The notes under the pieces: generated by a model
Told to the model about the DNA's origin: nothing
What the model saw: the letters and a program-made list of their open reading frames with translations, nothing else
The model's database searches: none
DNA from: a virus
Direction: 5' to 3' (one strand)
Virus record (IMG/VR): IMGVR_UViG_3300020470_000056
Location: 1-39,870 of that record
DNA: 39,870 nt
Translations under genes and position numbers: made by a program
Shown here: in pieces, positions 1 to 39,870 of the stretch
Layout: every line of letters starts with the position of its first letter
Position numbering within the stretch: the first letter of the stretch is position 1

Positions 1-114
1 TCGTATGATTGGGATCATACTTATACTATGAGGTCTACTGGTGATTACATGAAGAATCAACAGGGACGACGTGAACTTTTACTTACAAACTATTCATGCC
101 AGAAGGAAGCTTAG
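1..114 (+). CDS. D12-class DNA adenine methylase, C-terminal fragment
   Basis: The open frame enters from the left edge and stops at 112-114, giving 37 residues. The stretch GRRELLLTNY near its end matches the KKELLVANYD ending of the complete D12-class adenine methylase at 4524-5375, and the preceding TYTMRSTGDYMKNQ aligns with that protein's ITYGMKHRANNH. I therefore read it as the C terminus of a second N6-adenine methyltransferase (Dam-like, acting on phage DNA). Catalytic motifs lie outside the window, so activity cannot be judged. It overlaps the next gene by 19 bases. The alternative is an unrelated protein with a chance match over about 25 residues. Confidence 0.6.
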   Translation, partial: SYDWDHTYTMRSTGDYMKNQQGRRELLLTNYSCQKEA

Positions 115-311
115 GAGTCAGAGTCAAGAACGGAATCTGTTCTCTATATCATACACGCAGAGGGGTACTAACCAACTTTGCTAGAGGTGCTACACAGGCA
201 CTCATTCAAGGTGACGAAGTACATGTCACTCTGGAGTCTGGATCTGTAGCGATCTATGAAATCAATCAGCACCGCACAGGTGTCAACGGACCTAGAAGAA
301 TTATTACATGA
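96..311 (+). CDS. small conserved-looking hypothetical protein (71 aa)
   Basis: I do not recognise a named family. The 71-residue protein is short, basic and predicted mostly beta: alternating hydrophobic stretches such as DEVHVTLESGSVAIYEI end in GPRRIIT. It could be a small SH3-like or beta-barrel fold, but that is a guess. Its start lies inside the end of the upstream methylase fragment and its stop overlaps the next start by 4 bases (ATGA), so it is translationally coupled inside a tight operon. Coding is supported mainly by this packing. Confidence 0.6.
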   Translation: MPEGSLGVRVKNGICSLYHTRRGVLTNFARGATQALIQGDEVHVTLESGSVAIYEINQHRTGVNGPRRIIT

Positions 312-931
312 AACCTATCAACATCTCAGCACCTGTTGTATACAAAGACACCTTCAAGTTTAATACATCAGAACAGATCAAAACTGCTGATGAATTGTTT
401 GAGATGGTTGACGAGTATAACATTGAGTCAGCACTAGAGGAGGGTGGTAAGTCCACTGCTGATCTATTCAACATACTAGAACCTGATAATCACTTTCCAC
501 ATAACTTAGAAGTGAATGCTAAGTATGTGGTCTGGTTGAGACAGAAGATGGAGTACCTACGTACAGCATGGAGGTACGATAGATACCCACACTTCATATC
601 TAACTCATGGTACAATGAACATTATCAATGGGACTATACTGACGAGCATCATCATGGTGTAGGTCTCACATGTACAGCATACATCCTCAAACCAGAGAAC
701 TCTGGTGACTTATGGATCTATGATCCCATGACAGCAGTGAGAGCAGCAGAACCTATCAGTGGCAATCATCCTTGGAGAAGGATAAGTGTTTCAGAAGGTG
801 ACGTTGTGTTCTTCCCTTCATGGCTTCGCCACAAAACAGGTTACAATGATACTAAAGAGAGACGTTTAACTCTCACCATGAACATCACACCTGACTACAA
901 AGCATACGCTAAGAATCCTCCTATACTATGA
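308..931 (+). CDS. 2OG-Fe(II) oxygenase-like protein
   Basis: 207 aa, with the layout of the cyanophage 2OG-Fe(II) oxygenase-like family (TIGR02466 type). A His-rich proximal site lies at H114-H116 (DEHHHGVGLTC), followed by a strand ending in WIYDP, then GDVVFFPSWLRH with the distal His at H175 and an Arg about ten residues on that would bind the 2OG carboxylate. Such enzymes couple 2-oxoglutarate decarboxylation to hydroxylation; the substrate here is unknown. The proximal acidic ligand of a classical HxD is not obvious. It overlaps its neighbours on both sides by 4 bases. This is the most divergent of the family members in the left cluster. Confidence 0.75.
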   Translation: MKPINISAPVVYKDTFKFNTSEQIKTADELFEMVDEYNIESALEEGGKSTADLFNILEPDNHFPHNLEVNAKYVVWLRQKMEYLRTAWRYDRYPHFISNSWYNEHYQWDYTDEHHHGVGLTCTAYILKPENSGDLWIYDPMTAVRAAEPISGNHPWRRISVSEGDVVFFPSWLRHKTGYNDTKERRLTLTMNITPDYKAYAKNPPIL

Positions 932-1389
932 AAGAATTTGATTACGATTACAACTACAAAGAATTAGATTTTACTGAGGAAGAGACTCGTAAAATGTATC
1001 GCATAGGTAGAGGTGAGCAAGGTGTATTACTTGTGCGTCCTTACACCAATGATATATGTGCTCATTGGAGGTTTAAGACACCAGAAATAGCACAACAGAG
1101 TGCTCTTAAAATCTATACCATGTTTCTAAACTATCAAGTGGATGAAGATTTTATTGGTATGGATATGTGTCGTAAATTTTTAGAGATGGGATTTACTAGG
1201 TCAAGACGCTATGCTAATCATCATACAGGAAAGAAATATGATGAAGAAGGAAACGTACGCCCCCAAGAGAAAGACCATGCGACATGTAAATATGCTGAGT
1301 CTGCTAAAATATTTAAACGAGCAAGAGATTCAGCAGCATATTCATCAAAGTATCAAGACATGAGAAAAAAATGGAGGTCAGCAGAATGA
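928..1389 (+). CDS. DUF4385 family protein
   Basis: 153 aa. The signature MYRIGRGEQGVLLVRPY, followed by HWRFKTPEIAQQSALKIY and then DFIGMDMCRKFLEMGFTRSR (about residues 25-95), is what I recall for DUF4385, a family of unknown function common in cyanophages and some bacteria. The C terminus is basic and charged, and the protein is soluble with no membrane segment or signal. It is coupled by ATGA overlaps to the oxygenase before it and to the small gene after it. No function is proposed. Confidence 0.8.
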   Translation: MKEFDYDYNYKELDFTEEETRKMYRIGRGEQGVLLVRPYTNDICAHWRFKTPEIAQQSALKIYTMFLNYQVDEDFIGMDMCRKFLEMGFTRSRRYANHHTGKKYDEEGNVRPQEKDHATCKYAESAKIFKRARDSAAYSSKYQDMRKKWRSAE

Positions 1390-1559
1390 GAGTAGACAGA
1401 CACAGAGACATTGCCGAAGACCTTGAGGCAGAATTGTTAAAAGAGTTACAAGGTATTGCAACACAGTTACGTGGGACTTTTCAAAAGGTATCTAAACGTG
1501 ATAGTATGGGTAGGACTTCTAAAGAAATACGAATAGAGTATGATGTCTACAATGATTAG
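1386..1559 (+). CDS. small hypothetical protein (57 aa)
   Basis: I chose the ATG at 1386 rather than an in-frame upstream start because it forms the ATGA stop/start overlap typical of this genome. The protein starts MRVDRHRDIAEDLEAELLKE, an amphipathic charged helix, and continues with a basic segment. I do not recognise it. It ends the first tight run of genes; about 93 bases without a gene follow (1560-1652). Confidence 0.6.
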   Translation: MRVDRHRDIAEDLEAELLKELQGIATQLRGTFQKVSKRDSMGRTSKEIRIEYDVYND

Positions 1560-1652
1560 TAGTGAATTGTTATTAAAAATCTATCTCGCTGCTACGAAAG
1601 AGAAGGTAATATATTCTCCCCCAAGAAAATATTATAATCACCATTTATACGG

Positions 1653-2258
1653 ATGAAAACTCATAGACTATACCCTGTAGAAATTTTTGAATTTAGATTT
1701 GACCCTGATGGTGTTGATTACATTGACATTATCAACAATTCTAATCTAGAAAGACGTCCTCATACATGGGTGCTGAATACTGAGTTGAATCTACATCATT
1801 TAGAAGAGTGGGAGCCAGTCGTAGATTTTTTTCATACGTGTTTAGGAGAGATTCATAGACATTTTAACTATGATTGTAAGGGTTTTAAAGTCACATCTAT
1901 GTGGGCTAACAAATGCGAAGAAGGAGTAGCACATGAGCCACACAGACATGCTAATTCTTTTTGGAGTGGTAACCTATGGTTAAATGAGGGGACACCACTT
2001 TTATTTTTTGACCCTATACAACAGAGGACAATGGGTCAGATGGAAATCTTTAGAAGACCAAAGATATCCATGTCAGGTATAGAGCAGAATGCACCTATTA
2101 TAGAGAAGGTAGATGCAATGCCACATAAGATGGTAATATTTCCTAGTTGGTTTGTGCATAGCACACAACAAGCACACGCTGACAGATATAGTGTAAGTTT
2201 TAATTCAATGCCAGTAGGCGAAATCAATCAAGGTATCTTAAATATGGAGGTGCTCTAG
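1653..2258 (+). CDS. 2OG-Fe(II) oxygenase-like protein
   Basis: 201 aa. The first metal-binding segment is HEPHRHANSFWSG (H94, H97, H99). It is followed by the LLFFDP strand, and later FPSWFVH with distal His H169 and RYSVSFNSMP carrying the putative 2OG-binding Arg. This is the same family and layout as the genes at 3231 and 3892, with the shared PHRHxxSxxS core. Presumed cytosolic; substrate unknown. It is the first gene after a short gap, so it probably has its own start signal. Its TAG stop shares a base with the GTG start of the next oxygenase. Confidence 0.8.
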   Translation: MKTHRLYPVEIFEFRFDPDGVDYIDIINNSNLERRPHTWVLNTELNLHHLEEWEPVVDFFHTCLGEIHRHFNYDCKGFKVTSMWANKCEEGVAHEPHRHANSFWSGNLWLNEGTPLLFFDPIQQRTMGQMEIFRRPKISMSGIEQNAPIIEKVDAMPHKMVIFPSWFVHSTQQAHADRYSVSFNSMPVGEINQGILNMEVL

Positions 2259-2878
2259 TGCCTTACATTGATATAATGCCAACTGCTGTCTATAAAGATA
2301 AACTTGGACACAAATTGACAACACATCAGAAATTTGTGTTGGATAATATGGATATACATTCAAACAATCTAAGTGACAAGGATATTCTTGACAGACCAGA
2401 GTTTGAATCTATGAAAGATGCAGTCTTTTCTCATGTAAAAAAATATGAGGAAGATGTTTGTGGATTTAAGTCTGGGTTATCTTTTAAATTGACAGAGTCT
2501 TGGTATAATGAGATTGCACCTGGTGATAATCACCCAGACCACAACCATCCTAATAGTATGTTGAGTGGTGTGGTATATCTCAACGTGCCTAAGATACCTT
2601 TTGGTAATGAAGGACTTAATCTAGTCCACATTGAGAATCGTGGAGTATTTAAAAACCATGATTTTAGATATGATTTTACACCAACTAAATACAATCAGAT
2701 TACAACTTACATTCCTGTTGAAACTGGGGACATAGTATTGTTTCCATCTTATCTGTTTCACTTTGTTTCTACCAATCACTCTGAGAATGAATCTAGAAAA
2801 ATAATTGCTTTTAATACTTTCATTCAAGGAAGAATGAGTTGTGAAAATACATATCCTAATGTGCTTACACTCAAATGA
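2258..2878 (+). CDS. 2OG-Fe(II) oxygenase-like protein (GTG start)
   Basis: 206 aa from a GTG start that shares one base with the upstream stop; ATGGAGG just before it supplies a ribosome binding site. Core motifs are NHPDHNHPNSMLSG (H92, H95, H97), a hydrophobic strand with VVYLNVP, then GDIVLFPSYLFH (distal His H168) and SRKIIAFNTF with the putative 2OG-binding Arg. Its first strand pair is longer than in the neighbours because of an insertion around residues 115-145. It belongs to the same enzyme superfamily; substrate unknown. Confidence 0.8.
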   Translation: MPYIDIMPTAVYKDKLGHKLTTHQKFVLDNMDIHSNNLSDKDILDRPEFESMKDAVFSHVKKYEEDVCGFKSGLSFKLTESWYNEIAPGDNHPDHNHPNSMLSGVVYLNVPKIPFGNEGLNLVHIENRGVFKNHDFRYDFTPTKYNQITTYIPVETGDIVLFPSYLFHFVSTNHSENESRKIIAFNTFIQGRMSCENTYPNVLTLK

Positions 2879-3234
2879 AGATAGAATTTGAAAAACAGTT
2901 TGGGCCAGGTGTAGACCCATGGCATGCAAAGGCAGAAAGGTGGGTAAAAAAGAAATTTAAAAACCCATATCTTCAACACCTTGCACTTGGATTTATTGAG
3001 TGGCTGAAAATTAAATGGATAGATGCAAAGATAGAAAATACTATGAGAGACGTAGATATACAGGCAAAAGAATTGGTTGATACATGGGAGGAGGAGAATA
3101 AACCTAAGACTATTATTACTACCACTCCATCTGAGGTAGAAGGTCTTGACAACATCTCTATTTCTTTTGAGGACTCATGGAAGTCTTTGAGAGAAGCAGA
3201 AGATACTAATTATGATGACATGGCAGGCGGATGA
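2875..3234 (+). CDS. hypothetical charged helical protein
   Basis: 119 aa, not recognised. The N-terminal half is basic and amphipathic (WVKKKFKNPYLQHLALGFIE, then EWLKIKWID); the C-terminal half is acidic and looks disordered. No signal peptide or clear membrane helix is seen. It sits in a 4-base-overlap chain between two oxygenase genes, so it is co-translated with them and might be an accessory protein. That is context only. Confidence 0.55.
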   Translation: MKIEFEKQFGPGVDPWHAKAERWVKKKFKNPYLQHLALGFIEWLKIKWIDAKIENTMRDVDIQAKELVDTWEEENKPKTIITTTPSEVEGLDNISISFEDSWKSLREAEDTNYDDMAGG

Positions 3235-3902
3235 AGCGACAAAAGTATGACAACATACCTCTATTTCCTGTAAGGTGTTGGAATTTCCAAGCATCTGATG
3301 CTTTAGTGTCTGATACTCTAGACAAAGTAAAGAAACTAGACTATAGGAGATACAATGAGCCTGCGGGTGTAGGCACTAGCAATGACATACACCGTCGTGA
3401 AGAGTTTAGAGGTCTCCATTCATGGTTTCAACAGTGTGTTGACACCATACATGCTGATAATGGTTGGCAGTGTGACCGTTTAGTAGTAAACAAGTCATGG
3501 GTCAACCGAAGTGATGCAAAAGGAGGTGAGCATCATGAGCCACATAGGCATCCAATGTCCTATATAAGCGGTATATTCTACCTCACAGAGGGTCCTCCAA
3601 CAGTGTTTTTAGACCCTATTGCTTTAAGAGAGTGGCAGCAGTTTCATTTAGACGGAGGACCTATAGTAGACAACCGACAATTCATCCACACTGGGGCGGG
3701 TGGCTGCTTTATATTTCCTTCATGGTTGATACATGCTAGTGTGGAAAACCACGAAGATATTGATAGGTATACCATTGCCTTTAACACCTTCCCGCAGGGT
3801 AATTTAAACTCAGGTGGGTGGGATCAGCCCATGGTTACAGTAGATGTGACTAGCGGTTGGTCTCAACTAGGTCCTTTAAGATTATCTGATTATGCAGGGT
3901 AA
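3231..3902 (+). CDS. 2OG-Fe(II) oxygenase-like protein
   Basis: 223 aa. The proximal site HHEPHRHPMSYISG (H101, H102, H105, H107) is followed by YLTEGPPTVFLDP, then GCFIFPSWLIH with distal His H168 and DRYTIAFNTFPQGNLN with the candidate 2OG-binding Arg. The next gene shares PHRHPMSY/HRHPMSY, the YLT-GxPTxFxDP strand, the FPSWLxH block and the FNxFPxGxxN-WDxP ending, so the two look like a tandem duplication. Reaction and substrate are unknown beyond the superfamily mechanism. Confidence 0.85.
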   Translation: MKRQKYDNIPLFPVRCWNFQASDALVSDTLDKVKKLDYRRYNEPAGVGTSNDIHRREEFRGLHSWFQQCVDTIHADNGWQCDRLVVNKSWVNRSDAKGGEHHEPHRHPMSYISGIFYLTEGPPTVFLDPIALREWQQFHLDGGPIVDNRQFIHTGAGGCFIFPSWLIHASVENHEDIDRYTIAFNTFPQGNLNSGGWDQPMVTVDVTSGWSQLGPLRLSDYAG

Positions 3903-4527
3903 AGAAGTCCATCTATTTCCAGTAGTATTACGAGAATATCAGTCAGATATCACTCATAATACGGATAAAGTCATTGAGTTTCTCAAGACATATCCTGCTA
4001 TGCAATCTAATATTCCTGAGGGAGTCATCACTACACGACCTGACTTACATAAATGTGAGAATGAGTATGTAGATGAGTTATTTGGATTCTTTGAGGAGTG
4101 TTTACAGGAGTATAGAGTCCACTATAAATTATATTGTGAGGAGTTAAAAATTACTCTTGGTTGGGCTAACCATGCCCCTGCAGGAAGTGGGTTTGGACAC
4201 CCATTACACCGACATCCTATGTCATATCTGAGTGCAGTCTACTATCTTACTGATGGTGCTCCTACGTATTTTGATGACCCATGCACACCTAGGGTTTACG
4301 ATACCTTAGATGTGTGGTATCATGATAAAATGGAGTCTGACTGGGGCATCAATGAGAAAGTTGATGCTGCACCAGGTAAATTAATAATCTTTCCATCATG
4401 GTTAAAACACTATTCTGGTAGACAGATGGATGACTATGATAGATGGACAATTTCTTTCAATGCATTCCCTAATGGTGCTATAAATATGGGACCGTGGGAT
4501 ATGCCACAACTACACGTTAAATTATGA
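3892..4527 (+). CDS. 2OG-Fe(II) oxygenase-like protein (tandem paralogue)
   Basis: 211 aa, close relative of the gene at 3231. Core: GHPLHRHPMSYLSAVYYL (H103, H106, H108), GAPTYFDDP, then KLIIFPSWLKHYSG with distal H173 and DRWTISFNAFPNGAINMG. It overlaps the preceding gene by 11 bases and the downstream DNA methylase by 4, so the methylase and the oxygenases form one translation-coupled unit. This layout makes DNA or nucleotides worth considering as substrate, but that is inference. Confidence 0.85.
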   Translation: MQGKEVHLFPVVLREYQSDITHNTDKVIEFLKTYPAMQSNIPEGVITTRPDLHKCENEYVDELFGFFEECLQEYRVHYKLYCEELKITLGWANHAPAGSGFGHPLHRHPMSYLSAVYYLTDGAPTYFDDPCTPRVYDTLDVWYHDKMESDWGINEKVDAAPGKLIIFPSWLKHYSGRQMDDYDRWTISFNAFPNGAINMGPWDMPQLHVKL

Positions 4528-5375
4528 AGTATTTGAAGACACCCTTACGTTATCCAGGTGGTAAATCAAGGGTTGCTAAACGATTAATTACCAAGTTTCC
4601 TAAGAATATTGGTGAATTTAGAGAGCCATTTGTAGGTGGTGGGTCAGTTGCGTTGCACTTCTCTCAACTGTATCCTGACATCCCTGTATGGGTGAATGAT
4701 AAGTATGAATATCTCTATAATTTCTGGTTAAATCTACAACAGAATGGCACAGACTTATCTGAGACTCTCATTGATATAAAAGTAAATCATAGTAGTGAAG
4801 ACAAGGCAAAAGAATTATTTAAGACTGCTAAAGATGAGATAAAAACTGCGGATTCTTTCCGTAAAGCAGTATTATTTTGGGTATTAAACAAGTGTAGTTA
4901 TAGTGGACTGACAGAAAACTCTTCCTTCTCTGCTACCGCATCCAGACAAAACTTTACCACTCGTGGTGCAGGGTATTTGAAGGAAATATCTAAGATTATA
5001 CAGCACTGGAAGATTACTAACCTAGATTACACTGAGGTGATGATGGATGAGTTGTCAACACCAAGGAATTGTTTTATATTTTTAGACCCACCATACATGA
5101 TTAGTAGTTATTTGTATGGCACAGATGCAAAACTACACAAGTCATTCGACCATGATAAATTTGTTGATGACTGTGCTGTATGTCCATTTGATTGGATGGT
5201 AACTTATAACAATGATGATTATCTCAAGCAAAAGTATAGAGATTTCTATCAAGAAGAGTTTCAAATCACATATGGTATGAAACACAGAGCAAACAACCAT
5301 CTGAAGAAAGAGTTGTTAGTTGCTAACTATGACATCAATCCTGTATCACCCCTAGAAACCCTTATAAATGCCTGA
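4524..5375 (+). CDS. dam: D12-class N6-adenine DNA methyltransferase
   Basis: 283 aa, the full length expected for a Dam/D12-class enzyme transferring methyl from S-adenosylmethionine to adenine in DNA. LRYPGGKSR lies near residues 8-16, the SAM-binding motif EPFVGGGSVAL at about 34-44 and the catalytic DPPY at D188-Y191. The C terminus has KKELLVANYD. The recognition site cannot be read from sequence alone; GATC is typical of the group. A phage methylase usually protects phage DNA from host restriction. It overlaps gp62 by 8 bases. The fragment at 1-114 is probably a paralogue. Confidence 0.9.
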   Translation: MKYLKTPLRYPGGKSRVAKRLITKFPKNIGEFREPFVGGGSVALHFSQLYPDIPVWVNDKYEYLYNFWLNLQQNGTDLSETLIDIKVNHSSEDKAKELFKTAKDEIKTADSFRKAVLFWVLNKCSYSGLTENSSFSATASRQNFTTRGAGYLKEISKIIQHWKITNLDYTEVMMDELSTPRNCFIFLDPPYMISSYLYGTDAKLHKSFDHDKFVDDCAVCPFDWMVTYNNDDYLKQKYRDFYQEEFQITYGMKHRANNHLKKELLVANYDINPVSPLETLINA

Positions 5376-5760
5376 TTACGAGTATCCTCTCAAGGATTAT
5401 TTGAATAGTATAAATCTGAAGACAAGTGACATGACTTTCGATGAGAGAGCAATGAAAAAGTATCCTGCTTTCGTCATCAATAAGTGCATGGCCCAACATA
5501 TTGACACTGTGATGCATGCAAATGAGATGAATTCATGCCCTCAACTGAGGAATGATATGCAGTATTCCTTTTTTATACATAGTGTTAGGAAATCTAAGCG
5601 ATTTTCTCCTTGGGATAAAAAGACTAAAGACAGTGACCTAGATTTAGTTAAAAAATACTATGGTTATAACACTGAGCATGCTAGAGCAGCATTGAGGATA
5701 CTTACTCAGGAGCAAATTGAGATTCTAAAATCGAAATTAAATCGAGGAGGAACAAAGTGA
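5368..5760 (+). CDS. 62: clamp-loader small subunit gp62
   Basis: 130 aa, similar in pattern to cyanophage gp62 proteins (PLKDYLNSINLKT, FVINKCMAQHIDTVMHANEM, WDKKTKDSDLDLVKKYYGY). In T4, gp62 with gp44 forms the ATPase that loads the sliding clamp gp45 on primer ends for polymerase gp43. It is shorter than T4 gp62, as usual in cyanophages. Placement directly before regA matches the T4 order 44-62-regA; gp44 is not within view and the methylase/oxygenase block lies where it might be expected. Confidence 0.8.
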   Translation: MPDYEYPLKDYLNSINLKTSDMTFDERAMKKYPAFVINKCMAQHIDTVMHANEMNSCPQLRNDMQYSFFIHSVRKSKRFSPWDKKTKDSDLDLVKKYYGYNTEHARAALRILTQEQIEILKSKLNRGGTK

Positions 5761-6179
5761 GTGATGAGATTAAATGGTCTCAAGATATGATGTTAGAAGT
5801 ATCCCTCAAGGAACCAGATGATTTCTTGAAGGTGCGTGAAACATTAACGAGAGTTGGTGTTGCTTCTAGGAAAGAGCGTAAGCTCTATCAGTCTTGTCAT
5901 ATCCTACACAAACGTGGAAAATACTACATTGTCCACTTTAAAGAGCTGTTTGCTTTAGATGGCAAACCTACTAACATCACATCTAATGATGTGCAACGTC
6001 GTAATAGAATCACTAAACTATTATCAGACTGGGGACTTGTAGAAATTTCTGGTGAAGATACTGGAGACCTAGCACCGTTGAATCAAATTAAAGTTTTATC
6101 TTTTAAAGACAAGGGTGAGTGGACTTTGGAATCCAAATACAATATTGGTAAAAAGAAAACCCTAGGTGATTCAGAATGA
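5757..6179 (+). CDS. regA: RegA translational repressor of early genes
   Basis: 140 aa from a GTG start in a GTGA overlap with gp62. The body (VSLKEPDDFLKVRETLTRVG, SCHILHKRGKYYIVHFKELF, RRNRITKLLSDWGLVEI) is the pattern of T4-family RegA. RegA is a small RNA-binding protein that occupies translation initiation regions of early mRNAs and blocks ribosome binding. In T4 it represses the clamp-loader genes and itself, and the gp62-regA coupling here fits that autoregulation. Length is close to the T4 protein (about 122 aa) with a short C-terminal extension. Confidence 0.88.
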   Translation: MSDEIKWSQDMMLEVSLKEPDDFLKVRETLTRVGVASRKERKLYQSCHILHKRGKYYIVHFKELFALDGKPTNITSNDVQRRNRITKLLSDWGLVEISGEDTGDLAPLNQIKVLSFKDKGEWTLESKYNIGKKKTLGDSE

Positions 6180-6574
6180 CTGAAGCAGTAAAAGAGAAAC
6201 CTAAAGGTCCTTTAGGTAAACTTAAAGAAGCAGTTGATGATAAAGAAGAGCAACTGCAATACTTAGCAACACTCATAAGAGTGATAGTCCTCGTCTGGTC
6301 TGCAGGAATTTTAACTTTGAATTACGTTAAGATACCAGGCTACGATGCAGGAGAAAAGATTGACCCAACTTTTATAGCTTCGGTCTTCACAGGAACGCTA
6401 GCTACTTTTGGCGTCCAAGCGGGAGGTAAGAAAAAGAAAGGCGATGCTGAGCCTGGCAGTGCCAACATATCTAAAAAAGATATGGAGTTTCTTATCGCTA
6501 AGGCATCTGAAACAGCCCCTGCTCAGACCATTAGGATAGAGCAAGGACCAGTAAAAATTGTACCTGACAAGTAA
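6176..6574 (+). CDS. hypothetical membrane protein
   Basis: 132 aa. A charged N terminus is followed by a membrane helix at about residues 31-50 (LIRVIVLVWSAGILTLNYV) and a second weakly hydrophobic segment around 65-82 (PTFIASVFTGTLATFGVQ), then a charged tail with a Lys-rich patch. ATGA overlap with regA puts it in the same transcript. It is the first gene of a run of membrane or exported proteins (6176-8544). A small two-segment phage membrane protein could be a holin, but nothing specific supports that. Confidence 0.65.
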   Translation: MTEAVKEKPKGPLGKLKEAVDDKEEQLQYLATLIRVIVLVWSAGILTLNYVKIPGYDAGEKIDPTFIASVFTGTLATFGVQAGGKKKKGDAEPGSANISKKDMEFLIAKASETAPAQTIRIEQGPVKIVPDK

Positions 6575-6579
6575 TTATC

Positions 6580-6798
6580 ATGCAAAAAATTATTAACGGA
6601 ATCGCTATCTTCTCTGGTGTAGTAGCACTAGGTGTAGTCGGTATTGGTGGATATGTATTCATCAGAAAGGATGCTATCGTAGATAACATCAAAGGAAAGG
6701 TAATGGAAGCAGTCATGCCTGATATCGGTGGAGGTATCATGAAGTCTTTACCTGATTCAACAGGACCTGCATTACCTATTAAACCACTAGGTTTCTAA
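6580..6798 (+). CDS. small membrane-anchored protein (72 aa)
   Basis: The N-terminal hydrophobic helix (IINGIAIFSGVVALGVVGIG, residues 4-23, continuing YVF) is followed by a basic stretch and a Gly/Pro-rich tail. No cleavage motif is seen, so it is probably an anchored single-pass protein. Not recognised by name. It is tightly packed between two other membrane proteins, with a 5-base gap before and 1 base after. Confidence 0.65.
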   Translation: MQKIINGIAIFSGVVALGVVGIGGYVFIRKDAIVDNIKGKVMEAVMPDIGGGIMKSLPDSTGPALPIKPLGF

Positions 6799-6799
6799 A

Positions 6800-7354
6800 A
6801 TGAATAAGTGGATAGGGATTAGTTTAGGCACTCTTGTAGGTGTCTCTCATCTAGGGATGATAGGTATCATTGCGTCTAGACAAACAGGACCTGATATTCC
6901 ACCTGTAGGACCTTATACATCCTTTGCAATATCAAAGGATAAGAATGGTTACAAGATGAGTTACCAAGCTAACGACCCTAAGACCATGTATAAGACTACT
7001 AGCATAGACCAGAAAGGTCTGTTTAAAAAATACAATAGGCAAGTGGCAGAGCAATATACTATGGATGGTGCTACACATACAGGTGGTGGTGCTGTGGGAA
7101 AAACAGCAGCCCAAGCAGGACTAAATGTAGAGTGTATAAAGGCGGAAGGTGGTGGTCAATCGACAGGGAGAGTGGTCGGTGCTAGTATAGGTGCTGCTGC
7201 GGCTCCTGCCGTCACTGGTATACCATTTATAGGTCCTGTCTTGGGCGGTTTAGTTGCACTAGGTGGTGCTGACCAAGGTGGAAAAATTGGTGGACAAATA
7301 GCAACTGAGTTTAATGAAGCATGTGATGACCCCGATACAAAATCCACTGACTGA
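6800..7354 (+). CDS. exported or membrane protein with glycine-zipper segment
   Basis: 184 aa. The N terminus has a signal-anchor-like helix (IGISLGTLVGVSHLGMIGII, residues 5-24). Residues about 115-170 are extremely Gly/Ala-rich (VVGASIGAAAAPAVTG, GPVLGGLVALGGADQG), the pattern of glycine-zipper membrane-inserting segments. Two Cys (about residues 127 and 175) could form a disulphide if exported. Function unknown; candidates include an envelope-perturbing or superinfection-exclusion protein. Its 3' end overlaps the next gene by 41 bases. Confidence 0.65.
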   Translation: MNKWIGISLGTLVGVSHLGMIGIIASRQTGPDIPPVGPYTSFAISKDKNGYKMSYQANDPKTMYKTTSIDQKGLFKKYNRQVAEQYTMDGATHTGGGAVGKTAAQAGLNVECIKAEGGGQSTGRVVGASIGAAAAPAVTGIPFIGPVLGGLVALGGADQGGKIGGQIATEFNEACDDPDTKSTD

Positions 7355-7829
7355 TGAATACTATCAGTTAAAGGAATTAGTTTTAGGTAAAGAGTTTCCT
7401 TGGTTTCATGAAAAGAATCCAAGAGATAATTTTTATTTCTATTCTCATGTATTTTTAGAGAGACCAAACCCACGGTCTCTCTTTCCTGCTGTACGGTCAG
7501 AATATGTTGACCTATTCCACACAGTAATACAGCAAATATTTGAATACAATGATATACCGATAGATATAATATACAGAATGAATGCTAATGCAGTTGATGC
7601 AGGCAAAGGATTTACGCATGCACATACTGACCATGATTTCCCACATCAGAATCTGATTATATATCTGACTGATGCAGGAGGTGAAACCATTGTCAAAGGG
7701 TGTGCATCTGAAACTCCTGTTGAAGATGACATCGTGATATTCTCTGGCATACATTATCATAAAATGCCAAAGAAGAAACGTAGAGTTGTTTTGGTAGCGA
7801 CCTATGGAAATTCCTCAGATTACAGTTAA
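7314..7829 (+). CDS. 2OG-Fe(II) oxygenase-like protein, classical HxD type
   Basis: 171 aa from ATG 7314; a second in-frame ATG at 7326 would shorten the overlap with the previous gene. Ligand set: HTD at H104/D106 in HAHTDHDFPHQNL, strand IIYLTDAGGETIV, DDIVIFSGIHYHKM (H147 or H149) and basic RRVVLVA with the 2OG-binding Arg. Unlike the left-end paralogues it has a canonical HxD. It is the only enzyme-like gene in the membrane/export island, which suggests a modification role there, but that is inference. Confidence 0.75.
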   Translation: MKHVMTPIQNPLTDEYYQLKELVLGKEFPWFHEKNPRDNFYFYSHVFLERPNPRSLFPAVRSEYVDLFHTVIQQIFEYNDIPIDIIYRMNANAVDAGKGFTHAHTDHDFPHQNLIIYLTDAGGETIVKGCASETPVEDDIVIFSGIHYHKMPKKKRRVVLVATYGNSSDYS

Positions 7830-8544
7830 CACACAGACTATACCCAACGTCTATACACCCACTTGGTTAAGGGAAGTGCCTACTGTGCCTTTCCCTATGA
7901 TACCTATTACACAAGAAGTAGGTGTCCCTGTTATACAATACCCAGGTTGTGTTACTGCCCATGAATCAAACAGAGAGCAACTAAAGAAAGACGACCCAGA
8001 TAAAGTCCAAGTCTTCTGTGATGCAGGAATGCCATCCTTTGACTCTATGGACTACAATCCTGATGAGTTAGAGTATATTGCACCACCTGTAGAAGCACCT
8101 AAGCTTGATCCACCTCCTACACCAGAATTAAATACACCAGAGGTACCACCGATACCTCCTACAGATGAAGAAATAGAATGCCCTGCACCTAATCAACCTA
8201 GAGTAGGTGACTTAACTCAGAATGGTGAAGAAAGAGTTGTAGGTCATGAAGTTAGAGATGGTCAATGTGTGGTATTGTATGAAGATACTACAGCAGTAGA
8301 GAAATTTCTACCAAGCACAAATCAAGTTAGCGTAACAGCAACTATCGCAGTGGTAGCTACAGCATCTGCTGCTGCAACACCATTATTATTGAGAGTTATA
8401 AAACCAGTCATTAAAAAACTCACTACGACCATACAAAAGAAGCTCGGTAAAGAACCACCTAAGTTAAGTCGTAATGAGTTACAGTGTAATAAGTATCGTG
8501 AGAAGAAAGGTCTACCTCCCTTCAAACGTCCTAAGAAAAAATAA
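7804..8544 (+). CDS. proline-rich single-TM protein
   Basis: 246 aa. The N-terminal 130 residues are Pro/Glu-rich (PPVEAPKLDPPPTPELNTPE, then VPPIPPTDEEIECP) with four Cys across the first half. A membrane helix lies at about residues 175-198 (VSVTATIAVVATASAAATPL) and the tail is strongly basic (PVIKKLTTTIQKKLGKEPPK and KKGLPPFKRPKKK). Positive-inside logic puts the tail in the cytoplasm and the Pro-rich part outside, so the latter could span periplasm or thylakoid lumen. Not named. Its TAA abuts the minus-strand stop at 8545 with no spacer. Confidence 0.65.
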   Translation: MEIPQITVNTQTIPNVYTPTWLREVPTVPFPMIPITQEVGVPVIQYPGCVTAHESNREQLKKDDPDKVQVFCDAGMPSFDSMDYNPDELEYIAPPVEAPKLDPPPTPELNTPEVPPIPPTDEEIECPAPNQPRVGDLTQNGEERVVGHEVRDGQCVVLYEDTTAVEKFLPSTNQVSVTATIAVVATASAAATPLLLRVIKPVIKKLTTTIQKKLGKEPPKLSRNELQCNKYREKKGLPPFKRPKKK

Positions 8545-9420
8545 TTACTTATTACCTATAGATACCTCTTTTAATAGCGAAGCATCTTTACTAGGTATAG
8601 AGTGCACGTGTGGTGTAGACTGTAATATCTGTGTGTTTGCTACTACGTCAGAACATATCGCATGATATGGTGACTTTGGATGAAATATAATACCCTTCTG
8701 TGCTAGCTCACCACATTTAGATAATCTTGTGAGCTCGAATTCTAATCTTCTATTGGATACCATCTGTGCACGTAGAGCATTATGACTTTCTGCTGCTTGT
8801 TTACAAAGGTCTTGTGCTTTCCTATCTAGTGGCCAAGATATAGTTGCAGAGAATCCTGCATTCCAGTTATAGTTATCTTTCTGTCCTGTCCTTACGTCTC
8901 TGTAGTAGAGGATTTCTCCTGGATTGTCAGGAATCCCGTCTGGAATAGCATTGCCAGAAGCGTCAGTGTCACCGACGAGGTCAAGCATATTATATACAGG
9001 ATCAGCATACCAACTCTCATAAGGGAACTGCCAAGAAGTACTTCGTGTAACATATGGTGTAAAATTAAGGGTAGGTCCTTGACATACGATACCGTCTCCA
9101 TAACCATTCTGGATATACGGACCTTGTAAAACTTGAATAGCTTGATTGGTGACTGAGCCTGAAGAGTTGGCGATTGGGTTTGCAGTCGCACTGACACCAC
9201 CGACTGTCTCGGCATTCACAGGTGTCGCCATTACTAAGGCAATTACTGGGTAAAGATACTTGTGGTATCTGTTACGCTTTGTATGGTTGTTGTTCTTTGG
9301 ATGATTGTATGATTCTGCAAACCTGGGGCTCTGTAATTCTCCATCATGGAGAAGTTTCCGCCTGGTGTTGCTTGCACCCAGTTTGGTTTGTTTGTCCCAG
9401 AAAGGTCTAAACCAGTCCAT
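8545..9420 (-). CDS. exported protein, last gene of minus-strand trio (start uncertain)
   Basis: From ATG 9420 it is 291 aa, but overlaps the upstream gene (stop at 9243) by 178 bases. The first clear feature is a signal-peptide-like stretch KYLYPVIALVMATPVNA ending at an AxA-type site before ETVGG, about residues 54-70. No ATG, GTG or TTG lies just before it; the next ATG, 9231, falls inside it. The mature part has GDTDASGNAIPDGIPDNPG (acidic, Ca-loop-like), RTGQKDNYNWNAGFSATIS and a C-terminal helix with paired Cys. It resembles conserved cyanophage proteins of unknown role. The upstream sequence could be an extended signal peptide or reflect a frameshift. Confidence 0.65.
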   Translation of the reverse strand: MDWFRPFWDKQTKLGASNTRRKLLHDGELQSPRFAESYNHPKNNNHTKRNRYHKYLYPVIALVMATPVNAETVGGVSATANPIANSSGSVTNQAIQVLQGPYIQNGYGDGIVCQGPTLNFTPYVTRSTSWQFPYESWYADPVYNMLDLVGDTDASGNAIPDGIPDNPGEILYYRDVRTGQKDNYNWNAGFSATISWPLDRKAQDLCKQAAESHNALRAQMVSNRRLEFELTRLSKCGELAQKGIIFHPKSPYHAICSDVVANTQILQSTPHVHSIPSKDASLLKEVSIGNK

Positions 9421-9686
9421 GTCGAAGTCACTCCGTTAATAGTATTTGTGGTAGAGTCTAAACTACCAGGTAAGATTGTGCCATTGTCTTGGGGTCTTAC
9501 GTTGTGCCCACTGATACTGTAGGTATAGCCTGAGTTATAATCATAGCTGTTGATTGTCTCAACCGTCTCAGAAGTCGTCTCAGTGTGAGACGTCATCTGT
9601 CCTTGTTGGAAGTTTGGTACGACAGGCACTGCTTGTGCAGCACTGCTACACAGAAGTAACATGCCTATCGCTACCTTCTTCAACAT
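9243..9686 (-). CDS. Sec-exported hypothetical protein
   Basis: 147 aa with a textbook signal peptide MLKKVAIGMLLLCSSAAQA followed by VPVVPNF. The mature part is Ser/Thr/Asn-rich, with few charges and likely beta structure (TETTSETVETINSYDYNSGY, then TYSISGHNVRP). It starts 2 bases after the stop of the gene at 9689-10195, so the two are one transcript. Composition is that of an extracellular, adhesive or fibre-forming protein; no catalytic motif is seen. Not recognised by name. Confidence 0.7.
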   Translation of the reverse strand: MLKKVAIGMLLLCSSAAQAVPVVPNFQQGQMTSHTETTSETVETINSYDYNSGYTYSISGHNVRPQDNGTILPGSLDSTTNTINGVTSTWTGLDLSGTNKPNWVQATPGGNFSMMENYRAPGLQNHTIIQRTTTIQSVTDTTSIFTQ

Positions 9687-9688
9687 TA

Positions 9689-10195
9689 CTATCTAAAACT
9701 GAATTCGCTACTAAATTGTCCTACAGCTACTGTGCCTGCTCCACCAGCTGTCACTGTGATAGTGCCTGATGAGTCAATAGTACCTGCTAAGTTACTTACG
9801 GTTCCTGCAGCAGTACTTGTTTGGTCACTAAAGTTACTGACAGCACCTACTGTGGGTGCATTTGAACTTAGAGCATCACCTTGGGTGAATGACTGAGCAA
9901 AGCTGAAACTTTCCCCTGCTGTTGCTACTGATGCTGACAGTGTTGGAATCGAGCCAACACCTGACGCTATTGTCAAAGCTCCTACGGATGAAGTCGCACT
10001 ACCACCCTCAGGTGTATACGTAGTGGTAACGTTGTTACCTGACACAGCATATGATGTGCCTATACGTTGTACCTGTGTGGCGGGAGCATTCACTGTTAAC
10101 TGCACACTACTTTGAAGTTTATGTGTGATATCAGCTCTTGCTGCCAACGGACTTAGCAATCCAATCATACCGAAAAAGACGAATGCTTTTTTCAT
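9689..10195 (-). CDS. Sec-exported Ser/Thr/Gly-rich protein, first gene of minus-strand trio
   Basis: I chose ATG 10195, giving 168 aa, because it creates a clean signal peptide MKKAFVFFGMIGLLSPLAARA with cleavage before DITHKLQ; an in-frame upstream ATG at 10261 would bury it. The mature region is almost free of Lys, Cys and aromatics and is rich in Ala/Ser/Thr/Gly/Val (for example GTIDSSGTITVTAGGAGTVA), predicting an all-beta extracellular or periplasmic protein ending in FSFR. An aromatic C terminus is reminiscent of outer-membrane proteins. It is divergent from hsp20, so its promoter lies in 10196-10300. Function unknown. Confidence 0.72.
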   Translation of the reverse strand: MKKAFVFFGMIGLLSPLAARADITHKLQSSVQLTVNAPATQVQRIGTSYAVSGNNVTTTYTPEGGSATSSVGALTIASGVGSIPTLSASVATAGESFSFAQSFTQGDALSSNAPTVGAVSNFSDQTSTAAGTVSNLAGTIDSSGTITVTAGGAGTVAVGQFSSEFSFR

Positions 10196-10302
10196 TTTGG
10201 GTTTACCAAAGATTATCCTAAGCCTATTTAGCCAATTTATTATTACGGATTTCTGTAACAATAGGTACGGTTAGTGCTATTGTCAGTTATATTCCTTAAT
10301 GG

Positions 10303-10331
10303 TTAAATAGTAGTGTCGCCTTCGGGGACAC
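10303..10331 (+). promoter_or_regulatory. late-type promoter (TTAAATA) with 5' hairpin, hsp20
   Basis: TTAAATA at 10303-10309 resembles the T4 late -10 element TATAAATA. It runs into a stem-loop at 10313-10331: GTGTC pairs with GACAC and CC with GG, around a UUC(G) loop with one unpaired G. The 12-base string TAAATAGTAGTG recurs at 31207-31218, again followed by a GTG..CAC stem. It would place a hairpin at the 5' end of the hsp20 mRNA. Confidence 0.45.
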
Positions 10332-10357
10332 AATTAACTCGCTTACTAAGGAGAACT

Positions 10358-10792
10358 ATGACACTATCAAGGTATACGTCCAAAGACTTGGACAAAATTT
10401 TCGATGCTGTTTCTACATACAGCGTCGGTTACGATGACTTATTTAATAGGATGCTATCCTATGGACAGGTCACACCACAGTATCCACCATATAACGTGGT
10501 AAAGGAATCGGATACGAGATGGAGAATTGAGATGGCACTAGCAGGATGGAGCAGAGACGACCTAGAAATCAGCACAGAAACAAATGTCCTATGCGTCAAG
10601 TCAAAAGCAGACAAGGACAGTGATGATGATTACATCCACAGGGGTGTAGCAAAGCGGTCATTCGCTAGAAGTTTCAACATCTCAGAAGACGTAGAGGTCG
10701 GAGACATTTCGTATAAGGATGGACTACTCGCCATTCACTTGACAAAGATAGTCCCAGAAAAACAGAAACGTAAGGTATATCAGATATCTTAA
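10358..10792 (+). CDS. hsp20: small heat-shock protein Hsp20 family
   Basis: 144 aa from ATG 10358, preceded by AAGGAG 7 bases upstream; an earlier in-frame ATG at 10313 lies in the leader hairpin and lacks such a site. The alpha-crystallin domain spans about residues 40-135: YNVVKESDTRWRIEMALAGW, then SRDDLEIS, and the conserved G-x-L of KDGLLAIHL. Hsp20 proteins hold unfolding proteins as oligomers; hsp20 is a hallmark gene of cyanophage myoviruses, possibly helping virion assembly or protecting photosystems. Its own terminator follows immediately. The TAAATA-type promoter suggests late expression. Confidence 0.9.
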   Translation: MTLSRYTSKDLDKIFDAVSTYSVGYDDLFNRMLSYGQVTPQYPPYNVVKESDTRWRIEMALAGWSRDDLEISTETNVLCVKSKADKDSDDDYIHRGVAKRSFARSFNISEDVEVGDISYKDGLLAIHLTKIVPEKQKRKVYQIS

Positions 10793-10800
10793 TCATTCAA

Positions 10801-10822
10801 CCCCCTTCACAGGGGGTTTTTT
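10801..10822 (+). terminator. Rho-independent terminator after hsp20
   Basis: CCCCCT at 10801-10806 pairs with AGGGGG at 10811-10816 around a TCAC loop, followed by six T. This is a strong intrinsic terminator eight bases after the hsp20 stop. It separates hsp20 from the tRNA cluster. Confidence 0.92.
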
Positions 10823-10851
10823 AGTGCTATGATTCATGAGTCGAAAGGCAA

Positions 10852-10923
10852 GGGACTGTCGCATATTGGTTAATGCGCTCTGCTTATAACGGAGTCAAGA
10901 GGGTTCAATTCCCTCCAGTCCTA
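10852..10923 (+). tRNA. tRNA-Ile (anticodon TAT)
   Basis: A complete 72-nt cloverleaf: acceptor GGGACTG/CAGTCCT (first pair G-U), D stem GCAT/ATGC, anticodon stem CTCTG/CGGAG with loop CTTATAA, 4-nt variable loop, T arm GAGGG/CCCTC with TTCAATT, discriminator A. Anticodon TAT reads AUA, which bacteria normally read with a modified CAT anticodon. CCA is not encoded. Confidence 0.88.
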
Positions 10924-10927
10924 CCTT

Positions 10928-11001
10928 GACTCAGTAGCTCAGTGGACAAGAGCATCGCTCTTCTAAAGCGTTGGTCGTAGGTTCGAATCCTACCTGAGTC
11001 G
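10928..11001 (+). tRNA. tRNA-Arg (anticodon TCT)
   Basis: A complete 74-nt cloverleaf with perfect 7-bp acceptor GACTCAG/CTGAGTC, D stem GCTC/GAGC, loop CTTCTAA giving TCT (AGA codons), 5-nt variable loop, T arm GTAGG/CCTAC with TTCGAAT, discriminator G. The outermost anticodon-stem pair is a T-T mismatch. CCA is not encoded. It lies 4 bases after tRNA-Ile. Confidence 0.93.
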
Positions 11002-11005
11002 CCTC

Positions 11006-11079
11006 GGGAGTGTAGCCCAATCGGCAGAGGCAGCAGACTTAAAATCTGCACAGTGTGGGTTCGAGTCCCACCACTCCTA
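11006..11079 (+). tRNA. tRNA-Leu (anticodon TAA), short variable loop
   Basis: A 74-nt cloverleaf: acceptor GGGAGTG/CACTCCT (first pair G-U), D stem GCC/GGC, anticodon stem GCAGA/TCTGC with loop CTTAAAA (anticodon TAA, UUA codons), T arm GTGGG/CCCAC with TTCGAGT, discriminator A. The variable loop is only 5 nt, whereas bacterial tRNA-Leu normally has a long variable arm. Confidence 0.88.
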
Positions 11080-11087
11080 TATAAATT

Positions 11088-11222
11088 ATGAAATATCTTA
11101 TCCATCCTCTGACCGTATGTAATCTAATTATCGTAGGGTCTCTTGTCTTCATCGAGGCATTACATATTAATTATCATAGGGGGTTGACACAATGCGAAGA
11201 TGCTGTTAATATATTAGAGTAA
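11088..11222 (+). CDS. small membrane peptide (44 aa)
   Basis: Begins at an ATG 8 bases after tRNA-Leu: MKYLIHPLTVCNLIIVGSLV continues FIEALHINYHRG and ends in DAVNILE. Residues about 8-24 form one hydrophobic helix, so it is likely a single-pass membrane peptide with the charged tail outside the bilayer. Not recognised. A strong sigma70-type promoter (11184-11212) is embedded in its last 40 bases, so the RNA gene that follows starts essentially at its stop codon. Its own ribosome site is weak; it may be read from the tRNA transcript. Confidence 0.5.
   Translation: MKYLIHPLTVCNLIIVGSLVFIEALHINYHRGLTQCEDAVNILE
11184..11212 (+). promoter_or_regulatory. sigma70-type promoter of the structured RNA
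   Basis: TTGACA at 11184-11189, a 17-base spacer and TAATAT at 11207-11212. It predicts a transcript beginning near 11219, at the first helix of the structured RNA at 11224. Confidence 0.75.
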
Positions 11223-11437
11223 GGACGCTTACGTCGGGTGTGACTGAATAAACTTACTGGCATATAGCTGGTTAAGGTGATGAGACACAGGTGGTGCTGC
11301 TGTCCGCAGGGGCAGAACCGATGACCAATCGGGTCTCAGGCAGAGAAGTAATTCTAAACTGTAGAAATGCCCTTCTCTTGTTGGTATACAGGAATCCAAC
11401 CACCCTCTTTTATTATACCTATATAATGATAAATTGA
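11219..11437 (+). ncRNA. candidate structured non-coding RNA
   Basis: About 220 bases with no convincing ORF, bounded by a promoter (11184-11212) and a terminator (11438-11464). Hand folding shows many helices. GACG/CGTC at 11224-11235 has a CTTA loop. TGAGAC 11281-11286 pairs with GTCTCA 11333-11338, enclosing CTGC/GCAG (11297-11300 with 11312-11315) and CCGAT/ATCGG (11318-11332), the last stacked directly on the outer stem. AGAGAAG 11342-11348 pairs with CTTCTCT 11372-11378, enclosing TTCTA/TAGAA (11352-11366). GTTGG/CCAAC lies at 11380-11400. No known family was recognised. T4 also carries stable RNAs of unknown role beside its tRNAs. Confidence 0.6.
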
Positions 11438-11464
11438 AGAGACCGCAGAGGTCTCTTTTTCTTT
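11438..11464 (+). terminator. Rho-independent terminator
   Basis: AGAGACC at 11438-11444 pairs with GGTCTCT at 11450-11456 around GCAGA, with a T-rich tail to 11464. It ends the RNA unit nine bases before the next gene. Confidence 0.88.
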
Positions 11465-11472
11465 GGAGAATT

Positions 11473-11715
11473 ATGAATCTTTATGTAAATTTTTGTCCAC
11501 CATATACTAAGCGGAGTGATACTGTAACCCTAGATGTCCCGACTGAAATGACGGATGTCTTTATGCAGTATGTCCACATCCTTGCAGACGAAAAGAATGT
11601 ATCTGCTAGGAAAGCCTTTAAAGATTTGGCGACAACAACCTTTGACAATTTAATGGAGACCGATTATGGCCATAAAAATAGCAAGAATGCAAAGCGGGGA
11701 AGACGTAATCGCTGA
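11473..11715 (+). CDS. hypothetical protein upstream of gp43 (80 aa)
   Basis: I chose ATG 11473 because TTGGAG precedes it and the upstream in-frame start lies inside the terminator. 80 aa with VTLDVPTEMTDVFMQYVHIL and a helix DEKNVSARKAFKDLATTTFD, ending very basic (KNSKNAKRGRRNR). A nucleic-acid-binding role is conceivable from the tail. It overlaps the next gene by 50 bases. Not recognised by name. Confidence 0.6.
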   Translation: MNLYVNFCPPYTKRSDTVTLDVPTEMTDVFMQYVHILADEKNVSARKAFKDLATTTFDNLMETDYGHKNSKNAKRGRRNR

Positions 11716-12079
11716 TATCAAGGAGATTCGTGAGAGTCCTGAGTCTACAAAGGCACTAGCATATGAGTTTGGTGAAGCATTCAGTATCCAAATCATGCAG
11801 AATCCTGAGGACTATTTCCAAGAGGAAGGTAAAGACCCTATTGAATCTCTACAAGATATGCAAATACAATTCTTCCCATGGTCTCCCTTGACTAAAGGAA
11901 GAAATCTTGTTACACTATTATCTGTGGTCGCAATTTCTGACGCACATGATAGAGTCATGCAAGGATACCAAGAAGTCCTTGAGAAATTTAAGAAACTAAA
12001 AACTGACGATGCTAAAATTGATTATTCTCAAACACCACCCGCAGACCTACTTGTTGGGGAAAGTGCAGGAGATGGATGA
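11666..12079 (+). CDS. conserved cyanophage hypothetical, possible Sm-like fold
   Basis: 137 aa. The N terminus IKIARMQSGEDVIADIKEI, followed by a strand block (KALAYEFGEAFSIQI) and a later FFPWSPLT, resembles the strand order of phage proteins I have seen described as LSm-like. The C-terminal half is helical and charged. Soluble, probably RNA- or DNA-associated if the fold guess is right. It lies two genes before DNA polymerase in a chain of overlapping starts, so it is probably expressed with the replication genes. Confidence 0.6.
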   Translation: MAIKIARMQSGEDVIADIKEIRESPESTKALAYEFGEAFSIQIMQNPEDYFQEEGKDPIESLQDMQIQFFPWSPLTKGRNLVTLLSVVAISDAHDRVMQGYQEVLEKFKKLKTDDAKIDYSQTPPADLLVGESAGDG

Positions 12080-12254
12080 GGAGCCTAGCATCTTGCTAGA
12101 AGATTGTTTTCAAGTGGATAGAGACGCTGAGTTAGTCCCCTATCCCCTTCACACTGACCAGAGGTATGTGTTTCTAAACACTACTGATGTCATGTCTATC
12201 CTTGACCCTACACAGGTTATAGTAAAAAAATATAAAAAACTTGTTGATGAGTAA
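12072..12254 (+). CDS. small conserved hypothetical protein upstream of gp43
   Basis: 60 aa from ATG 12072, preceded by GCAGGAG. The sequence (SILLEDCFQVDRDAELVPYP, then TDQRYVFLNTTDVMSILDPT) is acidic, with a strand-rich middle and a basic end KKYKKLVDE. It may be related to the preceding Sm-like candidate, since both combine a short beta region with DP and SILDP-type turns, but similarity is weak. It overlaps both neighbours by 8 bases, so it is translationally coupled to the polymerase. Confidence 0.6.
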   Translation: MDEEPSILLEDCFQVDRDAELVPYPLHTDQRYVFLNTTDVMSILDPTQVIVKKYKKLVDE

Positions 12255-14742
12255 GTTTTATACCAATCTAGTTTTATTGGGTGATGACATTCTTTATCGT
12301 GGATATGAGCATGGTCAACGTGTGCAGTATCGCGATAGGTCATCACCTGTTTTGTTTTTTGTGCCACAGGCACAGACTAAAGACACAAAGTTTAGGACTC
12401 TAGATGGACGTCGTGCTTACAAGAAGCAATTCAGTGGGGCACGTGAAGCAAGAGAAGTCTTAAAACAATACGAGAATACTGATGGACTAGAGGTGCATGG
12501 GTATGAGCGTTTTGTATATCAACATATCAATCAACAGTTTCCTAACGACATTGATTATGACATGTCCATGATGAAAATCTATACGATTGACATCGAGGTT
12601 GCATGTGAGAATGGTTTCCCTGATGTGGAAGCATCTGCTGAGGAAATGTTGTGCCTTACTATTAAAGACTTCAATACCAAGAAGATTATTACTTGGGGCA
12701 CAAGGGAGTTTACTCCTCCCGAAGGTGTAGAGTATCGTGTCTTCTGGACAGAGCAGGAAATGTTGCAAGACTTCCACAAGTGGTGGTCTGATAACACTCC
12801 TGACATCATCACTGGTTGGAATAATAACCTGTATGACATTCCATATATCTGTAGACGCATTGAGCGTGTGCTAGGTGAGAAGTGGAAGAAGTCTTTGTCC
12901 CCTTGGAATAGGGTTATCGACAGAGAGTTTGTTGTGCAAGGTAGAAAACAGATTGCCTATGACCTAGTAGGTATTTCTATTCTTGATTACCTAGACCTCT
13001 ATAAGAAGTTTACATATACAAACCAAGAATCTTATCGCCTAGACCATATCGCTATGGTTGAATTGGATGACAAGAAACTTGACCATAGTGATTATGAAAA
13101 CTTCAAAGACTTCTATACGTCAGACTGGCAACGCTTCGTGGAATACAACATCCATGACGTGAATCTGGTTGACAAACTAGAAGACAAGATGAAACTCATT
13201 GAGTTGGCAGTTACTATGGCATTCGATGCCAAAGTAAACTTCGAGGATGTATATTCTCAAGTCCGTATGTGGGATACTCTTATATACAATGACTTGAAGA
13301 AGAGAAACATTGTCGTGCCACCTCGTCAGTCAACTAAGAAAGATGAAAAGTATGCAGGAGCGTATGTTAAAGAGCCTCAGCCAGGTATGTACGATTGGGT
13401 TGTTAGTTTTGACCTTAACTCTCTATATCCTCATCTCATCATGCAATACAACATCTCACCAGAAACCTTAGTTGATGAGCGTCACCCTACAGTTACTGTA
13501 GATAAACTGCTCAATCAAGAAGTAGATATTGATGGTGACTATGCTGTCTGTGCCAATGGTGCACAGTATCGTAGAGACATTCATGGTTTCCTACCAGAGA
13601 TTATGCAGAGAATCTACGATGAAAGGACTATCTACAAGAAACGAATGCTTGCCTCCAAGCAGGAGTATGAGAAGTCCCCAACCGATAAACTGAGGAGAGA
13701 TATCTCTAAGTTTAATAACATTCAAATGGCAAGGAAGATTCAACTCAACTCTGCCTATGGTGCTATCGGTAACCAATACTTTAGGTATTACAATCTTGCC
13801 AACGCTGAGGCAATCACATTGTCTGGTCAGGTATCTATCCGATGGATAGAAAATAAGATGAATACTTATCTTAATAAACTACTAAAGACAGATGATTATG
13901 ATTACGTTATTGCTTCTGATACTGATAGTATCTACCTCAACTTGGGTCCTCTGGTTGAAGCTGTATACAAGGAGCGAGAGAAGGATGGTGAGAGCATTGT
14001 GCGGTTCCTTGACAAGGTGTGTCAGGTGGAATTTGAAAAGTATATTGAGAGTTCTTACCAAGAGTTGTCCTCCTATGTAAATGCTTATGCTCAGAAGATG
14101 GTAATGAAAAGAGAAAACATTGCCAACAAGGGTATCTGGACTGCTAAGAAACGTTACATTCTAAATGTGTGGAATAGCGAAGGTGTCCAGTATGCTGAGC
14201 CTAAACTAAAGATGATGGGCATTGAAGCAGTCAAGTCATCAACTCCTGCTCCGTGTCGAAGTGCTATTAAAGAGGCACTAAATGTCATCATGTCAGGAAA
14301 TGAGTCCGATGTGCAGGATTACATTGATAAATTTAGACAGAGGTTTGAATCAATGACACCTGAGGAAATAGCATTCCCTCGTGGTTGTAATAACATTGCA
14401 AAGAATTCATCCCCTGCTACAATATATGGTAAAGGATGTCCCATGCACGTGCGTGGTGCTCTACTGTATAACTATTGGGTCAAGAAGAAGAAGTTGACAC
14501 ACAAGTATCCTCTCATCCAAGAAGGTGAGAAGGTAAAGTATGTCATGCTTAACACCCCCAATAAAATCAATGAGAATGTAGTCTCATTCTTTCAAACATT
14601 ACCACCTGAGTTGGGTTTGAATGGAAGTATTGATTATGACTTACAATTCAATAAAAGTTTCCTTCAACCGTTGCAAGTAATACTTGACACTCTTGGATGG
14701 GACGCAGAAAAAACCAACACATTGGAGGCACTATGGAGCTAG
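12247..14742 (+). CDS. 43: DNA polymerase, family B (T4 gp43)
   Basis: 831 aa from ATG 12247, the first ATG of the frame. All key motifs are present. Exo I is IDIEVA with D114 and E116; Exo II ITGWNNNLYDIPY; Exo III YNIHDVNLVDKL. Pol A is DLNSLYPHL with D389, Pol B KIQLNSAYGAIGN, Pol C SDTDSIY with D558/D560, then KKRYILNV. The enzyme therefore has both 3'-5' proofreading and polymerase activity and is the replicative polymerase working with clamp, helicase gp41 and primase gp61. It is one uninterrupted gene, about 65 residues shorter than T4 gp43 (898). No intein or homing insertion is seen. Confidence 0.97.
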   Translation: MSKFYTNLVLLGDDILYRGYEHGQRVQYRDRSSPVLFFVPQAQTKDTKFRTLDGRRAYKKQFSGAREAREVLKQYENTDGLEVHGYERFVYQHINQQFPNDIDYDMSMMKIYTIDIEVACENGFPDVEASAEEMLCLTIKDFNTKKIITWGTREFTPPEGVEYRVFWTEQEMLQDFHKWWSDNTPDIITGWNNNLYDIPYICRRIERVLGEKWKKSLSPWNRVIDREFVVQGRKQIAYDLVGISILDYLDLYKKFTYTNQESYRLDHIAMVELDDKKLDHSDYENFKDFYTSDWQRFVEYNIHDVNLVDKLEDKMKLIELAVTMAFDAKVNFEDVYSQVRMWDTLIYNDLKKRNIVVPPRQSTKKDEKYAGAYVKEPQPGMYDWVVSFDLNSLYPHLIMQYNISPETLVDERHPTVTVDKLLNQEVDIDGDYAVCANGAQYRRDIHGFLPEIMQRIYDERTIYKKRMLASKQEYEKSPTDKLRRDISKFNNIQMARKIQLNSAYGAIGNQYFRYYNLANAEAITLSGQVSIRWIENKMNTYLNKLLKTDDYDYVIASDTDSIYLNLGPLVEAVYKEREKDGESIVRFLDKVCQVEFEKYIESSYQELSSYVNAYAQKMVMKRENIANKGIWTAKKRYILNVWNSEGVQYAEPKLKMMGIEAVKSSTPAPCRSAIKEALNVIMSGNESDVQDYIDKFRQRFESMTPEEIAFPRGCNNIAKNSSPATIYGKGCPMHVRGALLYNYWVKKKKLTHKYPLIQEGEKVKYVMLNTPNKINENVVSFFQTLPPELGLNGSIDYDLQFNKSFLQPLQVILDTLGWDAEKTNTLEALWS

Positions 14743-14909
14743 ACGAATCAAAAGACAAATGGAATCGTGGAGTAGACTTATTTACAGAGTCTGTCTGGAA
14801 ACCTGACGAGAAACTTCGTCAATGTGCTCGCAATCAAGATTGTTATCAAGAGCTTATGGACGTCAGAGATGACGTGCTAAAATATTTAAAAACATTGAGA
14901 TGGAAATGA
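14733..14909 (+). CDS. small hypothetical protein between gp43 and uvsX
   Basis: 58 aa from ATG 14733, which overlaps the gp43 stop by 10 bases. It is acidic then basic and fully helical in look ([20 protein letters not shown], ending [13 protein letters not shown]) with two Cys. Not recognised. Its stop overlaps the start of uvsX, so it forms part of the gp43-uvsX transcript. Confidence 0.6.
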
Positions 14910-15910
14910 GTTTTCTAAAAGATATTGTCAAAGAAATTGGCAATGAATATGCAACAGTAGTATCAGACGAGCAGGATACGTCCTCATTCGTAGACACAGG
15001 TAGTTACATTTTTAATGGACTTGTATCTGGGTCGATTTATGGTGGTATTCCCTCTAATAAAATCACTGCTATTGCGGGTGAGTCTTCCACTGGTAAGACA
15101 TTTTTCTGTTTGAGTATAGTTAAACACTATCTCGAGAAAGACCCAGACGCAGGAGTAATTTACTTTGAATCTGAGTCTGCAATATCAAAAGAAATGATTG
15201 AGTCTCGTAACATCGATGCCAATCGTATGGTTGTTGTGCCTGTCACTACAGTGCAGGAGTTTCGCACTCAGTCACTAAAGATTCTTGACAAGTATCTGTC
15301 ACAACCTGAGGAGCAACGCAAACCTATGATGTTTGTTTTAGACTCTCTTGGTATGTTATCTACTACTAAAGAAGTAGAAGATGCTGAGGCAGGGAAAGAA
15401 ACAAGAGACATGACTAGAGCACAAATTGTTAAGTCAATTTTCCGTGTGTTGACACTTAAATTAGGCAAAGCAAATGTCCCTCTACTTGTCACTAATCATA
15501 CATATGATGTAGTGGGTGCTTACATACCTACAAAAGAAATGGGTGGAGGCAGTGGTCTTAAATACGCTGCAAGCACAATCATCTATCTTTCCAAGAGTAA
15601 GGAGAAAGATGGAAAAGAAGTGATTGGTAATTTAATAAAATGCAAAACAGCTAAGTCGAGGTTAACAAAGGAAAATGCACTTATTACAACTAGACTCTTC
15701 TATGACGAGCGTGGACTTGACAAGTATTACGGACTATTGGAGTTGGGTGAAAAGTATGGAGTCTTCCAGAAGCGGGGCAATAGGATTGTTGTTGGTGAAT
15801 CTTCCGTTTATCCTTCTGCTATTCTTGCCAACCCTGACAAATATTTCACCGAAGGAGTAATGCAGCAACTCGATGATGCTGCCAAGAAAGAATTCACCTA
15901 TGGAACTTAG
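14906..15910 (+). CDS. uvsX: UvsX, RecA-like recombinase
   Basis: 334 aa from ATG 14906 (ATGA overlap); ATG 14900, two residues earlier, is equally possible. Walker A is GESSTGKT at about residue 58-66 and Walker [10 protein letters not shown] near 143. The conserved loop regions [20 protein letters not shown] and the C-terminal acidic part match T4 UvsX. It forms ATP-dependent filaments on single-stranded DNA for strand exchange, recombination-dependent replication and repair. It sits between the polymerase and helicase in a replication cluster. Confidence 0.93.
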
Positions 15911-16448
15911 AGAATACGTCAAGGTTTACGACGATATAGTTGACCCTAATGTCTGTAAAAATGCTATAGAGTTGTTTAACAAAGACGAGGCAGTAGTCCG
16001 TCTAGAAAAACCACAGATGTCATCACTTAATATAACTGAGAGGTCTGAGAAAGATGGAGACCACGATTGGAATGTGGTGCAGTCTGAATCTATCATGGCA
16101 ATCAAAGCATGTGCACAGCAGTATGCTATGGAAGTCAAGGTAGATAAGTATTGGCCAACAGAAAACCGTCTTGAGCAAATCAAGATGCATAAATTCGTGG
16201 CAGAGGAAGGGGATAGTTTCCCCACTCACATTGATGTAGGTAACTATGAGTCTGCTAGGAGGTTTGCAACCTTTGTTATATTCCTAAACGATACTGATGA
16301 AGGAGTATACTTTGACACGTTAGACTATAAAGTATCTGCAAAGACAGGTAGGATAATGTTGTTTCCATCTTCATGGCAGTATCCATATACAGACTTAGCA
16401 GCAGATGATGACAAGTATATGATAACCACATACCTACACTATGTTTGA
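15900..16448 (+). CDS. 2OG-Fe(II) oxygenase-like protein, distal His not evident
   Basis: 182 aa from ATG 15900, 11 bases inside the uvsX end. It has the prolyl-4-hydroxylase-like layout: [17 protein letters not shown] at the start, HID (H110/D112) in [11 protein letters not shown], strand [18 protein letters not shown], then [16 protein letters not shown] and [13 protein letters not shown] with a Lys where the 2OG carboxylate would bind. The distal metal His expected after the PSSW segment is missing (QYPYT there). It may be inactive, use another residue, or bind metal with a later His (YLHY). Confidence 0.65.
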
Positions 16449-17046
16449 ATTCAATACTCACCCACCGATGGTTTCACACGTGCAAGGGTCACCAGTGTAT
16501 ATCATTGATGATTTCTATAAGTATCCTGAGGAGGTTGAGGATTTATTTTGGGAGAATGAATTAAGATATCACAAAGAAGATGACCCAGGTTATAATGGTA
16601 AGTTATTCCATGACATGAGACATCATTTTCCGCATGATGACCTGTGGGAAGTTGGAGAATATTTACTTGACATATGTGGTGCAAAGTATCATGGGTCAGG
16701 TCGTGATTGTTTGAGTAATGTATTTGAATATGAAGGCAACGACCACATTGATAACTATTGGTATCCACATCTAGATGCAGGGTATACAGCATTGATATAC
16801 TTTGAGGGCACAGGCACTAACTTGTATGCTACACCCAATCAGTTTGAAGTTGAAGACTGTGATTCAATACCAGAGCATGTCAAACCATGGCGGTCTAAAG
16901 AAGATTATGAATTGCTGTTGACATTCGAGGGTAAGTACAATAGACTTGTGCTATTCAACGGAAAGAAATTTTATCACGGAGCAGATATTTACTACTCCCC
17001 AGTCAAACGTTTCAACCAAGTATTATTTTTTACAGATGAGCCTTAA
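16441..17046 (+). CDS. 2OG-Fe(II) oxygenase-like protein, HxD type
   Basis: 201 aa. A full facial triad is visible: HLD (H110/D112) in WYPHLDAGYTALIYF, distal H179 in NGKKFYHGAD, and a following Arg in PVKRFNQVLFF that would hold 2-oxoglutarate. The region before is rich in His/Asp (FHDMRHHFPHDDLWE). It is one of the more canonical members of the window's oxygenase set. It overlaps the preceding oxygenase by 8 bases and gp41 by 11, so both are placed in the replication transcript. Confidence 0.72.
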   Translation: MFEFNTHPPMVSHVQGSPVYIIDDFYKYPEEVEDLFWENELRYHKEDDPGYNGKLFHDMRHHFPHDDLWEVGEYLLDICGAKYHGSGRDCLSNVFEYEGNDHIDNYWYPHLDAGYTALIYFEGTGTNLYATPNQFEVEDCDSIPEHVKPWRSKEDYELLLTFEGKYNRLVLFNGKKFYHGADIYYSPVKRFNQVLFFTDEP

Positions 17047-18409
17047 GATAGAAGAAGTAGCACTAAGTAAACTCATATTAAATGAGCCTTATGCAAGAAA
17101 GGTTTTACCATTTGTAAAACCAGAGTATTTTGACGCATTTACTAATCGTGTCCTCTTCGATACACTTAGTGAATACATTAATAAGTTTGATACTACACCT
17201 GAGCCTAACGCTCTCAAGATTGAGATAGAAAAAAGGAAAGATATTACTGAAGAAATCTATCAAGAGATAGAAAACTTCTTAGATAACCTTGACACAGACC
17301 ATTACAATGATGAATGGTTAGTTGACACAACTGAAAAATGGTGCAAGGAGCGTGCTATATACTTGGCACTGATGGAATCCGTTAAGATTGCTGACGGACA
17401 AGATAAAACACGTACAAAAGATGCTATACCTAGCATCATGTCCGATGCACTAGGTGTTTGTTTTGATGAATCAGTAGGACATGATTACATCTCAGACGCT
17501 GATGACAGATACGATTTCTACCATAGAAAAGAAGAAAAAGTCCCCTTTGATTTGGACTACCTTAACAAAATTACCAAAGGTGGTCTCCCTAATAAGACTC
17601 TCAACATCGCTCTTGCTGGTACGGGTGTCGGGAAGTCTTTATTCATGTGCCATGTCGCTAGTTCCTGTCTCTTACAGGGGCGCAACGTTCTCTACATTAC
17701 ATGTGAAATGGCAGAGGAGAAGATTGCAGAGCGAATTGATGCCAACCTCCTCGACATCCCAATCCAACAACTCCAAGACCCCTTACTGACAAAGCAAAAG
17801 TATCGTGCTAAGATAGATGTGTTGAAGAAAAAGACACAGGGTAAACTTGTTATCAAAGAATACCCTACTGCTTCTGCACATGTGGGTCATTTCAAAGCAC
17901 TCTTAAATGAGTTGTCATTGAAGAAAGGATTTCATCCTGAGATTATATTCGTAGACTACCTAAACATATGTGCTAGTAGTAGATACAAAGGCACTATCGT
18001 AAACTCATACACATATGTAAAAGCAATCGCTGAGGAGTTACGTGGACTAGCAGGAGAATATAATGTGCCTATCTTGTCTGCTACACAGACTACTAGGTCT
18101 GGTTATGGTAACTCTAACGTAGAGATTACTGACACCAGTGAATCTTTTGGTCTTCCTGCTACTGCTGACTTGATGTTTGCTCTCATATCTACAGAAGATA
18201 TGGAAGAGTTGAATCAAATTATGGTCAAGCAGTTGAAGAATAGATACAATGACCCCACTGTATACAAGAGGTTTGTCTTAGGTATTGACAGACAGAAGAT
18301 GAGGTTGTATGATTGTGAGCAGGGTGCTCAAGATAACATCATAGATGCAGGAGATACTCCTCAAACATTTACAGATACTAAAAAATCATTTGACGGATTT
18401 AAAATTTAA
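17036..18409 (+). CDS. 41: replicative DNA helicase gp41 (DnaB-like)
   Basis: 457 aa from ATG 17036. Walker A is AGTGVGKS at about residues 192-200, Walker B EIIFVDYLNIC near 303, followed by a sensor/arginine-finger region (LSATQTTRSGYGNSN), all typical of the hexameric 5'-3' helicase of T4 phages. It travels on the lagging strand and recruits primase gp61. The N-terminal 150 residues form the helical collar domain. Length matches T4 gp41 (about 475). Confidence 0.93.
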   Translation: MSLKIEEVALSKLILNEPYARKVLPFVKPEYFDAFTNRVLFDTLSEYINKFDTTPEPNALKIEIEKRKDITEEIYQEIENFLDNLDTDHYNDEWLVDTTEKWCKERAIYLALMESVKIADGQDKTRTKDAIPSIMSDALGVCFDESVGHDYISDADDRYDFYHRKEEKVPFDLDYLNKITKGGLPNKTLNIALAGTGVGKSLFMCHVASSCLLQGRNVLYITCEMAEEKIAERIDANLLDIPIQQLQDPLLTKQKYRAKIDVLKKKTQGKLVIKEYPTASAHVGHFKALLNELSLKKGFHPEIIFVDYLNICASSRYKGTIVNSYTYVKAIAEELRGLAGEYNVPILSATQTTRSGYGNSNVEITDTSESFGLPATADLMFALISTEDMEELNQIMVKQLKNRYNDPTVYKRFVLGIDRQKMRLYDCEQGAQDNIIDAGDTPQTFTDTKKSFDGFKI

Positions 18410-19059
18410 TGGCTGATTTTACTAACCAATTTGACCCTAAAAAGGGTGACCAAGATGCTGCTGCAGAGCGTATCAATAGTGCTGCTAGAGATAAAGTAGA
18501 CGAAGCACAAGAGAAAGTAAAGGCAACTGAGGCAGAAACTCCCAAGACACCCGAAGAAATGGGTAAGAAGATGGGTAGTGCACCTAAGTCTAAGAAGAGG
18601 TTAGATAAGAAACTAGAAGAGAAGAAGAAAGCAGAGAAGGAAGGTCCTAAGAAATTTGAAGTAGACTTAGATAAGTATACTGAGTTTGTTGACAGGGTAA
18701 CATCAGACCCTAGTAAAGACTTCCAAGCATTGATGGAAAGATATGCTGAGTTGAAATCACAAGGATGTAACATCCAACGTCTTGACACTGCTGCATCAGG
18801 TATGTCTGCTGAAGCAGGAGAGTTTATGGAGATTGTAAAGAAACTAAAGTTTCAAGGAAAGGATTTCAATGCAGCAAACAAAGAGCACTTGACTAAAGAG
18901 TTGGGTGATATTATGTGGTATGTTGCACAGGCATGTCTAGCATTAGGTGTGAGGTTTGATGAGGTAATTTATATCAATACACTTAAACTAGCAGCACGTT
19001 ATCCAGGCGGTATGTTTGAGACTAATTACTCAGAGAATAGAGCACCTGGTGATATCTAG
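18409..19059 (+). CDS. mazG: MazG-like nucleotide pyrophosphohydrolase with charged N-terminal extension
   Basis: 216 aa. The MazG fold occupies about residues 125-205: SGMSAEAGEFMEIVKKLKF with the first metal-binding Glu cluster, then KELGDIMWYVAQACLAL with the second E..D pair. The N-terminal 85 residues are low-complexity, Lys/Glu-rich and probably disordered. Cyanophage MazG enzymes characterised so far cleave dGTP and dCTP, fitting recycling of GC-rich host nucleotides, rather than ppGpp. The start shares a base with the gp41 stop (TAATG). Confidence 0.88.
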   Translation: MADFTNQFDPKKGDQDAAAERINSAARDKVDEAQEKVKATEAETPKTPEEMGKKMGSAPKSKKRLDKKLEEKKKAEKEGPKKFEVDLDKYTEFVDRVTSDPSKDFQALMERYAELKSQGCNIQRLDTAASGMSAEAGEFMEIVKKLKFQGKDFNAANKEHLTKELGDIMWYVAQACLALGVRFDEVIYINTLKLAARYPGGMFETNYSENRAPGDI

Positions 19060-19664
19060 TGCAGTATATAGTCCCCTCTAACTTAGGATGGCTAGAAGAT
19101 AAACTAAGTCCAAAGGAGATAAAACTTCTTTGGAATTATATTCTTGAGGCAAATGTAAATGCCAAACCTAATTTGGTAGGACATCTACATGAGAGTTTAT
19201 ATTTAAAGGATAAGAAGAATCAATTTTTTGATAGGACATTAATACAATACTGTAGTCATTACGCATTTAAGTTTGGTAATCAAGGAGATAAGATACCTAC
19301 TACAGGACAGCATCAGATGTGCTTGGAAAGTTTCTGGGTCAATAGGATGAGAAAGTATGACTTCAATCCTTTCCACAATCATTTTGGTGTGTATAGTTTT
19401 GTCATATGGTTAGACATACCTACAGATTATGCAGAGCAGTATGCAACTACCGAAGCAAATGACGGTGGCTCTGCATCTAATTTTGAGTTTATGTATCCCA
19501 ACATACTAGGAGAGATAACAACATATAAGTATCAACTAAGTAAAGAATCAAACGGCACTATACTATTCTTCCCATCTAAATTAATGCATGGTGTATATCC
19601 ATTCTATAATTGTGATGATGAAAGGATTTCTATATCAGGAAATATAGCTATAAAAACAGACTAA
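19059..19664 (+). CDS. 2OG-Fe(II) oxygenase-like protein (GTG start)
   Basis: 201 aa from a GTG that overlaps the mazG stop. Core: ESFWVNRMRKYDFNPFHNHF with H106 and H108, strand GVYSFVIWLDIP, long insertion, then GTILFFPSKLMHGVYPF with distal H177 and DERISISGNI with the candidate 2OG-binding Arg. This is the same TIGR02466-like layout as the left-end genes. Substrate unknown. Confidence 0.78.
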   Translation: MQYIVPSNLGWLEDKLSPKEIKLLWNYILEANVNAKPNLVGHLHESLYLKDKKNQFFDRTLIQYCSHYAFKFGNQGDKIPTTGQHQMCLESFWVNRMRKYDFNPFHNHFGVYSFVIWLDIPTDYAEQYATTEANDGGSASNFEFMYPNILGEITTYKYQLSKESNGTILFFPSKLMHGVYPFYNCDDERISISGNIAIKTD

Positions 19665-19672
19665 ATACTTGC

Positions 19673-20443
19673 ATGACAAGAAAACAAGACACCGAGCCCC
19701 TCTTTGATGGAGAAGGTGTAGGTGCAATACCTATTGGTAAAAGCAACGCAGGATTCCTATACGAGAGTAGTCTCATTAAGTCTCTAAGGAGTCAAGGATT
19801 TACTGTGTCTGACCCTGCGGGTGCTGACTCTTCTAAGGCTGACCTTGAGTTAACAAAGGGAGCTAACATAGTAAAGTTTGAATTGAAAGAAAAATTATCT
19901 GCTGACTTTGCTCAGATGAATTTTGATTTCGATACCACTCGTAAAGAGTTTTACATTGACAAGACCAAATCAACAGCAAAGAAAGAAGCAGCACAGACCA
20001 TGATAGGTATTGCTGAGTCCTATGGCATTATCAGACAAGCAAATGACCATTGGAAACCTCAGAAGAATATGCCTGCTAAGTTTGTCCTTCCACCAAACGC
20101 AACTTTCAAGGAGAGAGATAAGTCTAGGAAACTAGATTTAAAAAGATTTCCAGACAAATTTTTAGGACAAGGTTTAGGACCTGCTCGTGAGGTTGAGAAA
20201 TATTATAACTCAAAGAATACGTATTACATACAGGTAAAGGGAAAGGGTCTATATTATATGGGTAAAGACCCTGAGAAATATGGATGCCCTCGCTTCTCTG
20301 ATTCTTGTGCTGACAGCAGCATTAGAATTCGTATCAAAACTAACTCAGCATCTAAAGGTCGATGGTCATTCTTGATGGCACTTAAGATTAGTAGACTCAG
20401 ACCAAGTCCTATGAATCTAGATTTAGATGCGTCCTTCTTGTAA
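19673..20443 (+). CDS. hypothetical protein, possible PD-(D/E)XK-like nuclease
   Basis: 256 aa. The region around residues 25-85 reads GFLYESSLIKSLRSQGF, AGADSSKADLELTKG and IVKFELKEKLSADFAQMNFD. This resembles the order of a restriction-endonuclease fold: helix with Glu, Asp of the first strand, then ELK on the second strand. The rest is basic and unassigned. If correct it would cut or process DNA; equally it may be an inactive structural relative. It lies between MazG/oxygenase and the structural block and is followed by 60 bases without a gene. Confidence 0.55.
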   Translation: MTRKQDTEPLFDGEGVGAIPIGKSNAGFLYESSLIKSLRSQGFTVSDPAGADSSKADLELTKGANIVKFELKEKLSADFAQMNFDFDTTRKEFYIDKTKSTAKKEAAQTMIGIAESYGIIRQANDHWKPQKNMPAKFVLPPNATFKERDKSRKLDLKRFPDKFLGQGLGPAREVEKYYNSKNTYYIQVKGKGLYYMGKDPEKYGCPRFSDSCADSSIRIRIKTNSASKGRWSFLMALKISRLRPSPMNLDLDASFL

Positions 20444-20503
20444 CCAGTTAAATAAGTGTCCACTAACCTACCCACTCGCTCCATAGTATAGTATAATATA
20501 GTC

Positions 20504-21700
20504 ATGGCAAAGAATACCCACCTAGAGCATTTAGAAGATGACATATTTAACTCTGGTTATAATGGTGCTACTAATAGCATTAATTTTCTTGTAGGTCTAC
20601 GAGACATGTTGACCACAGGTAAGGGTGGTAGTAACATGAAGGTCACAGTTAAGTGGGACGGTGCTCCTGCTATAGTTTGTGGCACAGACCCTGAGACAGG
20701 AGAGTTTTTCGTAGGTAATAAGTCAGTATTCAATAAGTCTACACCTAAAATTTGTTACACTGATGGTTTCATAGACGAGCACTACCCTGACAGTGGACTT
20801 AATAAGATACTTAAGAAGTGTCTAAAACATTTGATGAGACTACCTATTGATGGTGTCATACAGGGAGACCTTTTGTATGAGCAGAGACCTAAGATTGCTT
20901 CTATGAATGGAAAGAGGTGTTATGTTTTTAAACCAAATACTATCACATACTGTGTCGAAGTAGACTCTGAGATGGGTAGGAAGATAGCGAAGAGTGAAAT
21001 AGGAATTGTATTTCATACAAAATACAGTGGGTCAAGTATAGGTGCAATGTCAGCAGGGTTTGGTGTCAATGTCAAACCATTACAAGGTGTAGACAGTGTG
21101 GCAGTATTCTCCTCAGAGTTTACTAATGTAAATGGTATGGCAAACCTATCTCCTGCAGAGTTGTCTAAGATAAACTTAACCATAGCATCTGCTAAACGTA
21201 ACCTCAGTGGTGGACGTAAGTTTCTTAGCACTATCAACAAGGAGACAGGGTCTTTTGCTTACAACGCATTGTTTAAAATGTATTTCAACCAAGTAATACG
21301 CTCAGGAAAGATACCAAACAACTCAACTTCTATGGCAAAGGGGTATATTTCCTTTGTAGATGCACGTTTTAAGGCAGAAATTGCTAAGAAAAAGACTGCT
21401 AAGGCACAGAAAGACTGGTCTGATAGAGCTGATAAGGCTCTTGCTTATCTAAATAGTAATAAGTCTGTTATGTATTCCGCACTTAGCGGTTTCAAAGACC
21501 TTATGACTGCCAAAGAGCAAATCATAAATAAACTGAAGAAAATAGAAGGTGTCGGCACTTTCTTAGAAGATGAAAATGGTTACAAGGTAACCAGTCCAGA
21601 AGGTTTTGTTGCTATTAAGGATGGCAATGCACTTAAACTGGTCGATAGATTAGAATTTTCTAGAGCAAACTTCACCGTCGCAAAAGATTGGGGTAAATGA
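20504..21700 (+). CDS. ligase/nucleotidyltransferase-like protein
   Basis: 398 aa. VTVKWDGAPAIVCG near residues 47-60 has the KxDG motif I of covalent nucleotidyltransferases (DNA/RNA ligases, capping enzymes). DGVIQGDLLYEQ near 116 resembles motif III/IIIa and VFHTKYSG near 169 a later core strand. The C-terminal half is Lys-rich and helical. Homologues in T4-like phages, as I recall, are annotated as ligase-like or of unknown function. It ends in an ATGA overlap with a HIGH-type nucleotidyltransferase, so the two probably act together. Confidence 0.65.
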   Translation: MAKNTHLEHLEDDIFNSGYNGATNSINFLVGLRDMLTTGKGGSNMKVTVKWDGAPAIVCGTDPETGEFFVGNKSVFNKSTPKICYTDGFIDEHYPDSGLNKILKKCLKHLMRLPIDGVIQGDLLYEQRPKIASMNGKRCYVFKPNTITYCVEVDSEMGRKIAKSEIGIVFHTKYSGSSIGAMSAGFGVNVKPLQGVDSVAVFSSEFTNVNGMANLSPAELSKINLTIASAKRNLSGGRKFLSTINKETGSFAYNALFKMYFNQVIRSGKIPNNSTSMAKGYISFVDARFKAEIAKKKTAKAQKDWSDRADKALAYLNSNKSVMYSALSGFKDLMTAKEQIINKLKKIEGVGTFLEDENGYKVTSPEGFVAIKDGNALKLVDRLEFSRANFTVAKDWGK

Positions 21701-22815
21701 ATTTTTTAGAATTTATAACTGAGGCAACCAAGAGTGCGTCTCAACAAAACAAACCTAAGAAACCCACGACAAGTCAAAAAGGTCAGAAGACTTCTGGTAA
21801 CCTAGAGGACAAGCATGTTGCTATTACTTTTGGTCGCTTTAATCCTCCTCACGCTGGCCATGGCAAGTTACTTGATGCTGTCAAGTCGCACGGAGGGGAC
21901 TCGGGAAACTATAGAATCTACCCATCCCGTAGTCAGGATCACAAAAAGAATCCGTTATCCGCACAACAAAAAGTAGACCACATGAGGAAGTTATTTCCCT
22001 CACACAAGGACAAGATTCAAAACAATGAAGCACATAGAAATATATTTGATATAATGCGTGACCTACATGATGAAGGTCATGAGCATTTAACAATGGTGGT
22101 AGGAGACGATAGAGTAAAAGAGTTTGAGAAGTTGACTAACAAATATAATGGAGTGCATTATAACTTTAAGACTATCAATATCAAATCAGCAGGGGCAAGA
22201 GACCCTAATAGTGATGACCCTATAGAAAAGTTGTCAGCATCTGGAATGCGTAAGCATGCTAGTGGTGATGACCATGCCTCATTCCATGCAGGCATGCCTA
22301 AGGGTGTCTCCTCAAAGCATTCCAAACAGATGATGGCAGATGTGAAGACTGGAATGACTCCACCACCTAAGAAGGAGAAGACCAAGAAGTCAATCAAAGA
22401 GTTGACACTCTGGGAGTATGCACCTAAGTTAGATGCAGATTCGTTTAGAGATTTCTATATGCTAAACCATATCTTTAAGGTAGGTGCTATAGTAGAGCAC
22501 GATGACACTGGACTAATCGGAAAGGTTGTGCATCGTGGCACTAATCATGTCGTATTCCAAATGCCAGATGGCAATGAGGAAAAGGTATGGTTAAAGAATA
22601 TAACTGAAGTGGAAGACCCACGTGCTGCATGGGCTCGTGCTGCTGATACCACCAAACTCCAACACAATTATTCTGCTGATGATGGCAGTGGTAATGACTG
22701 GAAGGCAGGTACAGACAACTATAGAATGGCATTACAAGCAATGACTCCAGGACAATCTGTAGTCAGTTTTACAGATTTTCAACAACGTATTAGAAACTCT
22801 GCTAAGACTAAATAA
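21697..22815 (+). CDS. HIGH-motif nucleotidyltransferase with capsid-targeting-like N terminus
   Basis: 372 aa. Residues about 45-60 contain ITFGRFNPPHAGHGKLL, the cytidylyltransferase/NMN adenylyltransferase signature, and KLSASGMRK near 180 corresponds to the second nucleotide-binding motif. The protein begins MNFLEFITEA, close to the T4 capsid-targeting sequence MKTYQEFIAEA of internal head proteins, with I-T-E fitting the gp21 protease rule. It may therefore be packaged in the head and injected. The C-terminal third has a small SH3-like block (GAIVEHDDTGLIGKVVHRG) seen in other phage structural proteins. Confidence 0.75.
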   Translation: MNFLEFITEATKSASQQNKPKKPTTSQKGQKTSGNLEDKHVAITFGRFNPPHAGHGKLLDAVKSHGGDSGNYRIYPSRSQDHKKNPLSAQQKVDHMRKLFPSHKDKIQNNEAHRNIFDIMRDLHDEGHEHLTMVVGDDRVKEFEKLTNKYNGVHYNFKTINIKSAGARDPNSDDPIEKLSASGMRKHASGDDHASFHAGMPKGVSSKHSKQMMADVKTGMTPPPKKEKTKKSIKELTLWEYAPKLDADSFRDFYMLNHIFKVGAIVEHDDTGLIGKVVHRGTNHVVFQMPDGNEEKVWLKNITEVEDPRAAWARAADTTKLQHNYSADDGSGNDWKAGTDNYRMALQAMTPGQSVVSFTDFQQRIRNSAKTK

Positions 22816-22845
22816 AAACAGTAAGACCAATCAGGTGTTATAAAA

Positions 22846-23472
22846 ATGAAACTAGAAATGTTAGTGTCTGCAGCTTTGATGGACTATAGTCCAACTGAGC
22901 AGTCATATATTCTTAAGGCGGTTGAGGAAGATAAACTTCCTGAGACTAAGCGTCTCCACGATGGTGTAATGAAAGTCATGGAAGTCCTTGACACATTCGA
23001 GCCAGTGGTAGAAGGATATGCAGGCTTCGACGTAGACAGAGAAACTGTCAAGAAAAAGAAAGCAGAGCATAAGGATGACCGTAACATAGGTCGTGTCGTA
23101 TCCTCAGGAGGAAACTCCATGCTCATCACAGGACGTAAGGCTGATGGTCGTTACATTGTTGTCGGAAAGAAAGGAGAGAAGACAGCAAAAGAGGCAGGCG
23201 ATTTAGGTGTAACTGCTAAGGAGAGTGTAGTAGGTGTAGACATTGATGATGTACATCAACTCATGTTAGAAGGACTCAAGCAGGCACGTAAAAACGTTGG
23301 TGCATCTACATGTTGGAAAGGTTACAAAGCAAAGGGCACTAAGATGAAGGGTGGAAAACAAGTCCCTAATTGTGTCAAAGAAGAAGAAAAACCTTCTGAC
23401 TTTATAAATAAATTGTCTAAGTCGGGACTATTTACCGATGCAGAGTTGGAAAAAATGAGAGAGGTAGACTAA
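22846..23472 (+). CDS. probable virion or head-associated protein
   Basis: 208 aa, charged, no signal. A glycine-containing strand block NIGRVVSSGGNSMLITGRKA, then DGRYIVVGKKG (about residues 85-110) resembles the SH3-like module of the preceding protein. The C terminus has WKGYKAKGTKMKGGKQVPNC followed by an acidic tail. Location between the nucleotidyltransferase and other charged structural candidates suggests a head or internal protein. No activity is evident. Confidence 0.65.
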   Translation: MKLEMLVSAALMDYSPTEQSYILKAVEEDKLPETKRLHDGVMKVMEVLDTFEPVVEGYAGFDVDRETVKKKKAEHKDDRNIGRVVSSGGNSMLITGRKADGRYIVVGKKGEKTAKEAGDLGVTAKESVVGVDIDDVHQLMLEGLKQARKNVGASTCWKGYKAKGTKMKGGKQVPNCVKEEEKPSDFINKLSKSGLFTDAELEKMREVD

Positions 23473-24330
23473 ATGAAACCCTCTAATCCAGGTGAGAAAT
23501 CCTTTCTTACAACTAAGAAGAAAGGAAACGTTATTATTAACCCTAAGAAGGAAGACCTCATGAAAGAAACTAAACTAGACGAGAAAAAACTTGACCCAGT
23601 AGGTAAGGAAGACAAGGACATCGACAACGATGGTGACCATGATAAGTCTGACAGATACTTATTGAATCGTCGTAAGGTCAGGAGCAAAGTAATTAAGATG
23701 CGTGAAGCAGCATACGATGCATTGCGTGCTAAACGTGCAAAGAAACCACAGGGAGAAGGTGGAGTTGATACTACCCCTGATGAAGCAAACGTAGGAGAAA
23801 GCGTAGAGCAGATTGATGAGTTGTCAAAGACAACTACTGCTAACTATCTGTATCAGGCAAAGGTAGATAGAAGTTATGTTCACGGTGGCAAGATGCATAC
23901 TAAGGAACATGATAAAGCAAGATTGAAAGGAATAGAAAGAGCAAAGAAAAAACTAGGAGATAAGATTAGTAAGAAAGTCTCTGATGATGCATCAACTGAT
24001 TCTCAGTCAATGAGTCGTGACTGGTCTAACTCAAAGTACCCTAGGAGATATAAGGTTACTAAGGATGGTCAGAAAGAAGAGGTGGAGCATATCACAGAAA
24101 TCTCTGCTGATAAGTTAACTGCTGCAGCAAAGGCGGCAGAAGTCAAGAGAGGAAAGAAAGCAGTTGCAGGCGATAGAGAAGGTGCAGTGAAAGCTATTGC
24201 ACAAAATAAAAAATTCTATGATGCAGCAAAAGCAAAGAGAATGAAAGAGTCAACAGACAGAGTGAAAGCAAGAATGATTCAGTTTACTAAGGATCATGAC
24301 CAACAAATGCAAGGTAAACAGCCTATATAA
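23473..24330 (+). CDS. highly charged protein with Ca-binding-like loop, probable virion protein
   Basis: 285 aa, starting on the base after the previous stop. Residues about 48-60 read DKDIDNDGDHDKSD, an EF-hand/dockerin-like DxDxDG loop, followed by RYLLNRRKVRSK. The remainder is Lys/Glu/Ala-rich coiled or disordered sequence with repeats of AKRAKK and AKAAEVKRGKK type. Such composition is common in phage head core/internal proteins. It shares an operon with 22846 and 24352. Confidence 0.65.
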   Translation: MKPSNPGEKSFLTTKKKGNVIINPKKEDLMKETKLDEKKLDPVGKEDKDIDNDGDHDKSDRYLLNRRKVRSKVIKMREAAYDALRAKRAKKPQGEGGVDTTPDEANVGESVEQIDELSKTTTANYLYQAKVDRSYVHGGKMHTKEHDKARLKGIERAKKKLGDKISKKVSDDASTDSQSMSRDWSNSKYPRRYKVTKDGQKEEVEHITEISADKLTAAAKAAEVKRGKKAVAGDREGAVKAIAQNKKFYDAAKAKRMKESTDRVKARMIQFTKDHDQQMQGKQPI

Positions 24331-24351
24331 TGTACCGTTTGAATTTTAATC

Positions 24352-24549
24352 ATGTTATCATTCCTACTACCTTTCGCATCTAAAATTGTATCTGATGCAG
24401 TAAACAAAATCCCAGACGATTCTGAGTTGGGAGAGAAACTTATCGACTTATGTCTAATCATCTTAGGTAAGGCAGTTAAACTTACTAAGACAGACATGGA
24501 TGACAAGCTATTGGAGACAGTTAAGTCTGCACTAGCAACTAGAGAGTAA
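24352..24549 (+). CDS. small hypothetical protein (65 aa)
   Basis: MLSFLLPFASKIVSDAVNKI at the N terminus is amphipathic rather than a clear membrane helix; then ELGEKLIDLCLIILGKAVKL forms a second amphipathic helix. Helical throughout, mildly acidic. Not recognised. It lies just upstream of a perfect late promoter and probably ends the preceding transcript. Confidence 0.55.
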   Translation: MLSFLLPFASKIVSDAVNKIPDDSELGEKLIDLCLIILGKAVKLTKTDMDDKLLETVKSALATRE

Positions 24550-24553
24550 TTCT

Positions 24554-24561
24554 TATAAATA
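24554..24561 (+). promoter_or_regulatory. T4-type late promoter TATAAATA
   Basis: A perfect TATAAATA, the consensus -10 of T4 late promoters (sigma gp55/gp33/clamp dependent). It lies 30 bases upstream of the Ig-like structural gene at 24592, in a short non-coding gap. Confidence 0.8.
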
Positions 24562-24591
24562 ACTTATAGGAAAAAATTATTAGAGAAACTA

Positions 24592-25413
24592 ATGTCTATT
24601 TTAGGTACTATAGACGCTTCCACCTTTGGCAATAACGTAGGTGTCACTAATGGTGACGCAACAGTTACGAAGAATGCTGCTGATTCCGTCGATGTTGGCG
24701 ATATCTTGGTGCTTAATAGCGTTAACTACATTGTAAGAGAGGTAACATCTACCACATCTATTGAATTACACACAACATATGCGGGTAGCACTAATGCTTC
24801 ATTGTCTGGTGCTATCAGACGTACTGCTCCTAAGGCAGTCGCTGAGTTTGTAGTCAAGGGTGGAGATAGTAACTCTTATGAGTTGGTCTTCGTTGACACA
24901 ACTGAGCAGAGCATTGCATCCAACAAGTCTAGAGGAATCACTGGACCTGGTTGGTGGCAGTATCGCACTTATCAGACACACAACGGTGACACCAAGCATA
25001 AAGCAGAATACATCGCACCAGCTAAGGCAACTGCAGGAAACGCAGGAGACATGGCTGATGATACACTAGCAGCAGATGTATTAGAGGTAATCACAGTTGG
25101 CACACAGCCAGCAGCATCTACATCTTCTAGTGGTGCAGGCACATTCGTTGCAGCAGCAACAGTAGACCAGTCAGGTACTATCACATACAAGTGGCAACGT
25201 CAGACCAAGAGTGCAACTACTCGTTGGGTAGATGTAAGTGCTTCACTTGATACTGGTATCACATATGCTAACTTCACAACCGCAACTCTTGCATACAGTG
25301 GACTTAGTGGTGACACATTAGACGGATATAAGTATCGTTGCGTGATTAACTCAAGCAAAGGTGCAGTCCAAAAGTATACCGACGGAGCAGCAACTCTAAC
25401 ATTCGGTAGTTAG
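24592..25413 (+). CDS. probable virion structural protein with Ig-like domain
   Basis: 273 aa. The N-terminal half is a beta-rich domain (VDVGDILVLNSVNYIVREVT and similar). The C-terminal part, about residues 165-270, has the pattern of an Ig-like fold: TFVAAATVDQSGTITYKWQR, WVDVSASLDTG, LDGYKYRCVINS with the typical Trp and YxC, then GAATLTF. Ig-like domains decorate T4 family capsids and tails. The perfect late promoter 30 bases upstream supports a structural role. Ala/Thr/Ser-rich composition also fits. Confidence 0.75.
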   Translation: MSILGTIDASTFGNNVGVTNGDATVTKNAADSVDVGDILVLNSVNYIVREVTSTTSIELHTTYAGSTNASLSGAIRRTAPKAVAEFVVKGGDSNSYELVFVDTTEQSIASNKSRGITGPGWWQYRTYQTHNGDTKHKAEYIAPAKATAGNAGDMADDTLAADVLEVITVGTQPAASTSSSGAGTFVAAATVDQSGTITYKWQRQTKSATTRWVDVSASLDTGITYANFTTATLAYSGLSGDTLDGYKYRCVINSSKGAVQKYTDGAATLTFGS

Positions 25414-25428
25414 TAACTAAATTTTATA

Positions 25429-25803
25429 ATGAGATTTGATGAACTAAATGAGAAAAACTATCTCATGTTCGCCATCAAGCATTACGATAACCCACAATCA
25501 GTTACCGTAGATGACTTCATGGAGGACATGAAGAAGTTTAAATATCTAAAAAGGTTATTGAAAAGATACCTTAAGACAGGTGTGTTGAGAGTCAACTTGA
25601 TTCTTAACCACCTTATTATTTTATTCAATGTTTTTGGAGAGGGGACTATCCCTTTGTTGATGTATAAGTTAGGTGACGAATACTATTCAATCATAAAAAC
25701 ATTCCTTCTCTACTTAAATCGAATAGACCCGCAAAACAATAGTGGAATATTCGGTAACATAAATATTGATGACGATGTGCTCGATTTACTTAACGCATTA
25801 TGA
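25429..25803 (+). CDS. conserved cyanophage hypothetical (DUF7207-like)
   Basis: 124 aa. The signature MRFDELNEKNYLMFAIKHYD, DDFMEDMKKFKYLKRLLKRY and LNHLIILFNVFGEGTIPLL matches a T4-like phage family of unknown function that I recall as DUF7207. Helical and soluble with hydrophobic core helices rather than membrane spans. It overlaps the next gene by 4 bases. Confidence 0.65.
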   Translation: MRFDELNEKNYLMFAIKHYDNPQSVTVDDFMEDMKKFKYLKRLLKRYLKTGVLRVNLILNHLIILFNVFGEGTIPLLMYKLGDEYYSIIKTFLLYLNRIDPQNNSGIFGNINIDDDVLDLLNAL

Positions 25804-26180
25804 ATGAAGATGCACCTACAATGAGTGTCGGCAACGGAGGTTTCACTGGAAGTGCTGCCCCCACAGGTCCTAATGCAGGATTCGACCCATTGATGAGTGC
25901 TAAAGTGAAGCGTAGGAAATACAAACCGAAAGGTCATGTGATTAAGAATGTTGGCATAGGCGAAGCAGTTGAAGATAAAAGTGGTTACCTACCGTTTAAA
26001 ATATCATATGATGGAGCAGAGTCATACGTACTATATTCCAAGTCCGAGTCAGCACTGAAGATAGAGTTGAGAAAGATGTATCGCCCTGAGAATTTTAAAA
26101 AGATTTCAGTCAAGCGTTTATATCCAAACGAAGTGATTAAGTTTTACTGGGATAAGAGACAAGCAGCCCTAAGAGTATAA
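25800..26180 (+). CDS. hypothetical, possible virion-associated protein
   Basis: 126 aa. The N terminus (APTMSVGNGGFTGSAAPTGP) is a low-complexity Gly/Ala/Pro stretch seen at the start of many cyanophage structural and neck-region proteins. A basic stretch KVKRRKYKPKGHV follows and then a compact beta/alpha domain ending DKRQAALRV. No catalytic motif is seen. It overlaps its neighbours (ATGA before, TAATG after). Confidence 0.6.
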   Translation: MNEDAPTMSVGNGGFTGSAAPTGPNAGFDPLMSAKVKRRKYKPKGHVIKNVGIGEAVEDKSGYLPFKISYDGAESYVLYSKSESALKIELRKMYRPENFKKISVKRLYPNEVIKFYWDKRQAALRV

Positions 26181-26596
26181 TGTCTGATATTAACTCAGCA
26201 ATATTAGAAAGACTTGAGAGAGTCGTTGACACCTTGCAGGAAAACTCTGTAAAGATGGGTCAACTTCTTGCTGTTCATAATGAGAAACTAGACAAGCAAG
26301 ATAAGATAGACCAAGTCTTGTTTGAGAAAGTAGATAGAATTCACACAGATATGACGAGAGAGACAGACGCTATAAAAAAAGGATGCGAGAGAGATATAAG
26401 ATTAGTAGACGATAGACTTCGTATGATAGAGAAGAAGATGTGGACAATAGCAGGAGCACTATCTGTTATATGCTTCTTTGTTTCTACACCAGGTCAGAAG
26501 TTAATTAAAAACTTGACATCATCCAACTATCAGAGTATGATACCCTCAGTGGAAAGGGTAGATTGGACTACGTCGAAGACAAATACATTCGATTAA
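26180..26596 (+). CDS. coiled-coil protein with single C-terminal membrane helix
   Basis: 138 aa. Residues 5-85 form a heptad-rich coiled coil (ILERLERVVDTLQENSVKMG, later DDRLRMIEKKM). One membrane helix follows at about 88-104 (WTIAGALSVICFFVST), then a short polar tail. This coiled-coil plus TM layout is like XhlA-type holin accessory proteins, but also like other phage membrane anchors. It overlaps the primase start by 34 bases. Confidence 0.65.
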   Translation: MSDINSAILERLERVVDTLQENSVKMGQLLAVHNEKLDKQDKIDQVLFEKVDRIHTDMTRETDAIKKGCERDIRLVDDRLRMIEKKMWTIAGALSVICFFVSTPGQKLIKNLTSSNYQSMIPSVERVDWTTSKTNTFD

Positions 26597-27552
26597 TCAG
26601 CTCACGTCTTGACAGATACAAGCATGTCAAACGTGGACTGTACAATTTCAGATGCCCTTACTGCGGTGACTCTCAAAAGAATAAGAGCAAAGCACGAGGG
26701 TATTTTTTTCTAAAGAAAACTGAATACATTTACAAGTGCCACAACTGTGGTGTTGGTAGGTCTCTTGGTAACTTTTTAAAAGACCAAGCACCTGATATGT
26801 ATGACCAGTTTGTCATGGAAAAATACAAGTCAGGTATGACTGGTAAGGGTAGACACACACCGTCTCCTAAGATTCCGTCATCAAAACCTAACTTCAAAAA
26901 GAATCCTTCTGCTCAAAGAATCTCAGACCTAAATACTTCTCACCCAGCTAAGAAATATTTACTGGAAAGGAAGATACCTGAGTCACAACTTAGTCGTTTT
27001 TACTACGTTGATAAATTCATGTCATGGGTTAACACCCAGAGGAAAACGTTTGACAAAATCACAAAAGACAAACCTAGAATTATTATCCCTCTCATTGGTA
27101 AGGATGGTGTCTGGTTTGGATTGCAGGGTCGCTCTATGGAGAGGCATGCAGATTTACGTTACATCACAGTGATGTTTGATGACCGATTGAAACTATTCGG
27201 TCAAGATAAAATTAACAAAGAGGAAACAGTTTATGTCACAGAAGGTCCGTTTGACTCCTGCTTTCTTCCCAACGCTGTTGCTATGTGTGGGAGCGATGTC
27301 GACCATCGGAATCTGGAATATGATTCACGGATTTGGGTCTTCGACAACGAGCCAAGAAACAGACAGATTGTACAGAGAATGCAATCTTGTATCGAATCAA
27401 ATGAATCCCTTGTCATCTGGCCTAAGAATCTTAGATTGAAGGACATCAACGACATGGTATTAGCAGGGGAGAATCCCTATGCTATAATAAAAGCAAACAC
27501 CTACTCAGGGTTAGAAGCACAAATTAAATTCACAGATTGGAAGAAAGTATGA
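26563..27552 (+). CDS. 61: DNA primase gp61 (TTG start)
   Basis: 329 aa. No ATG is available before the zinc finger, so TTG 26563 is the likely start. The finger has CPYC (C31, C34) and CHNC (C59, C62). The catalytic TOPRIM domain begins with VYVTEGPFDSCFLPNAVA near 225 and includes WVFDNEP (acidic metal site). It makes RNA primers for lagging-strand synthesis as part of the gp41-gp61 primosome. Length is close to T4 gp61 (342). It overlaps nrdA by 4 bases. Confidence 0.93.
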   Translation: MDYVEDKYIRLISSRLDRYKHVKRGLYNFRCPYCGDSQKNKSKARGYFFLKKTEYIYKCHNCGVGRSLGNFLKDQAPDMYDQFVMEKYKSGMTGKGRHTPSPKIPSSKPNFKKNPSAQRISDLNTSHPAKKYLLERKIPESQLSRFYYVDKFMSWVNTQRKTFDKITKDKPRIIIPLIGKDGVWFGLQGRSMERHADLRYITVMFDDRLKLFGQDKINKEETVYVTEGPFDSCFLPNAVAMCGSDVDHRNLEYDSRIWVFDNEPRNRQIVQRMQSCIESNESLVIWPKNLRLKDINDMVLAGENPYAIIKANTYSGLEAQIKFTDWKKV

Positions 27553-29849
27553 GCGACATTAGTGTTGTAAAAAGAGATGGGTCTGTCGAGTCCCTTAACC
27601 TCGACAAAGTGCACGCAATGGTTGAGTTAGCATGTGAAGACCTTGCGGGTGTATCAGCGTCACAAGTGGAGATGAATAGTGGAATACAATTCTACGATGG
27701 CATCAAGACAGAAGACGTGCAAGAAATCCTAATACGCTCTGCTAATGATTTGATATCATTAGATACTCCTAACTACCAGTTTGTAGCAGCACGTCTGCTA
27801 TTGTTTGGTCTTAGGAAGTCAGTGTTTGGAGAGCATCCAGACCACCCACCTATCTTGTTTAATCACATTTGTAAGTGTGTAGACTATGGTGTGTATGACG
27901 AGGAGTTATTGACAGTATATACTGAGGAAGAATGGGAAACGATTGAATCTTTCGTTGACCATGATAGAGACTATTTGTTTACATATGCTGGCTTGAGACA
28001 AGTATGCGATAAATATCTCGTACAAGACCGCAGCACAGGCTACCTGTTTGAGACACCTCAACAGATGTATATTATGATTGCTGCTACATTATTTTCCAAA
28101 TACCCACAGGAGAGGCGGTTAGAATATGTACAAAGATACTACGAAGCAATCAGCACGCACAAAATCAACATTCCAACACCAGTTATGGCAGGAGTTAGGA
28201 CGCCACTCCGACAATTTGCAAGCTGTGTTCTTGTTGATGTTGATGACACCCTCGATAGCATTTTTAGCAGTGACATGGCTATTGGCTACTATGTTGCACA
28301 AAGGGCGGGTATCGGTATCAACGCGGGCAGAATCCGTGGCATCAACAGTAAAATCAGGGGTGGAGAAGTGCAGCACACAGGTGTTGTCCCTTTCCTCAAA
28401 AAGTTTGAGAGCACTGTCAGATGCTGCACTCAAAATGGCATCAGAGGTGGAAGCGCGACAGTCCACTTCCCCATCTGGCATCAAGAGATAGAAGACATCA
28501 TTGTCCTTAAGAATAATAAGGGGACTGAGGATAATCGTGTCAGAAAACTAGACTACTCAATTCAATTATCCAAGTTATTCTATGAACGTTTTATCCAAGA
28601 TAAAGAAATCACGCTTTTTTCCCCTCATGATGTTCCTGATTTGTATGAGAGTTTTGGGACCGATAGGTTTGATGAGTTATATTGCAGTTACGAATCTAAT
28701 CCAGACATCCCCTCCAAGCGAGTCAGTGCTCAAGGATTAATCCTAGACCTACTCAAGGAGAGAGCAGAGACTGGTCGTCTATACTTGATGAATATTGACC
28801 ACTGTAATAGTCACTCATCATTTAAAGACAAGGTCAACATGAGTAACCTATGTCAAGAGATTACTCTACCTACTGACCCTATCAATCATATTGATAGTCA
28901 GGATGGTGAGATTGCTTTGTGTATTCTATCTGCTATCAACGTAGGTAAACTTCGTAACCTTAGTGAGATGGAGAATCTATGTGACCTTACAGTAAGAGCA
29001 CTAGAAGAGTTGATTGACTATCAAGAGTATCCTGTACCTGCAGCAAAACGCTCTACGTTAGCACGTAGGTCACTCGGTATAGGTTTCATTGGTCTGGCAC
29101 ATTATTTCGCAAAGAATGGTGTGCAATATAATAGTCAAGAAGCGTATGACCTCACTCATAAACTGACTGAATCCTTCCAATACAATCTACTTAGAGCATC
29201 TAATAACATTGCTAAAGAGAAGGGTGCATGCGACGCTTTCCATCGCACAAAATACATTGATGGAATCCTCCCAATAGATACATATAAGAGTGAAGTCGAT
29301 GAATTAGTTACAGTATCATACGAGTATGATTGGGATTCTTTACGCGATGACATTGCAGAATGGGGACTCAGGCACAGCACTTTGTCCGCACAGATGCCTT
29401 CGGAGAGCAGCTCCGTTGTGTCAAACGCAACCAATGGAATCGAGCCACCTCGAGACTACTTGTCCATTAAGAAATCCAAGAAGGGACCTCTTAAGCAAAT
29501 TGTTCCACAGTTTACAACTTACAAGAATAATTACACGCTCCTGTGGGACATGCCTAGTAACGAGGGATACATTAATGTGACTGCTATCATGCAGAAGTTT
29601 TTTGACCAAGCAATCAGTGGCAACTGGTCATACAATCCAGAAAACTATCCAGATAATGAAGTGCCTGTTTCTGTAATGGCAAACGACTTACTAACAACAT
29701 ACAAATACGGTTGGAAAACATCATACTATCAAAATACATACGATAATAAGAAAGATGTCGATGCAGATGCTGCTAAGACAGAGCAATTAATTAATGATAT
29801 TCTTCATGGCACAGAGTCAGAAGAAGACTGTGATAGTTGTAAAGTTTAA
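27549..29849 (+). CDS. nrdA: ribonucleotide reductase class I, large subunit NrdA
   Basis: 766 aa from ATG 27549 (ATGA overlap). An N-terminal ATP-cone-like region (VVKRDGSVESLNLDKVHAMV) is followed by the substrate-site Cys in FASCVLVDVDD, the catalytic NLCQEI block with the radical Cys and Glu, LARRSLGIGFIGLAHYF, the radical-transfer tyrosine pair in GWKTSYYQNTY, and a C-terminal redox pair DCDSCKV. All residues needed for activity are present. It reduces NDPs to dNDPs with NrdB, encoded immediately downstream. Confidence 0.96.
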   Translation: MSDISVVKRDGSVESLNLDKVHAMVELACEDLAGVSASQVEMNSGIQFYDGIKTEDVQEILIRSANDLISLDTPNYQFVAARLLLFGLRKSVFGEHPDHPPILFNHICKCVDYGVYDEELLTVYTEEEWETIESFVDHDRDYLFTYAGLRQVCDKYLVQDRSTGYLFETPQQMYIMIAATLFSKYPQERRLEYVQRYYEAISTHKINIPTPVMAGVRTPLRQFASCVLVDVDDTLDSIFSSDMAIGYYVAQRAGIGINAGRIRGINSKIRGGEVQHTGVVPFLKKFESTVRCCTQNGIRGGSATVHFPIWHQEIEDIIVLKNNKGTEDNRVRKLDYSIQLSKLFYERFIQDKEITLFSPHDVPDLYESFGTDRFDELYCSYESNPDIPSKRVSAQGLILDLLKERAETGRLYLMNIDHCNSHSSFKDKVNMSNLCQEITLPTDPINHIDSQDGEIALCILSAINVGKLRNLSEMENLCDLTVRALEELIDYQEYPVPAAKRSTLARRSLGIGFIGLAHYFAKNGVQYNSQEAYDLTHKLTESFQYNLLRASNNIAKEKGACDAFHRTKYIDGILPIDTYKSEVDELVTVSYEYDWDSLRDDIAEWGLRHSTLSAQMPSESSSVVSNATNGIEPPRDYLSIKKSKKGPLKQIVPQFTTYKNNYTLLWDMPSNEGYINVTAIMQKFFDQAISGNWSYNPENYPDNEVPVSVMANDLLTTYKYGWKTSYYQNTYDNKKDVDADAAKTEQLINDILHGTESEEDCDSCKV

Positions 29850-30998
29850 ATGCAAAAACACATGAGCGTAACGGTATTCAACGAGAAGAAAACTGATACC
29901 AAGAAACAACCAATGTTTTTTGGTGCACCCCTAGGGATGCAGAGATACGATGAATATAAGTATCCAGACTTTGATAAATTAACTCAGACACAATTAGGAT
30001 ATTTCTGGAGACCAGAAGAAGTCTCCTTACAAAAGGATAGGTCAGACTATAAGACACTGACCGAGCAGCAGAAACATATCTATACTTCTAACTTGAAGTA
30101 TCAGATTCTCCTTGACTCTGTGCAAGGTCGTGGACCTGGCATGGCATTCTCACCTTACTGTAGTCTTCCAGAGTTGGAAGGATGCATGGGTGTCTGGCAA
30201 TTTATGGAGCAGATACACTCACGCTCATACACACATATCATTAAAAATGTATACCCTGACCCAAGTGAGGTCTTTGATACTGTATTAGATAACGAGAAGA
30301 TTATCTCTCGTGCTAAGTCAGTCACCAAAGCATACGATGAATTCTTAGAGGTTGTTGGTGAGTATGCAGACAGCAACTTTTGGAAGTCAGGTTGGAAAGA
30401 CTCCCCTACTGCAGAGTGGACACTTAGGGATGTCAAACGTAAACTTTATAGAGCTATTGCCAATGTCAACATCCTTGAAGGTATTCGTTTTTACGTTAGT
30501 TTTGCTTGCTCTTTCGCATTCGGTGAGCTCAAACTTATGGAAGGGTCAGCTAAGATCATATCCCTTATTGCAAGAGACGAATCGCAACACCTTGCGTTAA
30601 CACAGAAGATACTTTACAAATGGAAGAAGGGTGATGACCCTGAGATGCAGCAGATTGCACAGGAAGAGAAAGAGAATGTGCGTCAGATGTTTGCTAACGC
30701 AGTCAAAGAGGAGAAAGACTGGGCAAACTATCTCTTTTCTAACGGTAGTATGATAGGTCTCAACGAGAAACTACTGCATCAATACATCGAGTGGGTTGCT
30801 AATAGACGCATGAAAGCAATCGGACTAGAAACCATGTATGATATACCCGCAAGGAATAATCCTTTACCTTGGACTGAGCATTGGCTCAACTCTAAGGGAC
30901 AACAGAATGCTCCACAAGAGACAGAGATAGAATCTTATATTGTCGGTGGTATTAAGCAGGACGTTGACAAGAATACATTTAGTGGTTTCAAATTGTAA
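29850..30998 (+). CDS. nrdB: ribonucleotide reductase class I, small subunit NrdB
   Basis: 382 aa; ATG 29850 directly follows the nrdA stop, and a second ATG at 29862 is possible. Iron ligands and the radical tyrosine are visible: MEQIHSRSYTHII (Glu, His, Tyr equivalent to E. coli Y122) and ARDESQHLALTQ (Glu and His). The C-terminal tail ends DVDKNTFSGFKL, the peptide that docks into NrdA. It provides the tyrosyl radical for the reductase. Confidence 0.95.
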   Translation: MQKHMSVTVFNEKKTDTKKQPMFFGAPLGMQRYDEYKYPDFDKLTQTQLGYFWRPEEVSLQKDRSDYKTLTEQQKHIYTSNLKYQILLDSVQGRGPGMAFSPYCSLPELEGCMGVWQFMEQIHSRSYTHIIKNVYPDPSEVFDTVLDNEKIISRAKSVTKAYDEFLEVVGEYADSNFWKSGWKDSPTAEWTLRDVKRKLYRAIANVNILEGIRFYVSFACSFAFGELKLMEGSAKIISLIARDESQHLALTQKILYKWKKGDDPEMQQIAQEEKENVRQMFANAVKEEKDWANYLFSNGSMIGLNEKLLHQYIEWVANRRMKAIGLETMYDIPARNNPLPWTEHWLNSKGQQNAPQETEIESYIVGGIKQDVDKNTFSGFKL

Positions 30999-31002
30999 AA
31001 CA

Positions 31003-31167
31003 ATGACCAACATGAATGAGGAAAAACAAGGATGGTGGGACAGGCATTCGTGGCCTGGACCTGACCTCTGGTATCAGGGACCACTTGAAGTTTTTAAAAC
31101 AGGTGAAGAGAGATTTGAAACGTCACAAGAAGATACCAAACCTTCCTCGACAGAGGAAAAAACGTAA
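31003..31167 (+). CDS. small hypothetical protein after nrdB
   Basis: 54 aa from ATG 31003, four bases after nrdB; ATG 31012 is a close alternative. Sequence: Trp-rich start (GWWDRHSWPGPDLWYQGPLE) and an acidic Ser/Thr/Glu-rich tail. Not recognised. Its stop lies within the left arm of the inverted repeat at 31164-31196. Confidence 0.6.
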   Translation: MTNMNEEKQGWWDRHSWPGPDLWYQGPLEVFKTGEERFETSQEDTKPSSTEEKT

Positions 31168-31196
31168 CAAATAATACCGTATACGGTTTTTGTTAC
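31164..31196 (+). terminator. large inverted repeat, probable terminator of the nrdAB unit
   Basis: GTAACAAA at 31164-31171 pairs with TTTGTTAC at 31189-31196; inside is the perfect palindrome ACCGTATACGGT (31176-31187) followed by T-rich sequence. The outer arm includes the stop codon of the preceding gene. It could end transcription on either strand. Confidence 0.6.
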
Positions 31197-31205
31197 ACAC
31201 TATTG

Positions 31206-31237
31206 CTAAATAGTAGTGGATATGTTATGATGTCCAC
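31206..31237 (+). promoter_or_regulatory. late-type promoter (CTAAATA) with 5' hairpin
   Basis: CTAAATA at 31206-31212 is followed by the 31207-31218 string TAAATAGTAGTG shared with the hsp20 leader, and by a stem GTGGA 31216-31220 / TCCAC 31233-31237 with a 12-base loop. It precedes a group of very small genes (31250-32109). Confidence 0.4.
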
Positions 31238-31238
31238 A

Positions 31239-31464
31239 CGTTCATCCAAATGGAATCTTTAGCACTAGCACTGATTATTTCCAAGCACAACAGTTACCAT
31301 TGGCAAATGTCGTGTCAGGAGTGGAACAACCAAAGGGTAGAGATAATGAGTAATCCTTATCACACCCAAGATGCCAAAGAGTATCTTATAGATTACTTTA
31401 GGACTAAGGTTGACGGTGAGTGTGAAGCATTCTACATTGGACGCAAGTAAGCCGACTCGGAACG
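31239..31464 (+). promoter_or_regulatory. split riboswitch-like motif enclosing ORF 31250-31450
   Basis: CGTTCATCC at 31239-31247 stands just before the ATG. GGACGCAAGTAAG (31439-31451) followed by CCGACTCGGAACG (to 31464) straddles the ORF's stop. CGTTC/GAACG would be the closing stem, and ATCC/GGA plus the CGCAAGTAAG core resemble the Downstream-peptide/glnA glutamine-binding RNA. Here the second helix would carry the whole ORF in its loop. Similarity judged by eye. Confidence 0.35.
31250..31450 (+). CDS. small conserved hypothetical protein (66 aa) inside motif
   Basis: MESLALALIISKHNSYHWQM continues into CQEWNNQRVEIMS and DAKEYLIDYFRTKVDGECEA, ending FYIGRK. The N-terminal hydrophobic run is short, and the rest is soluble and charged. 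Not named. ATG 31250 comes 2 bases after CGTTCATCC and the last codons AAG TAA are part of the GGACGCAAGTAAG element, so the gene and the RNA motif overlap at both ends. No separate Shine-Dalgarno is obvious. Confidence 0.6.
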   Translation: MESLALALIISKHNSYHWQMSCQEWNNQRVEIMSNPYHTQDAKEYLIDYFRTKVDGECEAFYIGRK

Positions 31465-31468
31465 GAAT

Positions 31469-31677
31469 CGTTCATCCCATGATACATCTACTCGGACTCC
31501 TACTAGCTACAAGCACTCTCACTTGCGCTGACATAGAAGCAAAAGTGAGAAAAGTCAGGAATCATGAAGACCTCTCACCAGAGGCGAAGGCAGAAATCAT
31601 CGTGCTCTATCGTGAGCACATGACAGAAGCACTTGGAATAGATTGTTTGTGGGACGCAAAAGCCGACTGAAGGAACG
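31469..31677 (+). promoter_or_regulatory. second split riboswitch-like motif enclosing ORF 31479-31670
   Basis: CGTTCATCCC at 31469-31478 abuts ATG 31479. GGGACGCAAAAGCC (31651-31664) and GACTGAAGGAACG (to 31677) lie at the ORF end; the ACTGAAGGAACG end is the most typical part of Downstream-peptide RNAs. GAACG 31460-31464 of the first motif can pair with CGTTC 31469-31473 instead (4-base loop), so alternative foldings exist. Confidence 0.38.
31479..31670 (+). CDS. small exported protein candidate (63 aa)
   Basis: ATG 31479 gives MIHLLGLLLATSTLTCADIE, a signal-peptide-like N terminus without a strong positive charge. A mature-like helical part follows (AKVRKVRNHEDLSPEAKAEI and EHMTEALGID). 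If the peptide is cleaved after TCA the mature protein is about 45 residues. It is the second gene in the motif-bracketed pair, and its stop TGA belongs to the ACTGAAGG element. Function unknown. Confidence 0.6.
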   Translation: MIHLLGLLLATSTLTCADIEAKVRKVRNHEDLSPEAKAEIIVLYREHMTEALGIDCLWDAKAD

Positions 31678-31713
31678 GGAATTAAACCACCCAATTACTT
31701 TAGGAGAAACCAA

Positions 31714-31836
31714 ATGGCACAAGTCACATACAGAGGAGTTCAGTACGACACAAATCGTCCTAAGCAAATCGTGAATAACAAGAAGGAACTCGTGTATCGA
31801 GGAGTCCCAGTCAACAAGGAGGCAGTATGCAAGTAG
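31714..31836 (+). CDS. DUF4278-like small protein (40 aa)
   Basis: MAQVTYRGVQYDTN at the start and ELVYRGVPV near the end give the YRGxxYD / YRG pattern of DUF4278, a short cyanobacterial and cyanophage family of unknown function. It is preceded by TAGGAGAAA, a good ribosome site, 33 bases after the riboswitch-like element, so this is the gene such an element would most naturally control. Its last 10 bases overlap the next micropeptide. Confidence 0.7.
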   Translation: MAQVTYRGVQYDTNRPKQIVNNKKELVYRGVPVNKEAVCK

Positions 31837-31919
31837 TTGCAGAAATTTCTCTTGGAATCGCAGTTGTTTTAACTTTAATCTACGGAGAGGTTCGTCTTCT
31901 TCAAGCGTTAAGGGTATAA
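31827..31919 (+). CDS. single-TM micropeptide (30 aa)
   Basis: From ATG 31827: MQVVAEISLGIAVVLTLIYG followed by EVRLLQALRV. It has one hydrophobic helix and a short amphipathic, positively charged tail, like small photosynthetic-complex subunits, but I do not identify it. GGAGGCAG just upstream could serve as ribosome site; it overlaps the DUF4278-like gene by 10 bases. Confidence 0.5.
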   Translation: MQVVAEISLGIAVVLTLIYGEVRLLQALRV

Positions 31920-31923
31920 GACA

Positions 31924-32109
31924 ATGCTAAGAATCCATTTTAGCTGGGGTGCACCAGATTTACCAGACTATGATCCTGAGAAACACGACCCTGACAAAGT
32001 ATTCGCAATGCTATGTTACAGGGGCATCCATTACGCAAAATGGGTATATTTACAACCTTTTAATATGACACACTGGAATCTGTTTGACCCTAGACAAACA
32101 GAGAAATAA
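31924..32109 (+). CDS. small hypothetical protein (61 aa)
   Basis: MLRIHFSWGAPDLPDYDPEK at the start, then DKVFAMLCYRGIHYAKWVYL and an aromatic tail. Soluble, rich in Asp, Pro and aromatics, no signal. Not recognised. It is the last gene before the terminator hairpin at 32123-32148. Confidence 0.6.
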   Translation: MLRIHFSWGAPDLPDYDPEKHDPDKVFAMLCYRGIHYAKWVYLQPFNMTHWNLFDPRQTEK

Positions 32110-32119
32110 CATGTATAAT
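32091..32119 (+). promoter_or_regulatory. possible sigma70-type promoter
   Basis: TAGACA at 32091-32096, 17-base spacer, TATAAT at 32114-32119. Its predicted start (about 32126) falls in the following hairpin, which would then be the 5' end of the next transcript as well as a terminator for the previous one. Confidence 0.5.
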
Positions 32120-32122
32120 ATA

Positions 32123-32148
32123 GGAGACCTTATGGTCTCCTTTTCTTT
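32123..32148 (+). terminator. Rho-independent terminator
   Basis: GGAGACC 32123-32129 pairs with GGTCTCC 32134-32140 around TTAT, followed by TTTTCTTT. Fourteen bases after the stop at 32109. Confidence 0.85.
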
Positions 32149-32157
32149 AAGAAAAAT

Positions 32158-32310
32158 ATGGACTACAATAGAATTAAAGAAATAGCACATCAACTTAAAG
32201 AGTTGTCTGCAGAATTAGAAGATGCTATCAAGGAAAACCCAGATAGATATCTTGAAGCATCATACAATGCTCCTGCATCAACTTTATCTTATAAAGACAT
32301 TATTGAATAA
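32158..32310 (+). CDS. small helical hypothetical protein (50 aa)
   Basis: MDYNRIKEIAHQLKELSAEL, then EDAIKENPDRYLEAS and a polar tail. One amphipathic helix of heptad type, probably an oligomerising small protein. Not recognised. Its TAA shares a base with the start of the next gene (TAATG). Confidence 0.55.
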   Translation: MDYNRIKEIAHQLKELSAELEDAIKENPDRYLEASYNAPASTLSYKDIIE

Positions 32311-32435
32311 TGGAAAGAGAACCTTGGGACTCACCCCTAGATGATGAGCAATCATCAACAGAGCAAGAATCTGGTGACATCTTATTTGAAGACGAGCCAA
32401 GAATCAAATTGAAATTTACAGATTATAAAGGTTGA
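32310..32435 (+). CDS. small acidic hypothetical protein (41 aa)
   Basis: An acidic peptide (PLDDEQSSTEQESGDILFED, then EPRIKLKFTDYKG) starting in a TAATG overlap and ending in a TTGA overlap with the nuclease gene. The tight coupling at both ends is the main argument for coding. It could be a partner of the downstream nuclease; no motif shows this. Confidence 0.55.
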   Translation: MEREPWDSPLDDEQSSTEQESGDILFEDEPRIKLKFTDYKG

Positions 32436-32770
32436 AAACACAAAGTGCTAAAGGAAAAGGCAGACGCTTTCAACAATGGGTAAGGGACATGCTCATTGAG
32501 CATCGTAATGTACACCCTGAGGACATTGAGTCTAGGAGTATGGGTGCAGGAGGAGAAGATATAATCATGGCAAGGGATGCCAGAAAGAAATTCCCATTCA
32601 GTATTGAGTGTAAGAATGTAGAGAAGTTGAATGTATATGAAGCATACGCACAGGCAGAAGCAAACTCAGGAGACCACGAGCCTATACTCTTCATGAAAAA
32701 GAATCGTAAGAAACCTCTAGTGGTTGTGGACGCAGAGTGGTTTGTCAAGAATTTCGGGGTTGACAAGTAG
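32432..32770 (+). CDS. PD-(D/E)XK family nuclease (TTG start)
   Basis: 112 aa from TTG 32432, the only start consistent with the N-terminal motif GKGRRFQQWVRDML. The fold signature is clear: conserved helix with RRFQQWVRD, SMGAGGEDIIMARDARK (metal-binding Asp), FSIECKNVEKLNVYEAYAQA (ExK) and a final strand PLVVVDAEWFVK. This is the layout of small resolvase/VRR-type endonucleases; a Holliday-junction or DNA-end role is plausible, and host DNA degradation is possible. Small and single-domain. Confidence 0.8.
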   Translation: MKTQSAKGKGRRFQQWVRDMLIEHRNVHPEDIESRSMGAGGEDIIMARDARKKFPFSIECKNVEKLNVYEAYAQAEANSGDHEPILFMKKNRKKPLVVVDAEWFVKNFGVDK

Positions 32771-32788
32771 GAAGGTCACCTATATAAT
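32760..32788 (+). promoter_or_regulatory. sigma70-type promoter
   Basis: TTGACA at 32760-32765, 17-base spacer, perfect TATAAT at 32783-32788. It overlaps the end of the nuclease gene and drives the small gene at 32814 and the two oxygenase genes after it. A palindrome TACCTAGGTA follows near the start site. Confidence 0.8.
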
Positions 32789-32813
32789 AGATGAGTTGTA
32801 CCTAGGTAAACCA

Positions 32814-32957
32814 ATGGAGTATCAAGAAGATTCCGATTTTCTGATGGATGCTGTAGAAATACTTATTGACCAACTGCACAGTTTAGTTAATGAAGGACGC
32901 ATTGATGACGCTATCGTTGTCAGTGAAAGAATTCGTGAGTTGCAGGAGATGCGATGA
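32814..32957 (+). CDS. small hypothetical protein (47 aa)
   Basis: ATG 32814, about 20 bases after the expected transcript start, gives MEYQEDSDFLMDAVEILIDQ, then LHSLVNEGRIDDAIVVSERI and RELQEMR. It is acidic, helical, with a heptad-like hydrophobic pattern. Not recognised. ATGA overlap with the oxygenase downstream. Confidence 0.6.
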   Translation: MEYQEDSDFLMDAVEILIDQLHSLVNEGRIDDAIVVSERIRELQEMR

Positions 32958-33571
32958 CCGTTGTTAGTATGTTTAGTGTGCCCCTCATACACTATGAGAT
33001 TGCGAATTGGCATATCGCCAAGAAGAAAATCAAAGAGGCACTCCCAGACATACAAGAGTCTATGCTTGAATCTAACGGACAAGTCTACACAGACTTCTTC
33101 GATGAAGAATTAAAGTATAAACTACCTGACTGGAGTGATGTTGTCATTGATATCATCACTCCTTATCTACAAGATTTCACAGGGAAAACACGTGTAGAAT
33201 TTACTGACATGTGGTTTCAAACTGCATTGAAAGGGATGTCACATGGTTGTCATAACCATGGTGCTTCTGGGTGGTCGTCAGTAATTTACTTGGACTATGA
33301 TGAGAAAGTGCATCGTCCAACTAAATTCTATTCTCCATTTAGTAACCCTTGGAATGGAAAGTTAGAAGACTATTTGCCACCAGTAAAAGAAGGTGACATG
33401 GTAATCTTTCCATCCCATATCACACACGAAGCAGAAGATAATACATCAGATGTGCCACGCACAATCATTTCATATAATATGAGAGGTAAAACTGACATAG
33501 TCAAACGCACACTCTGGGATGACGAGGGTGACCCCAAGATAATTATTAGAGAATACCGAGAAGACTGTTGA
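32954..33571 (+). CDS. 2OG-Fe(II) oxygenase-like protein
   Basis: 205 aa. The proximal His cluster SHGCHNHGASGWSSVIYL (H97, H100, H102), a long strand region, then GDMVIFPSHITHEAED with H155/H158 and PRTIISYNMRGK carrying the 2OG-binding Arg. Similar layout to the left-end paralogues, but with SGW in place of the SxxSG motif. Its start overlaps the small gene before by 4 bases and its stop the next oxygenase by 4. Confidence 0.75.
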   Translation: MTVVSMFSVPLIHYEIANWHIAKKKIKEALPDIQESMLESNGQVYTDFFDEELKYKLPDWSDVVIDIITPYLQDFTGKTRVEFTDMWFQTALKGMSHGCHNHGASGWSSVIYLDYDEKVHRPTKFYSPFSNPWNGKLEDYLPPVKEGDMVIFPSHITHEAEDNTSDVPRTIISYNMRGKTDIVKRTLWDDEGDPKIIIREYREDC

Positions 33572-34173
33572 AAGAAATTGTAACCTACAAAGGTAAACTA
33601 TGTGAGAAGGAGTCAGACTTTATATGGGGTGACTACATCGAAGAGGATGTAGTAAAAGGACTATATCATTTCTGGCATCATCAAAACATACTTGCTCGTC
33701 ATGAAGGCATGGTCTATGAGGGTGGGGATAAGTATGTTGATAAAGAGTACAAGGATTCACTAGACTTACATGTCCCTGTTTCCTTACATTTACCTGAGAT
33801 TCACAACTATTTGATGTCACTTCAAGGGGTATTAAATAAATATCTCGAGAGGTTTCCTTTCGCAGAACTATCAAGATTTGAAATAGTAGAGCCGCTATCC
33901 CTCCAACACTATCCTATTGGTGGTGGATTTAAAGAGTGGCACACAGAAAGGGCAAACTCTTCACCTGGCAATGTCTATAGACACCTAGTGTTTATGACAT
34001 ATTTGAATGACGTGCCTGACGGAGGCACAGAGTGGTTTCATCAAGACAAATATGTCCCTGCCAAAAGGGGATACACTGTCATATGGCCATCAGATTGGAC
34101 ACACTTCCATAGAGGTGTTGTTTCAAACACATCGGAAAAATTTATTATTACAGGGTGGTTTTCTTTCACATAG
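33568..34173 (+). CDS. 2OG-Fe(II) oxygenase-like protein, prolyl-4-hydroxylase type (TTG start)
   Basis: 201 aa from TTG 33568 in a TTGA overlap. The metal motif is HTE (H125/E127, an HxE variant) in EWHTERANSSPGN; then RHLVFMTYLNDVPDGGTEWF, YTVIWPSDWTHFHRGV with H179 or H181, and Lys in SEKFIITGW. The DGGTEWF strand and WTHxHRGV block are characteristic of the P4H/phytanoyl-like 2OG group, different from TIGR02466. Substrate unknown. Confidence 0.85.
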   Translation: MKEIVTYKGKLCEKESDFIWGDYIEEDVVKGLYHFWHHQNILARHEGMVYEGGDKYVDKEYKDSLDLHVPVSLHLPEIHNYLMSLQGVLNKYLERFPFAELSRFEIVEPLSLQHYPIGGGFKEWHTERANSSPGNVYRHLVFMTYLNDVPDGGTEWFHQDKYVPAKRGYTVIWPSDWTHFHRGVVSNTSEKFIITGWFSFT

Positions 34174-34182
34174 TGTGCTACA

Positions 34183-34440
34183 ATGACAAGGTTATACAAA
34201 CCACACATGAAACCTATTGTCATCACAGAGCGATTCCCATACCGATACGTCGAAGCAGGGACTCTGGATAACGGATTCCCTGACTACAGAATTCAAAAAT
34301 TTAATGAGTATACTCAGAGATATAAAGACATGTATCTTTGCGACAACGGTATGCAAATGGAAACTGCAATCGAAGACTTTGAATACACAAAGTGGTTAGA
34401 CCCCGCAGATGACGTCCAAGCCTATATAAAAAACAACTAA
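34183..34440 (+). CDS. hypothetical protein (85 aa)
   Basis: From ATG 34183; a second ATG at 34207 is possible. Sequence ERFPYRYVEAGTLDNGFPDY, YTQRYKDMYLCDNGMQMETA and WLDPADDVQAYIKNN: aromatic, soluble, mixed charge, no recognised motif. It is nine bases downstream of the oxygenase and ten bases before the next gene, in the same run. Confidence 0.6.
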   Translation: MTRLYKPHMKPIVITERFPYRYVEAGTLDNGFPDYRIQKFNEYTQRYKDMYLCDNGMQMETAIEDFEYTKWLDPADDVQAYIKNN

Positions 34441-34450
34441 TTTTCTTACT

Positions 34451-34789
34451 ATGTCCTGCCAAAATTTTGATAAAGCTGTCCACTATGCAAAGGCAGCGTT
34501 TAAGGATGCATTGGAGACCGAAGAATTGAAAGACGAGACACTTAGTCTCCTCTTTCATTACTACCAAGGATTGAAAACAATTAGAGACGAGATGCCAAAG
34601 CACGAGCATCAAGAGTCAGAGCCTATGTTTTTGTCTGACGCTACCGAGGACTACAGTTACAACCTCGCAGGAGCAGACCTCAGTGTGCCATCTAGAGGAG
34701 TTGATAATATTTCCTTCACACCTGATGTAAATATGGAAGACTACATCCAGTTTAGTAGTGACGTTGATTACGGAGAGACATTAGAATAA
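34451..34789 (+). CDS. conserved-looking hypothetical protein (112 aa)
   Basis: The N-terminal half is helical (CQNFDKAVHYAKAAFKDALE and SLLFHYYQGLKTIRDEMP); the C-terminal half is acidic with Ser/Asp-rich disordered stretches. Not recognised. It is the last gene before the light-related promoter at 34844, and the transcription unit ends around here; no strong terminator is seen, though a hairpin GACAGT/ACTGTC lies at 34817-34834. Confidence 0.6.
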   Translation: MSCQNFDKAVHYAKAAFKDALETEELKDETLSLLFHYYQGLKTIRDEMPKHEHQESEPMFLSDATEDYSYNLAGADLSVPSRGVDNISFTPDVNMEDYIQFSSDVDYGETLE

Positions 34790-34816
34790 GTTATATTTCT
34801 TATTAAAAAAACATAA

Positions 34817-34834
34817 GACAGTCACGAAACTGTC
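34817..34834. repeat. 6-bp inverted repeat upstream of hli promoter
   Basis: GACAGT at 34817-34822 and ACTGTC at 34829-34834 around CACGAA, ten bases before the -35 box. It could be a terminator-like stem without T-run or an operator for the hli promoter. Confidence 0.35.
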
Positions 34835-34843
34835 ACACCGTCC

Positions 34844-34872
34844 TTGACAAAGTTTACAATTTGATATATAGT
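34844..34872 (+). promoter_or_regulatory. sigma70-type promoter of the hli/micropeptide operon
   Basis: TTGACA at 34844-34849, 17-base spacer starting AAGTT, then TATAGT at 34867-34872. It is nearly identical in layout to the psbA promoter at 38785-38813 (same TTGACAAAGTT and TATAGTAT). Confidence 0.85.
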
Positions 34873-34898
34873 ATATACATTGTCACATAACTTAACAA

Positions 34899-35099
34899 AT
34901 GACAGTTATTACTGAATCAGGTGGAAGACAGAATGCTTTTCCAAATGAGACTCAACCCTACCTCGACACAGAGTATAAAGGTTACGGTCCTACTGCAGAA
35001 TTACTGAATGGCAGACTTGCCATGCTTGGTTTTACTACAGGACTTATTTCATACATTGCCACAGGCAGTTTTTTCTTCTTTGGCATCCTCGGATTCTAA
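34899..35099 (+). CDS. hli: high-light-inducible protein (66 aa)
   Basis: The chlorophyll-binding signature TAELLNGRLAMLGFTTGLIS (E..N-R motif) begins at about residue 32, within one membrane helix; a polar N-terminal extension precedes it and the end is FFFFGILGF. Hli proteins bind chlorophyll/carotenoid in thylakoids, dissipate excess light energy and help photosystem assembly. Phage copies are thought to protect the photosystems during infection. First gene after the strong promoter. Confidence 0.93.
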   Translation: MTVITESGGRQNAFPNETQPYLDTEYKGYGPTAELLNGRLAMLGFTTGLISYIATGSFFFFGILGF

Positions 35100-35134
35100 A
35101 GACAACAACGTAAACACTATTAAAGGACACTATC

Positions 35135-35242
35135 ATGACTCCAGAAGCAGAAAGATTTAACGGATGGGCAGCGATGCTCGGTTTCGTAGCAGCAGTAGGC
35201 GCATACGCAACAACTGGTCAAGTAATTCCTGGTATTTTCTAA
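35135..35242 (+). CDS. hli: high-light-inducible protein, very short (35 aa)
   Basis: MTPEAERFNGWAAMLGFVAA is a near-perfect Hli motif (ExxNGxAAMLGF), followed by VGAYATTGQVIPGIF. At 35 residues it is just one chlorophyll-binding helix. AAAGGACAC lies upstream. Its TAA shares a base with the next hli start (TAATG). Confidence 0.9.
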   Translation: MTPEAERFNGWAAMLGFVAAVGAYATTGQVIPGIF

Positions 35243-35418
35243 TGAATACCAAAACTCTTAAGCAAAAATCAGTAGATAAACTCTTTGAGAAAAACTCAAG
35301 AGTAGAGCCTCAAAAGATTTGGGCAGAGACTTGGAATGGTAGAGCAGCAATGGTTGGACTTATTGCTGCAGCAGTATCAGACCTTACAACAGGTCATATG
35401 TTCTTTGGAATATTCTAA
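35242..35418 (+). CDS. hli: high-light-inducible protein (58 aa)
   Basis: I chose ATG 35242 in the TAATG overlap. A basic N terminus is followed by AETWNGRAAMVGLIAAAVSD, again the ExxNGRAAM helix, ending GHMFFGIF. Three tandem hli genes of different length suggest separate partners or pigments. It overlaps the next gene by one base. Confidence 0.9.
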   Translation: MNTKTLKQKSVDKLFEKNSRVEPQKIWAETWNGRAAMVGLIAAAVSDLTTGHMFFGIF

Positions 35419-35609
35419 TGATACTAGAGGCAGATTATAATACTTGGGTCAACACTATACTGTTTCCTTTTCTACCAGTCATTACGGTATTCTTGTGCAG
35501 TTGGTTGATGCTTGGTGATTTGCCATGGAATGATGAAGATGACGATGACGACGATGGTGGAGGCGGTGTCATGAGTCCAGTATATAATTACGCTCCACAA
35601 GGCACTTAA
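35418..35609 (+). CDS. single-TM protein with acidic tail (63 aa)
   Basis: One membrane helix (TILFPFLPVITVFLCSWLML, residues about 13-32), then DLPWNDEDDDDDD, a poly-Asp stretch, then GGGG and an aromatic end. The acidic tail could bind cations or basic partners at the membrane surface. TAATG-coupled to hli 35242, so it is expressed with the light-protection genes. Not recognised by name. Confidence 0.7.
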   Translation: MILEADYNTWVNTILFPFLPVITVFLCSWLMLGDLPWNDEDDDDDDGGGGVMSPVYNYAPQGT

Positions 35610-35610
35610 G

Positions 35611-35618
35611 TATAAATA
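35611..35618 (+). promoter_or_regulatory. T4-type late promoter TATAAATA
   Basis: A perfect TATAAATA in the short gap after 35609. It lies only 4 bases before ATG 35622, so the first micropeptide would be leaderless from this promoter; the later ones (35729, 35823) are the more natural targets. Confidence 0.55.
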
Positions 35619-35621
35619 CTC

Positions 35622-35732
35622 ATGATAGAGTTGTCATTACTATTATTGAATAATAACCAGATTCGAGACCTTCTCGAGTTTGGTTTCTTTCTTACAGTCG
35701 GTATCACCGCAGGAGCAGCAGGACTATTATGA
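35622..35732 (+). CDS. single-TM micropeptide (36 aa)
   Basis: MIELSLLLLNNNQIRDLLEF followed by GFFLTVGITAGAAGLL. A short amphipathic start and one membrane helix with small residues (G/A), similar in size to photosystem and cytochrome b6f micro-subunits, but I cannot match it to PsbT, PsbM, PetN, PetG or PsaM. It shares ATGA with the next micropeptide. Confidence 0.5.
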   Translation: MIELSLLLLNNNQIRDLLEFGFFLTVGITAGAAGLL

Positions 35733-35818
35733 AATCATACTTAATCAGTGTCTTATTCTTTGCGTGTTTAGCAGCAGCAGTTGCTTACGCACCAACATTA
35801 GCTTACGCACTAAAATAA
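35729..35818 (+). CDS. single-TM or exported micropeptide (29 aa)
   Basis: MKSYLISVLFFACLAAAVAY followed by APTLAYALK. It has a positive start, a hydrophobic core and AYA, which could be a cleavable signal peptide leaving almost nothing, so a membrane-resident peptide is more likely. Overlaps its upstream neighbour by 4 bases. Function unknown. Confidence 0.5.
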   Translation: MKSYLISVLFFACLAAAVAYAPTLAYALK

Positions 35819-35822
35819 AACG

Positions 35823-35903
35823 ATGAAACCTATACCCTTAGCAAGTGTACCTTGGATATTTCTATGTGCAGTAGGTCTTGCCACTACTACAGTATTAGTT
35901 TGA
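35823..35903 (+). CDS. single-TM micropeptide (26 aa)
   Basis: MKPIPLASVPWIFLCAVGLA followed by TTTVLV. One hydrophobic helix after a short basic start. The spacing of 4 bases to the previous stop and equal strand and type to the two before suggest a real peptide, but at 26 residues the statistical case for coding is weak. Confidence 0.45.
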   Translation: MKPIPLASVPWIFLCAVGLATTTVLV

Positions 35904-35918
35904 CTATATAAAATATAG

Positions 35919-36128
35919 TTGCTCAATAATACAGTGGATGGGGAAAGGTTTGCTCTCGTCGGACTATTAAAAGGAGAATGGATTACTCTTAAAAAGTATT
36001 CCAATAAAACTAAACATAAGACGCACTTCATGCAACAGGTTTGCATGATTGCACAGAAACATCTTGGGTCTCAATTTGAGACCTTTAAGGTTGTTCCTAT
36101 GAATCAAAAACCACAGCAATACACATGA
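35919..36128 (+). CDS. hypothetical basic protein (69 aa, non-ATG start)
   Basis: No ATG is suitably placed: TTG 35919 and GTG 35934 are candidates. The sequence GERFALVGLLKGEWITLKKY, SNKTKHKTHFMQQVCMIAQK and a Gln-rich end is basic and soluble. Not recognised. It overlaps the next gene by 4 bases, which supports it being translated. Confidence 0.5.
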   Translation: MLNNTVDGERFALVGLLKGEWITLKKYSNKTKHKTHFMQQVCMIAQKHLGSQFETFKVVPMNQKPQQYT

Positions 36129-36349
36129 ATGAAATCACAATATTCGTATACCTAACATTTTTCATAGGCATATTCGGTATGACCTTTGCTTTTATGTGGA
36201 AGATGATGTCATCTACACTAGCAGAGTTTGACAAACGACCTGTCGACAACTATAATGATGCAATGAGAGCTTACAAAACACATCCAGAAATGGAAGATGT
36301 TAATGAGCCACTTTTAGTATTCAAACAATTACCTGATGAAGATTTATAA
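36125..36349 (+). CDS. single-TM hypothetical protein (74 aa)
   Basis: Residues 5-24 (TIFVYLTFFIGIFGMTFAFM) form a membrane helix; an acidic soluble tail of about 45 residues follows. Probably N-terminus out, tail in the cytoplasm or stroma. Not recognised. ATGA overlap with the gene before, 14-base overlap with the oxygenase after. Confidence 0.65.
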   Translation: MNEITIFVYLTFFIGIFGMTFAFMWKMMSSTLAEFDKRPVDNYNDAMRAYKTHPEMEDVNEPLLVFKQLPDEDL

Positions 36350-36992
36350 CTTCAAGTGTGAAACTTATACACCCTTCGCTCCTTACTGGGATTACTATGT
36401 TGGAGAGAAGGTATCAAAGTTAGACTTCTTCGATTTAAAGGAAGAGATTTTAGGAAAAGAGAAAGAGATAATATCTAAGTATGAATATGAGCATGACTGG
36501 GGCACTGGACTTGGTAAGAGGAGTCTAACTGCTAGGTCTAATCGTTATAACTTATTAAACTTTGAGAATGCAGGAGGACTGAGGACAGAGATACGTTACT
36601 TGCATGATGAGTTTCTAAAGGCATTAGACTTTGAGTATAAGGGTAAGATATATGTCCAGTGTTGGGCGAATGTCATGCGTAAAAATGAGAAGATTAAAGT
36701 CCACTGTCATGGTTTCGGACCGTATTCACATCTAAGTGGACACCTATGCATCCAAGTAAACGAAGATTTATATCCAACCTCAACTAACTACTACAATCCA
36801 TATGGCATAGAGCCATGGTCTTCTCCGAATGCTGCTAACAAGATGACCATCTTTCCAACGTGGTTGAAGCATGGCACTGACAGACATCTAGATGATGTTG
36901 AGAGAATCACAATAGCATTTGACATCATGGATGACCGTGGTTACAATATGGATGTCAAAGATGACATGAAATCTCATTGGGTAGAGTTATGA
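36336..36992 (+). CDS. 2OG-Fe(II) oxygenase-like protein
   Basis: 218 aa. QCWANVMRKNEKIKVHCHGF with H123 and H125, SHLSGHLCIQV, a YNPYGIEPW insertion, then MTIFPTWLKHGTDRH with distal H179 and ERITIAFDIMD with the 2OG-binding Arg. Same superfamily layout as the left-end genes. It is separated from them by over 30 kb and lies beside the tryptophan halogenase, so it may be an independent acquisition. Confidence 0.78.
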   Translation: MKIYNFKCETYTPFAPYWDYYVGEKVSKLDFFDLKEEILGKEKEIISKYEYEHDWGTGLGKRSLTARSNRYNLLNFENAGGLRTEIRYLHDEFLKALDFEYKGKIYVQCWANVMRKNEKIKVHCHGFGPYSHLSGHLCIQVNEDLYPTSTNYYNPYGIEPWSSPNAANKMTIFPTWLKHGTDRHLDDVERITIAFDIMDDRGYNMDVKDDMKSHWVEL

Positions 36993-37273
36993 TTCCAAGT
37001 TTCCGACAAGACGATGGCAACACAGAGTTGAGACAACTTGCACTATTGTGTTTGATTCACCATAATATTCCGCTAAATAGATCAGCGTATGAATTTTGTG
37101 ACCATTGTGTCACCGCAGGATACTTAAACAATATTTCTACAGACGAAGAAGGAATCCGACGTCACGGTGGTGACCTCGTAAGTTTCGCATCTGAAAAACT
37201 CATGAAGCATTTCCATACATGGCAAAACCATGAAGCAGACATCAACCAAAAAAATAATAAAACAAATTATTAA
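36989..37273 (+). CDS. hypothetical protein (94 aa)
   Basis: Start at ATG 36989 in an ATGA overlap. Sequence has DDGNTELRQLALLCLIHHNI, CDHCVTAGYLNN (a CxxC) and EEGIRRHGGDLVSFASEK. The CxxC plus nearby His could bind a metal, but only one pair is visible. Soluble, helical. Not recognised. Its 3' end overlaps the next small gene by 44 bases. Confidence 0.6.
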   Translation: MIPSFRQDDGNTELRQLALLCLIHHNIPLNRSAYEFCDHCVTAGYLNNISTDEEGIRRHGGDLVSFASEKLMKHFHTWQNHEADINQKNNKTNY

Positions 37274-37358
37274 AAATCCACACCTATGGTCACCCGCAGA
37301 AGTAGCGTATGCTAGAATGCAACTACGACTAAGGAAAGAAAAAAAGAAAAAGAAATGA
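37230..37358 (+). CDS. small basic protein (42 aa)
   Basis: From ATG 37230: MKQTSTKKIIKQIIKNPHLW, then SPAEVAYARMQLRLRKEKKK. It resembles a short, Lys-rich cyanophage protein type (KxxKxPxLxSxxELxYxxxQL) that I have seen repeatedly but that has no function assigned. Its TGA overlaps the halogenase ATG (ATGA), which strongly supports it as a gene. Confidence 0.65.
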   Translation: MKQTSTKKIIKQIIKNPHLWSPAEVAYARMQLRLRKEKKKKK

Positions 37359-38788
37359 ATGTAGTTATAGTAGGTGGTGGCACAGCAGGATGGATGACAA
37401 CTGCTGCATTTTGTAAGACATTTAATGACTGGAATATAACCATCATAGAAGGTGGTGAGTCAATAGGTGTGGGAGAATCTACAACACCACACATCAATCA
37501 GTATCTAAAGTATATGGAGATTGATGACAAGACATTTCTACAGGAAGCAAAGGCAACATATAAATCGAGCAGTAGGTTTCAAGATTTTAGTAAGGTAGGT
37601 GAAGTCTTTCACTATCCTAATGGTCAATCAATAAGAGCAGACGTATCATATCATGAGTGGATGTATGCAAAGGCAATGGGTTATGAAGTCCCTCCATTTG
37701 CAGAGTTGTTTATGCCTTTCGTTACGATAGCAGAGCAGGGTAAACTACCACTCAATCACCATCTTATATCTCCCTATCAGATAGAGAAAGATAGAAGTTT
37801 TCATATAGATGCTAGTAGTTTTTGCACATACCTTAGGAAGTATTGTGACAACGCTACAGTAATTTCTGATAAGGTAAAGAGTGTTAAGTATAAAGATGGA
37901 AAAATTCACCACCTAGTAGTAAATGGCCAGGAAATATATGCTGACTTGTTTATAGATTGCACTGGGCAATCAGCGATACTATCTGACAAGTTAAGTGACT
38001 GGATTCCATACGATAATATTATTAATGACACTGCACTTGTTACTAAAGTAGATTACTCTACCAATATAGACGAAGAGATGGTGGCATATACAAATGCTCA
38101 GGGTAAGACTGCAGGATGGGAGTGGACTATACCTACGTGGGAGTTTATCAGTAAAGGGTTTGTATACTCATCTAAGTTTCAATCAGAGAAAGATGCTGCA
38201 AAAGAATTTGGACACGAGGATTATAGGAAGGTAGAGTTTAAACAAGGTAGACATGATAAAGCATGGAATGGTAACTGTATTGCTATTGGATTATCATATG
38301 GTTTCATTGAGCCACTAGAGTCCACATCATTATTCAATACTCATCATGGTATACTTGCACTCATGGATATTCTCTCCCATGATAGACTACCAGGCCAGTT
38401 TGCAAGAGACAGGTATAACTACAATCTATCAGAGCACATGGATGGGTGGAGAGAATTTGTAGAAGCACATTATTATTACTCTAGTCGTAGAGACACACCA
38501 TTTTGGAGACATGTAACTGATGAGTTAGAGTATGAGATAAGTGGAGCACATAAAGTAATCCTACAAGCGATGGTAACAGGAGAAGAGATACTCCATGGGG
38601 AAGACCCTATCGTTTACATCCTTGCAGGGTCGGGTTATAGTAATGTAAACGAGAGACTTAACAAATATTTTAATGATTCTTTAGACTTCGACACACAGAA
38701 GTGGATGACCCATCACAGAGCGGTCAAAGACCTAGCAAATCAGATGCCAACCATGAATCAATTCTTAAGAAACGAGATTTGGGGTTGA
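37355..38788 (+). CDS. prnA: flavin-dependent tryptophan halogenase family (PrnA-like)
   Basis: 477 aa. The FAD-binding GGGTAGW lies at residues 7-13, the halogenase-specific WEWTIP near 254, K70 at the place of the PrnA catalytic Lys79 (AKATYKSSSRF) and E322 in IEPLESTS at the place of Glu346. So the conserved active-site residues appear present. Such enzymes chlorinate or brominate tryptophan using reduced flavin from a separate reductase, which is not seen here. Cyanophage homologues are known but their product is not. It sits right before psbA. Confidence 0.88.
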   Translation: MNVVIVGGGTAGWMTTAAFCKTFNDWNITIIEGGESIGVGESTTPHINQYLKYMEIDDKTFLQEAKATYKSSSRFQDFSKVGEVFHYPNGQSIRADVSYHEWMYAKAMGYEVPPFAELFMPFVTIAEQGKLPLNHHLISPYQIEKDRSFHIDASSFCTYLRKYCDNATVISDKVKSVKYKDGKIHHLVVNGQEIYADLFIDCTGQSAILSDKLSDWIPYDNIINDTALVTKVDYSTNIDEEMVAYTNAQGKTAGWEWTIPTWEFISKGFVYSSKFQSEKDAAKEFGHEDYRKVEFKQGRHDKAWNGNCIAIGLSYGFIEPLESTSLFNTHHGILALMDILSHDRLPGQFARDRYNYNLSEHMDGWREFVEAHYYYSSRRDTPFWRHVTDELEYEISGAHKVILQAMVTGEEILHGEDPIVYILAGSGYSNVNERLNKYFNDSLDFDTQKWMTHHRAVKDLANQMPTMNQFLRNEIWG

Positions 38789-38813
38789 CAAAGTTAGCAA
38801 ATGCATATATAGT
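38785..38813 (+). promoter_or_regulatory. sigma70-type promoter of psbA
   Basis: TTGACA at 38785-38790, exactly 17 bases, TATAGT at 38808-38813. Start predicted near 38820, followed by an 8-bp hairpin (CTTAAGTT/AACTTGAG, 38825-38845). The -35 overlaps the halogenase stop codon. Confidence 0.85.
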
Positions 38814-38824
38814 ATGGAAGTTAT

Positions 38825-38888
38825 CTTAAGTTATGTAAACTTGAGTTAACGACTCCCCTCAAACCAAGACCTATAGGGAGTATAAATT
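38825..38888 (+). promoter_or_regulatory. psbA leader hairpins and late-promoter-like box
   Basis: Two stems in the leader: CTTAAGTT 38825-38832 with AACTTGAG 38838-38845, and ACTCCC 38852-38857 with GGGAGT 38876-38881. TATAAATT at 38881-38888 differs by one base from the late promoter and could give a second, later start for psbA. No clear Shine-Dalgarno precedes ATG 38930. Confidence 0.45.
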
Positions 38889-38929
38889 ACGTCTTTCTAT
38901 TACCCTTCACATAACGCACTTCTTTTTAA

Positions 38930-39870
38930 ATGACAACTCTTTCAGCACGTAAACGTGGTGGGTTGCTATCTGGATGGGATGAGTTTTGCGAGTGGGTAAC
39001 ATCAACCGATAATAGATTATATGTCGGTTGGTTTGGAGTCTTAATGATTCCATGCTTACTTACAGCAGCAGCTTGTTTCATCGTTGCATTCATAGCAGCA
39101 CCACCTGTCGACATCGACGGAATCAGAGAGCCTGTAGCAGGTTCTTTCTTATATGGTAACAACATAATCTCAGGAGCAGTTGTACCATCCTCTAACGCTA
39201 TTGGTCTACACTTCTACCCAGTTTGGGAAGCAGGTACAATGGACGAATGGTTGTATAACGGAGGACCATACCAGTTGGTTATCTTCCACTTCCTAATCGG
39301 AATCTCTGCCTACATGGGTAGACAGTGGGAATTATCATACAGACTAGGTATGAGACCTTGGATTTGTGTAGCATATTCAGCACCAGTATCTGCAGCATTC
39401 GCTGTATTTCTAGTGTATCCTTTCGGACAGGGGTCATTCTCTGACGGTATGCCACTAGGTATCTCAGGTACTTTCAACTTCATGTTTGTATTCCAAGCAG
39501 AGCACAACATTCTTATGCATCCTTTCCACATGGCGGGTGTAGCAGGCATGTTTGGAGGAAGTTTATTCTCCGCTATGCATGGTAGTCTTGTTACTTCTTC
39601 TCTAATCAGAGAGACAACCGAAACCGAGTCACAAAACTATGGTTACAAATTCGGTCAAGAAGAAGAGACTTACAACATTGTTGCAGCACATGGATACTTT
39701 GGTAGACTTATCTTCCAGTATGCTTCATTCAACAACTCAAGAAGTCTTCACTTCTTCCTAGCAGTTTTCCCTGTTGTATGTGTATGGTTAACCTCTATGG
39801 GTATCTGCACAATGGCATTCAACTTGAATGGTTTCAACTTTAACCAATCAGTTGTTGATGCTAACGGAAA
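38930..39870 (+). CDS. psbA: photosystem II D1 protein, 5' part (runs off the window)
   Basis: 313 complete codons, still open at the right edge; D1 is normally about 360 residues. Numbering is +2 from the usual one. TyrZ is Y163 (canonical 161), Asp170 is D172, Glu189/His190 are E191/H192, His198 is H200. Residue 132 (canonical 130) is Gln, the low-light D1:1-type residue rather than Glu. D1 binds the P680 chlorophylls and Mn cluster and turns over fast in light; a phage copy keeps photosynthesis going in the infected cell. No intron is seen in this part. Confidence 0.98.

Follow-up and report, generated by a model that had tools for sequence, protein, structure and literature searches.

The structured stretch that follows three tRNA genes in the window (the whole 39,870-nucleotide stretch of viral DNA analysed, IMG/VR record IMGVR_UViG_3300020470_000056) is the manA RNA, Rfam family RF01745, of a T4-like cyanophage. 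The arrangement of sequences around manA suggests that it probably works in trans as an early phage RNA in its own right, and that in many phages it also serves as an mRNA leader. manA itself was already catalogued; what is new here is the genomic architecture around it. The features of the window copy are collected in Table 1.

Table 1. Features of the manA locus in the window.
Feature	Position	Strand	Basis or remark
tRNA-Ile(tat), tRNA-Arg(tct), tRNA-Leu(taa), upstream of manA	10852..11079	+	ARAGORN
Promoter, sigma70-type TTGACA-17-TAATAT	11184..11212	+	-35 TTGACA 11184-11189, spacer 17 nt, -10 TAATAT 11207-11212; position conserved in 94/95 loci
manA RNA, Rfam RF01745, full length	11218..11410	+	Rfam scan, model positions 1-192
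5'-terminal hairpin P1, AGTAAG-GACG-CTTACG	11218..11233	+	Alignment and structure mapping
Long-range closing stem GGGTG/CACCC of the multi-branch core	11236..11405	+	Helix 2
Intrinsic terminator, GAAGAGACC-GCAGA-GGTCTCTTT and T-rich tail	11436..11458	+
ORF of 80 aa, phrog_730 (unknown function), directly 3' of the terminator	11473..11715	+	GGAG before ATG

The Rfam covariance-model scan gave a score of 182.2 bits for the window copy (E value 2.4e-49), against a gathering score of 55.2. The sequence-only reading had proposed a new structured RNA, flanked by a promoter and a terminator of its own and adjacent to tRNAs. All of this description stands except the word "new": the Rfam scan, which that reading had itself named beforehand as the refuting check, returned the known family, and a new RNA family is thereby ruled out. 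The cyanophage context is seen in the neighbouring hsp20 gene, in an 833-aa ORF at 12241 matching the cyanophage DNA polymerase gp43, and in the similarity of the window to P-RSM6 and other phages. As had also been proposed, no convincing ORF covers the structured stretch; the longest one in the sense direction has 48 aa (with a GTG start) and the longest antisense one has 56 aa.

The structure was examined by mapping the Rfam structure onto the window row of an alignment of 95 non-redundant loci, clustered at 90% identity. Standard pairs occupy 89.3% of the cells, and 35 of the 55 pairs show two-sided changes, a level reached by none of 500 shuffles; covariation had been another check named in the earlier reading. 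The number of cells changed on both sides was 381, compared with 109 in the shuffles and at most 83 in versions in which the partners were slid, and the pairing breaks when the partners are slid by 1 to 3 columns. In the closing stem, both sides are changed in 4 of the 95 sequences, which have U-A in place of the common A-U. The P1 hairpin is a variable stem in the relatives, mostly of 5-11 bp and often with the loop GACG, and it is poorly aligned because of this variation in length. The folding energy gives a modest gain over shuffles for 11218-11410 alone (z = -1.55) and a larger one when the terminator is added (z = -2.90). The structure is therefore real, and the strong evidence for it is the covariation, not the energy. 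Two of the stems drawn from the window sequence are borne out: TGAGAC/GTCTCA (11281-11286 with 11333-11338) encloses CCGAT/ATCGG (11318-11322 with 11328-11332), and AGAGAAG/CTTCTCT (11342-11348 with 11372-11378) encloses TTCT/AGAA.

A near-consensus sigma70 promoter (TTGACA-N16/17-TATAAT) lies just 5' of P1 in 94 of the 95 loci, so placed that the predicted start of transcription falls at the 5' hairpin. In the window this start is predicted at about 11218-11219, where manA begins. The promoter score is at least 10 of 12 in 86 loci and 9 in one; seven more loci have TTGACA followed by TGCTATAAATA. Only 1.3% of background windows of the same DNA score at least 10 of 12. A promoter scan of 3.5 kb of the window found 9 promoters where 7.4 were expected, which is not significant by itself; the window promoter is considered real because the same position is a promoter in the homologues at so much more than the background frequency. 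The promoter was not found in one locus, L062, where a tRNA-like sequence 5' of manA was seen by eye, with no ARAGORN call. In the seven loci with TGCTATAAATA (L006, L007, L025, L043, L082, L112, and L117), the -10 region looks like a sigma70 -10 box merged with the T4-late-type TATAAATA; all seven stand before gp32-type ORFs.

In 38 of the 95 loci, the -35 box lies within the loop or arm of a T-tailed hairpin, a terminator facing the upstream gene (for example GAGGGTTGACACCCTCTTTTTTT). Such an arrangement arose in 0.16% of shuffles that kept TTGACA and in 3 of 56 other strong promoters of the same contigs, one of the 56 being that of the second manA copy of L082. A single element of this kind could both terminate transcription of the upstream gene and initiate that of manA. 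Examples of the terminator-promoter composite are found in L012, L013, L031, L037, L124, and L126; it is absent from the promoter of the window copy. manA is unlikely to be a 3'UTR element of the upstream gene, given this terminator ahead of it in 38 loci and the promoter in 94.

The 3' flanks are more varied. A strict terminator-like hairpin lies within 130 nt 3' of manA in 25 of 84 loci (33 of 95 overall), the 84 being those not retrieved via the hairpin pattern described below; the corresponding values are 9.4% after the stop codons of other ORFs and 3.8% at random positions. In 25 of the 95 loci, a conserved hairpin, AGACCTAAGATGCAACTC-loop-GAGTsGGGCAGATGGTCT, lies 9-17 nt 3' of manA, a frequency that is biased because 11 of the 25 loci were retrieved with that pattern. 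These loci (L016:3496-3530, L056:2896-2930, and 23 further non-redundant loci) have downstream genes of 12 families and upstream genes of 14, and no Rfam match to the hairpin was found in the loci scanned. Since a strong T-run is sometimes missing, the hairpin might be a 3' domain of the manA RNA.

In other loci a tRNA comes next. It lies directly 3' of manA, at about 15 nt or less, in L005, L021, L032, L050, L086, L091, and also L049, and in L018 it lies 3' of the downstream hairpin. ARAGORN found 10 tRNAs in 681 kb of manA-flanking DNA and all of them are beside manA, compared with 0.02% for random positions; two further tRNAs, missed by ARAGORN and detected by Rfam, are likewise beside manA. 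The adjacency to tRNAs remarked in the window is thus non-random across phages. A late-promoter-like TAAATA occurs within 80 nt 3' of manA in 22 of the 95 loci, against 3.7% in the background. In about half of the loci, an ORF comes next without a terminator or tRNA. The first downstream ORFs belong to 42 families over 92 loci, led by gp32 (15/92) and talC (9/92). ORF calling was simple and distances are rough, and all counts of loci are of sequences related by descent and hence not independent.

Each of 13 annotated phage genomes checked carries exactly one manA, in changing surroundings: the upstream neighbours are a capsid gene, pebS, pstS, a petF-type ferredoxin gene, regA, and NAD synthetase, and the downstream ones gp32, talC, purL, and small ORFs. 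One copy per genome is not a rule, since the L082 contig carries two (119-315 and 3636-3836). The position of manA shifts between genomes: the window copy is near hsp20 and gp43, whereas the interval from hsp20 to gp43 in P-RSM6 has no manA and the single copy of that phage stands before talC. No match above the cut-off was found in 386 cyanobacterial genomes (two weak sub-threshold ones were ignored), which argues against an RNA borrowed from the host. A search of 395 genomes of the order of a Shewanella gave nothing above the cut-off either, but this negative is weak, since the gammaproteobacterial copies known from the literature provided no positive control. The matches of a 16-base manA core to genome contigs were scattered over unrelated bacteria and are probably due to chance.

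These features can be put together as follows. Host RNA polymerase would transcribe manA from its own strong promoter, and the transcript would begin at the first nucleotides of P1; its early timing is taken from the promoter type alone. In the window, the transcript would stop at the intrinsic terminator about 240 nt further on, to give a discrete structured RNA. At other loci, the 3' end might be formed at the conserved terminator-like hairpin, or RNase P might generate it by removing a tRNA located a few nucleotides further on, and in about half of the loci transcription would run on into the ORF. The RNA would then probably act in trans by binding a ligand, a protein, or a host RNA. Of the features of a free-standing small RNA, a promoter predicted to start at the 5' end of the RNA is present in nearly all loci as above, and a signal for 3' end formation ahead of the following gene is found in the window and in part of the family (a terminator in 25 of 84 loci and a tRNA in seven more). 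A bolder form, which we regard as plausible but hold tentatively, is that manA is an independently transcribed early RNA gene specific to phages (promoter-manA-terminator or promoter-manA-tRNA), which moves between genome positions, exerts its effect on the cyanobacterial host in trans, and is no riboswitch, so that its Rfam class would be wrong for most phage copies.

Weinberg et al. (2010, PMC2864571) reported manA nearly exclusively from marine metagenomes and T4-like cyanophages and proposed that it acts as a cis-regulatory element or riboswitch. Its structure was revised in Rfam 14 (PMC7779021), where RF01745 has the type Cis-reg, a potential 5'UTR, and a cyanophage genome paper of 2023 lists it (PMC9964418). 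The papers found to mention manA report genomes or methods of structure analysis, with no experimental study of it among them. The window copy is like the described family in its full-length match, its helices, and its type of organism; it differs from the description as a probable 5'UTR element in being preceded by a promoter of its own and separated from the following gene by a terminator.

Alternatively, manA may be a cis-regulatory leader, most plausibly a riboswitch whose ligand controls a terminator or ribosome access of the next gene; we consider this possible though somewhat unlikely. The highly conserved multi-branch core is typical of aptamers, manA is promoter-proximal in 94 of the 95 loci, and the order in the window, a terminator followed by GGAG and the ATG at 11473, would suit a leader. 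The ORF-led half of the loci keeps this explanation alive, and the recurrence of gp32 and talC is what a cis-acting leader predicts and speaks against a discrete RNA. However, the downstream genes share no function, and several loci have a tRNA next or a late-promoter-like motif 3' of manA. In a riboswitch that acts on a terminator, the pairings would be expected to exclude each other, yet manA and the terminator fold jointly with no conflict. Pairing of the 5' arm of the terminator averaged -10.15 kcal/mol with its own manA and -10.18 kcal/mol with swapped ones (31 loci, p = 0.62). A switch between aptamer and terminator via GAGACC/GGTCTC, which is common to the terminator and the 11281-11338 stem, seemed plausible from the window copy but was rejected, since native pairs were no better than swapped ones. 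A discrete early RNA accounts better than a gene-specific switch for the single copy, the own promoter, the changing neighbours, and the presence of 3' signals or tRNAs at a sizeable minority of loci.

The put RNA of phage HK022 lets RNA polymerase pass downstream terminators. A similar polymerase-modifying role at the 5' end of early transcripts would suit the location of manA at the very start of transcripts, often just 5' of terminators; it is drawn purely by analogy, and the occurrence of manA once per annotated genome, next to varying genes, makes it very unlikely. Slightly more improbable still is a maturation or guard element for phage tRNAs, for instance a stable domain at the 5' end of tRNA precursors: every ARAGORN tRNA in the flanking DNA adjoins manA, but only about 11 of the 95 loci have a tRNA neighbour, and this cannot be the general function. 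With regard to the regulatory, tRNA-processing, or defence-related role suggested in the sequence-only reading, the sequences seem to contain no pointer to defence.

The tRNA cluster of T4 holds stable RNAs of unknown role. Like manA, these are non-coding phage RNAs beside tRNA genes; the likeness is one of description, and manA is a separate family. The wcaG, PhotoRC-II, and glutamine (glnA) RNAs are also structured cyanophage RNAs, but of other Rfam families. Some of these share contigs with manA: PhotoRC-II is on L034, and glutamine riboswitch matches lie near manA on L081 (1194-1242 and 1707-1803). A second conserved element (approximately AACGAAGGACTCGAAAGATCGTAACCCTGCGTA) follows a strong promoter at L010:8606, L034:11149, L079:3185, L080:3294, L148:7253, and L169:4059 (manA strand); it had no Rfam match in L010, L034, L148, and L169.

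Since 2010, manA has stood as an orphan RNA presumed to be a riboswitch. Should it prove to be an independent early RNA of these phages, which are abundant in the ocean, ligand screens based on the downstream genes would be misdirected.
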